Source: Deefgea salmonis
GTDB taxonomy: Bacteria; Pseudomonadota; Gammaproteobacteria; Burkholderiales; Chitinibacteraceae
DNA length: 64,000 nucleotides
NCBI RefSeq assembly: GCF_020531905.1
Contig: NZ_JAJAWG010000001.1
Location: 62,001-126,000 of the forward strand
Direction of reading: 5' to 3'
Below the pieces are notes generated by a model. It was not told the origin of the DNA. It ran no database searches and saw nothing but the letters and a program-made list of their open reading frames with translations. The translations under genes and the position numbers were made by a program. Below, piece after piece: positions 1 through 64,000 of the stretch. Numbering within the stretch: position 1 is the first letter of the stretch; the number at the start of each line of letters is the position of its first letter.

Positions 1-1
1 G

Positions 2-1294
2 TTTGGCGGTTATAGCGGCAATATTAATTTGGGTTTACAAACCAGTTATGTGCGCAACGCTGGGCATTTGCAGATTCAACATCAGGATTATTTTTTATAT
101 GGCAGCGGCAATCCGGCGGCGTATGGCATTAAAAATTACGCCGAGTTGATTGAAGTGCTACGCAACGATCCAGAACTCAAGCCGCTGCTCACCGTGGTAA
201 CGCCAACGCTCAGCCTAGGGGGTATTGCCGGCAACTTCAGTGCGGGCGTGTCTCGCACGGTGATCGGTACCGGGGTATGGGTGAGCGATCAAAATAAAAT
301 GCAGCTGTGGAATGAGTTTGATTTTCCCGGTGAAGCCAAAACACTGGCCTTAACTGGCACGGCGGGCAATGCGGTGGTGATTGGCAATGGCGTGGCGCGG
401 GTGTTGCAATTATGCGCGCCGTTGCAGCTCAAAAACTGTCCAGCCAGCCAAGCCAAAGTCAATGCTGGCCCGGCGGCGCCCGATGATATTAACGCCTTGT
501 CGCAGCAAGCCCATGCTGAAAATCCAAAGCCGCAATCCAGCGCCTTGCCGCAAATTGAACTATTAGCCGCCAATGTGCACGGCGCGCCCAATGTGGCGAC
601 TTTGGCGGTGGTGAAAGCGCAAGGCTTTGGAATAAAAGAGCTGGATGACATTTCAATGCTGTTGCATTTGCCGCAAGCGCAGCAATTGGTCTACGGCCAA
701 GAAACGCCGCAAGTCACGGCGATTGTGTTGCAGCTGAAACACAGCGCTGATTTAGCTAAAGCGCAAGCGCGGATCAATACGCTATTGGGCACTACGCTGA
801 AAGATCAGCCGTTGGCGGTGTATGACTTTGCCACGCTTCATCCGTCTTTTGGCCAAATTACCGGCATGTTTACCGCGATTTTTAGTTTTATTTCGCTGCT
901 GATCGGGGCGATTGTGCTGTTTACCGTTGGCAATACCATGAGCATGGCGGTGATGGAGCGCACGGTGGAGATCGGCACGCTGCGGGCAATGGGCGTGCGG
1001 CGCAATGGCATTTGGCGCATGTTTGTCTGCGAGGGTGCTTTGCTGGGTTTAGTGGGGGCGGTTGTTGGGATCGTGCTGGCGCTGTTGTTGGCATGGGGGA
1101 TCAATCATGCCGGATTAACTTGGTTGCCGCCGGGCAATATTGAGCCGGTGCCGCTCACGGTGCGGGTGTGGGGTGAAACGCGGATGCTGCTTGGCACGGG
1201 ATTGATGTTGGTGGTGTTGGCGGCCATTTCGGCGTGGTGGCCAGCGCGCCGTGCGGCCAGAATGAATATTGTTGATGCTTTGCGCCATGTGTAA
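2..1294 (+). CDS. ABC transporter permease, FtsX/LolE-MacB type (5' end outside window)
   Basis: The reading frame is open from the first bases of the window, so the N-terminus lies upstream. What remains is a long periplasmic domain (about the first 290 residues) followed by three hydrophobic segments near the C-terminus. The last part carries the FtsX-family signature after the first of these segments (VEIGTLRAMGVRR) and ends in the typical ARRAARMNIVDALRH tail. These permeases couple cytoplasmic ATP hydrolysis to work on lipoproteins or other substrates in the periplasm rather than to simple solute import. The downstream LolA-like protein and outer-membrane barrel suggest an envelope or lipoprotein trafficking module. 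The ATPase partner is not in the window and is presumably upstream. Family is confident; substrate unknown. Confidence 0.85.
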   Translation, partial: FGGYSGNINLGLQTSYVRNAGHLQIQHQDYFLYGSGNPAAYGIKNYAELIEVLRNDPELKPLLTVVTPTLSLGGIAGNFSAGVSRTVIGTGVWVSDQNKMQLWNEFDFPGEAKTLALTGTAGNAVVIGNGVARVLQLCAPLQLKNCPASQAKVNAGPAAPDDINALSQQAHAENPKPQSSALPQIELLAANVHGAPNVATLAVVKAQGFGIKELDDISMLLHLPQAQQLVYGQETPQVTAIVLQLKHSADLAKAQARINTLLGTTLKDQPLAVYDFATLHPSFGQITGMFTAIFSFISLLIGAIVLFTVGNTMSMAVMERTVEIGTLRAMGVRRNGIWRMFVCEGALLGLVGAVVGIVLALLLAWGINHAGLTWLPPGNIEPVPLTVRVWGETRMLLGTGLMLVVLAAISAWWPARRAARMNIVDALRHV

Positions 1295-1339
1295 GCCGCC
1301 ATGGGTAAATCGTGATGTGTAAATACCAAAAAGGAGAGA

Positions 1340-1528
1340 ATGATGCGACACAAGTATTTTTCTGCGCTGTTATTGGTTGCGCTCGGGATCTTGTTTTTGG
1401 CGCATAACTTTGGCTTTTTACCCAACTTTGGCCAAATGTGGGCGTTGTGGTGGCCCTTGGTGCTGATTATTGTTGGGGTGAATTTATTGTTTCGCCGCCC
1501 GAAAGACAAGGATAAAAAAGATGATTAA
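1340..1528 (+). CDS. Small membrane protein, LiaI/LiaF-type transmembrane region
   Basis: This 62-residue protein has two hydrophobic stretches (about residues 7-22 and 34-51) separated by a short aromatic, Phe/Trp-rich turn, and a highly charged lysine/aspartate tail. This layout resembles the LiaI/LiaF-like transmembrane region family (DUF5668). A good Shine-Dalgarno (GGAGAG) sits just upstream of two adjacent ATGs at 1340 and 1343. Its end overlaps the start of the LolA-like gene by 8 bases, so the two are probably translationally coupled. It may be an accessory or stress-sensing subunit of the neighbouring ABC system, which is inference. Confidence 0.7.
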   Translation: MMRHKYFSALLLVALGILFLAHNFGFLPNFGQMWALWWPLVLIIVGVNLLFRRPKDKDKKDD

Positions 1529-2381
1529 AGCGATGCAAGCCGCCTTGGTATTGATGGCCAATCCGTTTGGGGCGCGCGCAATTAATACGGTAGGTCAGCA
1601 ATCAAGCAAAACACGCTACCGGGTATTGAGTGCAAGTCTATTGCTGGCCTGCTGCGCGACCGTGGGCGCAGCACCCAGCGCGCAGCAAATCTTAAGCGCC
1701 AGCGACGCGATCCGTAATCCTGAGCAACCCTTTGGCGTCACCAGCACCTTGATTGAATATCGCAATGGCAAGCAAGTCGAAACCAGCACCTTGGCGGTGT
1801 ATGCGCGCGCCGATGCGCAAAGTGGGCAGTTTCGCAATTTAATTCGCTTTGTCGCGCCGCAGCGCGATGCCGGTAAATTGCTGCTGAAAAATGGCAATGA
1901 TTTATGGCTATATGATCCATCCAGCAAAGCCAGTATTCGCATTTCGCCGCAGCAGCGTTTGCTGGGCCAAGCGGCCAATGGCGACGTGGTGACGGTGAAT
2001 TTGGCGGTGGATTACACCGCCAGCTTGGTCGGTGAAGAAACAATTGCCGATGGCGAGCGACAAAATCGCGATACGTATTTGCTCAAACTCAATGCCAAAA
2101 CCCCGGATGTGACGTATCACCGCATCGATTACTGGATTGATCGCCATAATAATCAGCCAGTGAAAGCCAAGTTTTATTCCAGCAGCGAGCATTTATTAAA
2201 AACGGCGTATTACCGCCGCTTTCAAAAGCAGCTTGGCGTGTCGCGCCCGACCGAAACGGTGATTATTGATGGGCTCGATCCGCAGTGGGTGACGGTGCTG
2301 CGTAGCAGTGATTTTGCCTTTCGCGATGTGCCCGAGAGCTGGTTGCAGCGGGATTTTTTGCCCCGCTTTAAGGCCGAATGA
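1521..2381 (+). CDS. LolA-like outer membrane lipoprotein-sorting protein
   Basis: A 286-residue exported protein. The mature part, from about residue 50, matches the LolA-like outer-membrane lipoprotein-sorting family: successive beta strands with the segment KLLLKNGNDLWLYDPSSK and a long C-terminal half that includes DYWIDRHNNQPVKAKFY. The hydrophobic signal segment (about residues 33-50, ending near VGAAPSA) is preceded by an unusually long hydrophilic and basic N-region. A later start, for example the ATG at 1533, is therefore possible. The gene overlaps its neighbours on both sides (8 and 4 bases), so it belongs to one operon with the ABC permease. Likely role: periplasmic carrier of a lipidated or hydrophobic substrate taken from the permease; substrate not deducible. 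Confidence 0.75.
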   Translation: MIKAMQAALVLMANPFGARAINTVGQQSSKTRYRVLSASLLLACCATVGAAPSAQQILSASDAIRNPEQPFGVTSTLIEYRNGKQVETSTLAVYARADAQSGQFRNLIRFVAPQRDAGKLLLKNGNDLWLYDPSSKASIRISPQQRLLGQAANGDVVTVNLAVDYTASLVGEETIADGERQNRDTYLLKLNAKTPDVTYHRIDYWIDRHNNQPVKAKFYSSSEHLLKTAYYRRFQKQLGVSRPTETVIIDGLDPQWVTVLRSSDFAFRDVPESWLQRDFLPRFKAE

Positions 2382-3715
2382 TGGCGCACTGGCATGGGGT
2401 GAGCGACACTCGCGTGATGCCGCCAGTCATCCGCATTGATCGCAAGATTGGGTGGCTAAATCCACGGCTGGGCGTGGGTTTGGCCGCTTGGCTGATTGCT
2501 GGATTGGCGAGTACGGCGAGCTGGGCGAGCGATGCCGATGCACTGGCTTTAGCCGATCAAGCGCTAGAGCCAGCGGCAGCCAGATCGGACTGGCAGATTT
2601 TTACTGAGGGTATGCTCGGGCAGGTCAATCAGCGTGCGCCTTTGGACGATATACGCATCAGTCGTGCCTCGGTGGATGTGTTGCTCGATACGGCGATCAA
2701 TCCCGATTGGCGATTGACGCTGGCCAACCGCGTTGATTGGCTGGGGCAAGATGGGCAGTATGAGGTGGTGAATACCTTTAAAGAAGGCTATGTCAGCTGG
2801 CAGGCGCAGCCCAATGCTGCGCTCGATCTGGGGCGAATTAATCTGCGCAATGGCGTCGCTTTGGGCTACAACCCGACTGATTACTTTAAAGTCGGCGCTT
2901 TGCGCTCGGTGGTGTCGATTGCGCCAGCTAGTTTGCGCGAAAACCGCCTCGGCGTGGGCATGTTGCGCGGGCAATGGGTGTGGGAGGGCGGTGCAGTCAA
3001 TGCCGTGTTTGCGCCCAAATTGGCTAATCGGCGGCAAAACGCAGCGTTTTCGCCCGATTGGGGTGCGAGTAATTCGGTATCGCGCTATTTGTTGACCAGT
3101 AGCGTGCAAGTGTTGCCGGGCTTTGCGCCGCAATTTTTACTGTTGGGTGAGCAAGGGCAGTCGCCGCAGTTGGGGATGAATGCGTCGATTTTGGCCGGTG
3201 ACGCGTTAACCCTCTACGCCGAATACAGTGGCGGGCGCAGCGCCGCCTTGTTGCTCGCTGCGCCCGCCTTGTTGCCTGCTGCACCCGTATCGTGGCATTC
3301 GCGCTTGGCCGCTGGCGGCACGCATACCTTTGCCAATAATTTATCGCTGAGTTTGGAATACCACTACGATGGCGAGGCGCTCAATCAAAGCCAATGGCGC
3401 GCTTTGTGGCTTAATCCTGCCGATTATTGGGCGTATCGCAGTGCGGTGTTTCATGCGCAAAGCCTGCCTACGCAACAGGCGGCAATGAGTTTTGTGTCGT
3501 GGCGCGATGCGGGTGTGAAGGCGCTGGATTTAAATTGGATGCTGCGGCGCGACTTAGTTGATCAAAGTTGGCAAAGCTGGCTAGAAGCGCGCTACCATTT
3601 CGAGCGCATCGATTGGGCGCTGCAATGGCAGTATCAAAACGGCGCACCGGGCAGTCAATACGGCGCGTTGCCACAACGGCATAGCCTACAAGCTGTGGTG
3701 AAATACTTTTTTTGA
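2378..3715 (+). CDS. Predicted outer-membrane beta-barrel protein of the Lol-like module
   Basis: A 445-residue protein with a hydrophobic export segment around residues 28-50 (ending near ASTASWASDA) and many alternating aromatic strands through the mature part. It ends in two phenylalanines, the usual outer-membrane insertion signature. The start overlaps the LolA-like stop by 4 bases (ATGA). No catalytic motif was recognised. By position it would be the outer-membrane component of the upstream ABC/LolA-like module. The N-region before the signal is long and basic, and an internal start such as the ATG at 2417 may be the real one. Confidence 0.65.
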   Translation: MMAHWHGVSDTRVMPPVIRIDRKIGWLNPRLGVGLAAWLIAGLASTASWASDADALALADQALEPAAARSDWQIFTEGMLGQVNQRAPLDDIRISRASVDVLLDTAINPDWRLTLANRVDWLGQDGQYEVVNTFKEGYVSWQAQPNAALDLGRINLRNGVALGYNPTDYFKVGALRSVVSIAPASLRENRLGVGMLRGQWVWEGGAVNAVFAPKLANRRQNAAFSPDWGASNSVSRYLLTSSVQVLPGFAPQFLLLGEQGQSPQLGMNASILAGDALTLYAEYSGGRSAALLLAAPALLPAAPVSWHSRLAAGGTHTFANNLSLSLEYHYDGEALNQSQWRALWLNPADYWAYRSAVFHAQSLPTQQAAMSFVSWRDAGVKALDLNWMLRRDLVDQSWQSWLEARYHFERIDWALQWQYQNGAPGSQYGALPQRHSLQAVVKYFF

Positions 3716-3726
3716 GTGACGGATGG

Positions 3727-4770
3727 ATGCAGCCACAACACAAAACAATGACGTGCCGCTACCAAAAGGATTTGCCGATTTTACTCTTGGTGAACGCACT
3801 GATTGCGGTGCTATTGACCTTGATCGACGAGCGAACTGCGCTGGTCGATAATCTGGTGATTTCCAACTGTATTGGTTTTTGTATTTGGTCGTGCAATTGG
3901 GCGGTGGATCGCATTACGGGTGAGGCTTGGTCGCGGCCTTGGCGGATGCTGGTGAGTACGCCGGTGGGTTTGTTGGCCGGCTTTACGCTGGCCGCGGCCT
4001 TGGGCGCGTCAGATGTGATTGCGATTTTGCTGCATACGCCCAGTCAAGCTTGGCGCTGGGTGGCGATTGCCGCTTTAATTTCAGGTTTTGCCAGTGCTTT
4101 TTTTTGGCTGTTGTTTCGCGCCCAGCGTGATCGGGCTGAGTTAGAAGTGCAGCGTCGGCACGCCGCCGAGGCGCAGCAAGCGCAAACCGCCGCGCAATTG
4201 GCGATGCTGCAAGCGCAAATTGAGCCGCATTTTTTATTTAATACGCTGGCCAATTTACACAGCCTGATTGCGCGTGACCCCGCTTTGGCGCAAACCCTGC
4301 TCGAGCATCTGAATGATTATTTGCGCGCCAGTCTTAAGCGCACGCGGCAATCGAGCTGCAGTCTGGCGCAAGAACTCGATTTGGTGGGCGCGCTATTGGC
4401 GATTAATCAGATTCGTTTGGGGGCGCGGTTGAGCTATCAAATTCGCGTGCCGGCCACTTTACGCGGCGCTCAATTGCCACCGTTACTATTGCAACCCTTG
4501 GTGGAAAACGCCTTGCAACATGGCATTGAGCCGGCCATCGCCGGTGGCGTGGTTGAGATTGAAGCCGAGCAAATTGGCACGCAATTGTGCTTGCGAGTGA
4601 TCGATAGTGGTTTGGGTTTAAATCTAAATGCACCGAGCCAAAGCGGTATCGGTTTGGCTAATGTGCGCGACAGGTTGATGTATTTGTATGGCGGTCAAGC
4701 TACACTCAGTGTTGCGAGCAATACCCCTTGTGGCGTGGTGGCCGAGCTGCGGATTCCTTTTGCTGAGTAA
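3727..4770 (+). CDS. Sensor histidine kinase, LytS/AlgZ family
   Basis: An N-terminal block of about four hydrophobic segments is followed by a short Gln/Ala-rich coiled coil and a His_kinase (PF06580) domain. The phosphoacceptor box QIEPHFLFNTLANLHSLI carries its histidine at about residue 168. The ATPase part has the N-box LVENALQHG, DSGLGL and GIGLANVRDRL. A TTG at 3712 overlapping the previous stop would give five extra residues; the ATG at 3727 is chosen. It lies directly behind the envelope operon and 76 bases ahead of the LytTR regulator, so it is almost certainly that regulator's kinase and probably reports on the upstream envelope module. Confidence 0.85.
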   Translation: MQPQHKTMTCRYQKDLPILLLVNALIAVLLTLIDERTALVDNLVISNCIGFCIWSCNWAVDRITGEAWSRPWRMLVSTPVGLLAGFTLAAALGASDVIAILLHTPSQAWRWVAIAALISGFASAFFWLLFRAQRDRAELEVQRRHAAEAQQAQTAAQLAMLQAQIEPHFLFNTLANLHSLIARDPALAQTLLEHLNDYLRASLKRTRQSSCSLAQELDLVGALLAINQIRLGARLSYQIRVPATLRGAQLPPLLLQPLVENALQHGIEPAIAGGVVEIEAEQIGTQLCLRVIDSGLGLNLNAPSQSGIGLANVRDRLMYLYGGQATLSVASNTPCGVVAELRIPFAE

Positions 4771-4846
4771 TTCGGGCTTGGTGGGTTTTTAGATGCCGTC
4801 CCACGCCATCCTAATGTAGGCGCACGAACTGAGGTCAATTTTAACG

Positions 4847-5581
4847 ATGCCAACTGCCCTAATTGCCGATGACGAGCCGCTATTGATGGCGGCGTTTGCC
4901 AGTCGCCTTGCTGTCGTTTGGCCGCAATTGCAAATTGTCGCGCAGGCCAAAAATGGCGTTGAAGCGGTGGCGCTACTGAGCCAATGGCAGCCCGATTTTG
5001 CTTTTTTGGATATTCGTATGCCGGGACTCAGTGGCTTGCAAGTTGCTGCCACTTGGCGCGATACGCGGGTGATTTTTGTCACCGCGTATGACGAATACGC
5101 CGTGGCCGCCTTTGAGCAATCGGCGGTGGATTATTTATTAAAACCAGTCAGCGAAGCGCGGCTGGCGCAATGCGTGCTGCGCTTGCAGCGCGAAGCCAAA
5201 CCGAGTGTCGATTGGAACCAACTCAGTCGTGAACTAATCGCACCCGCGCCGCCGAGCTATTTGCAATGGCTCACTGCCAGCCTAGGCGACAGCACCCGGC
5301 TGATTGCGGTGGATGAGGTGCGCTATTTTCAGGCCACCGATAAATACACCGAAGTGGTGACCGACGGTGGGCGGTTCTTGATTCGCACGTCGCTCAAAGA
5401 CTTATTGCCGCAACTCAATCCGCAGTATTTTGCCCAAATTCACCGCAGTTATTTGGTGAGTTTGCCCGCCATTGCCAAAATCGAAAAAGACCTACTGGGC
5501 CGCCAGCAAATCTATCTAAAAAACAATTTCGCCATCTTGCCGCTCAGCCGCAGCCACGCCGCACAATTTAAACAAATGTAG
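4847..5581 (+). CDS. LytTR-family response regulator (AlgR/LytR type)
   Basis: A 244-residue two-domain regulator. The receiver domain (about 1-120) has the acidic pair at D8/D9, the phosphoacceptor D55 in FLDIRMPG, the T79 region and K99 in LLKP. The C-terminal LytTR DNA-binding domain (about 140-240) includes FQATDKYTEVVT and IHRSYLVSL. It is the cognate partner of the kinase gene just upstream. LytTR regulators bind pairs of short direct repeats; no such pair was identified with confidence here. It probably controls the upstream envelope genes, which is inference from position. Confidence 0.88.
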   Translation: MPTALIADDEPLLMAAFASRLAVVWPQLQIVAQAKNGVEAVALLSQWQPDFAFLDIRMPGLSGLQVAATWRDTRVIFVTAYDEYAVAAFEQSAVDYLLKPVSEARLAQCVLRLQREAKPSVDWNQLSRELIAPAPPSYLQWLTASLGDSTRLIAVDEVRYFQATDKYTEVVTDGGRFLIRTSLKDLLPQLNPQYFAQIHRSYLVSLPAIAKIEKDLLGRQQIYLKNNFAILPLSRSHAAQFKQM

Positions 5582-5632
5582 GGGTATAGCGTGCCGGCGA
5601 TTATTGAATAATATGCCTAGGGCAATACCTGC

Positions 5633-6973
5633 TTATAAAAAGCGCGAAAGTAAGCGGTCAACTCGGATTCGCGATAGGCGGGTGAGGAGTTTTTTGATTT
5701 TCTCGGGGTAGTCGGCAAGGGTTTCTAGCTCGGTATAGCTGGCGATGCGCCGAGTGTGTTGGCGGATGTGTTGCAGCTCGGCCGCGGTGCTGGTGCTGAG
5801 CTCGCCTTGTGGGTCGTGAATTAAGAGCGCGTTTTCTAAATCTAAATTAAACGCCCGTGGGTTGAGATTATTGCCGGTAAGCAATTGATAATCGTCGTCG
5901 ACCCAAATGCCTTTCAGGTGAAAACTATGGCCGATGTCGTGCCAGAGTAAAATATTCAATTGCCCAGTTTGCATAGCTTTGTGCTGCGCTTTGGCAAAGC
6001 GGCGCAAATTGGCTTCGTATAAATACGGCAGCGCACCGATGGTTTTAAAAGGCTCGCTCGGCGGAATGTAAAAATCGTTCGCCGTTTTGTCACCAATGAT
6101 TAATTCAATCTGTACGCCGGTTTTGATTAAGCTATTGAGCGCCTTGGTGACGCTGCGTGGCAAATTAAAATACGGCGTGCAGATGACAATCTTGCGCTCG
6201 CTAGCGGCGATCAATTTTAAAATCAAGCGATTAAGCGGATTGCGCTGGCCAACGCCAACCCACGGGGTGATCGCCAGCCCAGCTTCGGTATGGCTGCTGC
6301 CTTGCAGTGAGTAGCGCGCGGTTTTTAATTGTTGGCGACAATGCCGAATTTCGCCGCGAATGGTTTTGGTGCTGGGAATGTTGGGTCGATCCAGACGATG
6401 CACTGCGGTTTGGCTCAGTAGCGCCGTTTGAAAAAACTGCACCATGCTATCGGCCAGCGCTGGGTTGTGCAGCACATGGTAGCGATCGTAGCGATAGCGA
6501 TCGCCAACGTGTAAATACACATTGTTCAGGCTGGCGCCGCTATAGATTACCGTGTCGTCTATCACAAAGCCTTTGAGGTGCAATACGCCAAGTAACTCAC
6601 GGCTTTGCACCGGTACGCCATAAATCGGCACTTCGAGATGCTGTTGCTGCGCACGCTGCTGATACCAAGCGGCGTTGCCCGATTCGGCCTTGGCACCAAT
6701 CAGGCCGCGCTGCGCGCGATGCCAATCGACAAAAACGGCAATGTCCAGTTGCGGTTGCCGCGCTTTGGCGGCGTATAGCGCCGACAAAATCAGATCGCCG
6801 GCGGCGTCGTTTTGTAAATACAGTGCGGCGATGTAGATGCGGCGTTGTGCTGTGGCGATGTGTTCGAGCAGCCGTTCACGAAATTGAGCGCTCGATGCTA
6901 AAGCTTCAAAGGTGTCAGCCGATTGGGCAAAGCGCGGTAAGGCGCTTAAAAAAGCGCGGGGAGATTCAAACAA
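5633..6973 (-). CDS. pssA: CDP-diacylglycerol--serine O-phosphatidyltransferase, PLD-superfamily type
   Basis: The 446-residue protein has the two HxKxxxxD catalytic motifs of the phospholipase D superfamily (H132/K134/D139 and H352/K354/D359) and a length close to that of E. coli PssA. It would make phosphatidylserine from CDP-diacylglycerol and serine, the first step to phosphatidylethanolamine, at the inner face of the membrane. The start is a TTG at 6973: in-frame stops lie just upstream and no ATG is available near the homology start, with a weak TAGG as ribosome site. Another PLD enzyme such as cardiolipin synthase is less likely because the N-terminus lacks membrane segments. Confidence 0.85.
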   Translation of the reverse strand: MFESPRAFLSALPRFAQSADTFEALASSAQFRERLLEHIATAQRRIYIAALYLQNDAAGDLILSALYAAKARQPQLDIAVFVDWHRAQRGLIGAKAESGNAAWYQQRAQQQHLEVPIYGVPVQSRELLGVLHLKGFVIDDTVIYSGASLNNVYLHVGDRYRYDRYHVLHNPALADSMVQFFQTALLSQTAVHRLDRPNIPSTKTIRGEIRHCRQQLKTARYSLQGSSHTEAGLAITPWVGVGQRNPLNRLILKLIAASERKIVICTPYFNLPRSVTKALNSLIKTGVQIELIIGDKTANDFYIPPSEPFKTIGALPYLYEANLRRFAKAQHKAMQTGQLNILLWHDIGHSFHLKGIWVDDDYQLLTGNNLNPRAFNLDLENALLIHDPQGELSTSTAAELQHIRQHTRRIASYTELETLADYPEKIKKLLTRLSRIRVDRLLSRFL

Positions 6974-7061
6974 AATGCGAGCCTAAATTTAAAGCGATAT
7001 TGCTGCAATATGGGGCTTGATGTTGCAAATTCAAGCGGAATTGCCCGATGGTAGTGATTAA

Positions 7062-7085
7062 AAAAGCCACCCGAAGGTGGCTTTT
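7062..7085 (-). terminator. Rho-independent terminator behind the chitinase gene
   Basis: A perfect 10-base-pair stem (AAAAGCCACC paired with GGTGGCTTTT) around a CGAA tetraloop lies 31 bases beyond the chitinase stop. Read on the minus strand it ends in a T tract, so it terminates chitinase transcription before pssA. Confidence 0.85.
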
Positions 7086-7116
7086 GGCTTATTGCAAGCC
7101 AAGTGGCATGCGGGGT

Positions 7117-9108
7117 TTATTTGATCTCGGCCATGGTTTTGGTGAGTGTTGCATTGCTGTCATCGCCATCGAGCGCCCAGCTAAAGCTACCGCGTAGGCC
7201 TTGCGCTTTTACGTATTCGTTTTTTAAACGAATGGTGGTGACGTCGTCGTAGCTCCACCAGTCGCCAGTGCTGGTATACAGCGACAGTTGCTTGGTGACA
7301 GGATGATATTTACGAATACCCGCAACGTCTTTGAGTGCTTTGTAGTCGCCATAGCCCGCTTCGGTTTGAACGCCCACTTTAGCTGCAGCGCGGGTTTTCT
7401 TTTGGTACAGGCCATCGTTGATATTGGCGACGCCACCAAAACCGCGACCGTAATACGGAATGCCCAAGGTGATTTTGTCGCGTGGCATGCCATTGGCGAT
7501 TAATTTATTCAGCGCATCGTTGATGTTGTAGTTACGGGCAACGCCAACAGTTGGATCGGCTGGATCGGCATACAGATGCGAATGGAAGTTACTGGTTTCA
7601 TCCCAGTCGCCATGGAAGTCATAGGTCATGACATTGACCCAGTCCATTGATTTGCTGTATTGCGCTGGCTCGGTTTGGTCGATTTTTTCGCTGCCGGCAC
7701 CAATGGCAGCGGTGAGGTAGTAGTGTTTATTGTTTTGCGCCACGCCATAAGCGTCTAATTGCTTGCGGAACTCAGCCATCAGCAAAGTGAAGTTCTTTTT
7801 GTCGTTGACCGTATCGACGACATTGCTGCCAATGCCTTGCACGCCGGGGTATTCCCAGTCGATATCAATCCCATCAAAGATACCCGCTGCTGCTGCGAGC
7901 CCACCTGCTGGGTCGCCGCCTGATTTTTTGAGGTTGCCCTTGAGGTAAACATCAATACATGAGGCAACCAGCGCTTTGCGATTGGCATCGGTAGCCGCAG
8001 CAGTTGAGAAATACCGTGACCAAGTCCAGCCGCCCAGAGAAATAAATATTTTTAAGTTCGGGTTTTTGGCTTTGAGTTTTTTGAGCTGATTAAAGTTGCC
8101 CTTGAGTTTGTTTTCCCACACATCGGCAACGCCATCGACTGAATCTTTGGCGGCGTAATCCATTTGATAGTCGGCCCAAGCATCGCCACCATCGCCATTG
8201 GGGTTGTTGTCGTTGGCTTTATTGATGCCGCTATCGCACTTGATTGAACCGTCGGCTTGTTTGTAGACATTACCAAACGCGTAGTTAATAAAAGTGAGTT
8301 TGGCGGCCGCGCCGCTGTCTTGCACCGCTTTGGCATAAAACGCGCTGTCGTACACTCCCCATTGTGTGAAGTAAGAGCCAACTTCACGTTGCCCAATTGG
8401 ATTGGGGCTAACGGTTGGTGTTGGGGTGACGGTTGGGGTGACGGTTGGGGTGACGGTTGGGGTGACGGTTGGGGTGACGGTTGGGGTGACGGTTGGCGTG
8501 ACGGTTGGCGTGACGGTTGGCGTGGCTGTTGGGGTGACGGTTGGAGTGACGGTTGGGGTGGCTGTTGGGGTGACGGTTGGGGTGACGGTTGGAGTGACGG
8601 TTGGAGTGACGGTTGGCGTGGCTGTTGGGGTAACGGTTGGAGTGACGGTTGGGATTGGGGTTACAGTTGGAGTTGGGGTGGCGTCGCTTGTACCGCAAGC
8701 GCCAAGGTCTTGCCATACATCGTTACTGCCTGGTGCATTGCCTTGCGTCCACCATTTGGCTTTGTAATTGTGGTTGTTGTAAGTCACTAGATTGCCGCCG
8801 GTATAAACCGTGGATGCATTCCAAATGGCAATGGTGCAGCTGTTTGGTGATGTGCTAGTGCTTGGGGTTGCGCTTGGACTGGTGCTGGGGGCGGGGCTGC
8901 TGGTGCTCGCAATCAGCTCCCATGGACCCCAAGTGTCGGCGCCAGGCGTATTGCCTTGCGTCCACCATTTGGCTTTGTAATCTTTGCCAGAGTAAGTAAC
9001 AACGGCAGCCGCTGAATAAGCCGTGCTGCTGTTCCAAGCGGAGGCCGCAATGGCGTTGACCGATGGAATGCTTAATGCAGCCGCAATGACTGCGAGTCGA
9101 AAATTCAT
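7117..9108 (-). CDS. Secreted chitinase, GH18 with two N-terminal chitin-binding domains
   Basis: This 663-residue enzyme has a signal peptide (about 1-22), two CBM5/12-type chitin-binding modules (about 24-66 and 92-137, each with the YKAKWWTQGN core), a long Thr/Pro/Val linker (about 143-236) and a GH18 catalytic domain (about 241-663). The catalytic signature DGIDIDWE places the general acid at E419, with D412, D415 and D417 intact; the substrate strand SLGGW and the YDFHGDWD segment are also present. It hydrolyses beta-1,4 links of chitin outside the cell. A strong ribosome site (AGAGGA) precedes the ATG. It stands alone between two terminators, so it is probably regulated separately. Confidence 0.95.
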   Translation of the reverse strand: MNFRLAVIAAALSIPSVNAIAASAWNSSTAYSAAAVVTYSGKDYKAKWWTQGNTPGADTWGPWELIASTSSPAPSTSPSATPSTSTSPNSCTIAIWNASTVYTGGNLVTYNNHNYKAKWWTQGNAPGSNDVWQDLGACGTSDATPTPTVTPIPTVTPTVTPTATPTVTPTVTPTVTPTVTPTATPTVTPTVTPTATPTVTPTVTPTVTPTVTPTVTPTVTPTVTPTVTPTPTVSPNPIGQREVGSYFTQWGVYDSAFYAKAVQDSGAAAKLTFINYAFGNVYKQADGSIKCDSGINKANDNNPNGDGGDAWADYQMDYAAKDSVDGVADVWENKLKGNFNQLKKLKAKNPNLKIFISLGGWTWSRYFSTAAATDANRKALVASCIDVYLKGNLKKSGGDPAGGLAAAAGIFDGIDIDWEYPGVQGIGSNVVDTVNDKKNFTLLMAEFRKQLDAYGVAQNNKHYYLTAAIGAGSEKIDQTEPAQYSKSMDWVNVMTYDFHGDWDETSNFHSHLYADPADPTVGVARNYNINDALNKLIANGMPRDKITLGIPYYGRGFGGVANINDGLYQKKTRAAAKVGVQTEAGYGDYKALKDVAGIRKYHPVTKQLSLYTSTGDWWSYDDVTTIRLKNEYVKAQGLRGSFSWALDGDDSNATLTKTMAEIK
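8412..8683 (-). repeat. Tandem 12-base repeat encoding the Pro-Thr-Val-Thr linker of the chitinase
   Basis: About 20 imperfect copies of a 12-base unit (GGGGTGACGGTT on the plus strand) encode PTVT/PTAT tetrapeptides. Because the unit is a multiple of three, gain or loss of copies would change linker length without a frameshift. On the other strand the array gives an artefactual Gly/Trp/Asp-rich open frame that should not be annotated. Confidence 0.9.
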
Positions 9109-9428
9109 TGTATTGTCCTCTCATCCTATTTGGGGTGAATGCTAATGCGCTGACATCATGCTTAGCATTTCGTATTAGTCAGCTTGTTTTAAAGTTACGC
9201 TTGCTGACTTGAGAGCAGTGTTGTTGATCTGGGAATGGCTTGTCAAATTTAATTGGCAGGGTGTTTTATTGTTTAACATCAGTTAATTGCTGGGATTTTT
9301 AGCCTGTGATTTTGGCGCTAAAAACCATGTGGTGGGGCGAGCTGATCCATCAGGGATTGAATGCAAAATAAAAAAACGCAGCCCATTGCGAGCTGCGTTG
9401 TTGGTTTGATTTACATGCCACAGTCGAG
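9109..9428. other. Intergenic region: chitinase promoter region and terminator of the PLP enzyme gene
   Basis: No gene is seen in these 320 bases. They hold the chitinase leader on the minus strand and, at the far end, the terminator of the next gene. An inverted pair GCTGAC/GTCAGC (9150-9155 and 9178-9183) encloses smaller GCTAA/TTAGC repeats and could be an operator for the chitinase gene. No convincing -35/-10 pair was identified. Confidence 0.5.
9371..9399 (-). terminator. Rho-independent terminator behind the PLP enzyme gene
   Basis: AACGCAGC and GCTGCGTT form an 8-base-pair stem with a 9-base loop. On the minus strand the stem is followed by a run of Ts (the A run at 9371-9376), 30 bases after the stop of the upstream minus-strand gene. 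Confidence 0.8.
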
Positions 9429-10523
9429 TTAACTTTTATCCGCGCGCTGCAAGTCGCTCAGTGCGCCCGCTTGCTCGATTTTGGCGCTGAGGTCAGCCAG
9501 CTCTTGCTCAATATCGATGCCGTGTTGACTGAGCCATTGTGGATTGTAGTAAGAATGCGCGTAGCGATCACCGCTATCGCACAACACGCTGACAATACTG
9601 CCCGCTTCGCCACGCGCTTGCATTTGGTGGGCCAGTGCTAACACGCCGATCCAGTTGCAACCGGTCGATCCGCCAACACGGCGCCCCAGATAATTCGATA
9701 ACCAATGTGTTGCCGCCAAGCTCATCCGGTCGGGCACTTTAAACATGGTATCAATCACGTGCGGCATAAATGACGCTTCAACACGCGGGCGGCCAATGCC
9801 TTCGATTTTAGAGCCTTGCTGCAAGGTATGGTCTTTGCGTCCGCTGCAGAAAGCATCAAAAAACACCGAGTTTTCTGGGTCAACGCAAGCAATTTGCGTG
9901 GCATAACGGCGATAGCGCACAAAGCGGCCCAAGGTGGCGCTAGTGCCGCCAGTGCCCGCGCTGGCAACGATCCAGCGTGGAATTGGGTGACGCTCTAAGC
10001 TCATCTGCGCAAAAATCGATTCGGCGATATTGTTATTCGCACGCCAATCGGTAGCCCGCTCGGCATAGGTAAATTGGTCGAGAAAGTGCCCTTGCGTTTC
10101 ATGAGCCAGACGCTGCGATTCGGCAATCAATTGCGTTGGGTCGGCTACTAAGTGGCAGCGGCCACCATAAAAAGTAATCGCCGCGATTTTTTCGGGGCTG
10201 GTGCTGGCCGGCATCACCGCAATAAACGGCAATTTTAGCAAACGAGCGAAATACGCTTCAGAAACGGCGGTCGATCCGCTCGACGCTTCGATTACCGTGC
10301 TACCGGCATGCAGCCAGCCATTGGTGAGCGCATACAAAAACAAAGAGCGCGCTAAACGATGTTTTAGGCTGCCGGTAGGGTGGCTCGATTCGTCTTTGAG
10401 GTAGAAATCAATATCGGGGTAGGCGGCCAAATGAATCGGGATTAAATGGGTATCGGCTGAGCGATTAAAATCCGCTTCAATGGTGCGGATGGCTTGGTGT
10501 ACCCAATCGCGATTGCTGGTCAT
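9429..10523 (-). CDS. PLP-dependent cysteine synthase family protein
   Basis: A 364-residue fold-type II PLP enzyme. The lysine expected to hold PLP is K54 in GSLKHR, the phosphate-side loop is [10 protein letters not shown] (81-90), and a second glycine-rich loop is [12 protein letters not shown]. It is longer than CysK or CysM and resembles the stand-alone L-cysteine desulfhydrase/cysteine synthase-like branch rather than the biosynthetic enzymes. It therefore probably acts on cysteine or a related beta-substituted alanine; direction and substrate are uncertain. The ATG at 10523 is chosen because a clear GAGG lies 7-8 bases upstream; a TTG four codons earlier overlaps that ribosome site. 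It is monocistronic. Confidence 0.8.
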
Positions 10524-11349
10524 GTCAATCCTCAAAAATAAAAATAGTGCCGTGGATTTTAACGGCAGTGGTCAGGGCTGGCATCGGGGTATTTGCTTAG
10601 CCGGCTTGTTTTGGCGCAAGGATTGTGCTGCAAGGTTTGGGGTATTGAATCCTAGCCTTTATTTAACATTGGCTTGGATTAAATACCCCTGTTTAATAGC
10701 TGATGCTCAGCTTACGTGTTAAGGGGTTTGAGGGTTTGCGGCAAGGCGTTTTACGGTCGTAATCTGCGGCGCGAACTTATTTAAGCTGCGTAAAATCACA
10801 GTTTTCCTGATTGTACCTTTGCTGCAGAAGCCCATAAAAAGTATGCTCTTTGTCGGCGCGGGCTCGCCCGAGAATGCGAGCGCAATAAGGAAAACCTTCG
10901 CTGGCAAGCCAACGCCTACGGAGCGCTGTTGAAGCAGAGGCATAATCAGGCCGGTTTTTGCTTGGTTAAAGATAGTAAGCAAAGAAAGGCTCCGGTATGG
11001 TTCACATCGATCGAATATGGCATCCCGCTGGCCCATTACGCCACAGCCAAACTTAGATTGCAACTTACTCGGAATGACGGATTTAAACTGGGCGGTGGGC
11101 CGTAATGGTCAACAGCGTACTTTCAGTCGCTACGATTTTGGCGTATCTGAACGGCTGTAGTTGCTACTATTTCAAACGCTCAAGGTGGTGTTTACGCAAA
11201 CTTCGGCACTTCGACCAAAGCAGATATTTTAAATATCATTTTTGTTTTATTTTGTCCCAAACATTGGTTTGCGTATTAAGCAATACACCGTATTTCCGTA
11301 CTTTTTCAAAAACAACGAATCATACAGAAATTCGTTTAAATACAATGAA
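10524..11349. other. Long intergenic region with a REP-type repeat; no supported gene
   Basis: About 830 bases without a credible gene. The right half becomes clearly AT-rich from about 11220. A 125-base repeat also found beside kdgK occupies 10821-10945. A minus-strand frame across 10719-11063 runs straight through that repeat and is judged spurious. The base composition and the accessory gene that follows suggest a site of past insertion. Confidence 0.5.
10821..10945 (-). repeat. REP-doublet (REPIN-like) repeat, copy 1
   Basis: The reverse complement of this 125-base stretch matches 23292-23416 along its whole length at roughly 80% identity by eye. Long identical cores include GCGAAGGTTTTCCTT and TCGCATTCTCGGGCGAGCCCG. 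Each copy holds two inverted palindromic cores (a GGCTTGCC type and a GGGCGAGCCCG type) facing each other, like the paired REP sequences (REPINs) of pseudomonads. Confidence 0.75.
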
Positions 11350-11388
11350 TTTCCGTATAATATTTTCTTATGCAGATTTATACGGAAA
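11291..11388. promoter_or_regulatory. Promoter with an array of TTTCCGTA-type half-sites (putative operator)
   Basis: A perfect 11-base inverted repeat (TTTCCGTATAA at 11350-11360, TTATACGGAAA at 11378-11388) flanks a 17-base spacer. The left arm contains an exact TATAAT -10 box (11356-11361); the right arm falls in the leader of the downstream gene. A second, weaker pair lies upstream (TATTTCCGTAC at 11291-11301 and TCATACAGAAA at 11320-11330). Four alternating half-sites of this kind suggest a cooperative repressor. No clear -35 box was seen. Confidence 0.6.
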
Positions 11389-11393
11389 ACGTG

Positions 11394-12350
11394 ATGTTTC
11401 AAGAGCTGAACGACAATCAAATGCGGCAGTACATCGACGCAAAAGCGGCATTCATGAACCTTGCTATTGCTAAAGAACAAGCCAAAGAAGTCAGGGGCGG
11501 CATGTACTGGAAGAAAGTGGGAAAGCATGAGTATTTGGCCCGCACGAACACGAGCAATAATCAAAAAATCATCGGCACTCGAACCCCTGAGAATGAAGAA
11601 ATTTATGCGCGTTTTATGACGCGGAAACAAGAAATAGAACTTCGCGCCAAAACATTAAAGGCCACAGTTCAAACCCATCAGCGCATGAATCGAGCCTTGC
11701 AGATTGGCCGAGCACCTAACCTTGTCGTAAAGCTGCTCAACATCCTTGCTGAAAACAATTTGCTTCCTTACTTCACGGTCATTGGCACATTCGCGCTGTA
11801 TGCCTACGAGTCAGCGGCGGGCATTCGCATTGAAAGTGAAGGTGCATTACAAACGCAGGACGTTGATATGCTTTGGCATATTGGCAAGCGGGTTCAGTTT
11901 TTTATCGAAATGAACCGAACGCAAGAAAAAACCATGATTGCGCTATTGCGTAAAGTTGATCCAACATTCCAGCTCAGTCCAACGGGAAGCGCCTATTCGG
12001 CCATTAACGATCAATCCTTTGAAGTTGAGTTTATACGCGCACCATCAAAAAATGGAGAACCACACCCCATTAGCTTTAGTGATGCATCTGAGTATGCAGA
12101 TTTAGCGCCAGTTGGCATCGTCAATATGGAACGTTTAATGTCGGCGAAGCGAATGGAAACAGTGGTCGTGGCCGTGTCTGGCGAAATGGCGCTGATGCCC
12201 ACGATTCCGCCAGATGTTTTTTACAAGCACAAATACTGGCTAGCCGAGCAAAAGAACCGTGATCCACTCAAGATGCGTCGCGATCGCAACCAAGCTGCAA
12301 TCGTTGAGTGCATGGTGAGTGAGTACTTACCGCAATACCTTCCCGAGTAA
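11394..12350 (+). CDS. Nucleotidyltransferase-fold protein, GSU2403-like (NTP_transf_8)
   Basis: A 318-residue protein with a helical N-terminal half and a nucleotidyltransferase-type core: GTFALYAYE at 131-139 followed by the acidic DVD at 156-158, as in the GSU2403/PF12281 family. Molecular activity is unknown; relatives are often accessory genes and some nucleotidyltransferase folds act as toxins, but nothing here proves that. An ATG at 11370 lies too close to the -10 box, so the ATG at 11394 is chosen. The right operator arm would then overlap the translation initiation region, allowing tight repression. No antitoxin-like partner gene was found. Composition differs from its neighbours and suggests transfer. 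Confidence 0.65.
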   Translation: MFQELNDNQMRQYIDAKAAFMNLAIAKEQAKEVRGGMYWKKVGKHEYLARTNTSNNQKIIGTRTPENEEIYARFMTRKQEIELRAKTLKATVQTHQRMNRALQIGRAPNLVVKLLNILAENNLLPYFTVIGTFALYAYESAAGIRIESEGALQTQDVDMLWHIGKRVQFFIEMNRTQEKTMIALLRKVDPTFQLSPTGSAYSAINDQSFEVEFIRAPSKNGEPHPISFSDASEYADLAPVGIVNMERLMSAKRMETVVVAVSGEMALMPTIPPDVFYKHKYWLAEQKNRDPLKMRRDRNQAAIVECMVSEYLPQYLPE

Positions 12351-12479
12351 TATTGTCGTGAGGCCGCTTTGACCGAACTGATGACGCTGTTGGTCCTGCT
12401 TTTGCGTGCGGTGCGCTTGAGCCAGGTTTTAAGCCTCGTATCGACGGCACGGCAGCAACGCCAAACCAAAACATCCCCG

Positions 12480-13841
12480 TTAAATTGGCAGCTCTTTTTG
12501 TTCAACCACGCCTTGGTTGACGTTGACGCTGATTTTTTCGTCGGCAAATTGCACATTGAGCGTGTCACCGGCGCGCACTGCGCTGGCTTGGCGAACGAGG
12601 GTGCCATCGGTTCGGCTCACCAGTGCGTAGCCGCGCGCTAACACCGTTTGCGGATTCCATGGGGCGAGTTTGAGTGTGGCTTGCTCGATTTGCTGGCGCT
12701 GGCTTTGAATTTGCCCGTGCATGGCGCGCTGCAAGGCTGCGCGCAATTGCGCCAGCCGCAGTTGTTGGTGTTGTACATTGGGCAATTGATGCTTCAGACG
12801 CAACGACAGGCGGCTAAGGGCTTCTTGTCGCTCAATGAGTTGGCTGTGAAAGCGATGCGTAAAGCGGCTGCGCAGTAATTGCAGTTGCGCTTGCTGGCGG
12901 GCGAGTTTTTGCCCCGGATGCTGTAGGCGGCGACCAAGCTGATCGACTTGCAGCATTTTATTGTGTAGCTCGCGCTCAAATGCCCTAACCAGACGCTGCT
13001 GCTGGTGGTGTAATAAATTGAGGAGTTCTTGCCGATTGCGGCTCACTAGTTCGGCGGCCGCAGTTGGGGTTGGGGCGCGCAAATCGGCGGCAAAGTCGCA
13101 AATGGTAAAATCTGTTTCATGGCCAACGCCGCTCACCACCGGCATATTGCACGCGGCGATGGCGCGGGCGACGACTTCTTCATTAAACGACCATAAGTCT
13201 TCTAAGCTGCCGCCACCGCGACACACAATCAGTACGTCGACTTCGTCGCGCTGGCTGGCGGTGCGAATGGCATTGGCAATTTGCGGCGCGGCATCCAGCC
13301 CTTGTACTGGGGTTGGGTATAAAATCACTGGTGTATTCGGTGTGCGGCGCGCCAGCGTCGCCAGCACATCGCGCAGCGCGGCGGCCGCCGGCGAGGTGAC
13401 AATGCCGATGGCCTTGGGATAGTGCGGCAGTGGGCGTTTATTGTCTTGATCGAACAAGCCTTCGCCAGCGAGTTGCTTTTTAAGCGCTTCAAAGCGCTCA
13501 AACAAGGCCCCCAAACCCGCCGGGCGCATCGCTTCGATGGTGAGCTGAAAATCGCCGCGCGCTTCGTACAAAGTCACAATCGCCCGTGCTTCAACTTGCA
13601 AGCCTTCGCGCGGTTGAAAATCGAGTAAACCCGCCCGATTGCGAAACATCACGCAGCGCACCTGCGCGCCAGCATCTTTAAGGCTGAAGTAGCAATGCCC
13701 TGAATCGTAACGCTTAAAATTGGAAATCTCGCCAACCACCCAAAGTTGCGGCAGGCCAGTCTCTAAAAGCGTGCGTACTTTTCTATTCAGCTGCGTGACA
13801 GAAAATACAGTACTTTGTGCTATTGACAAATCAGTTTTCAC
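12480..13841 (-). CDS. xseA: Exodeoxyribonuclease VII large subunit
   Basis: The 453-residue protein has the N-terminal OB-fold ([21 protein letters not shown]), the central catalytic part with [17 protein letters not shown] and [28 protein letters not shown], and a long Gln/Arg-rich coiled-coil C-terminus. With XseB it degrades single-stranded DNA to oligonucleotides. The start is a GTG at 13841, which matches the usual N-terminal length; the ribosome site is weak. The small subunit gene is not nearby in this window. The family assignment is certain. Confidence 0.95.
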
Positions 13842-14302
13842 GCGAATCCAGCCTTAATTAATCCACAAAATCGCCAATCTAAGCCACTTGGCATAATGTT
13901 TTAAAGTTGTAGTTTATTTGATGGTGTTAAGTTGTTGATTTTTATCAATTAATTGTTTTTGCCTAAAATCTAGGCAAACTAAACAAATCAAACTAAAACC
14001 ACGCTTTTGGCCCCGTTTTTAGCACTTCCCCACAAAATTGTCCACAGAAACTGAGGATTAAAAACGGACTACATTTTGTCAATAAAGTGCTTGCTGAACC
14101 GAAACTTTCAGTTGATTCCAATGCTTAGATCTGCATTTTTGCAACAGACTTGAGGCATTCTCATTCAATTTGGCTCAGCAGTACGCTCAATTTTAAAGCC
14201 CAACGCACGGTGTATTTTGCGTTAGGACTGCGTGTATTTAGGGTGGGGGCCGAGTTTGGCCATCCGCTAATGCGGGTTTGGCCAAGTTGGCGTCGGGTGC
14301 GG
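13842..14302. other. Intergenic region between xseA and the hexuronate regulator; hairpin behind the regulator
   Basis: No gene is seen. The part at 13860-14160 is AT-rich and would hold the xseA promoter. Near 14256-14285 a hairpin with TTGGCCA/TGGCCAA arms and an inner CCGC/GCGG stem lies just beyond the regulator stop, but without a T run, so it is a weak terminator candidate. A single TTGTCCACA at 14038-14046 resembles a DnaA box with one mismatch and is not interpreted further. Confidence 0.4.
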
Positions 14303-14995
14303 TTAGCTGAAGTTGGGTTTGAATAATTTACTGTAGACATGCTGCAAATGCATGCGCATGGCTTGGCGGGCGGCGTTGGCGTCGCGATTGACTAATGCTG
14401 CGGCGATGTTTTGATGGTCTAGCAGCATTACTTCCGATACGTCATCGGCGCAAAGCGCTTCAAAGCGGGTAAATATCGCGCTGTAACGCTGATTCCATAA
14501 GTCTTTGAGGATTTTTTCTAAAATCGTATTGCCTGTGAGCTCGCCAATTAAAAAGTGAAATTTCATGTCTAAATCATGAAATTCACTGCTGTCTTTGGCG
14601 TTGTCTTGCATTTGCTGCATTACTTGTTGCAGCGCTAATAATTGCGCGTCACTGGCATTGATGGCGGCCAGCGCTGCGAGTTCACCTTCGATTAGCTCTC
14701 GGGCCTTGAGTAATTCTTCAACGCTGATTTCATCAAATTCATTCGGTTCGGCTTGGACGGGTAGTAAATTTTTAACAAAAACGCCATTACCGGTCCGAAT
14801 ATCGACCCAGCCTAAGATCTCCAAAACGATTAAAGCTTCGCGTACCGATGAGCGACTCACGCCCAGTTGCTGGGATAAGTCTCGTTCGGCCGGTAGCGCT
14901 TGTCCGGCAATGAATTTGCCTTCTTTAATTTGTTGAATCAATAGCTTAGATATTTTTTGGTACAGTCGTTCTGCTTTAATAATAGGTAATGGCAT
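14303..14995 (-). CDS. GntR/FadR-family regulator of the hexuronate locus (UxuR/ExuR-like)
   Basis: A 230-residue regulator with an N-terminal winged helix-turn-helix (LPAERDLSQQLGVSRSSVREALIVLE, then the wing IRTGNGVFV) and a C-terminal all-helical FCD effector domain (about 90-225, with the HDLDMKFHFLIGELTGN segment). It is transcribed divergently from uxuA across a 184-base region that holds three CTAGTGG-type heptamers. It is most likely the repressor of this glucuronate locus, relieved by fructuronate, glucuronate or a later intermediate. That role rests on family and position. Confidence 0.88.
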   Translation of the reverse strand: MPLPIIKAERLYQKISKLLIQQIKEGKFIAGQALPAERDLSQQLGVSRSSVREALIVLEILGWVDIRTGNGVFVKNLLPVQAEPNEFDEISVEELLKARELIEGELAALAAINASDAQLLALQQVMQQMQDNAKDSSEFHDLDMKFHFLIGELTGNTILEKILKDLWNQRYSAIFTRFEALCADDVSEVMLLDHQNIAAALVNRDANAARQAMRMHLQHVYSKLFKPNFS

Positions 14996-15028
14996 TTACT
15001 TCTCCGTCGCGCGAATGCTTTGGCTGCT

Positions 15029-15172
15029 CCTAGTGGAGTCGGCGTCACTGTATCGATAAAACAAGTGGGATCCACTAGAGGATATCCCTTACTTGCGGTG
15101 GGGGTTCGAATCATTATAATCGATTTTATTGAAATTGGCCTGACCACTAGGCCATCAGGCTATTTAAAGGAG
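15029..15172 (+). promoter_or_regulatory. uxuA promoter with three CTAGTGG-type putative operator sites
   Basis: A promoter (TTGCGG 15093-15098, 16 bases, TATAAT 15115-15120) drives uxuA. The heptamer CTAGTGG occurs three times: forward at 15030-15036, and as CCACTAG at 15072-15078 and 15144-15150. The third copy sits inside the inverted repeat GCCTGA/TCAGGC (15138-15143 and 15155-15160) just downstream of the -10 box, a good repressor position. The ribosome site AAAGGAG is at 15166-15172. The divergent GntR protein is the obvious candidate ligand. Confidence 0.6.
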
Positions 15173-15179
15173 TGCAGTA

Positions 15180-16235
15180 ATGAAGATGACTTTTCGTTGG
15201 TACGGTGCAAGTGATCCGGTTTCTCTGGAATATATCCGTCAGATTCCTGGTATGGATGGCATTGTCTCTGCGGTGTACGACATTCCTGTTGGTGAAGTTT
15301 GGCCAGTCGAAAATATTCAAAAGCTCAAACAAACCATCGAGTCGCACGGCCTTAAATTTGAAGTGATCGAAAGTGTGCCGGTGCACGAAGACATTAAATT
15401 GGGCAAACCGAGCCGCGATCGTTTGATTGCCAACTACGCCCAAACATTACGCAATTTGGCGCAGTGCGGCTTAAAAGTGGTTTGCTACAACTTTATGCCG
15501 GTGTTTGATTGGACGCGCACTACGCTCAGCATGCCTTTGCCCGATGGTTCAAATACCTTGGCGTTTAGCATGGCCGAAGTGGCCCAGATCGATCCAGATC
15601 AAGGCATTTCTCTGCCCGGTTGGGATAGCAGCTACACCCCAGCAGAGCTCAAAGCGCTATTGGCTGAATATGCGTCAATTGATGAAGAAACCTTATGGGC
15701 ACATTTGAGCTACTTCTTGCACGGCATTATTCCGACGGCCAGCGAAGTGGGCATCAAAATGGCGATGCATCCAGATGATCCGCCGCGCCCAATTTTTGGC
15801 TTGCCGCGCATTATTAAAAACCGCGCTGACTTGCAACGCTTATTGGCGATGATTGATACGCCTGCCAATGGTTTAACGCTGTGCTCAGGCTCTTTAGGCG
15901 CGGATTGCAATAACGATATTGTGGAATTGGTTCGTGAATTTGCTGGCCGTGGCCGAATTCATTTTGCGCATTTACGCAATGTCAAAGTCAATGCCGCTGG
16001 CGACTTTCACGAAACCAGCCACAAATCGAGCGATGGCTCTTTAGATATGGGGCAGATTGTTCGCGCTTATTTTGAGGCGGGTTTTGACGGCTATGTGCGT
16101 CCAGACCATGGCCGAATGATTTGGGGTGAAACCGGCAAGCCTGGTTACGGTTTATATGATCGCGCCTTGGGTGCGGTGTATTTGAATGGCTTGTGGGAAG
16201 GGATTGAAAAAGCCAAACAGGAGCAAGCACAATGA
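15180..16235 (+). CDS. uxuA: Mannonate dehydratase
   Basis: The 351-residue protein matches UxuA throughout: [20 protein letters not shown] at the N-terminus, [39 protein letters not shown] and [13 protein letters not shown] near the C-terminus, with the metal-binding Cys and His residues in place. It removes water from D-mannonate to give 2-keto-3-deoxygluconate. It is somewhat shorter than the 394-residue E. coli enzyme, as in the shorter UxuA branch. A strong AAAGGAG ribosome site precedes it. It overlaps the next gene by 4 bases (ATGA), so the two form an operon. Confidence 0.95.
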
Positions 16236-17086
16236 AATTGCCATTTGAAATTGATTTGCAAAACAAAGTCGCGGTCGTGACTGGCGGCGCGGGCGTGTTA
16301 TGCGCTGAATTGGCGGCGGCCTTGGCCAAAAATGGCGCAAAAATCGCCATTTTGGATTTGAACCCAGTGGCAGCAGAAGCCGCAGCGCAGCAAATGCGTG
16401 ATTTGGGTGCAACGGCGATTGGCGTGGCATGCAATGTGTTGCAGCGTGAATCGCTCGATGCTGCGGCAGCGCGGGTGTTGGCTGAGTTGGGCCCTTGTGA
16501 TTTATTACTCAATGGCGCTGGCGGCAATCACCCTAAAGGCACCACGGGGCAAGAGTATCTGGATGTAGATCGTTTAGACGACCCAGAATTGACTAGTTTT
16601 TTTGATCTTGATCCCGCTGGCGTTGAGTTCGTGTTTAACCTCAATTTCCTCGGTACTTTGCTGCCAACCCAAGTGTTTGCGCGGCAAATGCTAGGCCGTA
16701 CCGGTTGCAGCATTATCAATATTTCGTCGATGAGTGCGTTTTGCCCATTGACCAAAATCCCAGCGTATAGCGCCGCTAAAGCTGCGGTGAGTAACTTTAC
16801 GCAATGGCTGGCGGTGCATTTTAGCAAAGCGGGTATTCGGGTGAATGCTTTGGCGCCGGGCTTCTTTTTGACGCAGCAAAATCACAAATTATTGATTGAT
16901 GAACACAGCGGCGAATTCACCGCGCGTGCGCAAAAAATCATTCAGCAAACCCCGATGGGCCGCTTTGGCGAATCGCACGAATTGGTCGGCACTTTGCTCT
17001 GGCTCGCCAGCGAAGATGCGTCCGGTTTTGTCAATGGCACCGTGATTGCGATTGATGGCGGTTTCTCTGCTTACTCGGGCGTTTAA
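16232..17086 (+). CDS. SDR-family D-mannonate oxidoreductase (fructuronate reductase), YjmF-like
   Basis: A 284-residue short-chain dehydrogenase with the nucleotide loop TGGAGVLC, the NGAGG segment, the catalytic serine region NISSMSAF and the YxxxK pair in [10 protein letters not shown]. The unusual VLC instead of GIG after TGG is typical of the Bacillus YjmF/UxuB-type mannonate oxidoreductases. It would interconvert fructuronate and mannonate with NAD(H), supplying the substrate of UxuA. It therefore replaces the unrelated long-chain UxuB of E. coli. Translation is coupled to uxuA by a 4-base overlap. Confidence 0.85.
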
Positions 17087-17411
17087 TTTTGGCAATACAC
17101 TGGGGTGGTATTGAGTTGTAGTCACTATCCATAAAGGCCTACATCGCAATACCCATTGGTGATTGATTGAAATTGTAAATATTAAAGGTTTTATTTTTTG
17201 CCAAAGGTTTGCATCATCGCTGTAAGCCTAGCTGGTTCGACGTACTGGCCGGGGTTTTCCGAATGAACGTCGCACTTTAGCCAAGTAAAGCCAATGCAAT
17301 AAAGATGCTGATTTTGCCTCAGTTTGAGTGCAATAGCGGATGCACGGCGAGCGCAAAGCCAGTATGCGCTTGCCGAGTCACTGAGCAAATCAGCAGCAAA
17401 AGGACAGCATC
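17087..17411. other. Intergenic region between the mannonate genes and uxaC
   Basis: No gene is seen. A short hairpin (CAATAC 17093-17098, GTATTG 17108-17113) follows the SDR gene but lacks a T run, so it may be an operator or RNA-processing site rather than a terminator. The last bases carry the uxaC ribosome site AAAGGA. A separate uxaC promoter is likely in this space but no clear boxes were found. Confidence 0.4.
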
Positions 17412-18806
17412 ATGAAATCGTTTATGGATCAGGATTTTTTACTCGATACCGGCGTGGCACAGCAGCTTTATCACGACATTGCCGCCGATTTACCCATTAT
17501 TGACTACCACTCGCATTTGCCACCGAAAGAAATTGCCGACCGTAAAGCGTGGCGCAATATCACCGAACTCTGGCTCGGTGGTGATCATTACAAATGGCGC
17601 TTAATGCGTAGCGCCGGGATGGATGAATCGCTTATTACTGGCGACGCTGATGACGAAGCCAAATTTAACGCGTTTTGTTCAGCCTTGCCGCAAGCGATTG
17701 GCAATCCGATTTATCATTGGTCGCATTTAGAATTACGCCGAATTTTTGGGATTGATACCATCATTAATGCCAAAAATGCATCGCAACTGTGGACGGACAT
17801 TAATCAAAAATTAGCGCAGATGGATAGCTGGTCGATGCTTAAACAGGCCAATGTTGAAATTGCTTGTACCACCGATGATCCGGCTGATGATTTGCTTGAT
17901 CATCAACGCATTGCCAATTCAGCATTAAGCACCCGTGTATTACCGGCGTTTCGTCCGGATAAAGCCATGCGAATTAATGACGCTGGATTTATTGATTACT
18001 TAGCGACGTTAGGCCAATGCAGTGGTGTTGAAATCCATTCGTTTAAGCAATTAATTACCGCTTTGGCCAAGCGAATTGAATTTTTCCATTTGCAAGGCGC
18101 GCGTATTAGCGATCATGCCGTCGATTTGGCTTTGCCGCATCAAGTGATGAGTGACGCTGAATTAGAAATCGTTTTCCAGCAGCGTTTAGCGGGTCAATTG
18201 CTATCGTCAGCAGCGCAATCGCAATATCTATTTGCCATATTGGCGCAGTTGGCTCCGCATTATGCCGCCCACCAATGGACGATGTGTTTACACATTGGCG
18301 CGCAGCGCAATAATAACCAACGCCAATTGATTCGACTCGGCGCCGATACCGGTTATGACGCGATTTCTGGTATGGACGTTTCGTTGGGTTTGGCGCATTT
18401 ACTCGATACGCTCGATGCCCAGCAATGCCTGCCTAAAACCATGCTGTTTTGTTTAAATCCGAATTTAAATGAAGTGCTGTCGACTTTAATGGGTTGTTAT
18501 CAAGATGGCTCGATTGCCGGCAAAGTGCAATTTGGCCCAGCTTGGTGGTTTAACGATCATAAAGAAGGCAATTTGCAGCAATTTATTACCTTGGCCAATC
18601 ACGGGGTATTTGGTGCATTTGTTGGTATGGTGACCGATTCGCGTAGTTTTGCTTCGTATCCACGACATGATTATTTCCGCCGTTTATTGTGCCGCCAAGT
18701 CGGCGCGTGGGTGGAGTCGGGTGAATATCCGCACGACGAAGCGGCATTAAGCCAAATTATTCGTGGCGTGTGTTATGACAACGCCAAAAAATATTTCTCT
18801 TTATAA
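17412..18806 (+). CDS. uxaC: Glucuronate (uronate) isomerase
   Basis: The 464-residue protein is a full-length UxaC of the amidohydrolase superfamily. Recognisable parts are DYHSHLPPKEIADRKAWRN, the ELWLGGDHYKWRLMR segment, the TTDDP stretch, the central HSFKQL region, CLHIGAQRNNN and the C-terminal GVCYDNAKKYF. It converts D-glucuronate to D-fructuronate and galacturonate to tagaturonate, the first intracellular step of hexuronate use. A strong AAAGGA ribosome site precedes the ATG. Its place between uxuA and a TRAP transporter fits one regulon. Confidence 0.96.
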   Translation: MKSFMDQDFLLDTGVAQQLYHDIAADLPIIDYHSHLPPKEIADRKAWRNITELWLGGDHYKWRLMRSAGMDESLITGDADDEAKFNAFCSALPQAIGNPIYHWSHLELRRIFGIDTIINAKNASQLWTDINQKLAQMDSWSMLKQANVEIACTTDDPADDLLDHQRIANSALSTRVLPAFRPDKAMRINDAGFIDYLATLGQCSGVEIHSFKQLITALAKRIEFFHLQGARISDHAVDLALPHQVMSDAELEIVFQQRLAGQLLSSAAQSQYLFAILAQLAPHYAAHQWTMCLHIGAQRNNNQRQLIRLGADTGYDAISGMDVSLGLAHLLDTLDAQQCLPKTMLFCLNPNLNEVLSTLMGCYQDGSIAGKVQFGPAWWFNDHKEGNLQQFITLANHGVFGAFVGMVTDSRSFASYPRHDYFRRLLCRQVGAWVESGEYPHDEAALSQIIRGVCYDNAKKYFSL

Positions 18807-18930
18807 AAAAATAGTCAATCGCCTGCGATATATCACCAATAAAAATTAAATGCGGGTTCGATTGCTGGTTTAGGTTTTAGTTATTTAGATAGTTGGAATG
18901 GTTTTCTTTAATTAAGGGTGTAATTCAATC

Positions 18931-19914
18931 ATGAAAAAAACATTATTAAGTAAAATGATCGCCTCTGCTGTAATTTTGGGATTTGTTGCTGCGCCAGCAA
19001 TGTCTGCGGTGAGAATGAAACTAAGCCACAACCAAAGTGTGCAGCATCCAGTTCATATCTCGATGAAGTATTTTGCCGATCGCGCCAAAGTCCTTTCTAA
19101 CGGCGATGTGCAGATTCGGATTTATCCAGATGGCTCATTGGGCGATCAAAAAGATTCATTAGAGCAAGTACAAAATGGCGCGATTGCTTTGGCAAAATCC
19201 AATGCTTCTGAGCTAGAATCATTCCATAAACCATATAGTGTATTTAACTACCCCTATATTTTTAACGATAGCAATCATTTTTACAAAGTATTGTTTAGCC
19301 CAATTGGTAAAGATATTTTAGCGTCTTCAGCATCTAAAGGCTTTATCGGAATTGCTTATTACGATGGTGGTGCGCGTAGTTTTTATGCTAAAAAACCAAT
19401 TAAATCACCCGCCGATTTAAAAGGCATGAAAATCCGCGTGCAGCCAAGTAAAACGGCGATTGAAATGCTCACCGTCATGGGCGCTAACCCAACGCCATTG
19501 TCGTTTGGTGAGTTATATACCTCATTGCAACAAGGGGTGGTCGATGGTGCAGAAAATAACCCACCCTCATTTACCTTAAATCGCCATAGCGAAGTGGCGA
19601 AGTTTTTTAGTTTAGATGAACACACCATGGTGCCCGATGTATTGGTAATGTCGACTAAAGTCTGGAATAAATTATCCGATGCGAATAAAAAAGCCATTCT
19701 ACAAGCGGCCGAAGAATCAACTAATAAAATGCGCACGCTATGGGCAGCGAGTGAAAAAGTTGAATTAGAAAAAGCCAAAAAAATGGGGGTGAGTATTGTT
19801 GCTGTGGATAAGAAACCATTCCAAGACGCAGTGAAACCTATTTTTGATAAGCTCAAAGTGAGTGATCCAGCAACCTATGAGCAAATTGAAAAAATCCGCG
19901 CATTAGGTCGTTGA
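18931..19914 (+). CDS. dctP: TRAP transporter substrate-binding protein, DctP type
   Basis: A 327-residue periplasmic protein with a signal peptide (about 1-25, ending APAMSA) and the DctP fold: KLSHNQSVQHPVH at the N-terminus, YPDGSLGDQKD, the ligand-contact region KGMKIRVQPSK and the GELYTSLQQGVVDGAENNP signature. It is the binding protein of the downstream DctQ and DctM genes. The surrounding uronate genes suggest glucuronate or galacturonate as ligand. A strong terminator separates it from dctQ. Family certain; ligand inferred. Confidence 0.92.
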   Translation: MKKTLLSKMIASAVILGFVAAPAMSAVRMKLSHNQSVQHPVHISMKYFADRAKVLSNGDVQIRIYPDGSLGDQKDSLEQVQNGAIALAKSNASELESFHKPYSVFNYPYIFNDSNHFYKVLFSPIGKDILASSASKGFIGIAYYDGGARSFYAKKPIKSPADLKGMKIRVQPSKTAIEMLTVMGANPTPLSFGELYTSLQQGVVDGAENNPPSFTLNRHSEVAKFFSLDEHTMVPDVLVMSTKVWNKLSDANKKAILQAAEESTNKMRTLWAASEKVELEKAKKMGVSIVAVDKKPFQDAVKPIFDKLKVSDPATYEQIEKIRALGR

Positions 19915-19947
19915 TTTTGTTTTGAGGTCAATGCATTCATAAAATTA

Positions 19948-19992
19948 AGCACAAATACTTTAAATGATCGACTAAGTATTTGTGCTTTTTTT
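19948..19992 (+). terminator. Strong terminator between dctP and dctQ
   Basis: A perfect 13-base-pair stem (19948-19960 with 19974-19986) with a 13-base loop runs directly into a seven-T tract. It lies 33 bases after the dctP stop, inside what would otherwise be a single TRAP operon. Confidence 0.85.
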
Positions 19993-20257
19993 ATGATCTA
20001 TATTTTGTGATTAATTACGTTTTTCCTTCTTAGTTTCTGATTGGATATTTGTTCCAGCGCAATTATTGCAAGGCGTAAATCGTCGATGATGATGTCTTGA
20101 AATTAAATTGTTTTAAATAAAATGATTTTATCATTCAATTGCACAAAGGTTATCTAAGAACGTGCGCATTATGATGAGCTCGATACAGAGACGGGTAATG
20201 TCAGGGTAAGGTTGTGCAGGAGCTGAATTATATTTATAAGTAGTTAAGGATAATATT
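19993..20257. other. AT-rich spacer ahead of dctQ
   Basis: No gene is seen in these 265 bases. A small palindrome (AATGAT/ATCATT, near 20120-20136) lies in the middle. Because a strong terminator precedes this spacer, it probably holds a second promoter for dctQM, but no clear boxes were identified. The dctQ ribosome site is TAAGGA. Confidence 0.4.
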
Positions 20258-20737
20258 ATGGAATTGATTAAACGCTGCTTGGATTATGTTTTATCAAAAT
20301 TGATTATTTTTCTGTTTTCAATTTTGCTCATTTGCATTGTTTGGCAAGTGTTGGCGCGTTGGATGGGGGTGAATAGTACATTTACCGACGAAGGTGCGCG
20401 GTTTATTTTTATTTGGGTGGGTTTGTTTGGTGCTTCTTTAGCGCATGGACAGAAACGACATTTGGCGATTGATTTATTAACCAGTCGTTTATCGGGGTGT
20501 CGCAAAGTATGGTCTGATCGATTGATTCATTGCTTGGTGATTGTATTTTCTGTTTCGGTGATGGTGGTCGGTGGCTATATGGCGATGCTCAATACCCAAG
20601 GTCAAGTGTCTAGTGCGATGCATATCCCAATGTGGATTATCTATTTAGCGATTCCCCTCAATGGTTTAGCCATCACTTTTTATAGCTTGAATGATTTACT
20701 GCAAGCAATGAAAGCGCCACAGTTACAAGGAGCATAA
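20258..20737 (+). CDS. dctQ: TRAP transporter small permease, DctQ type
   Basis: A 159-residue protein with four hydrophobic segments (about 12-34, 48-66, 88-108 and 124-146) and the DctQ-type features VLARWMGVNSTFTDEGARF and GHKRH-like AHGQKRHLAIDLL after the second segment. It is the small membrane subunit that joins the binding protein to the large DctM channel. The ribosome site TAAGGA is well placed. It is separated from dctM by two bases. Confidence 0.92.
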   Translation: MELIKRCLDYVLSKLIIFLFSILLICIVWQVLARWMGVNSTFTDEGARFIFIWVGLFGASLAHGQKRHLAIDLLTSRLSGCRKVWSDRLIHCLVIVFSVSVMVVGGYMAMLNTQGQVSSAMHIPMWIIYLAIPLNGLAITFYSLNDLLQAMKAPQLQGA

Positions 20738-20739
20738 TC

Positions 20740-22047
20740 ATGGATTGGTTTGCGCTGTCGGTTTTATTTGGTTTGTTTTTTGTTTTGATTTTCTTGGGTT
20801 TACCTGTTTCATTTGCCATTGGTTTGTCGTCAATTGCCACTTTGGTGTTTGCTGCAGATATTCCGCTGACGTCGAGTTTGATGACCATGGCGCAAAAAAT
20901 GGCGTCGGGATTAGATAGCTTTGGTTTATTAGCGATTCCATTTTTTATTCTGGCCGGCAATATTATGAATCGCGGTGGTTTGGCGATTCGCTTGATTAAT
21001 TTTGCCAAAGTGCTGGGTGGCCGTTTGCCTGGTCCTTTACTGCATTGCAATGTGCTGGCCAATATGATGTTTGGTGCATTGTCCGGCTCGGCCGTTGCGT
21101 CGGCCGCGGCTGTGGGTGGGGTGATGGCGCCACTCCAAAAAAAAGAAGGCTATGATCCGGCGTTTTCTGCTGCGGTGAATATTGCTTCTGCCCCTGTGGG
21201 TTTGCTGATTCCACCTTCAAATACCTTTATTGTGTATTCCTTGGTGTCGGGTGGTACTTCGGTAGCGGCGCTGTTTTTAGCCGGTTATTTGCCCGGTATG
21301 TTGTGGGGTGGCGCGTTGATGTTGATTGCCGGTTTGATCGCCAAAAAACGCGGTTATGTGGCCGAACAAAAACCAACTTTAAAAGACTTTATTTTTTACG
21401 GCAAAGCCGCGATTCCTTCGTTAATGCTGATTATCATCATTATGGGCGGTATTTTGTCGGGCCTTTGCACGCCGACTGAAGCTTCGGCCATTGCCGTGGT
21501 GTATTGCTTGGCGCTGACTTTTTTATACCGCGATTTAAGCCTTAAAGATTTACCCAGTATTATTTTGGAATCGGCCTTGGTGACTTCGATTGTGATGCTA
21601 TTGATTGGCGTTTCAATGGGGATGAGTTATGCGATGGTGTTTACTGATATTCCAGCGACCATTAGCGAGGGTTTATTGGCGATCTCGGATAATCCAATCA
21701 TCATTTTATTAATTATCAATTTGGTGTTTTTGGTGGTTGGCTTCTTTATGGATATGACGCCCGCGATTTTGATTTTTACCCCGATTTTTTACCCGATTGC
21801 CGTGCTTGAATTGGGCATGAATCCGATTCATTTCGGGGTAATGATGACCTTTAATCTGTGCTTAGGGATTTGCACGCCACCGGTGGGGAGTTCGCTATTT
21901 ATCGGTTGTTCGGTGGCTAAAGTGTCGATCGAAAAAGTCATTAAGCCTTTATTGCCTTTATACGGCGCGATTGCGGTAGCGTTGTTGTTGGTGATTTTTG
22001 TACCAGAAATTTCAATGTTTATTCCTAATTTGTTCGGTTACGAATAA
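20740..22047 (+). CDS. dctM: TRAP transporter large permease, DctM type
   Basis: A 435-residue, very hydrophobic protein with about 12 membrane segments. Family hallmarks are FLGLPVSFAIGLSS near the start, MFGALSGSAVASAAAVGGVM, SAPVGLLIPPSN, GLCTPTEASAIAVVYCL, FFMDMTPAILIFTPIFYP and LGICTPPVGSSLFIG. It is the sodium-coupled channel of the TRAP system and would import the uronate bound by DctP. It directly follows dctQ with overlapping translation signals. Confidence 0.95.
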   Translation: MDWFALSVLFGLFFVLIFLGLPVSFAIGLSSIATLVFAADIPLTSSLMTMAQKMASGLDSFGLLAIPFFILAGNIMNRGGLAIRLINFAKVLGGRLPGPLLHCNVLANMMFGALSGSAVASAAAVGGVMAPLQKKEGYDPAFSAAVNIASAPVGLLIPPSNTFIVYSLVSGGTSVAALFLAGYLPGMLWGGALMLIAGLIAKKRGYVAEQKPTLKDFIFYGKAAIPSLMLIIIIMGGILSGLCTPTEASAIAVVYCLALTFLYRDLSLKDLPSIILESALVTSIVMLLIGVSMGMSYAMVFTDIPATISEGLLAISDNPIIILLIINLVFLVVGFFMDMTPAILIFTPIFYPIAVLELGMNPIHFGVMMTFNLCLGICTPPVGSSLFIGCSVAKVSIEKVIKPLLPLYGAIAVALLLVIFVPEISMFIPNLFGYE

Positions 22048-22335
22048 TTCAATTTTCGCTTTACTTTGGCGTGTGGCAGGCCGCCGCCGGAGTAATTTAA
22101 GCTATAAAAGGCCTATTGATCAGAGGTTAAGCGAAGCGCTTTTGACTCTTCGCAGAATTTGCTCAGCTAGCAAAGCATTGCATGCGCTGGCAAGCCCGCG
22201 TTTACTAGTTCTAATCCGTTTTTTGACTACTTATACCCCTTGTTTTTATGACAAGGCCTCAATACTTGCTTGATTAACACAGCAGATCTTGACGGCGATT
22301 GAAGTGCCGTCGATTTGAATGGAAGTGATCTCATC
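22048..22335. other. Intergenic region ahead of kdgK
   Basis: No gene is seen in these 288 bases, which would carry any separate kdgK promoter. No strong hairpin terminator for dctM was found, so read-through into kdgK is possible. A 12-base CGCTGGCAAGCC at about 22188 matches the core of the REP-type repeat copy at 10821-10945 and may be a decayed fragment, but it is too short to call. Confidence 0.3.
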
Positions 22336-23277
22336 ATGAATAAAACAGCACAAGGTATCGCTTTAATCGGCGAATGTATGATCGAACTTCGCCGCGAGCC
22401 AACGCATTTAAATTATCGCTTTGGTGGCGATACGCTCAATACGGCGATTTATTTGGCGCGCCAGCTCGATGCCGCGTTTGAAGTGCGTTATGTCACCGCT
22501 TTAGGCGTGGATGGCTTTAGCCATGAAATGATGCAAGCTTGGCAAGGCGAGCAAATTTGTACTGATTGGGTGCTGCAAGACCCATGCCGTTTGCCCGGCA
22601 TGTATTTGATTGAAACCGAAGACAGTGGCGAGCGGCATTTTCATTACTGGCGCAGCGATTCGGCGGCTAAATATTGGCTGCAGCATCCCGCAGCGCCTAG
22701 CGTGTTGGCTGGTTTGGCAGAGTGCCGCATGATTTATTTATCAGGGATTAGTCTGGCGATTTTAAGCGCCGCTGATCGCGCGGTGTTATTGGCTGAGCTG
22801 CAAAAAGCCAAGGCCGCCGGCAGCCAGATTGTGTTTGATAATAATTACCGCCAGCGTTTGTGGGAAAGCCGCGAAGTGGCGCAAGCCAATTACCGCGCTA
22901 TTTTGCAATTGGCCGATATTGCCTTGCTAACGCTAGATGATGAAGTGGCGCTGTATGGCGAAGAATCGGTCGCGGCGGTGATTGCGCGAGCTCAAGCGTG
23001 CGGCGTGACTGAGGTGGTGATTAAGCGCGGCGGTAGCGCGTGTATTGTCGCCACCGCAGACATGCAAATTGAAATTTCGGCCGAGCCAGTCACTAAAGTG
23101 GTGGATACCACGGCGGCAGGGGACTCATTTGCTGCTGGCTACTTGGCCGCGCGTTTGCAAGGCATGGATTATCCAGCGGCAGCGATGCAGGCGCATCGTT
23201 TGGCCGGGATTGTGATTCAGCATCCGGGCGCGATTATTTCGCGTGAAAATATGCCGAGCGCGACGGTTGCGGCTTAA
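22336..23277 (+). CDS. kdgK: 2-keto-3-deoxygluconate kinase (PfkB family)
   Basis: A 313-residue ribokinase-family sugar kinase. Seen are GECMIELR near the N-terminus, the substrate region FGGDTLNTAIYLARQL, FDNNYRQRLWES in the middle, VIKRGGSACIV and the C-terminal ATP/anion-hole signature DTTAAGDSFAAGYLAAR with the catalytic aspartate. It phosphorylates the product of UxuA to 2-keto-3-deoxy-6-phosphogluconate. The ATG at 22336 gives the normal KdgK length; an upstream TTG at 22315 would only add seven residues. Together with uxuA, the SDR, uxaC and the transporter it completes the pathway except for the aldolase. Confidence 0.92.
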   Translation: MNKTAQGIALIGECMIELRREPTHLNYRFGGDTLNTAIYLARQLDAAFEVRYVTALGVDGFSHEMMQAWQGEQICTDWVLQDPCRLPGMYLIETEDSGERHFHYWRSDSAAKYWLQHPAAPSVLAGLAECRMIYLSGISLAILSAADRAVLLAELQKAKAAGSQIVFDNNYRQRLWESREVAQANYRAILQLADIALLTLDDEVALYGEESVAAVIARAQACGVTEVVIKRGGSACIVATADMQIEISAEPVTKVVDTTAAGDSFAAGYLAARLQGMDYPAAAMQAHRLAGIVIQHPGAIISRENMPSATVAA

Positions 23278-23291
23278 CGGCAAACCAAATA

Positions 23292-23416
23292 CTTATGCCT
23301 TTGCTTCAGAAGAGCGGCGTAGGAGCGGGCTTGCCCGCGAAGGTTTTCCTTGTTTGGGTCGCATTCTCGGGCGAGCCCGTGCCGACAAATGCACGCTTTT
23401 TGTGGGGTTCTGAAGC
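23292..23416 (+). repeat. REP-doublet (REPIN-like) repeat, copy 2
   Basis: This 125-base stretch behind kdgK matches the reverse complement of 10821-10945. It contains GTAGGAGCGGGCTTGCCCGCGA, close to the REP cores known from Pseudomonas, and an inverted partner core CTCGGGCGAGCCCG. A sequence containing GCTTC lies near both ends. Confidence 0.75.
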
Positions 23417-23432
23417 AAAAACAGGATCAAAT

Positions 23433-23471
23433 AAAGCCTTATCCCGATGAACTCGGGATAAGGCTTTTTTT
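23433..23471 (+). terminator. Rho-independent terminator behind kdgK
   Basis: A 15-base-pair perfect stem (AAAGCCTTATCCCGA with its complement) and a five-base loop are followed by seven Ts. It lies between kdgK and the convergent permease gene and could serve both strands, since As precede the stem. Confidence 0.9.
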
Positions 23472-23505
23472 AAGTGTGATCAGTGCTAAGGGCGATCACA
23501 ACGCT

Positions 23506-24840
23506 TTAGTGTGCGTCGACCCAGAAAAACTTAAGCGCAAATAAACCCGCCACAATCCAAGAGCAAGGGTGGATTTCACGCCAGCGGCCGGTGCCGGTTT
23601 TCATCACGCAATACGCAATAAAGCCCATCGCTACGCCCTCGGTAATCGAAAACGTAAACGGCATCATCACGGCCGCAATAAAAGACGGTACGGCTTCGGT
23701 GAGGTCTTCCCAGTTGACTTTGGCCAGTTCAGAACACATCAACACGCCGACAAAAATCATTGCGCCAGCGGCAGCATACGCCGGTACCATGGCTGCCAGC
23801 GGCGAGAAAAACACCGCCAGCAAAAATAATACCCCAACCACAATCGCCGTTAAGCCGGTACGCCCGCCGACAGCCACGCCTGAGGTGCTCTCGATATACG
23901 CCGATGTGGCCGAAGTACCCAGCACCGCACCACTGATTGAGCTTAAGCTATCAACCACCATCGCTTGCTTCATGCGTGGGAAACGGCCTTGTTCATCGAC
24001 CATATTGGCGCGGGTGGTTACGCCAATTAAAGTGCCCGACGAATCAAACAAGTTGACCAGCAAGAATGAAAAAATCACCCCAGCCAAAGCGATGTCGAGC
24101 GAGCCCATTAAATCGAGCTGGCCCAGCACGGGCGACATACTCGGTGGCAATGCCACCACGCCTTTAAAGCTCACGTCGCCCAAAAAGTAACCCAAGGCAG
24201 TAGTGACCGCAATCGAGATCAAAACGGCAGAATGAATGCCTTTTTGCGCGCAGATACAAATAATAAAAAAGCCCAAAGCGCCCAAAATACACGGGATCGA
24301 CGCTAAATTGCCCACTGCCACCATCGTGGCAGGATTAGCCACCACAATGCCGGTGTTTTGTAAGCCAATCAAGGCAATCAATAAACCAATCCCGGCGGTA
24401 ATCCCTACGCGCAAGCTGTGCGGAATGTTGACCACCAACCAGTAGCGCACGCGCAACAGCGTGAGGATCAGCATACCGAGCGCGCCCCAAAAAATCGCGC
24501 CCATGCCGATTTGCCACGAGTAGCCCATGCCGGTGACGACGACAAAAGCAAAAAAAGCATTCAGCCCCATCGCGGGCGCAATGGCAATCGGTAGATTGGC
24601 AACCGCACCCATTAAAATGCAGCTCAGCCCCGTCACCACGCAAGTGGCCACAAACACCGCTTGTGGATCCATCCCCGCGTTCGACAAAATCTGCGGATTG
24701 ACAAAGATGATGTACACCATCGTTAAAAAGGTGGTGACCCCAGCGATGAACTCGGTTTTGGCATCAGAGCCATGGCGCTGTAGTTTAAAAAAACGCTCGA
24801 GTAGACTCGTCGGCTCGGCGGTAGAGGGCGCTGGATTCAT
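23506..24840 (-). CDS. NCS2-family purine permease, AzgA/PbuG type
   Basis: A 444-residue membrane protein with about 12-14 hydrophobic segments. The N-terminal KTEFIAGVTTFLTMVYIIFVNP and the segments NAFFAFVV, GITAGIGLLIALIGLQN and LFDSSGTLIGVTTRA are typical of the AzgA-like branch for adenine, guanine or hypoxanthine uptake with protons. The ATG at 24840 is chosen because GAGAACCCC provides a ribosome site; the frame is open further upstream. It is monocistronic and convergent with kdgK. Confidence 0.9.
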   Translation of the reverse strand: MNPAPSTAEPTSLLERFFKLQRHGSDAKTEFIAGVTTFLTMVYIIFVNPQILSNAGMDPQAVFVATCVVTGLSCILMGAVANLPIAIAPAMGLNAFFAFVVVTGMGYSWQIGMGAIFWGALGMLILTLLRVRYWLVVNIPHSLRVGITAGIGLLIALIGLQNTGIVVANPATMVAVGNLASIPCILGALGFFIICICAQKGIHSAVLISIAVTTALGYFLGDVSFKGVVALPPSMSPVLGQLDLMGSLDIALAGVIFSFLLVNLFDSSGTLIGVTTRANMVDEQGRFPRMKQAMVVDSLSSISGAVLGTSATSAYIESTSGVAVGGRTGLTAIVVGVLFLLAVFFSPLAAMVPAYAAAGAMIFVGVLMCSELAKVNWEDLTEAVPSFIAAVMMPFTFSITEGVAMGFIAYCVMKTGTGRWREIHPCSWIVAGLFALKFFWVDAH

Positions 24841-25263
24841 GGGGTTCTCAAAATAAAAGCTAAAAATAAAATACGTTGTCAATCGACGATTGCTTGCATC
24901 GCGCACTGGCGGTCCCGCAGAAGTTGGTTCGTGAACTTTAAATGGCAGACGTGTTTAATGGACAATTCTAAAGCAATCTGGCGTTAAAGACTGCATTGAG
25001 CATTCACATCAAAGGCGGTTGCCAGGAATCAATCGGTTTTTTAAGGCTTATTTTTCGCGGGTTTTTGCTTGAATGATCCTGTTTGGCGTCGCAATTGTGG
25101 CATTGGCGCGGCCAAGGATATGGCAAATATTCGGCGTGGATCGCGATTTTGTCTTCGCGCAGTGTGAATCTTATTTAAATCTTCGGCGCTAACCCTTCCC
25201 CTTACACCGTATTCGGGCTAAAGTTACGCGGTTTTTGCCATTCGTCTAATCAAGGGTTTTATT
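24841..25263. other. Intergenic region between the divergent permease and exbB genes
   Basis: These 423 bases separate two divergent genes and should hold both promoters. No gene, clear hairpin or recognisable riboswitch was seen. A Fur box was looked for because of exbB and no convincing one was found. Confidence 0.35.
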
Positions 25264-25875
25264 ATGCTCGCTATCATCGAGGCCGCAGGCTGGCCCATCT
25301 GGCTGATTATCGCTGCGTCTATTGCAACGGTGACCATTATTATTGAGCGTTTGCTGTCCTTACGTAAAACATTGGTGTTGCCGCAAGGTACTTTGGCCAA
25401 AGTGGTGCAAGAGTATCGTAGCCAAGGCGTTACGGCAGAAAGTTTGAATAAATTGTCAGCCTCTAGTCCCTTGGGCAAGGTGTTGGCGGCGGGCTTGAAA
25501 AACGTAAAAAGCTCGCGCGAAATCATGAAAGAATCAATCGAAGAAACCGGCAGCGCCGTTGCGCATGAGTTAAATCGCTATTTGTCGACTTTAGGTACGC
25601 TGGCTGCGGTGACCCCACTATTGGGTTTGTTTGGTACCGTGATCGGGATGATCGAGATTTTTGGTTCGCAAGCCCCCAGTGGCGCCGGTAATCCAGCGGC
25701 GTTGGCGCACGGGATTTCGATTGCGCTGTATAACACCGCTTTCGGGATTATCGTTGCGGTGCCAGCGTTGATGTTTTATCGCTATTTTGCCAGTAAGGTC
25801 GATGACTTTATTGTTGAGATGGAGCAGCAGGCGATTAAGCTGGTTGAGATTGTCCACGGCGAACGCCACCAATAA
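25264..25875 (+). CDS. exbB: ExbB/TolQ/MotA-family proton channel subunit
   Basis: A 203-residue inner-membrane protein with three hydrophobic segments (about 9-27, 108-130 and 156-178) and the family motif LGTLAAVTPLLGLFGTVIGMIEIF followed by the GISIALYNTAFGIIVAVPAL segment. With ExbD it uses the proton gradient to energise TonB-dependent outer-membrane receptors. The ExbD gene follows after a 237-base spacer, unusually wide for this pair. TonB itself is not in the window. TolQ is less likely because no tol/pal genes are near. Confidence 0.88.
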   Translation: MLAIIEAAGWPIWLIIAASIATVTIIIERLLSLRKTLVLPQGTLAKVVQEYRSQGVTAESLNKLSASSPLGKVLAAGLKNVKSSREIMKESIEETGSAVAHELNRYLSTLGTLAAVTPLLGLFGTVIGMIEIFGSQAPSGAGNPAALAHGISIALYNTAFGIIVAVPALMFYRYFASKVDDFIVEMEQQAIKLVEIVHGERHQ

Positions 25876-25907
25876 AAAAACGGGCTGCGAAGCCCAAATA
25901 CGGCGTT

Positions 25908-25967
25908 AAAAAGCGACTCAAAATCCTCATTTACCTATATGTAAACTCCGGTTTTTCGTCGCTTTTT
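25908..25967. repeat. Nested palindromic element between exbB and exbD
   Basis: Perfect 10-base arms AAAAAGCGAC and GTCGCTTTTT (25908-25917 and 25958-25967) enclose a second imperfect palindrome centred on TTTAC/GTAAA (25930-25934 and 25941-25945), within AAATCCTC...CTCCGGTTT. I recall similar sequences as dispersed intergenic repeats in betaproteobacteria, but could not verify this. The right arm ends in five Ts, so it may also reduce read-through from exbB into exbD. Confidence 0.55.
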
Positions 25968-26112
25968 GCCTTGTCTTTGGACTTCTCGCTCCGTTTTGAG
26001 CATTGCTAGCGTGAATCTGCATATTTTGTGTGCATCAGTTCCTGCGCTCTTAGCGCCCAACTCGAAACGGGCGCTCGCTACTTTAAAACGCTCTTTGCAG
26101 GCGGTATAAAAC

Positions 26113-26538
26113 ATGAAATTCAATAAAGGCCGTCGTGGCCGCATCGATCCGGAAATCAACTTTATTCCCTTGATCGACGTGCTGTTGGTGATTTTGATTT
26201 TCTTGATGGCAACAACCACGTATTCCAAGTTTGCCGAGCTGAAAATCAACCTGCCAACGGCCGATGCCGTGAAGCAAGAAGAACAACCGCAATCGATTCA
26301 AGTGGGTATTTCGGGTAACGGGCAGTTAATGATTAACGGCCAACCCGCGCAATTTAATAGCCCCGACGATTTCGCGGTACAACTACGCCGCGCCGCCGGC
26401 AGCAACGCCGAGCCGATGATCGTCATCAATGCCGACGCACAAACCAGCCACCAAAACGTCGTCAACGTCATGGAAGCAGCAAGGGTCGCCGGCTACGGCA
26501 AGCTGACGTTTGCTACGCAGACTAGCGGGCAGAAGTGA
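26113..26538 (+). CDS. exbD: ExbD/TolR-family energy-transduction protein
   Basis: A 141-residue protein with one N-terminal membrane segment (about 17-36) containing the proton-path aspartate in INFIPLIDVLLVILIFLM, and a periplasmic domain ending in the V(V)NVMEAARVAGYGKL region typical of ExbD/TolR. It partners the upstream ExbB-like subunit. A GC-rich terminator follows directly. Confidence 0.9.
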   Translation: MKFNKGRRGRIDPEINFIPLIDVLLVILIFLMATTTYSKFAELKINLPTADAVKQEEQPQSIQVGISGNGQLMINGQPAQFNSPDDFAVQLRRAAGSNAEPMIVINADAQTSHQNVVNVMEAARVAGYGKLTFATQTSGQK

Positions 26539-26552
26539 TTGGATTGATCGTT

Positions 26553-26579
26553 AAAAACGGCGCTGCGGCGCCGTTTTTT
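26553..26579 (+). terminator. Rho-independent terminator behind exbD
   Basis: AACGGCGC and GCGCCGTT pair around a four-base loop, extended by flanking A and T runs, and end in six Ts just after the exbD stop. Confidence 0.85.
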
Positions 26580-26612
26580 GTGTAAGTGATAAAACTTGTT
26601 ACTTTGGAATGT

Positions 26613-27287
26613 ATGACAAAATATGTAGCCCCAGAAATATCACTAAAAGCTTTTAACTGTCCTTTATGTGGAGTCTTGGCGCACATTAAGTGGGGTTGGC
26701 TTGCTTCATCTAGGCCTGGTTCAGGGCATCAGTATCTTGAGGCGGTATGTAGTCATTGTGAAGAAGCTAGTTTGTGGCGTGCTATCAAGACAAATACTAA
26801 TGGTTTTTCTTCTTATGCGACTGAAGGTGAAATGCTCTATCCCTGTTTTGGTCTTGCGCCATTGCCTGAAAAGGATATGCCTGAAGATGTTATTGTTGAT
26901 TATATGGAAGCGGCAACGATTTTTTCTAAATCACCGCGAGGTGCCGCAGCTTTATTGAGGCTTGCTTTACAGAAGCTTTGTAAACATTTGGGAGAGAAAG
27001 GGGAAAATATTAATGAAGATATACGTTCTCTAGCTGCAAAGAATACGATTCCTCCTATGGTTGTTAAGGTTGCGGATACAGTACGAATTGCTGGAAACAA
27101 TGCAGTTCACCCCGGTGAAATGTCCGATGAAGATTTTGACCTTGTAGCAGCTAAAATGTTTGATCTATTAAATTTCATTGTAAAGAAAGGTATTTCAGAG
27201 CCTAAAGAATTAGAGGCTTTGTATTGTATGACGCCAGAAGCGCCGAGAAAAAGTGCCGAAGCACGTGATGCAAAGGCAAAGGTTTAA
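26613..27287 (+). CDS. DUF4145 domain protein with an N-terminal zinc-ribbon-like part
   Basis: A 224-residue soluble protein. Two CxxC pairs (CPLCG and CSHCE) near residues 15-50 look like a zinc ribbon. The C-terminal part matches DUF4145: SPRGAAALLRLALQKLC, then VADTVRIAGNNAVHPGEMSDEDFD, then a helical tail. The function of DUF4145 is not established; relatives occur alone or fused to nucleases in accessory regions. Base composition is lower in GC and codon use differs from neighbours, and the gene sits between a terminator and a cluster of repeats, so it is probably acquired. The ATG at 26613 is preferred over a GTG at 26586. Confidence 0.75.
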   Translation: MTKYVAPEISLKAFNCPLCGVLAHIKWGWLASSRPGSGHQYLEAVCSHCEEASLWRAIKTNTNGFSSYATEGEMLYPCFGLAPLPEKDMPEDVIVDYMEAATIFSKSPRGAAALLRLALQKLCKHLGEKGENINEDIRSLAAKNTIPPMVVKVADTVRIAGNNAVHPGEMSDEDFDLVAAKMFDLLNFIVKKGISEPKELEALYCMTPEAPRKSAEARDAKAKV

Positions 27288-27291
27288 GCAC

Positions 27292-27379
27292 GTAAGATGG
27301 GTTGAGCCGTGTTTTTTCGGCGATACCCATCAATCGCTGGCTCTATTTGATGGGAGTCGCTTTGTTCCACCCATTCTAC
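27292..27379. repeat. Nested palindromic repeat (GATGGG-type) behind the DUF4145 gene
   Basis: The outer arms (GTAAGATGGGT and ACCCATTCTAC) and inner arms (CCCATCAA and TTGATGGG, framed by GCGAT/GTCGC) form a two-level palindrome of 88 bases. The pattern resembles a dispersed intergenic repeat I recall from several proteobacteria. Confidence 0.6.
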
Positions 27380-27430
27380 TGATGTATTCGCTTTTGGGGT
27401 TTGGTTGATAAGGCTTAGCGGGCAATACAT

Positions 27431-27754
27431 CTGTTTTTTTTACAATGTTCAGATTTAGTGTTGGTGCTGTGCCGCGCTCGTCGTGCTGGGACTTAAAATC
27501 CCGTCTAAGCGCACCGAGTGAGGAGAGAGACAAACAGCTATATCGTTTGGCTCACGACGATCGAGGGCACAGCGGAGCTGGGTGCGCTCGGGTCGCCTTT
27601 CTTTCCCCCTCTTTCTTTGGCGAGTCAAAGAAAGAGGGTCCCCGTCGCGGACTGCGACTGTAAACAGCCGTGCCGCAGGCACTTAAAACCATCAACACGT
27701 AATCTGAACATTGCCGTTTTTTTTTTGTGATGTTCAGATTGTGTGTTGATGCTG
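27431..27754. repeat. MITE-like element with 24-base inverted ends and a duplicated border
   Basis: A 24-base sequence beginning CAATGTTCAGATT occurs at 27443-27466, as an inverted copy at 27690-27713 (21 of 24 matching), and again in direct orientation at 27729-27751. Both direct copies follow a long T run. The first two copies bound about 270 bases that contain a perfect 12-base-pair hairpin (27607-27618 with 27627-27638). No transposase frame was found, so it would have to be mobilised in trans. Confidence 0.6.
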
Positions 27755-27773
27755 GTTATAGCATCGCGGCATT

Positions 27774-27810
27774 CCCTCTCCCTTGATGGGAGAGGGTTAG
27801 GGTGAGGGTG
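27774..27810. repeat. CCCTCTCCC hairpin repeat
   Basis: CCCTCTCCC and GGGAGAGGG (27774-27782 and 27788-27796) form a perfect 9-base-pair hairpin followed by TTAGGGTGAGGG. This exact type of sequence is, to my knowledge, a common dispersed intergenic repeat in proteobacteria. Confidence 0.6.
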
Positions 27811-27947
27811 ATACGATGGCGTTTAGCGTAACGCCCCCCAAGGCGGAAAAGTGCGGTAGTCGCGTAACTCACGCCGTGTCGCGTGGCTTGGTTTTATTAA
27901 TCGGCGCTGATGCGCTGATCCGCTGTTGTTCTGTCTGAATCCAATTG

Positions 27948-27980
27948 ACGGGTTACGCCTAAAGGCTAACCCGCCCTACG
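27948..27980. repeat. GGGTTACGCC/GGCTAACCC hairpin repeat ahead of lpxK
   Basis: CGGGTTA and TAACCCG (27949-27955 and 27967-27973) pair, with inner GCCT/AGGC continuing the stem, ending in CCGCCCTACG. It lies 12-44 bases before the lpxK start and so falls within its leader or promoter. Confidence 0.6.
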
Positions 27981-27991
27981 ATGATGTGTTT

Positions 27992-29038
27992 ATGAATATT
28001 GAATCTTTTCTCAACCGAATTTGGTATGGCCGCCTAACGTTTTGGGCGGTTTTGCTGTGGCCGCTTTCCATGCTGTTTGCGCTACTCGCTAAGCTCAATG
28101 CGCTGCTGTTTCAACTCAAAATCAAACACTCGACGCGTTTGCCGGTGCCGGTGGTGGTGGTGGGCAATATCACGGTTGGGGGTACGGGTAAAACGCCGTT
28201 GACGATTTATCTGGCGCAGCAATTAACGCAGCTAGGTTTGCAGGTCGGGATTATTTCTCGCGGCTATGCCCGCAGCGGCGATGATCGCCATACGCCGCTG
28301 GCGGTGACGGTTGATAGCGATCCGGCGGTGGTGGGCGATGAGCCGCTGCTATTGGCGCGGGCAACTCAGGTGCCGGTGTTTGTCGCAAGGCAGCGCGCGA
28401 GCGCGGGGCAGGCGTTGTTGGCAGCGCATCCGGCGGTGAATGTGCTTTTGTGTGACGATGGTTTGCAGCATTACGCTTTGGCGCGCGATATTGAGTTGTG
28501 TGTGATTGATGCCGCGCGCGGTTTAGGTAATGGTTTACGTTTGCCGGCTGGGCCGCTGCGCGAACCGCGTGGGCGTTTGGGACAAGTTTCGGCAGTGGTA
28601 TTGAATGGCAAGCCAGATGTGGATTTGCTTGGCGAGGCATACCCACCGCAGTTTGTAATGCAATTGGCGGCGAGTGCTTGCTATCAATTACACCACCCCG
28701 AGATCAAGCGCCACGCGGCGGATTTTGCTAGTGAATCGCTGACGGCGATGGTGGGGATGGGCAATCCTGCGCGTTTTTTTGCCACGCTGCGCGGTTTGAA
28801 TTACCAGTTTATTGAGCAAGCAATGCCCGATCATCATGCTTTTTGCGCTGCCGATTTGCCCGCTTGCGGCGCGATTATGGTTACGGAAAAGGATGCGGTG
28901 AAGCTCGCTGCCTTAAATTTAATGGCAGACGGTGATAGAATCTGGGTCTTGCCAGTGACAGCGCAGATTGAACCGAATCTGGCGGACTGGCTGCAAGCTA
29001 CTTTATCTGCAATTACGGAGTATCAAAATGGACGCTAA
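27992..29038 (+). CDS. lpxK: Tetraacyldisaccharide 4'-kinase
   Basis: A 348-residue protein with an N-terminal membrane segment (about 13-35) and the P-loop [18 protein letters not shown] typical of LpxK, then [22 protein letters not shown] and a C-terminal [10 protein letters not shown]. It adds the 4'-phosphate to the lipid A disaccharide at the inner membrane. The start at 27992 gives the normal length. The end overlaps the Trm112-like gene by 11 bases, and kdsB follows, linking lipid A and KDO synthesis. Confidence 0.95.
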
Positions 29039-29207
29039 GCTACTGGAAATTCTAGTGAGCCCAGTTTCAAAAGGCCCTTTGATTTACGATAAGGCCAAGC
29101 AAGAGTTGATCTCCAAAGCAGATCGTTTGGCATTCCCAATTAAAGACGGCATCCCGGTGATGCTGGTGAGCGAAGCGCGCGAACTTAGCCCAGAAGAGTT
29201 TGAATAA
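29028..29207 (+). CDS. Trm112-family small protein (YcaR-like)
   Basis: A 59-residue protein of the Trm112/UPF0434 type: [12 protein letters not shown] at the start, a central [14 protein letters not shown] and the conserved [11 protein letters not shown]. The cysteine-pair positions of zinc-binding family members are replaced here (SPVSKGPL instead of CPxCKG). The ribosome site GGAG lies inside the end of lpxK, and the stop overlaps the kdsB start by one base. It commonly sits between lpxK and kdsB; precise role unproven. Confidence 0.9.
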
Positions 29208-29983
29208 TGAGCTTTGTGGCGATTATTCCGGCGCGACTTAATTCAACGCGCTTGCCCAATAAGCCTTTGGCCGATATTGGCGGCAAACCGATGGTGGTGC
29301 GGGTGGTTGAGCAAGCTTTGCGCTCAAATGCCTCCATGGTGGTGGTCGCTGCCGATGCGATGGCGATTCAAGATGCGGTAACGTTGGCGGGCTACGCCTC
29401 GTTGTTAACGCGAGCTGATCATGCCTCTGGCACCGATCGATTGGCCGAAGCGGTGGATCGTTTGGAGCTGCCCGATGACGCCATTGTGGTCAATGTGCAA
29501 GGCGATGAGCCTTTGATTGATCCAGAACTCATCAATGCCGTAGCCGCAGCGCTGAGCGCTAATCCAAGTTGGGCGATGGCCACCGCGAGTCACCCGATTG
29601 CCGATGCGGAAGAGTTTTTCAATCCCAATGCGGTGAAAGTGGTCTGCGATGCACAGCAAAAAGCGCTGTATTTTAGCCGTGCGCCAATGCCGTGGCACCG
29701 CGATGCTTTTGCTGCTGACAATGAAGATACCGACTGGGTATTGCCCGCTAATCTAGGTGCACAAAGGCATATCGGCCTATACGCCTATAGAGCGGGCTTT
29801 TTACGTCAGTACCGTGATTTAGCGGTGTCGCCGCTCGAGCAAGTGGAGGCGCTAGAGCAGTTACGCGTGCTCTGGCATGGTTTTGCCATTGGGGTGCATA
29901 TTGCCAGTAGCGCGCCAGCCGCTGGGGTTGATACCCCTGAAGATCTAGCGCGAGTGCGCGCAATCGTTGCCCAGCAGGGCTAA
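29207..29983 (+). CDS. kdsB: 3-deoxy-manno-octulosonate cytidylyltransferase
   Basis: A 258-residue nucleotidyltransferase with the N-terminal [19 protein letters not shown] signature, [16 protein letters not shown] and the substrate region [12 protein letters not shown]. It activates KDO as CMP-KDO for lipopolysaccharide core synthesis. It is in one operon with lpxK and the Trm112-like gene, with a one-base overlap at its start. Confidence 0.96.
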
Positions 29984-29997
29984 TCAGCGAGGTCGAT

Positions 29998-30381
29998 ATG
30001 CAGATGGTTGCTTTGTACGCCGCATTACTGTGCCTGCTCTATCTGTATTTGACCTTGCGCGTGATTACGCTGCGGCGAAAATATCGGGTCGTTCTTGGTG
30101 ATCAGCAGCAACCTGAGTTAAATCGAGCGATTCGGGCGCACGCTAATTTTGCCGAATACGTGCCGTTTTGCGTGCTGTTGTTGTTTTTACTCGAAATGCA
30201 AAATGCGCCGCATTTATTATTACAAGGCTTGGGTTTGGCTTTATTATTAGGCCGAATCTTGCATGCTTATGCGATTAGTCAGCTTAAAGAGCCGCTTAAA
30301 TTCCGCGTTGCTGGGATGCTGCTCACTTTGATGACCATGCTGATTGCTGCGCTGGCTTTGTTATTTAATATCTTGTTTTAA
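29998..30381 (+). CDS. MAPEG-family membrane protein
   Basis: A 127-residue protein with about four hydrophobic segments and the MAPEG pattern RAHANFAEYVPF after the first segment, followed by GRILHAYAI. Such proteins are related to glutathione-dependent microsomal enzymes; the bacterial role is unclear. It follows kdsB by 14 bases and precedes adk, so it is probably co-transcribed with the lipopolysaccharide genes. Confidence 0.85.
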   Translation: MQMVALYAALLCLLYLYLTLRVITLRRKYRVVLGDQQQPELNRAIRAHANFAEYVPFCVLLLFLLEMQNAPHLLLQGLGLALLLGRILHAYAISQLKEPLKFRVAGMLLTLMTMLIAALALLFNILF

Positions 30382-30418
30382 ATATAAAAAATATTCTCTT
30401 TGCCTTGAGCACTACTGA

Positions 30419-31108
<690 letters not shown>

Positions 31109-31136
31109 GTCGTATTGATTTTGTTATTTGCAATAC

Positions 31137-31170
31137 AAAAAGCCACTTTCAATCGAAAGTGGCTTTTTTA
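31137..31170. terminator. Bidirectional terminator between adk and the crotonase gene
   Basis: GCCACTTTC and GAAAGTGGC form a 9-base-pair stem around an AATC loop, extended by flanking A5 and T7 runs that supply a T tract on either strand. It serves adk and the convergent gene. Confidence 0.88.
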
Positions 31171-31277
31171 TGGCTAAAAAATAGATCTTTTGAGAATACT
31201 TGTGGATTTGCTGGACGACTTTTAGTCTCAAGCGCATCGACATTTTATTTAAATCGGCCGCTTACGCCGACAAAGCC

Positions 31278-32066
31278 TTAATCGTATTGGCGCGGCGCAA
31301 ATTCGACCTCATGCCCTTTGCCGGCTTTTCGGGCTAAGCGACTATTTTTGCCCAGTAGTAATTTAAGTTGCCAGATTTTCTCGAGACGCAACGCTTTGCT
31401 TGGCTTGAGGTACATGGCGTTGATTACTTGCTTGCCGGCGTGCAAAGCGTCGGGGGATTGCTGGCAAAGACGCTCTGCGAGTTCGATGGCGGCGGTTAAT
31501 GGCGTCTCGGTGACCGTGCTAATTAAACCCAGTGACTTGGCCTCGGTGCCATTCAAAATTCGTCCGCTAAAGGTGAGCTCTTTGGCGATATCACTGGCGA
31601 CCAATCCGCGCAGCGTTTGTGTAATGCCCATATCGGGCACCAGCCCCCAGCGACTCTCCATGATGGACAGTTGACAATCGGGTGTAGCAATTCGAAAGTC
31701 GGCTGCTAAAGCCAGCTGCATGCCCGCACCAAAACAATGGCCATGCAAAACGGCGATCACCGGAAACGGTAGTGTTTGCCAAATTAAAAATGCAGTCTGA
31801 AAAACACTTTGGCCGGGTTTAATCAACTGCCAAAATGCAAATAAACGATTTTTGGGCTGATTTAAATCGTTTAAATCAATCCCCGCACTGAATGATTCAC
31901 CTTGCCCCATCAGGATGACGCAACGAATTTGTTTGTTGTTTTTGAGCTGCTTGGCGGTGGCAATTAAATCCATTAATAGCGAAAAAGGCATTGCGTTGCG
32001 TTTTTCTGGACGATTGAGTGATACATAGGCAATGGCGCCTTTGATCTCTAAAAGTAAATTAGGCAT
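31278..32066 (-). CDS. Enoyl-CoA hydratase/isomerase (crotonase) family protein
   Basis: A 262-residue crotonase-fold protein: SLNRPEKRNAM near the start, the oxyanion segment GQGESFSAGIDLNDL, HGHCFGAGMQLALAADFRIA, and MESRWGLVPDMG. The first catalytic glutamate site holds a glycine-methionine pair and the second site is VPDMG rather than the PE pair of true hydratases, so the reaction may be isomerisation or hydrolysis of an acyl-CoA. No fatty-acid genes are next to it. The gene is monocistronic. Confidence 0.82.
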   Translation of the reverse strand: MPNLLLEIKGAIAYVSLNRPEKRNAMPFSLLMDLIATAKQLKNNKQIRCVILMGQGESFSAGIDLNDLNQPKNRLFAFWQLIKPGQSVFQTAFLIWQTLPFPVIAVLHGHCFGAGMQLALAADFRIATPDCQLSIMESRWGLVPDMGITQTLRGLVASDIAKELTFSGRILNGTEAKSLGLISTVTETPLTAAIELAERLCQQSPDALHAGKQVINAMYLKPSKALRLEKIWQLKLLLGKNSRLARKAGKGHEVEFAPRQYD

Positions 32067-32579
32067 GCGATGACTCTTTGATGGGGGGGCGCATTTGCGC
32101 CAGTTTAGCGGGTTGGGCGGGGCGCTTAAGTCTTTCTTTGCTCAAAGATTGTGCCAGACAACGCTAAATAAGAAGTAAAAACAGTTGTTTAAAACGCATT
32201 GGCGTCGTCATTTATGCGACGGTCTGCAATTTAATGTTTGATGAGCAGCTTAAAGTCAGGGTTATCCGCTACTGAGTAATCGGTTCGATGTCGAGCCTTA
32301 TTGGATTGTTGATGATGATCCAATCATTTTAATGCCGTGGCAGATATTTTTTTGATGGTTTTAAGGTGGGTGTAAAATTGGTTTTTACGATTTGACGGTA
32401 TTGAACTGGTGGTTTTTTATTGGAAATTAATTTTTTGGTGCTTGTGTTTTATGGGTTTTGATCTTTAGGTTTTTAATAGTAATAAACTAGATAGGGTTGT
32501 ATGAAAATTATGGCATATATAGAATTGTTGCCCAATAAAAAACGCCATTAATGGCGTTTTTTATTGGGCGCAGTATTGA
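32067..32579. other. AT-rich intergenic region with terminator; no gene seen
   Basis: These 513 bases have no supported gene. They contain the crotonase promoter region, a G7 run at about 32084, a small hairpin (ATTGGAT 32300-32306, ATCCAAT 32318-32324) and, at the end, the terminator of the PEP-CTERM gene. The stretch 32340-32530 is strongly AT-rich. Confidence 0.4.
32531..32568. terminator. Perfect palindromic terminator behind the PEP-CTERM gene
   Basis: A 38-base uninterrupted palindrome (CCCAATAAAAAACGCC to its complement, with TTAA at the centre) can form a long stem with A and T tracts on both flanks. It lies 12 bases after the PEP-CTERM gene stop on the minus strand. Confidence 0.85.
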
Positions 32580-33215
32580 TTAATATTTACTTTTTGTATC
32601 GTGGCGTGATTTACGATGGCGGGCGGCGAGTAAACCGACTAGACCGAGCCCCATTAATGCATAGGTTTCTGGCTCTGGAACAGGCTGAGTAATACTCACC
32701 ATCGAACCATACCCTGTTTGATTACTGGCTACATAAGTGCCATAGCGCGTTTGGCCGTCGGAGAAGGTTGCCGCTACTTTGGCGCCAATAAAGCCTGCGC
32801 CATTAATCCCGTTACAATCAATGCAACTCAATAAATCAGTATCAACACCAAAAATAAATTTTTGACCAGCAGCGAATGTATTGCCAGCAAAATTAAAGGT
32901 AACTTTTTGCTTGCCATCTAACGCTGCATCGCTGGGGGCCGTTGCTGAAACACCGCCAGTTGATGTATTAATCACTAAGCCTGAATAGCTATTTCCTGGG
33001 TTCGCTGCGGTGGTATCAAAAAAACCGCCAATTGGGGTTAAGTCCCAAGTTAATGAGGTGATGTATTCGCCAGCGGTTGAAGTGTTAAAAAATTGAAATG
33101 CATTATTGGTGCTAAAAGTGGTGCCGCTGATAATTTGCCCACTTGCAGAGATCTGCGCAAAAGACGAAGTGCTCAATAGGGCGGCAATAATTGCAAGTTT
33201 TTTAAGATGTTTCAT
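32580..33215 (-). CDS. PEP-CTERM sorting domain protein
   Basis: A 211-residue secreted protein with a signal peptide (about 1-20, ending SSFAQ), a Gly/Thr/Ser/Asn-rich middle, and a C-terminal sorting tail: VPEPETYALMGLGLVGLLAARHRK, i.e. the Pro-Glu-Pro box, a membrane segment and an arginine cluster. Such proteins are recognised by an exosortase and often end up in extracellular matrix or floc material. No exosortase or polysaccharide genes occur in this window, so its processing machinery must be elsewhere. The central domain was not recognised. Confidence 0.88.
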   Translation of the reverse strand: MKHLKKLAIIAALLSTSSFAQISASGQIISGTTFSTNNAFQFFNTSTAGEYITSLTWDLTPIGGFFDTTAANPGNSYSGLVINTSTGGVSATAPSDAALDGKQKVTFNFAGNTFAAGQKFIFGVDTDLLSCIDCNGINGAGFIGAKVAATFSDGQTRYGTYVASNQTGYGSMVSITQPVPEPETYALMGLGLVGLLAARHRKSRHDTKSKY

Positions 33216-33422
33216 TACATGCTCCGTACGCAGTTTAAAGTGGGCAAATCTCAGATGAGTTGTTGAGATATTGCATTAGCTTTAGTTTTAAATTGAAATA
33301 CGGAGTAAAGCAAGAGTGCATTTAAATTTATTGACAAATGGTAATTAATTAATCTCTTATGTAATGATTTAATGATTTGTTAATGTGTTATTTATTGTGT
33401 TTATTTGCTATTTTTTGTTTTT

Positions 33423-34367
33423 TTAATTTCTGTGTAATTTTTTTAAAATTAATTCTAATGATTCTGTTTCTGCATTATTTCTAGTGCAGTCAATTAAGTC
33501 GCAATCCGCCATGCCGCGTAACCAAGTGAGTTGACGTTTAGCCAGTTGTCGGGTGGCGGCAATGCCTTTTTCGCGGCAGGTGGCTAAGTCGTATTCTCCG
33601 TCTAAATGGCTCCATGCTTGGCGGTAACCGACGCAGCGCATGGACGGTAAATCCAGATTGAGCGGGTATTTGGCGCGTAGCATTTGCACTTCGGCCAATA
33701 AACCGTTATTGAGCATTTGATCAAAACGCAGCGCAATTCGCTGGTGAAGTACTGAGCGATCACTTGGAACTAAGGCAATTTTGAGTAAATCGTAGGGGAG
33801 TATCTCTCTGGCGGGCTCAGCCAGTATGCTCGACATGGCTTTACCCGACAAAATGCAGACTTCTAAAGCGCGCTCGATTCTTTGTGTGTCATTGGGGTCA
33901 AGCCGAGCCGCGGTGATGGGGTCTAATGCGGCTAATCGTTGATGCATCGCTGCCCAGCCTAGCGCTTGGGCGTCAAGATGGATTTGAGCGCGCAGTTCGG
34001 CATCGGCCGTGGGTAGGTCGTGAATGCCTTGTTGCAAGGTGTTGAAATACAGCATGGTGCCGCCAACCAGTACCGGTACTTTACCGCGCGCGGTAATGTC
34101 GTCCATCAAGGCGCGGGCATCAAGTCTAAATTGCGCGGCTGAATAGACCTCAGTAGGGGCGATAATGTCGATTAAATGGTGCGGCGCCGCCGCAAGTTCG
34201 GCTTTGCTGGGTTTGGCACTGCCAATATCCATGTCTTTAAACACTAAGGCCGAATCGACTGAAATGAGTTCAACCGGCAGTCCGAGCTCTATAAGCCGTA
34301 TGGCCGTCGCCGTTTTGCCGCTGGCCGTTGGCCCCATGATGAAAATAGCAGGAGGAAGTGGATTCAT
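33423..34367 (-). CDS. miaA: tRNA dimethylallyltransferase
   Basis: A 314-residue enzyme with the P-loop GPTASGKTATA, ISVDSALVFKDMDIGSAKP, HHLIDIIAPTEVYSAAQF and VGGTMLYF, all diagnostic of MiaA. It adds the dimethylallyl group to A37 of tRNAs reading codons that begin with U. It is the last gene of the tsaE-amiC-mutL-miaA row, 87 bases behind mutL. The region after the stop is AT-rich with T runs on the minus strand but no clear hairpin. Confidence 0.96.
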   Translation of the reverse strand: MNPLPPAIFIMGPTASGKTATAIRLIELGLPVELISVDSALVFKDMDIGSAKPSKAELAAAPHHLIDIIAPTEVYSAAQFRLDARALMDDITARGKVPVLVGGTMLYFNTLQQGIHDLPTADAELRAQIHLDAQALGWAAMHQRLAALDPITAARLDPNDTQRIERALEVCILSGKAMSSILAEPAREILPYDLLKIALVPSDRSVLHQRIALRFDQMLNNGLLAEVQMLRAKYPLNLDLPSMRCVGYRQAWSHLDGEYDLATCREKGIAATRQLAKRQLTWLRGMADCDLIDCTRNNAETESLELILKKLHRN

Positions 34368-34454
34368 GATTGGGGGGCCGTGGCAAAAGTAGATCGATTA
34401 AGTTTGGCGTTGCAGCTTTGCGTCGTGGTCATACTGGGGGCAGCACAAAATTCA

Positions 34455-36425
34455 TTACTGTCCTCGCATAAACATTTTATCAAGGTCATTCATGGTGAGG
34501 CGAAACCACGTCGGGCGGCCGTGATTGCATTGGCCGGATCGCTCGGTGACTTCCATTTCGCGCAGTAGCGCGTTCATTTCTGGCAGCGTGAGCTGACGAT
34601 TGGCGCGCACCGCGCCGTGGCAGGCCATGGTGGCCAATAGCTCGTTGCGACGACCGGAGAGCACTTGCGAGACGCCCACTTGGCGAATATCGCGCAGCAT
34701 GGCTTGGGCTAATTCAACGGGATTGCTGTTTTGCAATAACATCGGCACGGCGCGAACCGAGAGCTGTGTGGGCGACGTGACTGAGATTTCTAGCCCTAAA
34801 TCGGCGAGTTGCTCACCAAAGTCTTCGACGGTGGCGATGTCAAATTTGTCGGCGTTAAATACATGCGGTATGAGTAAAGGCTGCATCGGCATATTGGCTA
34901 AATCGAGTGCCGTTTTGAGTTTTTCATACACCACGCGCTCATGCGCAGCGTGCATGTCGATGACGATCAGGCCTTCGTTGGTTTGGCTCAAAATATAAAC
35001 GCCATGCAATTGGCCTAACGCAAAACCCAGTGGCGGCGCGCCGTTTTCATCACTCGGCGGTAGCTTGGTGCGCGGTGTTGCTAGCCATGGTGCAGGCTGA
35101 TCAACGCTAGCGCCACCGATCTTCGCGCGGTGCTCAGGCTCGGGCGTGTTGCTGATGATTGGCGCAACGGGCGCTGGATCAATCTGTGCGATGTCTGCGG
35201 TCGATGCGGCGGTGCTGGGGGCGCTAGCGGCACCTTGGCGCAAATCGGCAAACATCGTTTCGTAAATCTGCAGCCCTTCGCCTGCCGTTGGGGCAAGGGG
35301 TATCGATTGCTGACGATACGCCATTTTGGCGTAATCTTGCGGTTTGTAGTTGTTTTCTTGGGGTATTGCTAGCGGGGCTTTTATTTCTCCGGTTTCGGTG
35401 TCAATACCCTCGGGTAACTTACCGGCTTTGGTTTGAGCAAGCGCTTTCGATAGGCTGGTTAGCAAAAAGCGATAGATGGCTTGGCTTTCGCGAAAGCGCA
35501 CTTCGATTTTGGTGGGGTGGACGTTGACATCCACGCCTTCGGGGTCGAGCTCTAAAAACAGGCAAAATGACGCGTGCAGATTATGGTGCAGCACATCGCG
35601 ATAGGCTTCTTTGAGCGCATGCATCACCACTTTGTCGCGCACAAAGCGGCCATTGACAAAAAAGAATTGCGCTTCGCGACTGGTTTTGCCCAGTGTTGGA
35701 GAGCCGGTAATGCCATGTAGACGTAAGCTGCCTATCCCTTCGTCAACCACAATGCCCGATTGCACAAATTCATCGCCGACAATCGCTGCGGCGCGTTTGG
35801 CTAAATCACCCGCCAGCCAGCGCTGCTGCGCTTTGCCGTTGTGCAGCAAGGTGATTTGAATTTGCGGGTTGGCCAGCGCCAAGCGTTCAACCATGCTCAG
35901 GCAATGGGCGTATTCGGTGCTGTCTGATTTTAAGAATTTTTTTCGTGCCGGCACTTGCGTATACAGCTCGTGCACTTCGATGGTGGTGCCGCAGGCTAAA
36001 GCGGCAGGCTCGGGCTCAAGTAAATGACCATGGTCGGCTTCAACTCGCCACGCGTGGGCGGATAATTGACCGTTTTCAGTAAAGCGGCTGGTTAAACTCA
36101 ACCGAGAGACGGAGGCAATCGAGGCCAATCCTTCGCCGCGAAAACCCAAAGTGCCGACCTTGGCTAAGTCGTCCATGCTGCTGATTTTGCTGGTGGCATG
36201 GCGATGCAGGGCAAGGCCCAGATCGTCTTTGGCAATGCCGCAGCCATCGTCAATGACTTTTATCAGTTTGCTGCCGCCAGCGTGTAATTCAATTTGCAAG
36301 CTTTTGCTGCCGGCATCAATGCTGTTTTCTAAGAGTTCTTTCAATGCTGACGCGGGTCGTTCAACCACCTCGCCGGCGGCGATTTGATTGACAAGGTGAT
36401 CGGAAAGTCTTTGGATGCGTGGCAT
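34455..36425 (-). CDS. mutL: DNA mismatch repair protein MutL
   Basis: A 656-residue protein with the GHKL ATPase motifs ELLENSIDAGS, IDDGCGI, HATSKI and GFRGEGLASIASVS, the FFVNGRFVRD segment, a variable Ala/Pro-rich linker (about 340-470) and a C-terminal dimerisation domain with GQLHGVYIL and ACHGAVRANRQLT. It links MutS recognition to downstream repair. Its C-terminus carries a CNHGRPTW stretch near the end. Confidence 0.97.
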   Translation of the reverse strand: MPRIQRLSDHLVNQIAAGEVVERPASALKELLENSIDAGSKSLQIELHAGGSKLIKVIDDGCGIAKDDLGLALHRHATSKISSMDDLAKVGTLGFRGEGLASIASVSRLSLTSRFTENGQLSAHAWRVEADHGHLLEPEPAALACGTTIEVHELYTQVPARKKFLKSDSTEYAHCLSMVERLALANPQIQITLLHNGKAQQRWLAGDLAKRAAAIVGDEFVQSGIVVDEGIGSLRLHGITGSPTLGKTSREAQFFFVNGRFVRDKVVMHALKEAYRDVLHHNLHASFCLFLELDPEGVDVNVHPTKIEVRFRESQAIYRFLLTSLSKALAQTKAGKLPEGIDTETGEIKAPLAIPQENNYKPQDYAKMAYRQQSIPLAPTAGEGLQIYETMFADLRQGAASAPSTAASTADIAQIDPAPVAPIISNTPEPEHRAKIGGASVDQPAPWLATPRTKLPPSDENGAPPLGFALGQLHGVYILSQTNEGLIVIDMHAAHERVVYEKLKTALDLANMPMQPLLIPHVFNADKFDIATVEDFGEQLADLGLEISVTSPTQLSVRAVPMLLQNSNPVELAQAMLRDIRQVGVSQVLSGRRNELLATMACHGAVRANRQLTLPEMNALLREMEVTERSGQCNHGRPTWFRLTMNDLDKMFMRGQ

Positions 36426-36531
36426 GAAGTTAAACGATGGTCAAAAAACAAAAGAGGCTGAAGTATACCAGCCTGTTGGATTGACGATGCAGTCGATCCA
36501 ACAGGCATTACACCGGCCAGATGGATGGGTT

Positions 36532-37857
36532 TTAGCTGTGGGCGAGTCGTGTTTTGGCCAGTGGTGGGTTTTTAGCAAAGTAGCGCTTAATGCCTTGATG
36601 TAAGGCTTGGGCCATTTTGTTTTGATAGGCGTCAGAAATGAGCTTTTGTTCTTCTTCTGGATTCGAAATAAACGCGGTTTCGACCAAAATCGATGGAATA
36701 TCTGGCGCTTTAAGGACTGCAAAATTGGCTTGTTCAACGCTAGGTTTATGCAGACGATTGATGTTGCCGATTTCACCGAGCATGGCTTTGCCCAGCTTCA
36801 TACTGTCATTAATCGTTGCTGTCGTCGTTAAATCCATTAAGGTGCGTGCCAAATACGGATTTTCAGTTTTGATTTTAATCCCACCAATTAAATCAGCATC
36901 ATTTTGCGTTTGCGCCAGCCAGCGCGCTTGACTGCTGGTTGCGCCGCCTTCAGACAGCGCAAACACCGATGAGCCATTGGCACCGGGGCGCACAAAGGCA
37001 TCGGCGTGAATGGAGACAAATAAATCGGCGTTGACCGCGCGGGCTTTTTTAACGCGAACGCCCAGCGGCACAAAATAATCACCATCGCGGGTTAGCACCA
37101 CGCGCACATTGGCTTCATTTTCGAGTAAAGCTTTGAGTTTTTTGGCGATTTGCAAGACAACCACTTTTTCGTGCGTACCCGATGGCCCAACGGCACCGGG
37201 ATCTTCGCCTCCATGACCAGGATCAAGCACCACAGTAATTAAGCGATCGACTTTGAGTTTATTACGATCGACCGTATTGTCATTGGCTTTACTGGGTTCG
37301 ACGGGCTTGGTGGGTTCGATGGGCTTGGCCGCTTCGGCAACTTTGGGCTCCGCCGGTTTGGCCGGTATGGCGGTAGCGGCGCTTGGGTTGTCGTTAAGTA
37401 AGGCCAGTAGGGGATCGTTTTGTTCGGTCGGATAAAGGTCAATCACCAAGCGATGCTTGTATTCTGAGAATGGCGCGAGGGTAAAGACTTGTGGGCTGAC
37501 TTGGGTTTTTAAATCTAAAACCAAGCGCACTGTGCCGGGCTTATTGCGCGCAGCGCGCAGTAATTTGATATACGGATCATCGCCGCCGACTTTGCCGGCC
37601 AAACTTTGTAATTCATTGTTTAAATCAATGCCGTGCAAGTCAATCACCAAGCGCTCTGGATCTTTAATCATAAATTGATTAAACGGTAGCGGCTCAGACG
37701 ATTCAATGGTGACGCGGGTATACGCGGCCGATGGCCAAACGCGCACCGCAACGACGCTGGCGTTGCCAGCCAGACTGACCGGGCTCACCGATAAAATCAA
37801 GGTCGCGGCGGCAGCACGCAATACGTCACGGCGATTTAAATTTAGTTCGCAATTCAT
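36532..37857 (-). CDS. amiC: N-acetylmuramoyl-L-alanine amidase, Tat-exported (AmiC type)
   Basis: A 441-residue cell-wall amidase. A twin-arginine signal (NRRDVLRAAAATL) near the start is followed by an AMIN domain (about 35-140), a Pro/Ala/Lys linker and an Amidase_3 domain (about 210-430) with LDPGHGGEDPGA, SIHADAF and VETAFISN zinc and catalytic residues. It splits septal peptidoglycan for daughter-cell separation. The ATG at 37857 overlaps the tsaE stop as ATGA and puts the Tat motif at the N-terminus; an upstream ATG at 37896 would overlap tsaE by 43 bases. Confidence 0.93.
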   Translation of the reverse strand: MNCELNLNRRDVLRAAAATLILSVSPVSLAGNASVVAVRVWPSAAYTRVTIESSEPLPFNQFMIKDPERLVIDLHGIDLNNELQSLAGKVGGDDPYIKLLRAARNKPGTVRLVLDLKTQVSPQVFTLAPFSEYKHRLVIDLYPTEQNDPLLALLNDNPSAATAIPAKPAEPKVAEAAKPIEPTKPVEPSKANDNTVDRNKLKVDRLITVVLDPGHGGEDPGAVGPSGTHEKVVVLQIAKKLKALLENEANVRVVLTRDGDYFVPLGVRVKKARAVNADLFVSIHADAFVRPGANGSSVFALSEGGATSSQARWLAQTQNDADLIGGIKIKTENPYLARTLMDLTTTATINDSMKLGKAMLGEIGNINRLHKPSVEQANFAVLKAPDIPSILVETAFISNPEEEQKLISDAYQNKMAQALHQGIKRYFAKNPPLAKTRLAHS

Positions 37858-38378
37858 GGTGCGGCTTGGATTGCTAAGGTCAAAGCGTTCTGACATGTTT
37901 GGCCTAACTCACTGGTGGCGAATAATAAAATTTTTCGGCCTTCGCCTTCGGGGCTTAATTGAATAATCCAATCGGGCGTGGGGAGTTGTCCGCTGGCTTT
38001 ATCGGCCCATTCAATTAAACACACTGATTCGGCATTAAAGTAATCTCTAAAACCGGCGTCTTCCCATTCGCTTGGATCATTAAAGCGATATAAATCAAAG
38101 TGATAAAAGTATAATTTAGAATCGGCTTTAAGTCCAAGCAAAGGGTAAGGCTCTACTAAGGTATAAGTTGGGCTTTTGACGCGACCCGTAAAGCCAGCAC
38201 CGCGTAAAATGCCACGCGTGAGCGTGGTTTTGCCTGCGCCCAAATTACCTTCTAAAAACACCACCATGCCCGCGTGCAATACTTGCGCAATATGGCGGCC
38301 AAATTCCAATGTGGCGGCTTCATCATTTAAAACAGCGCTGAACGCGGTATCATTTGCAATATGACTGAATTTATACAT
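37854..38378 (-). CDS. tsaE: tRNA threonylcarbamoyladenosine biosynthesis ATPase
   Basis: A 174-residue P-loop protein with LEGNLGAGKTTLTRGILRG, SPTYTLVEPY and HFDLYRFNDPSEWEDAGF, diagnostic of TsaE (YjeE). It works with TsaB and TsaD in making t6A37 on tRNA. It heads the tsaE-amiC-mutL-miaA operon. Its start overlaps the divergent queG gene by up to 18 bases, depending on the queG start. Confidence 0.95.
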   Translation of the reverse strand: MYKFSHIANDTAFSAVLNDEAATLEFGRHIAQVLHAGMVVFLEGNLGAGKTTLTRGILRGAGFTGRVKSPTYTLVEPYPLLGLKADSKLYFYHFDLYRFNDPSEWEDAGFRDYFNAESVCLIEWADKASGQLPTPDWIIQLSPEGEGRKILLFATSELGQTCQNALTLAIQAAP

Positions 38379-39437
38379 TTACCACCCAATGATCAGGTTA
38401 TGGTGCAATCGATTAAAGATTGGGCGCACCAGCTTGGCTTTGCCGCTGCGGCGATTGCCAATATCGATTTAAGCCATGCCGAATCCGATTTAACCCAATG
38501 GTTGGCAGCGGGTTATCACGGCGAAATGGATTATATGGCAAGGCACGGTTTAAAGCGCGCCAGAGCGGCAGAATTAGTGCCGGGAACTTTATCGGTGATT
38601 ACTGTTTTTATGCCGTATCTGTCTGGCGGTGCTGATCCAGAAGCCGTTTTGGCCGATACCGATAGGGCGTATATCTCTCGTTACGCCTTAGGGCGTGATT
38701 ATCACAAAGTTTTGCGGCATCGTCTGCAAGAATTGGCCGAAAAAATTACCGATTTAATTGGCCCAATGGGCTATCGGGTATTTGTCGATTCAGCGCCGGT
38801 GCTTGAGGTCGAATTGGCCAAGCAAGGTGGCAATGGTTGGCGTGGCAAACATAGTTTATTAATTAATCGGCAATATGGTTCTTTCTTTTTTATTGGCGAA
38901 TTGTTTTTAGATATTGCCTTGCCGGCCGATCCTCCGATGCCCAAAGAGCATTGCGGTCAATGCACTGCGTGTATTGATGCGTGTCCGACGCAAGCGATTG
39001 TTGCGCCGTATATCGTGGATGCTCGGCGGTGTATTTCTTATTTAACCATTGAATTAAAAGGGGCGATTCCCATTGAGTTTCGCGCCCAAATTGGCAACCG
39101 CGTGTATGGCTGCGATGATTGCCAATTGGTGTGCCCATGGAATCGGTTTGCCAAAACCAGCCCTGAAACTGATTTTGTGATTCGCCATGGTTTGGATGAT
39201 GTGAGTTTATTGGCACTGTTTGCTTGGTCTGAAGCTGAGTTTCAACAAAAAATGGCCGGGAGTCCGATTTACCGAATTGGTTATTGGGCGTGGTTAAGAA
39301 ACTTGGCCGTTGGTTTGGGTAATGCAAACACTTCGCCAGCGGTGATTGCCGCTTTACACGCTCGGCGCGATATTGACCATGACATGGTGCGTGAGCATGT
39401 GTTGTGGGCTTTAGCGCAGCATGGGGTATTGGCTTAA
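38361..39437 (+). CDS. queG: Epoxyqueuosine reductase
   Basis: A 358-residue protein with the cobalamin-binding N-terminal half (GYHGEMDYMARH, VFVDSAPVLE) and two Fe4S4 clusters (CGQCTACIDACPTQAI and CDDCQLVCPWNRF). It reduces epoxyqueuosine to queuosine in tRNA. Two starts are possible: the ATG at 38361, overlapping tsaE head to head, or the ATG at 38400, which would leave a 21-base divergent gap. Either way both promoters must lie inside the opposing gene. Confidence 0.94.
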   Translation: MTEFIHLPPNDQVMVQSIKDWAHQLGFAAAAIANIDLSHAESDLTQWLAAGYHGEMDYMARHGLKRARAAELVPGTLSVITVFMPYLSGGADPEAVLADTDRAYISRYALGRDYHKVLRHRLQELAEKITDLIGPMGYRVFVDSAPVLEVELAKQGGNGWRGKHSLLINRQYGSFFFIGELFLDIALPADPPMPKEHCGQCTACIDACPTQAIVAPYIVDARRCISYLTIELKGAIPIEFRAQIGNRVYGCDDCQLVCPWNRFAKTSPETDFVIRHGLDDVSLLALFAWSEAEFQQKMAGSPIYRIGYWAWLRNLAVGLGNANTSPAVIAALHARRDIDHDMVREHVLWALAQHGVLA

Positions 39438-39462
39438 AGCCTAATTAATACAAAATCTGCAG

Positions 39463-41340
39463 CTATATACCCTGATGGATATAGCCTAAAGCATTGTCGA
39501 TGATGGGCAGTGCTTTGGCCAGATCAAGTGGTTTGGTCAAATAGGCGTCAAAGCCAAGTTGAATCGCTTGATGGATGTCTTCGGCCAAAGCGTCGCCCGA
39601 TAAAGCAATCACCGGAATATGTCGGGTGGTTTTATCCATTCTCAGTTGAACCAGCAGGCTGGCACCGGTGGCGTCTGGCAGATGGCGATCGAGCAAGATT
39701 AAGTCGGGGGTGTGTTGCTGCGCGCGCAATAAGCCTTCGGCGGCGGTACTGGCGAGCGTTAATACATAATGAGCCCGCTGTTGCTCGAGTATGTGGCTCA
39801 TGAGTGTTTGGGAAAGTAGATCGTCCTCAATGTATAAAATGTGCCGCTGCTTGGCCTCGGTTGAGCCGTTGCGGGGGCTGTATACGGGCACCTCGGGCGT
39901 GACCGCCGGGAAGTCCACCCAGAAATCACTCCCTATATCGAGCTGGCTTTTTACGCCGACAGTGCCGTGCATCAGCTGCGCCAGTTTACGGGTAAAAGCC
40001 AATCCGATGCCGGTGCCTTCTATTTCTTCTTGCTGCTCACCGACCCGAGAAAACGCCATAAAAAGCTGGGCTTGATCGGCTTGGCTGATGCCAAAACCGG
40101 TATCGGACACCATTAAACGCCAGTCGTTGTTTTGGGTTTGGCTGATGCTTAAGGTCACGCGGCCGGCAGAGCGATTGTATTTGATCGCGTTGGAGGTGAA
40201 ATTTAATAAAATCTGTTTAATCCGCCGCGCGTCGCCACTAACAAAGCAAGGCGTGTACTTTGGCAAATCGCTGAGTAATTGAATGTTTTTTTCTGCGGCT
40301 AAATTTTGCATTAATTCGCAGCAGTCGCGCACGATGGGCGTGAGATCAACGGTTTCTTGGCGCAAGGTGAGTTTGCCCGCTTCGATACTGGCTAAATCGA
40401 GCACTTCATTAATCATGTCGAGTAAATGTCGGCCGGCATTCATAATGTAATTGCCCAGTAAACGCTGCGGGTTATCGGTGTCGGCGCAAATCAGTTGGGC
40501 AAAGCCCAGTATCGCGTTGAGTGGTGTTCTGAGTTCATGGCTCATGTGGGATAAAAATTCGGATTTGGCGCGGCTGGCCGCTTGGGCTTTTTCATGCGCA
40601 ATGCGCAGCGCAGCTTCGCTGCATTTGATGGCCGTGGTGTCGTGAGCGCTAAAAATCCGCCCTTCAGGCGCTTCGCCCAAGCGTTGGGGCTGACTATTAA
40701 AGTCATAAAATCGCCCGTCAAGTAAGGCGGCGCTAAAGTGCGATGCCAGATAAGGGTCGCTATACAACAAATCGAGCCAGTCTTGAAATGCTTCGGCATT
40801 ACTCAGTTGCGGGAGGATCCACTCAAACAGCGTTTCGGATTGCTGCGTGTCGGACCATTGCCAAATGTGCAGCATGGCGGCATTGCAATGGCGAATATGG
40901 CCGTCCAAATCAGTGACGACGATACCATCGGCGGTGGACTCTAAAGTGGCATACAGCAAAGAGGCGGTCAGTGCGCTTTCTCGTTCTAGTCGCTTGCTGT
41001 GGCTGATGTCATAAAAAGAAATCACGCACAGCGTTTGATCTTCCCAGATGGTGCTGCGTACGCTTTTACAGACCGATAAAAAATAACCTTGTGCATGGCG
41101 ATATTCGGTTTCGAGTTGACTGACGTGGCCCTGACCGCCTTGACGAACGTCTTCCCAAAAAAAGTGCTCTTGTAATCCGGTTTCAATCTCGAGAATCGGC
41201 CGACCCATTAAATCGTGTTGGGAATAACCCAGCAGCAATGCGCTGGCTTGATTGGCCGAAACAATGCGTAAATCATGCGGCGTGACGGCTAAAATCGCGG
41301 TGGCGCAGGCGTCGAGCAGATTGTGGGCCAGTAAGGTCAT
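39463..41340 (-). CDS. PAS-PAS hybrid histidine kinase with C-terminal receiver
   Basis: A 625-residue soluble kinase: two PAS-like domains (about 1-120 and 140-255), HisKA with the phosphoacceptor in LSHMSHELRTPLNAILGFAQL, HATPase with VSDTGFGISQ and GTGIGLAFTRKL, and a receiver domain (about 500-620) with ILYIEDD, LILLDRHLPD and YLTKP. No membrane segment is present, so it would sense a cytoplasmic signal. It overlaps the HD-GYP gene by ATGA and so is co-translated with it. No phosphotransfer domain is in the protein. Confidence 0.9.
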   Translation of the reverse strand: MTLLAHNLLDACATAILAVTPHDLRIVSANQASALLLGYSQHDLMGRPILEIETGLQEHFFWEDVRQGGQGHVSQLETEYRHAQGYFLSVCKSVRSTIWEDQTLCVISFYDISHSKRLERESALTASLLYATLESTADGIVVTDLDGHIRHCNAAMLHIWQWSDTQQSETLFEWILPQLSNAEAFQDWLDLLYSDPYLASHFSAALLDGRFYDFNSQPQRLGEAPEGRIFSAHDTTAIKCSEAALRIAHEKAQAASRAKSEFLSHMSHELRTPLNAILGFAQLICADTDNPQRLLGNYIMNAGRHLLDMINEVLDLASIEAGKLTLRQETVDLTPIVRDCCELMQNLAAEKNIQLLSDLPKYTPCFVSGDARRIKQILLNFTSNAIKYNRSAGRVTLSISQTQNNDWRLMVSDTGFGISQADQAQLFMAFSRVGEQQEEIEGTGIGLAFTRKLAQLMHGTVGVKSQLDIGSDFWVDFPAVTPEVPVYSPRNGSTEAKQRHILYIEDDLLSQTLMSHILEQQRAHYVLTLASTAAEGLLRAQQHTPDLILLDRHLPDATGASLLVQLRMDKTTRHIPVIALSGDALAEDIHQAIQLGFDAYLTKPLDLAKALPIIDNALGYIHQGI

Positions 41341-42641
41341 ATTGACTCGCTGGCACTAAAAAAATAGTTCATGCGTTTACTCGGACTTAAGGCGCGCGCT
41401 GCATCGGCACTCAGTTGATTGGCCTTGATTGATTTACTGATATTGATGCCATTTTCGTGTTCTAAATCCAAAATAATGGCGTTTTCACTGTCAGATTCAT
41501 GACCGCAGACTAAGACTTGCGGCCGCAAAGGGCGCGAAGCATTCACTGAAACCACTAAGCCATAACAGTCATTGGATAAAATCACTAAAGTGCCCGGCGG
41601 ATACACGCCAAGGCATTTGATAAAGTGATTGAGCGGGCCGGGATCAAATTTGGCTTTGTGTTGGGTAAACATACACGCCAAGCCTTCGTGTGGCGTTAAA
41701 GACAGCGCTGAGTTATTGCGATTGCAGTAATTGTCGTAAGTGTTCACGAGGACCAAAATGCGCGCCAGCGGATCAATTTGCGCCAATTGAAGATGTTGTG
41801 GGTAGCCCGTGCCATCGCAGTATTCGTGATGCTGGGCAATGAGTTTTAATACACTCGGGGCTAATCCTGCGCGCTGCGCGGTTTCTACGCCCCACATGGC
41901 ATGTTGCTCCATCAGCGCTTGTTCTGCGCGGTTTAAGCGCTCGGTTTTGAGTAAAATACGGTCGGGTACTTCGTTTTTACCAATGTCATGAAATAAGGCG
42001 GCCAAACCCAAGGTGTGAATCTCTTCGCGAGATAATTGCATGGCGCGCCCTAGCATTAAGGCCAATACGGCCACATTTAAAGTATGGAAGTAAGTTTCAT
42101 CGCCCAATGTATTGCCATTCATTAAATGAATCGCAATGTCATCGTCAATTAACAGCGAGTCGAGCATTTGATTGACGAGTTGGTTGGCCGCAGCCACGGT
42201 TTTTTTGGCGTCAATATGGATCTGACTGTTCATGCTTCTGACGGTTTTTGCCGCTTTGCCAAAGGCTTTTTCGCAGGCATCCAGTTGCGCTTGTCGGCGT
42301 TCATGCTGGGCTTGGCGTCGTCTTTTGGCCGCCATCAGCGCTAAAACATCCGCGTCGACTATTTCGGCATTGCTGATGGCATTGCTGGCTTGTTCGATTG
42401 ACGGAGGGGTGAATGGTAGAGGTTGGCTGTCACTTTTATTGGGGATGTAGCGAATTTTGACTAAGCCAAGCTTTTTTAAGGTGTCAATTTGATCCATCGA
42501 TTTGATTTTAAAACTACCAAAGCTAAATGGATGCGCCATCCAATGCAGATCGAGTTGGATGTAAACGCCCACTTGCAGCTGATCGGGGTGAACAAAGTAA
42601 TTGGACTCGTTGGTCATGGGGTACGCATTGGTGTCAAGCAT
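41337..42641 (-). CDS. HD-GYP domain cyclic-di-GMP phosphodiesterase with DUF3391 N-terminus
   Basis: The C-terminal HD-GYP domain has the full metal and substrate signature: HTLGLAALFHDIGKNEVPDRILLK, then HHEYCDGTGYP. The N-terminal part (about 10-140) resembles DUF3391, which often precedes HD-GYP. It should degrade cyclic-di-GMP and so lower biofilm formation or raise motility. The start is uncertain: ATGs at 42641 and 42617 and a TTG at 42689 are all possible and none has a strong ribosome site. It is followed directly by the hybrid kinase gene, which may control it. Confidence 0.88.
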   Translation of the reverse strand: MLDTNAYPMTNESNYFVHPDQLQVGVYIQLDLHWMAHPFSFGSFKIKSMDQIDTLKKLGLVKIRYIPNKSDSQPLPFTPPSIEQASNAISNAEIVDADVLALMAAKRRRQAQHERRQAQLDACEKAFGKAAKTVRSMNSQIHIDAKKTVAAANQLVNQMLDSLLIDDDIAIHLMNGNTLGDETYFHTLNVAVLALMLGRAMQLSREEIHTLGLAALFHDIGKNEVPDRILLKTERLNRAEQALMEQHAMWGVETAQRAGLAPSVLKLIAQHHEYCDGTGYPQHLQLAQIDPLARILVLVNTYDNYCNRNNSALSLTPHEGLACMFTQHKAKFDPGPLNHFIKCLGVYPPGTLVILSNDCYGLVVSVNASRPLRPQVLVCGHESDSENAIILDLEHENGINISKSIKANQLSADAARALSPSKRMNYFFSASESI

Positions 42642-42861
42642 GGACTTAATTATGGCTAATTTGCGGATAAAATCTGCGCTCTCTAGCAACTATATTCAGG
42701 GTTTTGAAATTATTAATAAGTATTGGATGGTTTTTTGTAAATAAGCGTCAGGCACCGGTGCGCTCTGTTGCAATAAAATGCATTGCGTAGCGGCGTGGCT
42801 ATTTTTGATCTGTTACTGGAACGTCGCGCGAAAGCTCGCCGTTACCGCAAAGGACATTGTT

Positions 42862-43587
42862 TTGATTGAGCAGGGCGTGGTTTTAGAATTGAACGCTGAT
42901 TTTGGTCGCGATCAGGATTTGGATTCGCAATGGATGCCCTTGGTGTCGTTGGCCAATATTGCATGCGGCGGTCACGCTGGCAGTGTGGAGTCAATGCGCG
43001 CAGCGGTGCATTTGGCGCATCAGTATGGGGTGCGTATTGGCGCTGCGCCCAGTTACCCGGATCGAGCGAATTTAGGGCAGCGCTCGTTATCGATGCATCC
43101 CTCGCAACTGGTGTTTAGTATTACCGCCCAATTGTGGGCGATGAAGGCGGTGTGTATTGAAGAAGGGGTTTCAGTGGCTTACGTTAAATTGCATGGGGCT
43201 TTATATCGTGACGCAGCTAAAAACCCGGTACTCGCCGATCAAATCGCGCAGTTGATTTTTGAAATTGATCCGGATTTATCGGTGATGGCCCCTTTGCACA
43301 GCGAATTATTGCTGGCGGCCACTGCGCGGGGTTTGACGACGATTTCGGAAAGTTCGCTGGGGCATTGCGACGCAGGCGATGCAGCATCAAGTCTAGGGCT
43401 CGATACCTCAAAAATACGCGATTGGTCTGCATCAGAACAACAGGCTTTGGCGCTGGTGGGACAAGTCCAGTCGTTGTCGGTGTCGGGTGATAATTACCTT
43501 GCATTGGCGCAAACGCTTGCGATTCGTCAGTTTTTATTGAATTTGGGTGTCCGTCTGTGTGCTGAGTCTGGTCAAAAGGGCGAATGA
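42862..43587 (+). CDS. LamB/YcsF-family protein (divergent 5-oxoprolinase subunit A)
   Basis: A 241-residue protein of the PxpA family with ELNADFG, SLANIACGGHAGS, YPDR and VKLHGALYR. Canonical members bind 5-oxoproline together with PxpB and PxpC. Two family positions look changed: the usual GAHPSYPD is GAAPSYPD, and the glutamate after the first glycine is arginine. No pxpB or pxpC gene is adjacent. The TTG at 42862 is chosen because AAAGGA lies seven bases upstream; an ATG at 42778 would add an unmatched hydrophobic extension. Activity as an oxoprolinase is therefore uncertain. Confidence 0.78.
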   Translation: MIEQGVVLELNADFGRDQDLDSQWMPLVSLANIACGGHAGSVESMRAAVHLAHQYGVRIGAAPSYPDRANLGQRSLSMHPSQLVFSITAQLWAMKAVCIEEGVSVAYVKLHGALYRDAAKNPVLADQIAQLIFEIDPDLSVMAPLHSELLLAATARGLTTISESSLGHCDAGDAASSLGLDTSKIRDWSASEQQALALVGQVQSLSVSGDNYLALAQTLAIRQFLLNLGVRLCAESGQKGE

Positions 43588-43630
43588 TGCGTTAAGGTAA
43601 ACACAAATCAATCATTGATAGCGTGCTTCT

Positions 43631-45007
43631 ATGTCTGCAACACAAGCTCACCCTAAAGGGCTATATCTACTTTTCGCTACCGAAATGTGGGAGCGATTTT
43701 CGTATTATGGGAATCGGGCTTTATTGGCTTTATTCATGATTTCCGCATTGTCGTTTGATAAGCAATTCACCTCTGCTTTATACGGGCAATACACCGGCTT
43801 GGTGTTTTTAACGCCGTTGATTGGTGGTTATATCGCCGATCGTTACTGGGGTAATCAGCGCTCAATCTTGGTCGGCGGCTTATTGATGGCAGCTGGGCAG
43901 TTTGCCTTGTTTTTTGCGAGCACTTTTTACACCAATCTAACTTTGGCGCTGCCGTTCTTTTATTCCGGTTTGGGTTTGATTTGTTTGGGTAATGGTTTTT
44001 TTAAACCGAATATTTCAACGATGGTTGGGCAGCTGTATGCGCCCAATGATGCGCGTAAAGATGCGGCGTATACCATTTTTTATATGGGGATTAATTTAGG
44101 CTCATTTTGTGCGCCATTGATTTGCGGCACTTTGGGCGATACCGGTAATCCGGCTGATTTTCGCTGGGGCTTTTTAGCCGCAGGCGTTGGGATGCTGTTG
44201 TCGTTGGTGATTTTCCAAACGTTTAAAAATAAATACTTATTGTCGCCTGAAGGGCAGATTTTGGGCTTGCCGCCCAAGCAGCTGTCGGCGCTGGAAAAAA
44301 GCCAAATCGACACTTCATTAACCACGATTGATATTCAAAGAATGATCGTCATTGGTGTGCTGGCCTTTTTTGTGGTGTTTTTTTGGTCGGCATTTGAACA
44401 AGCGGGTGTGTCGCTGACCTTTTTTGCCCGCGAATCCACTGACCGGATGATTTATGGCTTTGAAGTGCCCGCATCGTGGTTTCAATCGTTAAATCCGGTG
44501 TTTGTGTTGATTTTTGCACCGATTATGGCGCGCTTGTGGATGAGCTTGTCGGCCAAGGGCAAAGAGCCGTCGTCGCCGACCAAAATGGCGTGGGGCTTGA
44601 TTTTATTGGGCTTGGGCTATGTGGTGATTGCTTTTGGTGTCGATGGTATTGGTGCCGGAATGAAGGTGTCGATCTTGTGGTTGGTGTCGATGTATTGGCT
44701 GCATACCATGGGTGAATTGTGCTTGTCGCCGATTGGTCTGTCTTTGGTGAATAAATTAGCGCCAGCGCGATTTGCGTCTTTATTGATGGCGGTGTGGTTT
44801 TTGGCCAATGCGGCCGCCAATTGGTTTGCCGGTATTTTGGCTGGGTTTTATCCCGAGTCAGGCAAACCTTTTCCGTCTTTTTTGGGCTGGCAAGTGACTA
44901 ATTTGCACGACTTCTTTATGTTGTTTGTCGCTATGTCGTTCTTGGCGGGCGGCTTATTGCTATTGGCCAGCAAGCCATTGCAAAAAATGATGCACGGCAT
45001 TCGTTGA
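43631..45007 (+). CDS. Proton-dependent oligopeptide transporter, POT family
   Basis: A 458-residue membrane protein with about 12-14 segments. The N-terminal ATEMWERFSYYGNRALL carries the ExxER proton-coupling motif, followed by GGYIADRYWGNQRSILVGG and GNGFFKPNISTMVG, both POT/PTR2 signatures. It imports di- and tripeptides with protons. It stands alone; the neighbouring oxoprolinase-like gene could relate to glutamate or peptide use, which is speculation. Confidence 0.93.
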   Translation: MSATQAHPKGLYLLFATEMWERFSYYGNRALLALFMISALSFDKQFTSALYGQYTGLVFLTPLIGGYIADRYWGNQRSILVGGLLMAAGQFALFFASTFYTNLTLALPFFYSGLGLICLGNGFFKPNISTMVGQLYAPNDARKDAAYTIFYMGINLGSFCAPLICGTLGDTGNPADFRWGFLAAGVGMLLSLVIFQTFKNKYLLSPEGQILGLPPKQLSALEKSQIDTSLTTIDIQRMIVIGVLAFFVVFFWSAFEQAGVSLTFFARESTDRMIYGFEVPASWFQSLNPVFVLIFAPIMARLWMSLSAKGKEPSSPTKMAWGLILLGLGYVVIAFGVDGIGAGMKVSILWLVSMYWLHTMGELCLSPIGLSLVNKLAPARFASLLMAVWFLANAAANWFAGILAGFYPESGKPFPSFLGWQVTNLHDFFMLFVAMSFLAGGLLLLASKPLQKMMHGIR

Positions 45008-45079
45008 TGCGATTAAGCAGGGTGTGAGTTGGCAAAAAGTCCGGCAATTGCGGTGATGGCATGCGCTTAAAAAGCTATT

Positions 45080-45314
45080 GACGCAGAGGCGCAGAGGCGC
45101 GGAGAAAAGCCAGTCAGAGCTCAAATCGGTCGTCAATAAGTGGGTCGGCTCCAGATAGTTTGAATGTAGAAAACAACAAGCCTATTTAAATCATAGGCTG
45201 GCGTTACCATCATTCAAACTGAGTGAGGCGACCGTACTTAGGACGATTTAAACTGCGATTTGCTGATGTTTTGCGCTGGTTTACTCTGTGTCTCTGCGTC
45301 TCTGCGTCGGCTTT
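45080..45314. repeat. Nested-palindrome, MITE-like element
   Basis: Three inverted repeats sit inside one another. The outer arms (45080-45110 and 45279-45314) are runs of GCAGAG / CTCTGC-type direct units. The middle arms contain AGTTTGAATG (45157-45166) and CATTCAAACT (45211-45220), extended outward by GGTCG/CGACC. The inner arms are AGCCTAT (45179-45185) and ATAGGCT (45193-45199). The whole 353-base intergenic gap is otherwise empty. No open frame or transposase was found. Confidence 0.65.
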
Positions 45315-45360
45315 TCGATGTGGTGCGCTGACGTGAGCCGCATACCACCTCTGTGATGGT

Positions 45361-46185
45361 TTAACCGGCCGGTTCAATATGGCGATTGGCCGGTTCTAGT
45401 CCGTCGGGGTGACGCAAGGCGCGCTCGATTCGGCGTGCTAAGGCCGGTAGATCCACGCTGTGCGCTTTGGCCAGCGCTTGCGCGCGCTGCATGATGGCGC
45501 GCGAGTTTGGCGGGAACTTGCCGCCGTTCATGGCTAACACAATCCGATTGGCGCAACCATCAGCACCGATGGCGATGGCCGCACCGTCAAACACCGTGCG
45601 AATGCGCTGGTAATAGCTGTCAAAGCGCGCGTCGCTGCCCCATAGATTCACCACCAATATCCCTTCATCGGCCAAAGCCGCGCGGCAATCGTCAAAAAAC
45701 TGCGCTGTGGCCAGACTTTCTGGCATGCCGCTTTGGCTGTACGCGTCGACCAAGAGTGCGTCAAACGCCGATTGGCGTTTTAACCACGCCGCGCCGTCAA
45801 CGCATTCAATTTTGAGCCGCGCACTGTCGTTGGGAATGGCAAAGCGATCGCGCAAGGCAATGACATCGGCGTCGATTTCTGCGACTTTAATCGTGCAATC
45901 GGGCAGGTAGTGATGGCAGTATTTGGCGAGTGAGCCGCCGCCGAGGCCAATCATGCCAATATGTCGGGTATTGGCTTGCAGTAGGCTAAATGCAATCATT
46001 GAGCGCGTATACCCCAGTATAAGATCTTGTGGGGTTTGGCGTTTCATTCGGCTTTGGACGGTGGTGAGGTCAAACATCAGCGAAACTTCGTCGCCTTCCT
46101 CATAAACAAATGGCTTACCACTTAAGGTTTCGGCAAATAAATCGGCAAAAGATGGGCTGGGCTGCTTAGTCACTCTGGCTGGCAC
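45361..46185 (-). CDS. Spermidine synthase-like protein (SpeE/methyltransferase fold)
   Basis: A 274-residue protein with the nucleotide-binding GMIGLGGGSLAKYCHHYLP, the acidic VAEIDADV, IECVDGAAWL and LLVDAYSQSGMPESL, which match the spermidine-synthase fold. The N-terminal aminopropyl-acceptor region of true SpeE is not obvious and there is no speD nearby. It may be one of the many SpeE-like paralogues without proven polyamine activity. A GTG at 46185 is used; a second GTG at 46173 is possible and neither has a clear ribosome site. Confidence 0.75.
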   Translation of the reverse strand: MPARVTKQPSPSFADLFAETLSGKPFVYEEGDEVSLMFDLTTVQSRMKRQTPQDLILGYTRSMIAFSLLQANTRHIGMIGLGGGSLAKYCHHYLPDCTIKVAEIDADVIALRDRFAIPNDSARLKIECVDGAAWLKRQSAFDALLVDAYSQSGMPESLATAQFFDDCRAALADEGILVVNLWGSDARFDSYYQRIRTVFDGAAIAIGADGCANRIVLAMNGGKFPPNSRAIMQRAQALAKAHSVDLPALARRIERALRHPDGLEPANRHIEPAG

Positions 46186-46325
46186 TATTAAAAATGAATC
46201 AGCCCGCCATCATCGCATGTTCAACAAATAATCAACAAATAAAGTATGTCGTGATCTAGCGCATGAAAAGATTATCGATGTAAGGCTACAATAAGAAATC
46301 AATTGATCTTCATAGGCCATACATC

Positions 46326-47975
46326 GTGATTGCTTTGCTTGCCGCGCAAAAAGCCGGATTACTTGCGCCCAAAAATTGGTTGAGCAATATCGTTGCTGGG
46401 GCGATTGTGGGCGTGGTGGCTTTGCCGCTGGGGATGGCGTTTGCCATCGCGTCGGGCGTCAAGCCCGAACAAGGGATTTATACCGCGATTGTAGCGGGTT
46501 TTATTGTGGCTATTTGCGGTGGCAGCCGGGTGCAAATTGCCGGCCCCACCGGCGCGTTTATTGTGATTTTGTCTGGCATTACCGCGCAATACGGCGTCGC
46601 TGGCTTGCAAGTGGCGACGATGATGGCCGGTGCGATTTTGCTGCTAATGGGCTTGGCCAAGCTCGGCGGGGTGATTAAATTTATTCCTGCGCCGGTGATC
46701 GTTGGCTTTACTGCCGGGATTGGGGTGATTATTTGGGTCGGGCAGTGGGGGGCATTTTTTGGTCTACCTGCGGTGCAGGGCGAGCATTTCCATCAAAAAT
46801 TTTGGCTCACGGTGCAGGCTTTGCCGCATTTGCATTGGGCCACCACCGGTTTGGCGGTGTTGAGTTTAATCGTGCTGATTGTTGCGCCCAAATGGCGCTG
46901 GACGCAAAAAATACCGGGGCCATTGCTGGCGATGGTGCTGGCAACGGGTTTGCAATCGCAATTTCATTTTGCGGGTGTAGCTACGATTGGCTCAGCGTTT
47001 GGCGGCATTCCGCAAGGTTTGCCTGAGTTTTCGCTGCCGCAGGTGAGTACCGGTCAGCTGATTAATTTGATTGGGCCCGCTTTTACCATTGCGATGTTGG
47101 GCGCGATTGAATCGTTGTTGTCTGCGGTGGTGGCCGATGGCATGACCGGCACGCGGCATGATTCAAATCAAGAGTTAGTCGGCCAAGGTTTGGCTAATTT
47201 AGTCACGCCACTGTTTGGTGGTTTTGCCGCCACCGGCGCGATTGCGCGCACCGCGACCAATATTCGTAATGGTGGCAATAGCCCCTTGGCGGGGATTGTG
47301 CATGGCATTACGCTTTTGGTAATCATTTTGTTTTTAGCACCGCTCGCCGCGTCGATTCCCTTGGCCGCTTTGGCAGCGATTTTGTTTGTGGTGGCGTGGA
47401 ATATGAGCGAAGTGAAGCATTTTCGGCACATGTTGACGCACGCCCCGCGGGCCGATGTGGTGATTTTGTTGATTACCTTTGTGCTGACGGTGTTTGCCGA
47501 CTTGGTGGTGGCGGTGAATATTGGCGTGATTTTAGCCACGCTGCATTTCTTGCGGCGGATGTCGATGTCGGTCGAGGTGGTGTCGCAAGATGCGCAGCAA
47601 ATCGGCATGGAGTTAATCCAGCAAGGTTTAATTCAACTGCCGCCCGGCGTGTTGGTGTTTTCGATTGAAGGGCCGTTTTTCTTTGGTGCGGTAGAAAATT
47701 TCGAGCGCGCGCTGGCCGCAACGCATACCGATCCCAAGGTACTGGTGATTCGATTGTTACGCGTGCCGTTTATTGATATTACTGGGCTGCAGGTGTTAGA
47801 CGGGGCGATCGCACAGCTGCAGCACCGAGGCGTACGGGTGCTGCTTTGTGAGGCCAATGTGCGCGTTTTGGCTAAATTAGAACGCGCTGGGGTTATGGCA
47901 ACTTTGGGGGCGGCGCATTACTGCGCCGATTTGGCGGGCGCGATTGCCCGAGCGGATGGCTTATGTGCTGATTGA
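46326..47975 (+). CDS. SulP-family anion transporter with STAS domain
   Basis: A 549-residue protein with about 10-12 membrane segments and a C-terminal STAS domain (about 430-545, with the VLVIRLLRVPFIDITGLQVL core). SulP hallmarks include GVVALPLGMAFAIASGVKPEQGIYTAI, IAGPTGAF and the GGFAATGAIARTATNIRNG segment. It carries sulfate, bicarbonate, a dicarboxylate or a related anion; the substrate cannot be read from sequence. The start is a GTG at 46326 just after GGCC-rich leader bases. It is monocistronic, divergent from the SpeE-like gene. Confidence 0.92.
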   Translation: MIALLAAQKAGLLAPKNWLSNIVAGAIVGVVALPLGMAFAIASGVKPEQGIYTAIVAGFIVAICGGSRVQIAGPTGAFIVILSGITAQYGVAGLQVATMMAGAILLLMGLAKLGGVIKFIPAPVIVGFTAGIGVIIWVGQWGAFFGLPAVQGEHFHQKFWLTVQALPHLHWATTGLAVLSLIVLIVAPKWRWTQKIPGPLLAMVLATGLQSQFHFAGVATIGSAFGGIPQGLPEFSLPQVSTGQLINLIGPAFTIAMLGAIESLLSAVVADGMTGTRHDSNQELVGQGLANLVTPLFGGFAATGAIARTATNIRNGGNSPLAGIVHGITLLVIILFLAPLAASIPLAALAAILFVVAWNMSEVKHFRHMLTHAPRADVVILLITFVLTVFADLVVAVNIGVILATLHFLRRMSMSVEVVSQDAQQIGMELIQQGLIQLPPGVLVFSIEGPFFFGAVENFERALAATHTDPKVLVIRLLRVPFIDITGLQVLDGAIAQLQHRGVRVLLCEANVRVLAKLERAGVMATLGAAHYCADLAGAIARADGLCAD

Positions 47976-48069
47976 TGTTGAGTAAGCTGACTTTTTGTGC
48001 GCTTACGCTGTTTTCTCTTGGGCTTCAGAGTAGAATCCCGCCTTTGTATGTTTTGTTGCTAGGCCGAAT

Positions 48070-48876
48070 ATGACTTCATTACCGTCGCACCCGATTGGCG
48101 TTTTTGATTCTGGAGTGGGTGGGCTTACCGTCGTGCGGGCTTTGATGGACCGCTTGCCCTTTGAAAACATCATTTACTTTGGCGATACGGCACGAGTGCC
48201 GTATGGCGTGAAGTCGGTGGCGACCATCGAGCACTATACGCAGCAAATTGCCCAGTTCTTGCAGCAGCAAGAAGTCAAAATGCTGATTATTGCGTGTAAT
48301 ACCATGGCGGCGGTGGCGGCCGATAAAGTACGCGCGTCAGCCAATGTGCCAGTGCTGGACGTGATCGAAGCCGGTGCTAAAAATGCGGTGGCGCATACCA
48401 AAACCGGTGGCATTGGCGTGATTGGTACGCCAACGACGATCAATTCCAATGCTTATGCGCGGGCGATTCATCAGCTCAATCCGGCTTTTCGGGTTTATTC
48501 GCAAGCTTGCCCGTTGTTTGTGCCTTTGGTAGAAGAAGGTTGGCTCGACCATGCGGTCACGCGTTTAACCGCGCAAGAATACCTCAAGCCGGTGTTTGTT
48601 GAGTCGATTGATACGCTGGTGCTGGGTTGCACGCATTACCCATTGATTAAACCGTTGTTAATGGATATTTGTGGTGATCGCATGCAGTTGGTCGATTCGG
48701 CGCTGTCGATTGCCGATCAAACGGCGGAGATTTTGCAGTCGCGCGGTTTAGCTAATCCGTCACACCAAATTCCAAATTATCGTTTTGTGGTTACCGATTT
48801 GCCGGTGAAGTTTCAAACCATTGGCGAGCGATTTTTGGGGCGTAGCTTGGGTAAGATTGAGCTGACTCAGTTGTGA
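48070..48876 (+). CDS. murI: Glutamate racemase
   Basis: A 268-residue racemase with GVFDSGVGGLTV, YFGDTARVPYGVKS, the first catalytic cysteine in IACNTMAA and the second in LVLGCTHYPLIKP. It makes D-glutamate for peptidoglycan. The gene stands alone and is closed by a hairpin terminator. Confidence 0.96.
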   Translation: MTSLPSHPIGVFDSGVGGLTVVRALMDRLPFENIIYFGDTARVPYGVKSVATIEHYTQQIAQFLQQQEVKMLIIACNTMAAVAADKVRASANVPVLDVIEAGAKNAVAHTKTGGIGVIGTPTTINSNAYARAIHQLNPAFRVYSQACPLFVPLVEEGWLDHAVTRLTAQEYLKPVFVESIDTLVLGCTHYPLIKPLLMDICGDRMQLVDSALSIADQTAEILQSRGLANPSHQIPNYRFVVTDLPVKFQTIGERFLGRSLGKIELTQL

Positions 48877-48888
48877 TGCGCGAGCAAA

Positions 48889-48911
48889 AAAGCCAGCGGA
48901 TGCTGGCTTTG
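48889..48911. terminator. Hairpin terminator between murI and the convergent small gene
   Basis: AGCCAGC and GCTGGCT (48891-48897 and 48902-48908) form a stem with a four-base loop, with an A run before and Ts after, so it can work on both strands. Confidence 0.75.
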
Positions 48912-48915
48912 TCAT

Positions 48916-49062
48916 TTAGTGCGTGAGTTGGGTATTGAGCTTGATCCATGCAAACGGGGTACTGCCGCGCATGCGATCGGCAAAAGTTTGTTTGGGTTTG
49001 GGTAGGTGGGTGTGACCGAGCGCGGTGCTGCGCGTGGTGTTGCTTGCGGGCTTGTTATCCAT
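48916..49062 (-). CDS. Candidate small protein (48 residues)
   Basis: An ATG at 49062 with a well-placed Shine-Dalgarno (AAGAGG, seven bases upstream) opens a 48-codon frame ending at the terminator shared with murI. The product is polar and basic, with no signal or membrane segment: it begins MDNKPASNTTRSTALGHTH, has a KPKQTFADRMRG middle and ends TQLTH. No family was recognised. A perfect CRP-type palindrome lies 78 bases upstream. The ribosome site, terminator and upstream site support a real gene; protein evidence is lacking. Confidence 0.5.
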   Translation of the reverse strand: MDNKPASNTTRSTALGHTHLPKPKQTFADRMRGSTPFAWIKLNTQLTH

Positions 49063-49139
49063 GATCTGGCCTCTTTAGGGGGTGAAAGAGATTTGAATTG
49101 CGATGAATTACGAAGCCCAATGATAATCTGATTTGTCTT

Positions 49140-49155
49140 TGTGACCAATGTCACA
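49140..49155 (-). promoter_or_regulatory. Perfect CRP-type palindrome upstream of the small gene
   Basis: The sequence TGTGA-CCAATG-TCACA matches the CRP consensus half-sites exactly with the correct six-base spacer. It lies between the small gene and the DedA gene end, so its only sensible target is the small minus-strand gene. A TATCAT-like -10 lies a short way downstream on the minus strand. Confidence 0.6.
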
Positions 49156-49274
49156 ATTTGACTTAACGCAAAATGAACGCTGAATTTAGTTTTCTGGCTT
49201 TGGGTTTGCTTGATAAGCACACTCGCTGCGACGCCGCACTGGGCTGACGCCGCATCAATGAGCGGGTTCAGCGC

Positions 49275-50006
49275 TTAGCTTAAAACCTGCCAAAGTCGTG
49301 AGCCGTAGTTCGTGGCGTGAGGATGGCTAAAGAGGAAGTACAGTGCGCCGGCACTGGCGAGTGTGACAATGGGCGCGCCGAGCGAAAACCAGCGATGGCG
49401 GGTATTTTGCTTAAAGCATTGCCACAGCATCCACAGGGCAGTAAAGACCAAGCCCAAGGTGATCATTAACAGCGTTGGAAAATGCATCGCCGTACTTTCA
49501 CCCAGCCCAATCGCCGCGCCAGCCAAAATTCCCGGCAAAAAATACAATGGTGACCAAAGCACACACGCCAGTATACACGCCGGCATGAAGCGTTTGGCGG
49601 GCATGGAGAGCATACCTGCCACCATCGGCAATACCGGCCGAGTTGGGCCTAAAAATCGGCCAACAAAAATCCCCACTGGACCGTGATGCCGTAAAACCAG
49701 CCGTGCTTGGATCAATAAGCGGCGATGTTGGCGAATCAGTTTGAGTTGTTGTAACGGGCGGCGATAGCGGTAACCGAGCGCATACGAAATCAGATCGCCC
49801 AATAGTGCGGCGACAAAGCCAACACTACACGCCAACCAAAAATCCATTTTGCCGCTGCCAATCAATGTGCCCATCGTAACCATTAAAATCGTACCGGGAA
49901 TGATCAGTCCAATTAAGGCGGTGGATTCGGCCAGTACAATCACAAATAACAGCGCGAGCGCCAATTCATTCGAGTGGTTGAGTGCAGTTTGAAGCAAGTC
50001 TTGCAT
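49275..50006 (-). CDS. DedA-family membrane protein
   Basis: A 243-residue protein with about five hydrophobic segments and the DedA/SNARE-associated features FVIVLAESTALIGLIIPGT, GDLISYALGYRYRR and the FVGRFLGPTRPVLPMVAGM signature. DedA proteins are undecaprenyl-phosphate or phospholipid flippases in several bacteria. The ATG at 50006 is used; an in-frame TTG at 50054 would extend it, and neither has a clear ribosome site. It stands alone. Confidence 0.88.
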   Translation of the reverse strand: MQDLLQTALNHSNELALALLFVIVLAESTALIGLIIPGTILMVTMGTLIGSGKMDFWLACSVGFVAALLGDLISYALGYRYRRPLQQLKLIRQHRRLLIQARLVLRHHGPVGIFVGRFLGPTRPVLPMVAGMLSMPAKRFMPACILACVLWSPLYFLPGILAGAAIGLGESTAMHFPTLLMITLGLVFTALWMLWQCFKQNTRHRWFSLGAPIVTLASAGALYFLFSHPHATNYGSRLWQVLS

Positions 50007-50188
50007 GGCGGTGGCAGTGGGAATGAAGTTGGCTATTAGGGCGCGTGCGGCCAATTTAGTTCCGAGCTGCGGTTGATATTGCGTTGATCTTGGTGTTTGA
50101 GCTCAGGCAGTCAAAGCTAGAATTAGTGCGGGGCGGGGTAAAGTCGGTTGTTTGAGCGTCGCAAAAAAACAATGTTGATCTGCTTTGA

Positions 50189-51400
50189 TTAAAACCAGGC
50201 GCCAAAATTGACTTGCCAGCTTTCGAGATTCTCGCCTTTGCTAAAGCTCACGCCGCCATGAAAGTCAATGTCGGTGTTTTGCTCGTTGCGTTGGCGGCCA
50301 AAACTCACACCAACTTCATTTTGATGGTTGCTAAATAATTTGGTGCCCGTGTATTGGGTGTTAATTAAATAGATTTCCCAGGAAAGCGGATCCCCGCCTA
50401 CTTCCCATTGACTATCCAGAGAATAAAACAAACCATTTCTAAATACGGTGTTGGCAATGTCGGGATTCAATGTATTGCTATCTACGCGCAGACTAAAGGC
50501 GTTGTAGTAGCCGAGCAGATTGCCCAGTGTGAGATGCCAGCCGTCCCCCTCCCAAACATAGCTTGAGGCAATCGCTGCCGAGCCGATCCATGCGGATGTA
50601 CCCAGATCGTTAGATCCAGCAAAACGGGCCGAGCTGGTTGCGCCTAAAGTCCAGTTGCTGTTGACCGGATAGCGATAACTTAAGCCGAGGTTTGCGTCGT
50701 AAGATTTGCTGCCCTCAGCGTCGGTGTAACCCAGTGGTGCGCTGACAATGAGCTCGTGATTGGCTTGGCCTAAGTTGTAAGCGTAAGCCAAAGGCAGCGT
50801 GACGCCATCGCTATGCATGGCCCTGACTCGTGCGGTGGCGCTCGATTGCATGTGGGTGTAATTGATGCCTGCTGAAAAGCGCTGCTCGTCGGCAGCGGCA
50901 TCGCTGCCAAACCACAATGTTTGGGCATCAAGGCTTACGCCACGACTCATTAAGCTATTGCTGTTGCCAGCGACTAAATCAATCGGCGACAGCTCGATTA
51001 AATGCGTACTCGGTTCGCTGAGTAAGTCAGAGCGGCTACTAAGGTATTTTAAAAACAGTGCTTGGCTTTGTTCTCTGGTGTTGCCTTGAAAGGTTTTGCT
51101 AAGGCCGGTGCTTGGAATACTAAATTCTAACTTACTGCTTATGTCTGGGTAGGCGATGATAATGGGCAGTCCACGAAAATTGAGTGTGCTCGTTACGGCT
51201 TCTTTGCCTGTGTAATTATTAAATAGGCTGCCAGGTCTGATCGCTTGTTTGTAGAAAATATTGACACTCTTTTCGGCGTCAATGTGGCGGCTAGATTGAG
51301 TTTGGCCGCCCATTGTGGCGCTAAGTTCAAAAGGCGCGGCATGCCCGTATGTACTGAATGCGAGGGCAATTAAAGTCAGGAAGGGTTTGAAATTAGGCAT
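50189..51400 (-). CDS. Predicted outer-membrane barrel protein, function unknown
   Basis: A 403-residue protein with a signal peptide (about 1-22, ending YGHA), repeated short alternating strands and a C-terminal SWQVNFGAWF ending in phenylalanine, as in outer-membrane barrels. No family was recognised. The ATG at 51400 has a GAAAG ribosome site; the frame extends further upstream. It lies 101 bases behind the ParA gene on the same strand, but no functional link is evident. Confidence 0.65.
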   Translation of the reverse strand: MPNFKPFLTLIALAFSTYGHAAPFELSATMGGQTQSSRHIDAEKSVNIFYKQAIRPGSLFNNYTGKEAVTSTLNFRGLPIIIAYPDISSKLEFSIPSTGLSKTFQGNTREQSQALFLKYLSSRSDLLSEPSTHLIELSPIDLVAGNSNSLMSRGVSLDAQTLWFGSDAAADEQRFSAGINYTHMQSSATARVRAMHSDGVTLPLAYAYNLGQANHELIVSAPLGYTDAEGSKSYDANLGLSYRYPVNSNWTLGATSSARFAGSNDLGTSAWIGSAAIASSYVWEGDGWHLTLGNLLGYYNAFSLRVDSNTLNPDIANTVFRNGLFYSLDSQWEVGGDPLSWEIYLINTQYTGTKLFSNHQNEVGVSFGRQRNEQNTDIDFHGGVSFSKGENLESWQVNFGAWF

Positions 51401-51501
51401 GATGCTTTCCGTTTGTCGCAATCTCTTTTTTTGTAGATGGTGCGATTCGGAAAGCAAGAATTAAAAACAACAGTAAGCGTAAGAAAGCTTGACGTTAGTA
51501 A

Positions 51502-52293
51502 TTATTCGTGGATGAACGGTAAGTCTCGTGATAAAGACAGTAGATTGCTCTCAATTAATTCATCCAGTAGAAAGCTAAAGTCAGTTGCAGCGTCGGATGT
51601 GGGGGCAAAATCAAAGATATTACTGCCGCAGCCCACCGCTGCCGCCAGCGCTTCTTGTTCGCGGATTCTGGTTTTCAGCACTTCGCCGGGGAAGTGTTTG
51701 GTGAGTTGGCCAGCAACGGTTTCGGCGGTGATTTGGTTGGGGATATAGCGATTGATCAGGTAGCGCCGAGGCGTTCTGGCTTGAAATTTTTCCAGCCCAT
51801 ACAGCGTTTGCGACAGTTGCATTGCGCCGTTGAGCGCCAAATATTCTGCCGCCACTGGCACGAGGATGATGTCAGCGGCAAACAGTGCCGAAAAAGCAAC
51901 AACCCCCAGCATTGGCGTGCAATCGATGATGATAGGCAGGCCACTTCCGGCCAGCATTTCGGCGTGTAGGCCGAGTTTGAGTCGCCAAATATTGTCGCGA
52001 TGCCGCGACACTTGAGCGTCAATTTTGCCCAACTCAAGGTGTGACGCAATAAATTGAATGCCGCTGGGTAAGGGCGTAGCTAGATCAGACAGCGTGCTTA
52101 AGCCTTGATAAAAACGATAAATGCTTTTGCTGCTGGGGATTTTGATGCCATACATCGAGGTTAAATGTGCTTGGGGATCAAGGTCGATCAGTAAGGGTTC
52201 GATCCCGTTTTTGGCGATCGCAGCGGCTAAATTGGCGGCAATCGTGGTTTTACCCACGCCTCCTTTCATATTAAAGACGGCGATTACGGTCAT
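51502..52293 (-). CDS. ParA-family ATPase (orphan)
   Basis: A 263-residue MinD/ParA ATPase with the deviant Walker A MKGGVGKTTIAANLA at 9-23, the Walker A' stretch LLIDLDPQAHLTSMYG, and PIIIDCTPMLG as Walker B. The ATG at 52293 is chosen: AGGA lies upstream, and the frame before it is unrelated. No ParB gene or parS-like site was found nearby, so this is not the chromosome parAB locus. It may position some other cargo. Confidence 0.9.
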   Translation of the reverse strand: MTVIAVFNMKGGVGKTTIAANLAAAIAKNGIEPLLIDLDPQAHLTSMYGIKIPSSKSIYRFYQGLSTLSDLATPLPSGIQFIASHLELGKIDAQVSRHRDNIWRLKLGLHAEMLAGSGLPIIIDCTPMLGVVAFSALFAADIILVPVAAEYLALNGAMQLSQTLYGLEKFQARTPRRYLINRYIPNQITAETVAGQLTKHFPGEVLKTRIREQEALAAAVGCGSNIFDFAPTSDAATDFSFLLDELIESNLLSLSRDLPFIHE

Positions 52294-52502
52294 TGAGCAC
52301 GTTCCTGGTTGCAATGTCTCGGCGATGTTACGGCAAGGGCTGACATAGTTGCGTTGCCAGCCTGTCATTTGTTGTCCGCTGCTGAAATTGCATTCTACCT
52401 GAAGCCGCTTTCTGACTGGGGATCGATTTGTCGGTACAGCTGGGCAAAGCCATGCTTTACAATGCACCGCTTGACCCATTGCTTATGAATTAGGTTTTCT
52501 TG

Positions 52503-54821
52503 ATGACATCGATATTTCAGCGTTTAGCGCAAGAGTTGGCCTGCCGTGAGCCACAAGTTTTGGCGGCAGTGACTTTATTGGATGAAGGCGCGACCGTGCC
52601 GTTTATTTCACGCTATCGCAAAGAGCTGACTGGTGGCTTAGATGACACCCAGTTGCGTCGTTTGGAAGAACGCCTGCGCTATTTGCGCGAGCTAGAAGAC
52701 CGTCGAGCCAGTGTGCTCAATACCATTCGTGAGCAAGGTCAGCTTACTGCAGATTTAGAGCGGGTATTGCTTGAAGCCGACAATAAACAAACGCTTGAAG
52801 ACCTATACCTGCCTTTTAAACAAAAACGCCGCACCAAAGCGCAAATCGCCCGTGAAGCCGGTTTGGCCCCTTTGGGTGAGGCGTTGCGACTCAATCCATT
52901 GTTGGTGCCGGAAACGGTGGCGCTGGATTTTTTGAGTGCTGAGCATGGCGTGAATGACGTGAAAGCGGCGCTGGACGGTGCGCGGGCGATTTTGCTCGAA
53001 ACCTGGAGCGAAAACGCCACTTTATTGGGCGCTTTGCGCGCGCATTTGCAGCAAGAAGGGCAACTCAAAACCAGCGTCATCGTCGGGCAAGAAAGCGCGG
53101 GTGCCAAATTTAGCGATTATTTTGATTTTTCTGAACGATTAATGGCAATGCCGTCGCATCGCTTGTTGGCGATTTTGCGGGCGCGCAACGAAGGTATTTT
53201 GGCGATTCATTTATTATTGCCCGAAGAAATCGCCGCCGGTGGCCGCATGGGCGAAGCCAATCGTTGTGAAGTATTGATTGCGCGCCATGTTGGGATTGCA
53301 GCGCAAAATCGCGCGGCGGATAAATGGCTGAACGACACGGTGCGGTTGGCGTGGCGGGCGAAAATCGGCTTGTCTTTAGAAAACGAATTACTCAGCGCCG
53401 CCCGCGAGCGCGCCGATTTAGAAGCGATTCGGGTGTTTGCTTTGAACTTAAAAGACTTGCTGCTGGCCGCGCCCGCTGGCCCACGCGCCACTTTGGGCTT
53501 GGATCCGGGTTTACGCACCGGTGTGAAAGTGGCGGTGGTGGATGCGACCGGTAAATTTGTCGCCCACGAAACGATTTATCCGCACGAGCCGCGCCGAGAT
53601 TGGGCTGGTTCGCTTGCCGTGCTAGAGCGCTTATGTATGGCACATCAAATTGAATTGATTGCCATTGGTAATGGCACGGCCAGCCGTGAAACCGATAAAT
53701 TGGCCACTGAATTGATTGCCCGATTGACGGGGCGAAAACCTGCGAAAATCGTCGTTTCAGAAGCGGGGGCTTCAGTGTATTCGGCGTCGGAATTGGCGGC
53801 CAAAGAGTTTCCAGATTTGGATGTGTCGATTCGCGGCGCGGTGTCCATTGCGCGGCGTTTGCAAGACCCATTGGCGGAATTGGTGAAAATCGACCCCAAA
53901 GCGATTGGCGTTGGCCAGTATCAGCATGATGTGAATCAGCATGAATTGGCGCGCATGCTCGACGCGGTGGTGGAGGATTGCGTGAATGCCGTCGGCGTGG
54001 ATGTGAACATCGCCTCGGCGGCGCTGTTAGCAAGGGTATCGGGCCTGAGCGCAACCATTGCAAGCAACATCGTCACCTACCGTGATAGCCATGGCGTATT
54101 TGCCAATCGCAAAGCTTTGCTCAAAGTGCCGCGTTTGGGTGATAAAGCGTTTGAATTGTCCGCTGGGTTTTTGCGAATTATGCAAGGCGACCATCCTTTG
54201 GATGCCTCAGCGGTTCACCCTGAAGCGTATCCATTGGTTGAGAAAATCTTGGCACGAGTGGATAAAAACATTCGCCAGTTGATTGGTGATCGCAGTGCTT
54301 TGCAGCAATTAGATGCGGCGAGCTTGGTGGATGCCCAATTTGGTCTGCCCACGGTGAACGACGTGTTGGCGGAGCTAGAAAAACCTGGGCGTGATCCGCG
54401 GCCAGAGTTTAAAACCGCGACGTTTGCTGATGGCGTTGAGCGGATTCAAGATTTAAAAGTCGATATGGTGCTCGAAGGCGTGGTGAGCAATGTGACTAAT
54501 TTTGGCGCTTTTGTGGATATTGGCGTGCATCAAGATGGCTTGGTGCATATCTCTTGTTTGGCTGGGCGTTTTGTCAAAGACCCGCGCGAGGTGGTGAAGG
54601 CGGGCGACGTGGTGAAAGTCAAAGTAACCGAAATTGATGTGGCGCGTAAACGCATCGCGCTGACCATGCGCTTAAATGATGCGCCACGCGAGGCGGCAGC
54701 AACACCGGGCGCACCAGCGCTGACGGCGCAGCAAAGAAAGGCTGTTAAAGCGCCACTTACAGCGCCGCAAGGCGCGCTGGCCGAGCAATTGGCAGCACTC
54801 AAACTCAAGCCTACTCGATGA
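52503..54821 (+). CDS. tex: Tex-family RNA-binding transcription accessory protein
   Basis: A 772-residue protein with the Tex order of domains: N-terminal helical part ([20 protein letters not shown]), YqgF/RNase H-like domain ([16 protein letters not shown]), helix-hairpin-helix pair ([21 protein letters not shown] and [13 protein letters not shown]) and a C-terminal S1 domain (about 655-725, [26 protein letters not shown]). It binds nucleic acid and affects transcription and RNA handling. The ATG at 52503 is preferred over the adjacent TTG. Confidence 0.95.
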
Positions 54822-55204
54822 TGGGTTCGGTCATGGCTTGAACCGCGGTTTGCTGCTGGCCTTCATTGTTTCGGTATGAAGGCGGGCACTGCGCTGACGA
54901 TTGAATTACTTGTTGTGATTGAGGTGCTGCGCCACGCTGCGGTGATGATCATTTGATCGAGGCATATTGATTTGTTTTTGATGTAAACCACACAGCACCG
55001 CAACCAAGCTGGGTTTGCTTGGGTCTGGGTGGGCGGTGTGGGCGGACGTTAGTGGCATCGCAGCGTAAGCATGGGCAAGCATAAGGCAGATATGATTTGG
55101 GTTGGTTCACTGATGCTATCGACGATTTTATCTGCTGCTTGAGTCTCAATTGCTTAGAGGCTTGAAATATTAGTCAATTTTTTGCGCAAGACGGCCAATT
55201 TGGT
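54822..55204. other. Intergenic region between tex and the phosphodiesterase gene; nothing supported
   Basis: These 383 bases lie between convergent genes. No gene, strong hairpin or repeat shared with the rest of the window was seen; short open frames here lack ribosome sites. Confidence 0.35.
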
Positions 55205-55879
55205 TTATTGCAGGCGGGGCACGCTCGTCAAGCCGACCCATTCGGGGTAATCGGTGATGATGCCCGCTAGGGCCAATTTACGACACCATTCATGTTCAAT
55301 TTCATTGGAGGCGCCATAAACAAAATGGGCAAAGCCCAGTCGACGAGCTTCATCTAGGTAGAGGGAGTCAAGAACATCAAAGTCCCAGATTAAGGTGTTA
55401 ATTTTGCTGGAGGCATAGTTGATTTCTAGTAGGGTATTGACTGATAAAGGGCGGCTAGCAAAGAGCAGACCCAGATACGTATCAAGGGTATTTGCAGCCT
55501 CTTGGATTAGTGGGTGGTAAAATGAAGAGAGTAGAATCGGCGTTTTATGCTGTATTTTGCCTAAAGTGGCCAAGATAGACGCCAAACCATCTGGCGTTTT
55601 AAGCTCAATATTCCAAAAAGCATCGGGAAAAGCGTCTAGCGCTTCGTTTAAGCTGGGGACGATAAAGCCTGCTTGATGCGATAATTCTTTGCGAGTCAGT
55701 GCTGCGACAGCTTGGCCGCGTGGGCTAAGCCGGTCGTGATATAAAATCGCCTCGCCATCTAAAGACCAGCGTACATCGGTTTCAATGCCGGTAAAGCCTA
55801 AAGCCAGCGCGCTGGCAAAAGCGGCGAGGGTGTTTTCGGGGTGTTGCTGTGTACAGCCGCGATGCGCGAGTAGATGCAT
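55205..55879 (-). CDS. Glycerophosphodiester phosphodiesterase (cytoplasmic, UgpQ-like)
   Basis: A 224-residue TIM-barrel enzyme with LLAHRGCTQQHPENTLAAF, the metal pair in GIETDVRWS, ILYHD and WNIELKTPD, matching the GDPD family. No signal peptide is present, so it would act in the cytoplasm on glycerophosphodiesters released from phospholipids. It is divergent from the patatin/barrel gene 48 bases away, which could supply such products, although on the other side of the membrane. Confidence 0.9.
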   Translation of the reverse strand: MHLLAHRGCTQQHPENTLAAFASALALGFTGIETDVRWSLDGEAILYHDRLSPRGQAVAALTRKELSHQAGFIVPSLNEALDAFPDAFWNIELKTPDGLASILATLGKIQHKTPILLSSFYHPLIQEAANTLDTYLGLLFASRPLSVNTLLEINYASSKINTLIWDFDVLDSLYLDEARRLGFAHFVYGASNEIEHEWCRKLALAGIITDYPEWVGLTSVPRLQ

Positions 55880-55927
55880 GATGATGGCTCGAGAGAGGGT
55901 GCAATAATTTTAAATTATAGGAAGAAA

Positions 55928-58120
55928 ATGACACGTCAATTGCGCTACGCCAGCCTTAAACCGGCTTTATTGTGCTTGGCCTTTTTGCTGTCGAGCATGC
56001 CGGCGTTGGCTGAACGGCCACGGATTGGCTTAGTGCTGGGCGGTGGTGGCGCGCGCGGCTTTGCGCATGTGGGCGTCATCAAAGTATTAGAGCAAAACCG
56101 CATTCCGGTCGATTGCGTGATTGGTACCAGTATTGGTTCTTTGGTTGGCGCGGCGTATGCGGCTGGGCGCAATCCAAATGAGATGCAAACACGGATTGTG
56201 CGCGCCAATTGGGATGACTTAATTAGCTCAACCTTGCCACGTCAACTCAATACCTTTCGCCGTAAACAAGACGATTTGTATTCATTGATCAATGTGGAGT
56301 TTGGTCTGAGCGATGGCGGCGATATTAAGCTACCGAGTGCGGCCATTAGCACGCAAAAAATCGAATTTTTTCTACGTGATCTGACCTTTGCTGGCACGGT
56401 CAAAGATTTTGACCAACTGGGCATTCCTTATCGGGCGATTGCCACCAATATGGAAGATGGCAGTATGGTGGTGCAAGATCGTGGCGATTTGGTGACGGCC
56501 ATGCGCGCCAGTATGGCGGTGCCGGGGATTTTTCCGGCGGTCAATACCGACAACCGCATGCTGGTCGATGGCGGCTTGGTGCGTAATTTGCCAGTGGATG
56601 TGGCTCGAAATACCTGTGCCGACGTGGTGATTGCGGTTGATGTCGGCTCTCCCCCTTTAAAACGCGATCAAATCAAAGACGTGTTTAGTGTGGCCGATCA
56701 ATACACCCGCTTGATGATGATTCAAAACGTCGCGCCACAATTAAAAAGCTTAAGCGATCAAGACGTGTTAATTACGCCTGAGTTTGGCGGTATTTCGGCG
56801 AGTGACTTTAAAAGAGGGGTGGAACTCATTGACGCTGGTGAAGTCGCGGCAAATCGGGTTTTAACGCAGTTGCAGCGTTATGCGGTCTCGGTGGATGAAT
56901 ATGCCGCGTGGCAAGCACAAAGAGAGGCGTTGCGCTTACAGCCGAAACCGGTGCAAAGAATCGATGTTGCGCCGACCAATGTGGTCAATCCTGAGGTGCT
57001 TAAAAACGCGCTGAATATTGATATCAATCAGCCATTGGCATCCAATGAATTTCATAGTCATTTAATGCAGGTTTACGCTAAAGGCGATCACAGTCAATTA
57101 GATTATGAATTGCGCCAAACCAGCGATGGTGAATCGGTGTCTATTTTGCCGATTGAAAAAAGCTGGGGCCCCAATTACCTTAAATTTGGTTTAAGTTTTG
57201 CGACTGATTTTAGTGGTTCTCAGCCGTGGAATATTAGCGCGCAATATCGCCGTACATGGCTCAATGATTTGGGCGCAGAGTGGAAAACCATTGCGCAAAT
57301 TGGTAGTTCAAGTATGTTGCATACCGAGTTGTACCAGCCTTTGCAACTGGATGAAACGATGTTTTTAGCGACGTATTATCGCTATTTTACTGGGCCACTG
57401 TCGATTTGGCAGGGCGATCAGCAATTGGCCGAATATGAGTACAGCAAGTCATCGGTGGGTTTGGATTTTGGCTCGGTATTATCAACGCATACCGAATTAA
57501 GAATCGGCCCGGTATTTAATGAATATCGTGGCAATCGTTCGGTGGGGTCGTTGGTATTTCCAGAGTCGTCTAATTATGATTACGGCATTCGATTTAATGC
57601 TTTTTATGATAATTTAGACCATTATTTCTTTCCAAAAAATGGCACTTATTTTAATGCCTACGGCTATTACGCTTTCGGCGCGGGCAAACAGCAAGAGGAT
57701 TATGCCCGTTATGGTTTTGTTTATCGCAAAGTATTGCCGGTTGAAAATGATGCTATTTATTTCACATTAAAGGGGCAAGCCACTTATGGCGAGCAACCGG
57801 CGTTTGCTGATGTGAAATGGTTGGGCGGATTTTTGAATTTATCCAGTTATAACTATCAAGAATTGGTCGGTGATCGATTTGTGTATGGCTCTTTACAGTA
57901 TTTACATGCCACCTCATTTTTATCTGGCAGTTATATTGGTGGTGCGCTTGAGGTTGGTGGGGTGTTTGATACGCAAGATAAAAGAGTGGACGATACGTTA
58001 CATTATTCGGCCTCGCTGTATCTGGCTTACGATAGCTTTTTAGGGCCCTTGTATTTTGGCGCTGCGTATGGTGACAATCGTCAGGCGCGGTTTTATATGA
58101 TGTTGGGTAAGCAGTTTTAA
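55928..58120 (+). CDS. Patatin-like phospholipase fused to an outer-membrane barrel (PlpD-like, type Vd)
   Basis: A 730-residue exported protein. After a signal peptide (about 1-28, ending PALA) comes a patatin domain with the oxyanion loop GGGGARG (38-44), the nucleophile S68 in GTSIG and the catalytic D214 in DGG. A POTRA-like region (about 345-430) and a 16-strand-type Bac_surface_Ag barrel (about 450-730, ending in F) follow. This matches the PlpD architecture of type Vd secretion: the lipase is carried across the outer membrane by its own barrel. The ribosome site is TAGGA. Confidence 0.9.
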   Translation: MTRQLRYASLKPALLCLAFLLSSMPALAERPRIGLVLGGGGARGFAHVGVIKVLEQNRIPVDCVIGTSIGSLVGAAYAAGRNPNEMQTRIVRANWDDLISSTLPRQLNTFRRKQDDLYSLINVEFGLSDGGDIKLPSAAISTQKIEFFLRDLTFAGTVKDFDQLGIPYRAIATNMEDGSMVVQDRGDLVTAMRASMAVPGIFPAVNTDNRMLVDGGLVRNLPVDVARNTCADVVIAVDVGSPPLKRDQIKDVFSVADQYTRLMMIQNVAPQLKSLSDQDVLITPEFGGISASDFKRGVELIDAGEVAANRVLTQLQRYAVSVDEYAAWQAQREALRLQPKPVQRIDVAPTNVVNPEVLKNALNIDINQPLASNEFHSHLMQVYAKGDHSQLDYELRQTSDGESVSILPIEKSWGPNYLKFGLSFATDFSGSQPWNISAQYRRTWLNDLGAEWKTIAQIGSSSMLHTELYQPLQLDETMFLATYYRYFTGPLSIWQGDQQLAEYEYSKSSVGLDFGSVLSTHTELRIGPVFNEYRGNRSVGSLVFPESSNYDYGIRFNAFYDNLDHYFFPKNGTYFNAYGYYAFGAGKQQEDYARYGFVYRKVLPVENDAIYFTLKGQATYGEQPAFADVKWLGGFLNLSSYNYQELVGDRFVYGSLQYLHATSFLSGSYIGGALEVGGVFDTQDKRVDDTLHYSASLYLAYDSFLGPLYFGAAYGDNRQARFYMMLGKQF

Positions 58121-58255
58121 TGTGTAAGGCGGCCGGGTTACTTGAAAAGTGGCCATCACGCCACACTTTATGGTGATGTTTTGAGTTTAAAAAAAATGAT
58201 ATTTGATCGATTGCTCGGCCAAACAGCCGCAGTGTCTAGCCAAGGAAATCCTGTT

Positions 58256-59350
58256 GTGAGTGAAGCAAATCTTGAAATTTTACGCCAAACGCTGGCCACG
58301 CTAATCGATCCGGATACCGGCAAAGATTATATTGCCAGTAAGTGCGTTAAAAACTTGCAATGGCAGGCCGGTGTCGTCAGCTTGGACTTGGTATTGGGCT
58401 ATCCGGCGCAAAGTCAATTCGCTGCGCGGCAGGCGCAAATTAGCGCCGCATTATTGCCATTGGCCGACGTTGATGCGGTGAATGTGAATGTCAGTAGTGT
58501 GATTGCCGCGCATGCGGTGGCGCGCGGTTTGCCCTTGCAGCAAGGCATTAAAAACATTATCGCGGTGGCGTCGGGTAAAGGCGGTGTGGGCAAATCGACC
58601 ACGGCGGTGAATTTGGCCTTGGCACTGGCGGCTGAAGGCGCGCGAGTGGGCTTACTGGACGCCGACATTTATGGCCCAAGTTTGCCAACGATGATGGGCG
58701 TGGCCGATCAACATCCGGAAACCATCGACAATAAATACATCCAGCCGATTTTGCATTACGGCGTACAAACCATGTCGATTGGCTTTTTGATTGATCCTGA
58801 GCAGCCGATGGTGTGGCGCGGGCCAATGGTAACGCAGGCGTTAACACAGCTACTCAATGATACGCGGTGGGACGCTTTGGATTATTTGGTCATCGATTTG
58901 CCGCCGGGTACCGGCGACATCCAGCTGACGCTGTCGCAAAAAGTGCCGGTGACCGGTGCGGTGATTGTGACGACGCCACAAGACATTGCTTTGCTGGATG
59001 CACGCAAAGGCTTAAAAATGTTTGAGAAAGTCGGCGTGCCGATTTTGGGGGTGGTGGAAAATATGAGCATGCATATTTGTAGTCAGTGCGGCCATATGGA
59101 AGCAATTTTTGGCGAAGGCGGCGGCCAAAAAATGGGCACAGAGTATGGTATTGATGTGTTGGGTCAATTGCCTTTGGATTTGTCGATTCGTTTAAATGCC
59201 GACGCTGGTCGCCCTAGTGTGGTGGCCGATCCGGATGGCGAAATTGCCGGTTTGTATAAGGCGATTGCGCGGAAAGTGGCAGTGAAAATCGCCGCCAAGT
59301 CGCAGGATTTTTCCAGTAAGTTCCCGAAGATTGTGATTCAAAATACCTAA
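58256..59350 (+). CDS. apbC: Iron-sulfur cluster carrier protein ApbC/Mrp
   Basis: A 364-residue protein with an N-terminal MIP18/DUF59 domain (about 1-85, LIDPDTGKDY), the deviant Walker A ASGKGGVGKSTTAVNLA (107-115) and the CxxC pair C275/C278 in HICSQCGHME that holds the bridging cluster. It carries Fe-S clusters to target enzymes. The GTG at 58256 gives the normal length (E. coli Mrp is about 370) and has AAGGAA upstream; an ATG at 58196 would extend it by 20 residues. Confidence 0.9.
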   Translation: MSEANLEILRQTLATLIDPDTGKDYIASKCVKNLQWQAGVVSLDLVLGYPAQSQFAARQAQISAALLPLADVDAVNVNVSSVIAAHAVARGLPLQQGIKNIIAVASGKGGVGKSTTAVNLALALAAEGARVGLLDADIYGPSLPTMMGVADQHPETIDNKYIQPILHYGVQTMSIGFLIDPEQPMVWRGPMVTQALTQLLNDTRWDALDYLVIDLPPGTGDIQLTLSQKVPVTGAVIVTTPQDIALLDARKGLKMFEKVGVPILGVVENMSMHICSQCGHMEAIFGEGGGQKMGTEYGIDVLGQLPLDLSIRLNADAGRPSVVADPDGEIAGLYKAIARKVAVKIAAKSQDFSSKFPKIVIQNT

Positions 59351-59375
59351 ACCATTACCGATGTATCAGTACATA

Positions 59376-59400
59376 AACCCAGGTCCGTCCTGGGTTTTTT
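59376..59400 (+). terminator. Rho-independent terminator behind apbC
   Basis: AACCCAGG and CCTGGGTT (59376-59383 and 59389-59396) form an 8-base-pair stem with a five-base loop and end in a T run. Confidence 0.85.
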
Positions 59401-59505
59401 TATGCGTCTAACGTAGTGCCCTTGGTTTGTAAAGCAGACGTTTTACGCCTAGGCGAAGCCTAGTAAGTATGCCAATGTGGCGCGGATAATTAAATGGAGC
59501 GGGCA

Positions 59506-60828
59506 ATGGCAAGAAGTGAATGGGGTTCAAAAATCGGTTTTATTCTTGCTGCATCCGGTTCGGCAGTCGGTTTGGGGGCGATTTGGAAGTTTCCTTACGT
59601 GGCCGGACAAAATGGCGGTGGGGCATTTTTATTGGTGTATTTGGCGATTACTTTTTCGATCGGTATTGCGATGCTATTGGCGGAAATGGTCATCGGCCGC
59701 GCCGCAGGGCTGTCGGCGGTCGGCGCGTTTCGAACTTTAGCCGGGCCAGCTTGGGCTTGGGTTGGTCGGATGGGCTTGTTGTGTATTTTTACGATCTTTT
59801 CTTTTTATAGTGTGATTGGCGGCTGGACCTTGATGTATATCGGTGAAGCCCTTACTGGCGCTGCGCTAGCGAAAGATACTGCTTATTTAGGCCAGCACTT
59901 TACGGCCTTGATTGCCGATCCAGTGAATTCCATCGCGTATTTAATGGCTTTTGTTGGCATTACCGCCGCGATTGTAGTGGGCGGGGTGCAAAAAGGCATT
60001 GAATCGGTCAGTAAGGTATTGATGCCTTTATTGTTTGTATTAATGCTGGTGCTGATTGCTCGGGCGCTGACATTGCCCGGCGCAATGGAAGGCGTGATGT
60101 GGTTTGTGACGCCCGATTGGAGCAAGGTTAATGACAGTATGTTTATTGATGCTTTGGGTTTGGCGTGTTTTTCTTTGTCGGTGGGCTGCGGCACGATGAT
60201 TGCTTACGGCTCGTATTTGGGACGCGATATTCAGCTCGGTAGCGCCGCAGTCTGGGTGGCGGCATTGGCGGTGGTGGCGTGTTTGTTGGCCGGTTTGATG
60301 GTGTTGCCAGCAGTGTTTGCTTTTGGCATGGACCCTGCTGCTGGGCCAGGCTTGACGTTTATCACCATGCCAGCGGTGTTTGCGAGCATGCCCGGTGGGC
60401 AGTTTTTTGCGGTGGCTTTTTTCTGCTTATTACTGGTAGCGGCACTGACTTCGTCGATTTCAATGCTCGAGCCGATCGTGAGCTTTTTGATTGATGAATT
60501 TGATTGGTCACGCAAAACCGCAGTCATTGCCAGCCTGTGCGCGGTGATTTTGGCGGCGATTCCGGCGGCGTTGTCATTCGGGATTTGGTCAGATGCCAAA
60601 TTATTTAATCGCACGACGTTTGAGTTGATGGATTATCTGGCTTCCAATTTATTGCTGCCCTTGGGCGGTATGGCCAGTGCCATTTGTGTTGGCTGGGTGA
60701 TTTGGCAGCGCAGTAGTGCCGAGATTACGCAGCAGGGCGCTCGTGCACCGTGGTTGCCGCTGTTTCGCTTGACCAGCGCCGTGGTAGCGCCCGCTTTGAT
60801 TGCCTGGGTGTTTGTAAAGGGTTTGTAA
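59506..60828 (+). CDS. Sodium-dependent transporter, SNF (neurotransmitter:sodium symporter) family
   Basis: A 440-residue membrane protein with about 11 segments. The N-terminal EWGSKIGFILAASGSAVGLGAIWKFPYVAGQNGGGAF is the SNF sodium- and substrate-site signature, and SLSVGCGTMIAYGSY is the second sodium-site segment. It imports an amino acid or related amine with sodium; substrate unknown. The ATG at 59506 is chosen because GGAG lies six bases upstream; an ATG at 59494 lacks one. Confidence 0.92.
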   Translation: MARSEWGSKIGFILAASGSAVGLGAIWKFPYVAGQNGGGAFLLVYLAITFSIGIAMLLAEMVIGRAAGLSAVGAFRTLAGPAWAWVGRMGLLCIFTIFSFYSVIGGWTLMYIGEALTGAALAKDTAYLGQHFTALIADPVNSIAYLMAFVGITAAIVVGGVQKGIESVSKVLMPLLFVLMLVLIARALTLPGAMEGVMWFVTPDWSKVNDSMFIDALGLACFSLSVGCGTMIAYGSYLGRDIQLGSAAVWVAALAVVACLLAGLMVLPAVFAFGMDPAAGPGLTFITMPAVFASMPGGQFFAVAFFCLLLVAALTSSISMLEPIVSFLIDEFDWSRKTAVIASLCAVILAAIPAALSFGIWSDAKLFNRTTFELMDYLASNLLLPLGGMASAICVGWVIWQRSSAEITQQGARAPWLPLFRLTSAVVAPALIAWVFVKGL

Positions 60829-60878
60829 ACCAAAAGGCTTGTAAACCGTGAGTACGAGTGACGCTTAAGTTCAGATTT

Positions 60879-60905
60879 CGCCCCAACAATGTGTTGGGGC
60901 GTTTT
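60879..60905 (+). terminator. Rho-independent terminator behind the SNF transporter gene
   Basis: CGCCCCAACA and TGTTGGGGCG (60879-60888 and 60892-60901) form a 10-base-pair stem with an ATG triloop and continue into TTTTG. Confidence 0.85.
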
Positions 60906-61043
60906 GTTGTGCGGCGGTAGTTTGTTGGTAATTTTGGGGTGATGAGCTGTTTGAGGCGACTTGAATGGATTTGAGTTGGATCTTTTGCTTCAAGCATTGG
61001 ATGGCTGAGGTAAAATGCGCCCATTCTGTTGTTTGAAGCTATC

Positions 61044-64000
61044 GTGCGCCTGACTCATATTAAATTATCTGGTTTTAAGTCCTTCGTTGATCCAACGACC
61101 ATCCCTGTTCCGGGGCAGTTGGTGGCGGTGTGTGGCCCCAATGGGTGCGGCAAATCCAATGTGATTGATGCTGTGCGCTGGGTGCTGGGCGACTCATCGG
61201 CCAAGCAATTGCGCGGCGAATCGATGCAAGACGTGATTTTTAATGGCTCGACCACGCGTAAGGCGGTCAGTCGGGCGGCAGTGGAGCTGGTGTTTGACAA
61301 TAGTGCTGGCCTGCTCACAGGCGCTTGGCAGGCGTATGCCGAAATCAGCATTAAGCGGGTGCTGACTCGGCAAGGTGATTCATCGTATTTTATTAATCAT
61401 CAAGCGGTGCGCCGCCGCGATATTACTGAGCTCTTTATGGGCACCGGCGTAGGTAAGTCCGGCTACGCGATTATTGAGCAAGGGATGATTAACCGCATTA
61501 TCGAGGCCAAGCCCGATGAATTGCGGCAATATCTGGAAGAAGCAGCCGGGGTCTCTAAATACAAAGAGCGTCGCCGCGAGACTGAAAGCCGCATCGCCGA
61601 TACGCGGGATAATTTAGCGCGGGTGGCCGATATTCAACTTGAATTGCAACGGCAAATCGACACCTTGAGCCGCCAAGCTGGCGTCGCCCAGCAATATCAA
61701 ACCTTGAGCCAACAAATATCGCAGGCCGAGCAATTGCAGGCTTTGCAAAGAAAAATCGACGCGGCGGTGGCCGCTGATGCCGCGCATATGGCTTTGCTGC
61801 AAGCGCAAACGCAATTAGAGGCCGCAGTGGCGCAGGTGACTGCGGCAGAGGCGCAGCTTGAATGTTTGCGTGAAAGTCATTTTGTTGCCAGTGATGTGTT
61901 GCAAGCGGCGCAGGCGAACCTATATGCCGCTAATGCCGAAGTGGCACGAATCGAGCAAACCTTGCTGCATTTAAAGCAAAATCGCGAGCGGCTGGCGCAG
62001 CAAATTGCGCAATGCGAGCGGGATGAGCAGGCGCAGCAGCAAGCGGCCAGCGACATCCAAGTGGCCTTATTGCATTGCACTGATCAGCAAGCAGATTTGC
62101 AACTGGCATCTGAAACTGCCGCCATGGCCTTGGCCGAAGCCAGTTTAAGCCTGCCAGATCAAGAGCAAGAGCGCCATTTCGCCGAGCAAGCATGGCAAGC
62201 GCTCCAAGCGCAATTGGCGGCTGAGCACAGCGCCCAGCAATTGCAATTGCAAGAGCGGCAATTTGTCCAGCGCCAGATCAGTCAATTTCAAACCCAACAA
62301 CAGCAACTGCAGACTGAATTAAATCAGTTAGCGCCGGTGGCGTTGACTGAGGATTTGCCCGAGCAAATTGACGATTATCGCTATGAATTAGCCGAATTAG
62401 AATTAACGCTCGCCGCGCACGCTGAGTCGCGCTTGGTATTGGACGCGCAGTTGGCGCAGCAGCTTAGTACTGCGCAGCAGTTGCAAGACGATGTCACGCA
62501 GCTGGCTGCGCGTGAGCAAGCCTTACGTGAAGTATTGACCGTCACCACCAGCGCGGCGTTGTCGCCGTGGTTGGCGCAAAGTCAGTTGCAAGGCGCGCCG
62601 CAGTTGAGTGAATTATTGCGGGTAGCGGCCGGTTGGGAGCTGGCCGTTGAAGCGGTGTTGGGGCAAAAAATGCAAGGGCGGCTCGGTTGCGTTGATTCGG
62701 CGCCGCCCAGTGCCTTGTTTGTATTAAGCCCCGCGCCAATGACGGGGCCGGTTCATCCGCAGAGTCTGTGGCAGCATGTGGCAAACAGTGACGCGCGCTT
62801 GCACGCGGGCTTGCAAGCGCTACTGGGTACGGTGCTTTGCGTTGAACATACGGCGCAGCTTTGGACGCAGCAATCAGAGATTCCAGAAGGGTATAGCTGG
62901 GTATCGGTTGATGGCCATATCGCCACCCGATATACCCTTGATTTTTTTGCCGGACAATCGGCGGAAACTGGGCGCTTGCTGCGGCAAGCCGAATTACGCA
63001 AAGTGTCGACTGCGCTCGATATGGTGCAGCAAACACAGCAAAGCTTTGGGCCGATCTTGGCGCAAACGCAGCTCGAACACGCCGCCTTACTGCAAGCGCA
63101 GCAGCAAAGCCAAGCGCAATATGCCCAGCGCGCCCAAACCTTGCCGGCATTAGAAAATGAATGGCGTCGTCAGCAAGAGCAGCAGGCGCAGCGGCAATCA
63201 CGCCTTGATCAAGTGCAGCAAACGTTGGCGCAAATCAGCCAGCAATTGAGCGAAGAAACGACTCATTCGGTGGCGTTAGACGCCGAGATTGAGCGGCTTG
63301 CCGGGTCTGTATTGCAATTGCAAACGCAAGAGCAGCAAGCTCGTGCGAGTAAGGAAGGATTTCAGGCGTCGCAAAGCCAGCATAGTTTGCAGCTGCGGGA
63401 GCTAGAGCGATCGGCGCAAAGTGCGCAATTTTCGGTGGTGAACAAGGCGCAACAGATCCGTGGTTTGCAACAGCGCCAAATTGACCTTGATCGCCAGCGT
63501 GAGCAGCAAATTCAGCGTAAACAGGCGCTAGAGCAAGAAGCGCAAGCCATCCAAATCGATGAAATTGACGCGCAGTTTCAAGTCTTGCTCGCGCAACGTG
63601 CAGAGCAAGAGCGGGTATTGACGCAAGCCAAAGAAGCGCTCAATCAATATGCGACGACATTGCGTGAGCAAGAAGTAAGTAAGCAAAGCGCCGAAAAAGC
63701 CGCCGCCACCCAGCGCGATGCCTTGGGGCAAATGCGCTTGACGGAGCAAGAAACCCGCCTCAATTTGGCGCGATACGCCGATGAAGTGCTGGAGTTGGCG
63801 GTTGATGAGGCGGCTTTACGGCCTTTATTGGGGCGCAGTGTCAAAGCCTACGCGGCTGAAATTAGTCGCTTGAATGGCCAATTGAGCCAATTGGGGGCGG
63901 TGAACTTGGCGGCGATGCAAGAATTGGCCGCCAATGAAGAGCGACAAAGCTATTTGGCCGAACAATCGCGCGATTTGGAGCAGGCGATGGCCACGTTAAG
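61044..64000 (+). CDS. smc: Chromosome segregation protein SMC (3' end outside window)
   Basis: The frame opens with a GTG at 61044 and stays open to the window end, giving about 985 residues. The N-terminal ATPase half has LTHIKLSGFKSFVDPT, the P-loop CGPNGCGKSNVIDAVRWVLG and GTGVGKSGYAIIEQG. Gln/Ala-rich coiled coils follow, then the hinge (about residues 515-650) with LRVAAGWELAVEAVLGQKM and GLQALLGTVLCVEH, then the return coiled coil. The last part has the LSQLGAVNLAAMQEL segment that precedes the C-terminal ATPase half. With ScpA and ScpB it compacts and separates the chromosome. The ribosome site is weak (TTTGAAG). Confidence 0.95.
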   Translation, partial: MRLTHIKLSGFKSFVDPTTIPVPGQLVAVCGPNGCGKSNVIDAVRWVLGDSSAKQLRGESMQDVIFNGSTTRKAVSRAAVELVFDNSAGLLTGAWQAYAEISIKRVLTRQGDSSYFINHQAVRRRDITELFMGTGVGKSGYAIIEQGMINRIIEAKPDELRQYLEEAAGVSKYKERRRETESRIADTRDNLARVADIQLELQRQIDTLSRQAGVAQQYQTLSQQISQAEQLQALQRKIDAAVAADAAHMALLQAQTQLEAAVAQVTAAEAQLECLRESHFVASDVLQAAQANLYAANAEVARIEQTLLHLKQNRERLAQQIAQCERDEQAQQQAASDIQVALLHCTDQQADLQLASETAAMALAEASLSLPDQEQERHFAEQAWQALQAQLAAEHSAQQLQLQERQFVQRQISQFQTQQQQLQTELNQLAPVALTEDLPEQIDDYRYELAELELTLAAHAESRLVLDAQLAQQLSTAQQLQDDVTQLAAREQALREVLTVTTSAALSPWLAQSQLQGAPQLSELLRVAAGWELAVEAVLGQKMQGRLGCVDSAPPSALFVLSPAPMTGPVHPQSLWQHVANSDARLHAGLQALLGTVLCVEHTAQLWTQQSEIPEGYSWVSVDGHIATRYTLDFFAGQSAETGRLLRQAELRKVSTALDMVQQTQQSFGPILAQTQLEHAALLQAQQQSQAQYAQRAQTLPALENEWRRQQEQQAQRQSRLDQVQQTLAQISQQLSEETTHSVALDAEIERLAGSVLQLQTQEQQARASKEGFQASQSQHSLQLRELERSAQSAQFSVVNKAQQIRGLQQRQIDLDRQREQQIQRKQALEQEAQAIQIDEIDAQFQVLLAQRAEQERVLTQAKEALNQYATTLREQEVSKQSAEKAAATQRDALGQMRLTEQETRLNLARYADEVLELAVDEAALRPLLGRSVKAYAAEISRLNGQLSQLGAVNLAAMQELAANEERQSYLAEQSRDLEQAMATL

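Follow-up and report, generated by a model that had tools for sequence, protein, structure and literature searches.

Results

Gene Content and Layout of the Operon

The stretch of DNA analysed here, referred to as the window, covers 64,000 nt of the freshwater bacterium Deefgea salmonis (GCF_020531905.1, NZ_JAJAWG010000001.1, positions 62,001–126,000, forward strand). Features reaching upstream of it are given in the coordinates of L002, from which window positions are obtained by subtracting 10000. The operon comprises, in this order, the genes for an ABC ATPase, a LolE-fold permease, a LiaI/LiaF-TM protein, a LolA-like carrier, a barrel, a histidine kinase and a LytTR regulator. The ATPase gene (L002:9205–9903) lies upstream of the window and is preceded on its 5' side by a predicted tandem regulator site (L002:9109–9139). 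The complete permease gene (L002:9900–11294) begins there as well, so that 34 N-terminal residues are outside the window and residues 35–464 of the FtsX/LolE-fold permease are encoded within it (2–1294, + strand). The following genes, all on the + strand, code for a two-helix LiaI/LiaF-TM protein of 62 aa (1340–1528), a LolA-like periplasmic carrier (1521–2381), an outer-membrane beta-barrel with 18 predicted strands and an OprD/AlgE-type fold (2378–3715), a membrane histidine kinase of AlgZ-like architecture (3727–4770) and a response regulator with a LytTR DNA-binding domain (4847–5581). The start of the kinase was set by choice at the ATG at 3727, the listed open frame beginning at 3712.

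An earlier note on this DNA had described the last six genes, in the same order, as one unit. Indeed, all frames are open and every family except the barrel was matched by Pfam, but the gene block so described begins in the middle of the permease, while the operon starts 0.8 kb upstream with the ATPase. The overlapping gene ends were found between the LiaI-like and LolA-like genes (8 bp) and between the LolA-like and barrel genes (4 bp), but the regulator is not tightly packed, being 76 bp from the kinase, a distance that ranges from −4 to +88 bp in relatives. The gaps are +45 bp between permease and LiaI-like gene and, with the ATG at 3727, +11 bp between barrel and kinase. Terminator-like sites in L002:8700–16000 (16 on both strands versus 12.2 ± 3.7 in shuffles) are at chance level.

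Permease, Carrier and Barrel

The permease matches FtsX (PF02687, 63.5 bits) and shows four hydropathy peaks. The AlphaFold2 model of its window part (pLDDT 85.4) is closest to LolE (9xro_E; VIA Z 19.5, rmsd 5.7 Å over 328 residues), followed by the LolE periplasmic domain (5udf, Z 17.6) and MacB (5nik, Z 13.2). The same part of the protein scores 76.4 bits with NCBIfam TIGR02212 (lolCE), far under the cut-off of 362.45. A separate canonical LolF (521 bits) and a separate canonical LolA (168 bits) are present in the genome, whose PF03548 LolA members are located at C20:76070 and C11:755457. The module was therefore rejected as the housekeeping Lol system and represents a second, Lol-like route, in agreement with what had been proposed earlier. 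MacAB-TolC was also rejected, as no MacA adaptor or TolC-type duct occurs between ATPase and regulator and the barrel is an 18-strand, porin-like one.

The carrier matches LolA_like PF17131 (132.7 bits), the only family reported for it, with no match to PF03548 LolA at E ≤ 0.001, and is homologous to the solved LolA-superfamily protein 3BUU (NE2245; E 5.5e-37). The barrel gene had no Pfam match at E ≤ 0.001, the profile search against PDB sequences gave nothing credible, and its family (80 members) showed scattered weak matches in Pfam, the best being 0.0014 with Porin_O_P; its assignment thus rests on the fold model (pLDDT 88.1, pTM 0.83, 18 strands by DSSP). This model resembles a BenF-like porin (VIA Z 23.2, rmsd 3.3 Å, 305 residues), AlgE (Z 22.1) and Wzi (Z 20.3), and barrels of OprD, AlgE, chitoporin and Wzi head the fold matches. 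Neither Omp85 nor TolC proteins were among the fold matches listed, although such a list need not reveal an Omp85 relation. Structure prediction, which the earlier note had suggested for the permease/carrier/barrel complex, hence places the permease nearest to LolE and the barrel with the OprD/AlgE/Wzi type; the modelling covered permease and barrel, each singly.

Conservation of the Module

Among 80 loci retrieved with the barrel profile, a search that left out 11 host-family genomes without a strong LolA-like relative, the LolA-like gene adjoins the barrel gene in all 80 and the permease adjoins the LolA-like gene in 71; the ATPase adjoins the permease in 69 and is fused with it in 2 more. 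In L067, one of the paralogous or distant loci, the ATPase is encoded on the opposite strand, so that this locus does not form a clean ABC-LolA set. The conserved core is ATPase-permease-LolA-like-barrel, to which kinase, regulator and LiaI-like gene are additions. In the host family, 28 of the 32 module loci have LolA-like, barrel, kinase and regulator genes in an unbroken row, more than expected by chance; outside it, kinase and regulator were found within ~1 kb of the module in 2 of 63 loci, 55 of which have at least 3 kb of downstream sequence. The idea of six genes forming one fixed unit was accordingly abandoned, the core being mostly without the pair outside the family.

Six Rhodoferax-type loci carry LolA-like and barrel genes without ABC genes, so the LolA-like/barrel pair can serve something else. 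The two of them checked (L117, L120) have exosortase-A-type surroundings, which is suggestive only. No cargo gene or enzyme constantly linked to the module was found among the loci compared.

These data bear on whether the module might be dedicated to lipoprotein sorting, bringing one or few lipoproteins to the outer membrane or surface, with the barrel as exit or insertion gate. A permease nearest to LolE and a carrier of the LolA superfamily would fit, and such a role has been proposed for the Borrelia BBJ23-29 cluster (PMC13078400). However, the carrier belongs to PF17131 and not PF03548, the permease score is far too low for lolCE, the barrel is similar to porins and polysaccharide exporters, and no extra gene family was seen to travel with the core in most loci (lipoboxes being outside this screen); we thus regard lipoprotein sorting as unlikely.

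Kinase and Regulator

The kinase matches His_kinase PF06580 (76.2 bits) and HATPase_c (30.2 bits), has a hydrophobic N-terminal region of ~130 aa, and carries HFLFN and LQPLVENA boxes. By hydropathy plot, residues 1–130 show three peaks over 1.5, a count to be set beside the four N-terminal transmembrane helices of AlgZ. The 5TM-5TMR_LYT domain is a mark of LytS-family kinases (PMC5552118). In Pfam, at E ≤ 0.001, neither this domain (PF07694) nor GAF was matched, and the kinase relative of L069 did not match PF07694 either (E ≤ 0.01). LytS proper, as which the kinase had been originally typed, was therefore rejected. The regulator matches Response_reg (70.2 bits) and LytTR PF04397 (80.4 bits), and a PF06580 kinase with a membrane N-terminus beside a LytTR regulator matches the architecture of AlgZ/AlgR: the pair is AlgZ/AlgR-like rather than LytS proper.

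A regulator relative (E ≤ 1e-30) occurs in 37 of 43 host-family genomes, being present in 32/32 genomes with a strong LolA-like relative versus 5/11 of the others (one-sided p 7.6e-5, relatedness ignored). In these five (G020, G001, G039, G040 and G042) the kinase/regulator pair is kept without a strong LolA-like relative, and in Andreprevotia it is located away from the module, the regulator being on another contig (L054, L055, L056).

A Tandem Site in the Module Promoters

A tandem site, which is new here, precedes the module in 32/32 family promoters (each p ≤ 0.01, 200 dinucleotide shuffles). It consists of two 11-bp boxes with a 20-bp period, resembling AlgR boxes, with consensus GCATTTTATCG and C/T and A/G variants. 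When 17 periods were compared, period 20 alone scored best in 30 of the 32 promoters. The distance of box 1 from the ATPase gene is −93 to −97 or −113 to −118 in 30 of the 32 loci, and larger (−171 and −198) in two. Across 35 family loci, 75 period-20 matches over 12 bits were counted (each member of an overlapping pair separately), of which 50 fall within 220 bp upstream of the ATPase and 25 outside this stretch; periods 17, 18, 19, 21, 22 and 23 gave 16, 31, 16, 40, 25 and 15 matches, respectively. A 17-box matrix was trained on Deefgea/Chitinibacter sites and a 35-box matrix on further family genera too, so both score their training genera by construction; the 20 loci of other family genera are independent, because the box was drawn up from the g1/g4 genomes.

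The site also occurs where module and regulator are separated. In Andreprevotia it is found at −96 in L054 and L055 and at −198 in L056; in L069 it precedes the LiaI-like gene, and in L070–L074 the operon of small membrane protein, kinase and regulator. Of the 8 family genomes that keep the regulator without or apart from the module, 6 have a clear site in front of the operon of the regulator itself. Before the kinase operons of Andreprevotia (L075, L076) it is weak, the 17-box matrix giving 9.0 and 6.0 bits and the 35-box matrix 10.8 and 11.8 bits (p 0.007), while no site was present within the only 268 bases upstream in L077 (regulator contig of G033). Nor was it found before the ATPase genes of four paralogous or distant loci (L065–L068) or before two paralogous two-component operons (L078, L079).

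Among 52 module promoters from outside the family, the site is present in 12, whereas 40 show none at p < 0.01 (300 single-base shuffles); this control is thus not universal. The six genomes with the closest regulators (266–279 bits) are all among the 12 site carriers, an association amounting to about two independent cases, as five of the six belong to one genus, Trinickia. This comparison took in 50 of the 52 loci (L091 and L154, both without site, were left out) and, with L159 left out, 49 loci in 48 genomes. In Trinickia L105 and Burkholderia L111, the boxes read GCCGTTCGTCG and include the AlgR core, as a pattern agreement. At the six Trinickia/Burkholderia regulator loci, a match was seen at the 5' end of the kinase frame in L166 and L171, only elsewhere in L169, and not at all in three; at the 12 other non-family regulator loci, a match lies ~0.4 kb upstream of the kinase in L178 and L180 and elsewhere in L174 and L176, and eight have none.

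Conservation of the site at the module, at unlinked modules and at the regulator's own operon leads us to conclude that the pair very probably controls the module, as had been supposed from its linkage. It might be argued that kinase and regulator are neighbours by chance, mainly controlling other genes, with the module as a minor target or none: the five family genomes mentioned above keep the pair without the module, Andreprevotia has it elsewhere, and most non-family modules have neither an adjacent pair nor a site. This appears quite improbable when set against a site in all 32 family promoters, 30 at near-fixed distance and unlinked cases included, and against the fact that no family genome has a module without the regulator. 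A pair belonging to another operon had been named in the earlier note as evidence against the proposal; this applies in part, as the pair does exist on its own, but a candidate site still precedes the module in the three unlinked genomes, in one of them at an atypical distance.

The Small Membrane Protein

The LiaI-like protein matches PF22570 (LiaF-TM, 45.9 bits) and PF18917 (LiaI-LiaF-like_TM1, 42.4 bits; cut-off 27) and has two hydropathy peaks. Relatives were called in 14 of the 32 module loci, belonging to Deefgea, Chitinibacter and Chitinilyticum, as well as in the Deefgea locus L069, the one genome seen without the transporter at the site, where the gene remains beside the kinase; in other genera the slot holds a DUF2306 protein or is empty. 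Being uncalled in 18 of 32 module loci (with a further search for small frames in 11 of these gaps) and kept without the transporter in L069, it was rejected as a transporter subunit of essential function.

LiaI/LiaF-TM domains are part of envelope-stress systems (PMC11237479), which would suit a pump that serves efflux of, or self-protection against, hydrophobic or membrane-active compounds, like AmeABCD/DUF1302-DUF1329 or Bce-type modules. AmeABCD has the same layout of barrel, LolA-superfamily protein and inner-membrane pump (PMC6394551), and BceAB-BceS is a type VII ABC transporter working together with a membrane kinase (PMC12646458). On the other hand, 5 of the 43 genomes have the pair but no strong LolA-like relative, making the transporter unlikely as an obligatory sensor, and the permease shows four hydropathy peaks versus the ten helices of the BceAB fold (PMC12646458). 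A pump of this kind seems somewhat unlikely.

Discussion

Taken as a whole, the operon probably encodes a second export route across the envelope, Lol-like in kind and with an AlgZ/AlgR-like control of its own. ATPase and permease, the latter presumably as a homodimer, would form a second, dedicated conveyor lifting a fatty molecule from the inner membrane and handing it over to the outer membrane; the carrier would ferry this cargo to the 18-strand barrel, which may insert or export it there. The kinase, probably assisted by the LiaI-like protein, would sense a membrane signal. The LytTR regulator would bind the tandem of AlgR-box-like elements, 20 bp apart and ~96 (or 116) bp upstream of the ATPase start codon, probably switching on, rather than repressing, the whole operon, itself included. 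The cargo may be a lipoprotein or a lipid, and the route might keep watch on the state of its envelope, as the earlier note had put forward.

LolCDE/LolF-LolA shares with the module a separate ATPase, a LolE-fold permease and a LolA-superfamily carrier, but module permease and carrier are of other sequence families, and the module has an 18-strand barrel in the operon and its own two-component control. The closest published analogue is Borrelia BBJ23-29 (PMC13078400), where a type VII ABC transporter (a proposed homodimer), a LolA-like protein and an outer-membrane barrel are clustered; there, however, the barrel is of Omp85 type and two TPR proteins are present, while the Deefgea operon has an OprD/AlgE-type barrel, a kinase/regulator pair and no TPR protein. 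AmeABCD (DUF1302-DUF1329-RND) likewise combines an outer-membrane protein, a LolA-superfamily periplasmic protein and an inner-membrane pump for apolar compounds, but with an RND instead of an ABC pump and with barrel and periplasmic protein in different Pfam families (PMC6394551).

As to control, Pseudomonas AlgZ/AlgR likewise pairs an unorthodox kinase having a hydrophobic N-terminal region with a LytTR regulator, and the core C..TT(C/T)(A/G)TC of the module box agrees with the AlgR core CCGTTCGTC (PMC4064291); the module boxes differ in forming strict tandems with a 20-bp period, the likeness being one of architecture and box pattern. In E. coli YpdA/YpdB (PMC4847170, PMC5552118), a LytTR regulator also acts on a direct repeat, GGCATTTCAT, close to the Deefgea box GGCATTTCAA, but YpdA has 5TM-5TMR_LYT and GAF domains. 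The small transmembrane domain is shared with the PSP/Lia systems, as is its position next to a two-component system (PMC11237479); here, PspA/LiaH and Toastrack domains are absent among the operon proteins and the LiaI-like gene adjoins a LolA/barrel export module.

No description of the module was recognised among the literature matches listed, subscription papers and preprints being outside their scope. Tentatively, it could represent an undescribed betaproteobacterial exporter family that handles a surface lipid or glycolipid by means of a type VII ABC transporter, a PF17131 carrier and an AlgE/OprD-type barrel, with an AlgZ/AlgR-like switch, a 20-bp-period operator following the module even if the regulator is unlinked, and an exchangeable small-protein slot (LiaI-like, DUF2306) tuning kinase or transporter.

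To our knowledge, the routes of non-LPS lipids to the outer membrane and surface are largely open. A compact four-gene set with all the expected stations, i.e., extraction, ferry and outer-membrane gate, would offer a tractable case in environmental bacteria. Its readable operator would show how the module is switched, and the cargo might then be found by comparing envelopes. The set would also broaden the range of roles open to LolA-superfamily carriers and to AlgR-type control.

Extent and Composition of the Operon

The window lies on contig 11 (positions 62001–126000) of a 3.26 Mb genome. The genes of the Lol-like envelope module described in the earlier note were confirmed, but not its 5' boundary, which falls mid-gene: the upstream sequence adds the rest of the permease (464 aa at full length) and an ABC ATPase (232 aa; PF00005, 110.5 bits), whose gene comes first and overlaps the permease gene by 4 bp. 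Pfam and NCBIfam assigned the FtsX permease, a LiaI/LiaF-TM protein (hereafter LiaI-like), a LolA_like protein (PF17131), a PF06580 kinase and a LytTR regulator. Pfam search returned no family for the barrel protein, which is 85% and 57% identical to those of two Deefgea relatives (L080 and L081). The operon is flanked by a divergent YdjM-type gene upstream and by a convergent phosphatidylserine-synthase-like PLD gene downstream (NCBIfam PRK09428, 670.9 bits). On the minus strand (window 7117–9108), translation reads as a chitinase-like protein with N-terminal chitin-binding-type repeats and a long TPTV-repeat linker.

Elsewhere, the genome encodes a single permease that passes the lolCE cut-off, at 521 bits, and a single strong LolA, at 168 bits. 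The module permease reached 73 bits in the lolCE search, PF17131 occurs only once, in the module, and a weak second PF03548 LolA relative (35.2 bits; G000:C11:755457–755936) is far from the operon. Since the canonical permease and LolA sit elsewhere, the module is an extra set beside the housekeeping machinery for lipoprotein sorting, and the proposal of a second, separate Lol-like set holds.

Predicted Folds and Putative Transport Route

AlphaFold2, run on alignments with 62 and 80 sequences, gave good models of the window part of the permease (pLDDT 85.4) and of the barrel (pLDDT 88.1). The top structural match of the permease was LolE (VIA, Z 19.5, 5.7 Å, 328 residues), followed by LolC and then by MacB at Z ≈13; two of its cysteines (residues 138 and 146 in the window frame) do not vary among the 62 aligned sequences. 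The 18-stranded barrel model matched OprD-family porins (Z up to 23.2, 3.3 Å, 305 residues), AlgE (Z 22.1), chitoporin (21.7) and Wzi (20.3), and the LolA-like protein has a homologue of solved structure (3BUU, E 5.5e-37).

Type VII ABC transporters are described as extracting membrane molecules or powering periplasmic work (PMC12646458). The combination of parts suggests a route in which the LolE-fold permease would extract the substrate, the LolA-superfamily carrier would ferry it and the barrel would deliver it to the outer membrane. An equivalent inference has been published for Borrelia BBJ23-29 (PMC13078400), where the barrel is an Omp85, whereas that of the Deefgea module is predicted to be porin-/AlgE-like; given this predicted fold, a glycolipid or another amphipathic molecule would be an attractive cargo.

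Conservation of the Four-Gene Core

A barrel-profile search found 263 loci, of which 80 were kept (17 from Chitinibacteraceae and 63 from outside the family). The LolA-like gene adjoins the barrel gene in 80/80, the permease adjoins the LolA-like gene in 71 and the ATPase adjoins the permease in 69, the two being in one frame in L090 and L092. The open frame spanning both matches in these two loci is possibly a MacB-like fusion of both subunits. An adjacent permease is missing from nine loci: two contig ends, L149 (permease 1.8 kb off) and six Rhodoferax-type loci, five of them named Rhodoferax, carrying LolA-like and barrel genes without ABC genes (L117, L120, L125, L127, L130 and L139). The two checked, L117 and L120, neighbour exosortase-A-associated hydrolases, a ligase and a decarboxylase, surroundings that hint at a connection with the export of surface polysaccharide.

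Among the 43 family genomes, 32 hold a strong LolA-like relative (E below 1e-100; 34 at E ≤ 0.001), and gene maps show ATPase, permease, LolA-like and barrel genes clustered in 32/32. The gene module is real and conserved. In Chitinilyticum L052, an inserted MFS transporter gene (8578–9765) separates the LolA-like gene from the barrel gene. Two Chitiniphilus loci (L065, L066) hold a paralogous ABC-LolA set, with neither barrel, kinase nor tandem site found beside it.

A regulator relative occurs in 37/43 family genomes, including all 32 with the strong LolA-like relative and five without it (G001, G020, G039, G040, G042); six have neither. The kinase–regulator pair is contiguous behind the core in 28/32, the exceptions being L057, where the contig ends, and three genomes of Andreprevotia that carry the pair on a separate contig (L074–L076). 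Outside the family, the pair lies within ≈1 kb of the core in only 2/63 loci (Burkholderia L111 and L129), and in four more (L093, L133, L134, L147) a related kinase is >3 kb away. Taken together, the six genes of the earlier note do not form a constant set. Because the core recurs without a nearby pair, the module proper is the four-gene core, with the pair as an addition.

The Kinase–Regulator Pair and Small Membrane Proteins

The kinase combines PF06580 and HATPase_c with a hydrophobic N-terminus and has no PF07694 match; it is therefore not LytS proper, and its earlier labelling as "LytS-type" was not borne out. AlgZ is described as an unorthodox kinase with four predicted helices (PMC4064291), and by architecture and candidate site we would call the pair AlgZ/AlgR-like. 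Among NCBIfam models, BtsR comes nearest to the regulator (136.7 bits, below the cut-off of 246).

The LiaI-like gene was found in 14/32 module loci, including one (L050, 25.0 bits) of the 12 permease-to-LolA-like gaps listed; four others (L054, L056, L058, L060) hold a DUF2306-type membrane protein, confirmed by Pfam in L054 and L058. In Deefgea L069, LiaI-like gene, kinase and regulator are kept together behind the same YdjM gene, and ATPase, permease, LolA-like and barrel genes are all absent from this locus. As read from translations, the kinase/regulator is separated there from the phosphatidylserine-synthase-like gene by a TetR-like gene and an RND efflux-like pair (L069:8966–14082). Where the pair occurs alone or away from the module, a 2TM protein (61.2 bits) precedes the kinase in L074, and a DUF6622-like protein does so in L070–L073 (17.4 bits for the L071 copy tested, below the family cut-off); no small membrane protein was seen ahead of the kinase in L075 and L076. 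We infer that the LiaI-like, 2TM and DUF6622-like proteins serve the kinase.

A Tandem Site in the ATPase Promoter

Comparison of promoters from 12 Deefgea/Chitinibacter loci and L069 first revealed a direct repeat, scored with the box RCRNTTYATCS. The site was present at p ≤ 0.01 (200 dinucleotide shuffles each) in 32/32 family ATPase promoters, 20 of them from genera outside those used to draw up the box, and a period of 20 was the single best among 14–30 in 30/32. A matrix of 17 boxes places the start of box 1 at −93 to −97 in 23 loci and at −113 to −118 in seven, two classes differing by one period, and at −171 and −198 in the remaining two. LytTR regulators are described as binding 9–11 bp repeats with 11–13 bp spacers, the YpdB target being GGCATTTCAT (PMC4847170); the AlgR target is CCGTTCGTC, not always as regular repeats (PMC4064291). 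The candidate site, with a 9-bp core C..TT(C/T)(A/G)TC and 11-bp spacing, fits both.

In Andreprevotia, whose pair is unlinked, the site persists (−96 in L054 and L055, −198 in L056). Counted from start codons chosen by us, it also lies ahead of pair-only operons, at −118 relative to the LiaI-like gene of L069, between about −102 and −126 relative to the DUF6622-like gene of L070–L073 and at −96 relative to the 2TM gene of L074. Before the pair operon it is weak in L075 and L076; none was found before the ATPase genes of L065–L068 or the paralogous pairs L078 and L079, and in L077 a contig end truncates the upstream region. In Chitinibacter, the ABC operon is immediately preceded by a gene (encoding 299 aa in L044, with an exported-looking N-terminus) that may belong to the same regulon, since it carries a separate strong tandem site (24.7 bits; L043:11984, minus strand; L044:4140, plus strand).

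Outside the family the site was detected at p < 0.01 in 12/52 promoters. Of 48 genomes scanned for the regulator, the six holding its best copies (266–279 bits; five Trinickia, one Burkholderia) were all site-positive, an association with a hypergeometric probability of 7.5e-5, relatedness ignored. In its regulation, the module is of more interest than in the version given in the earlier note.
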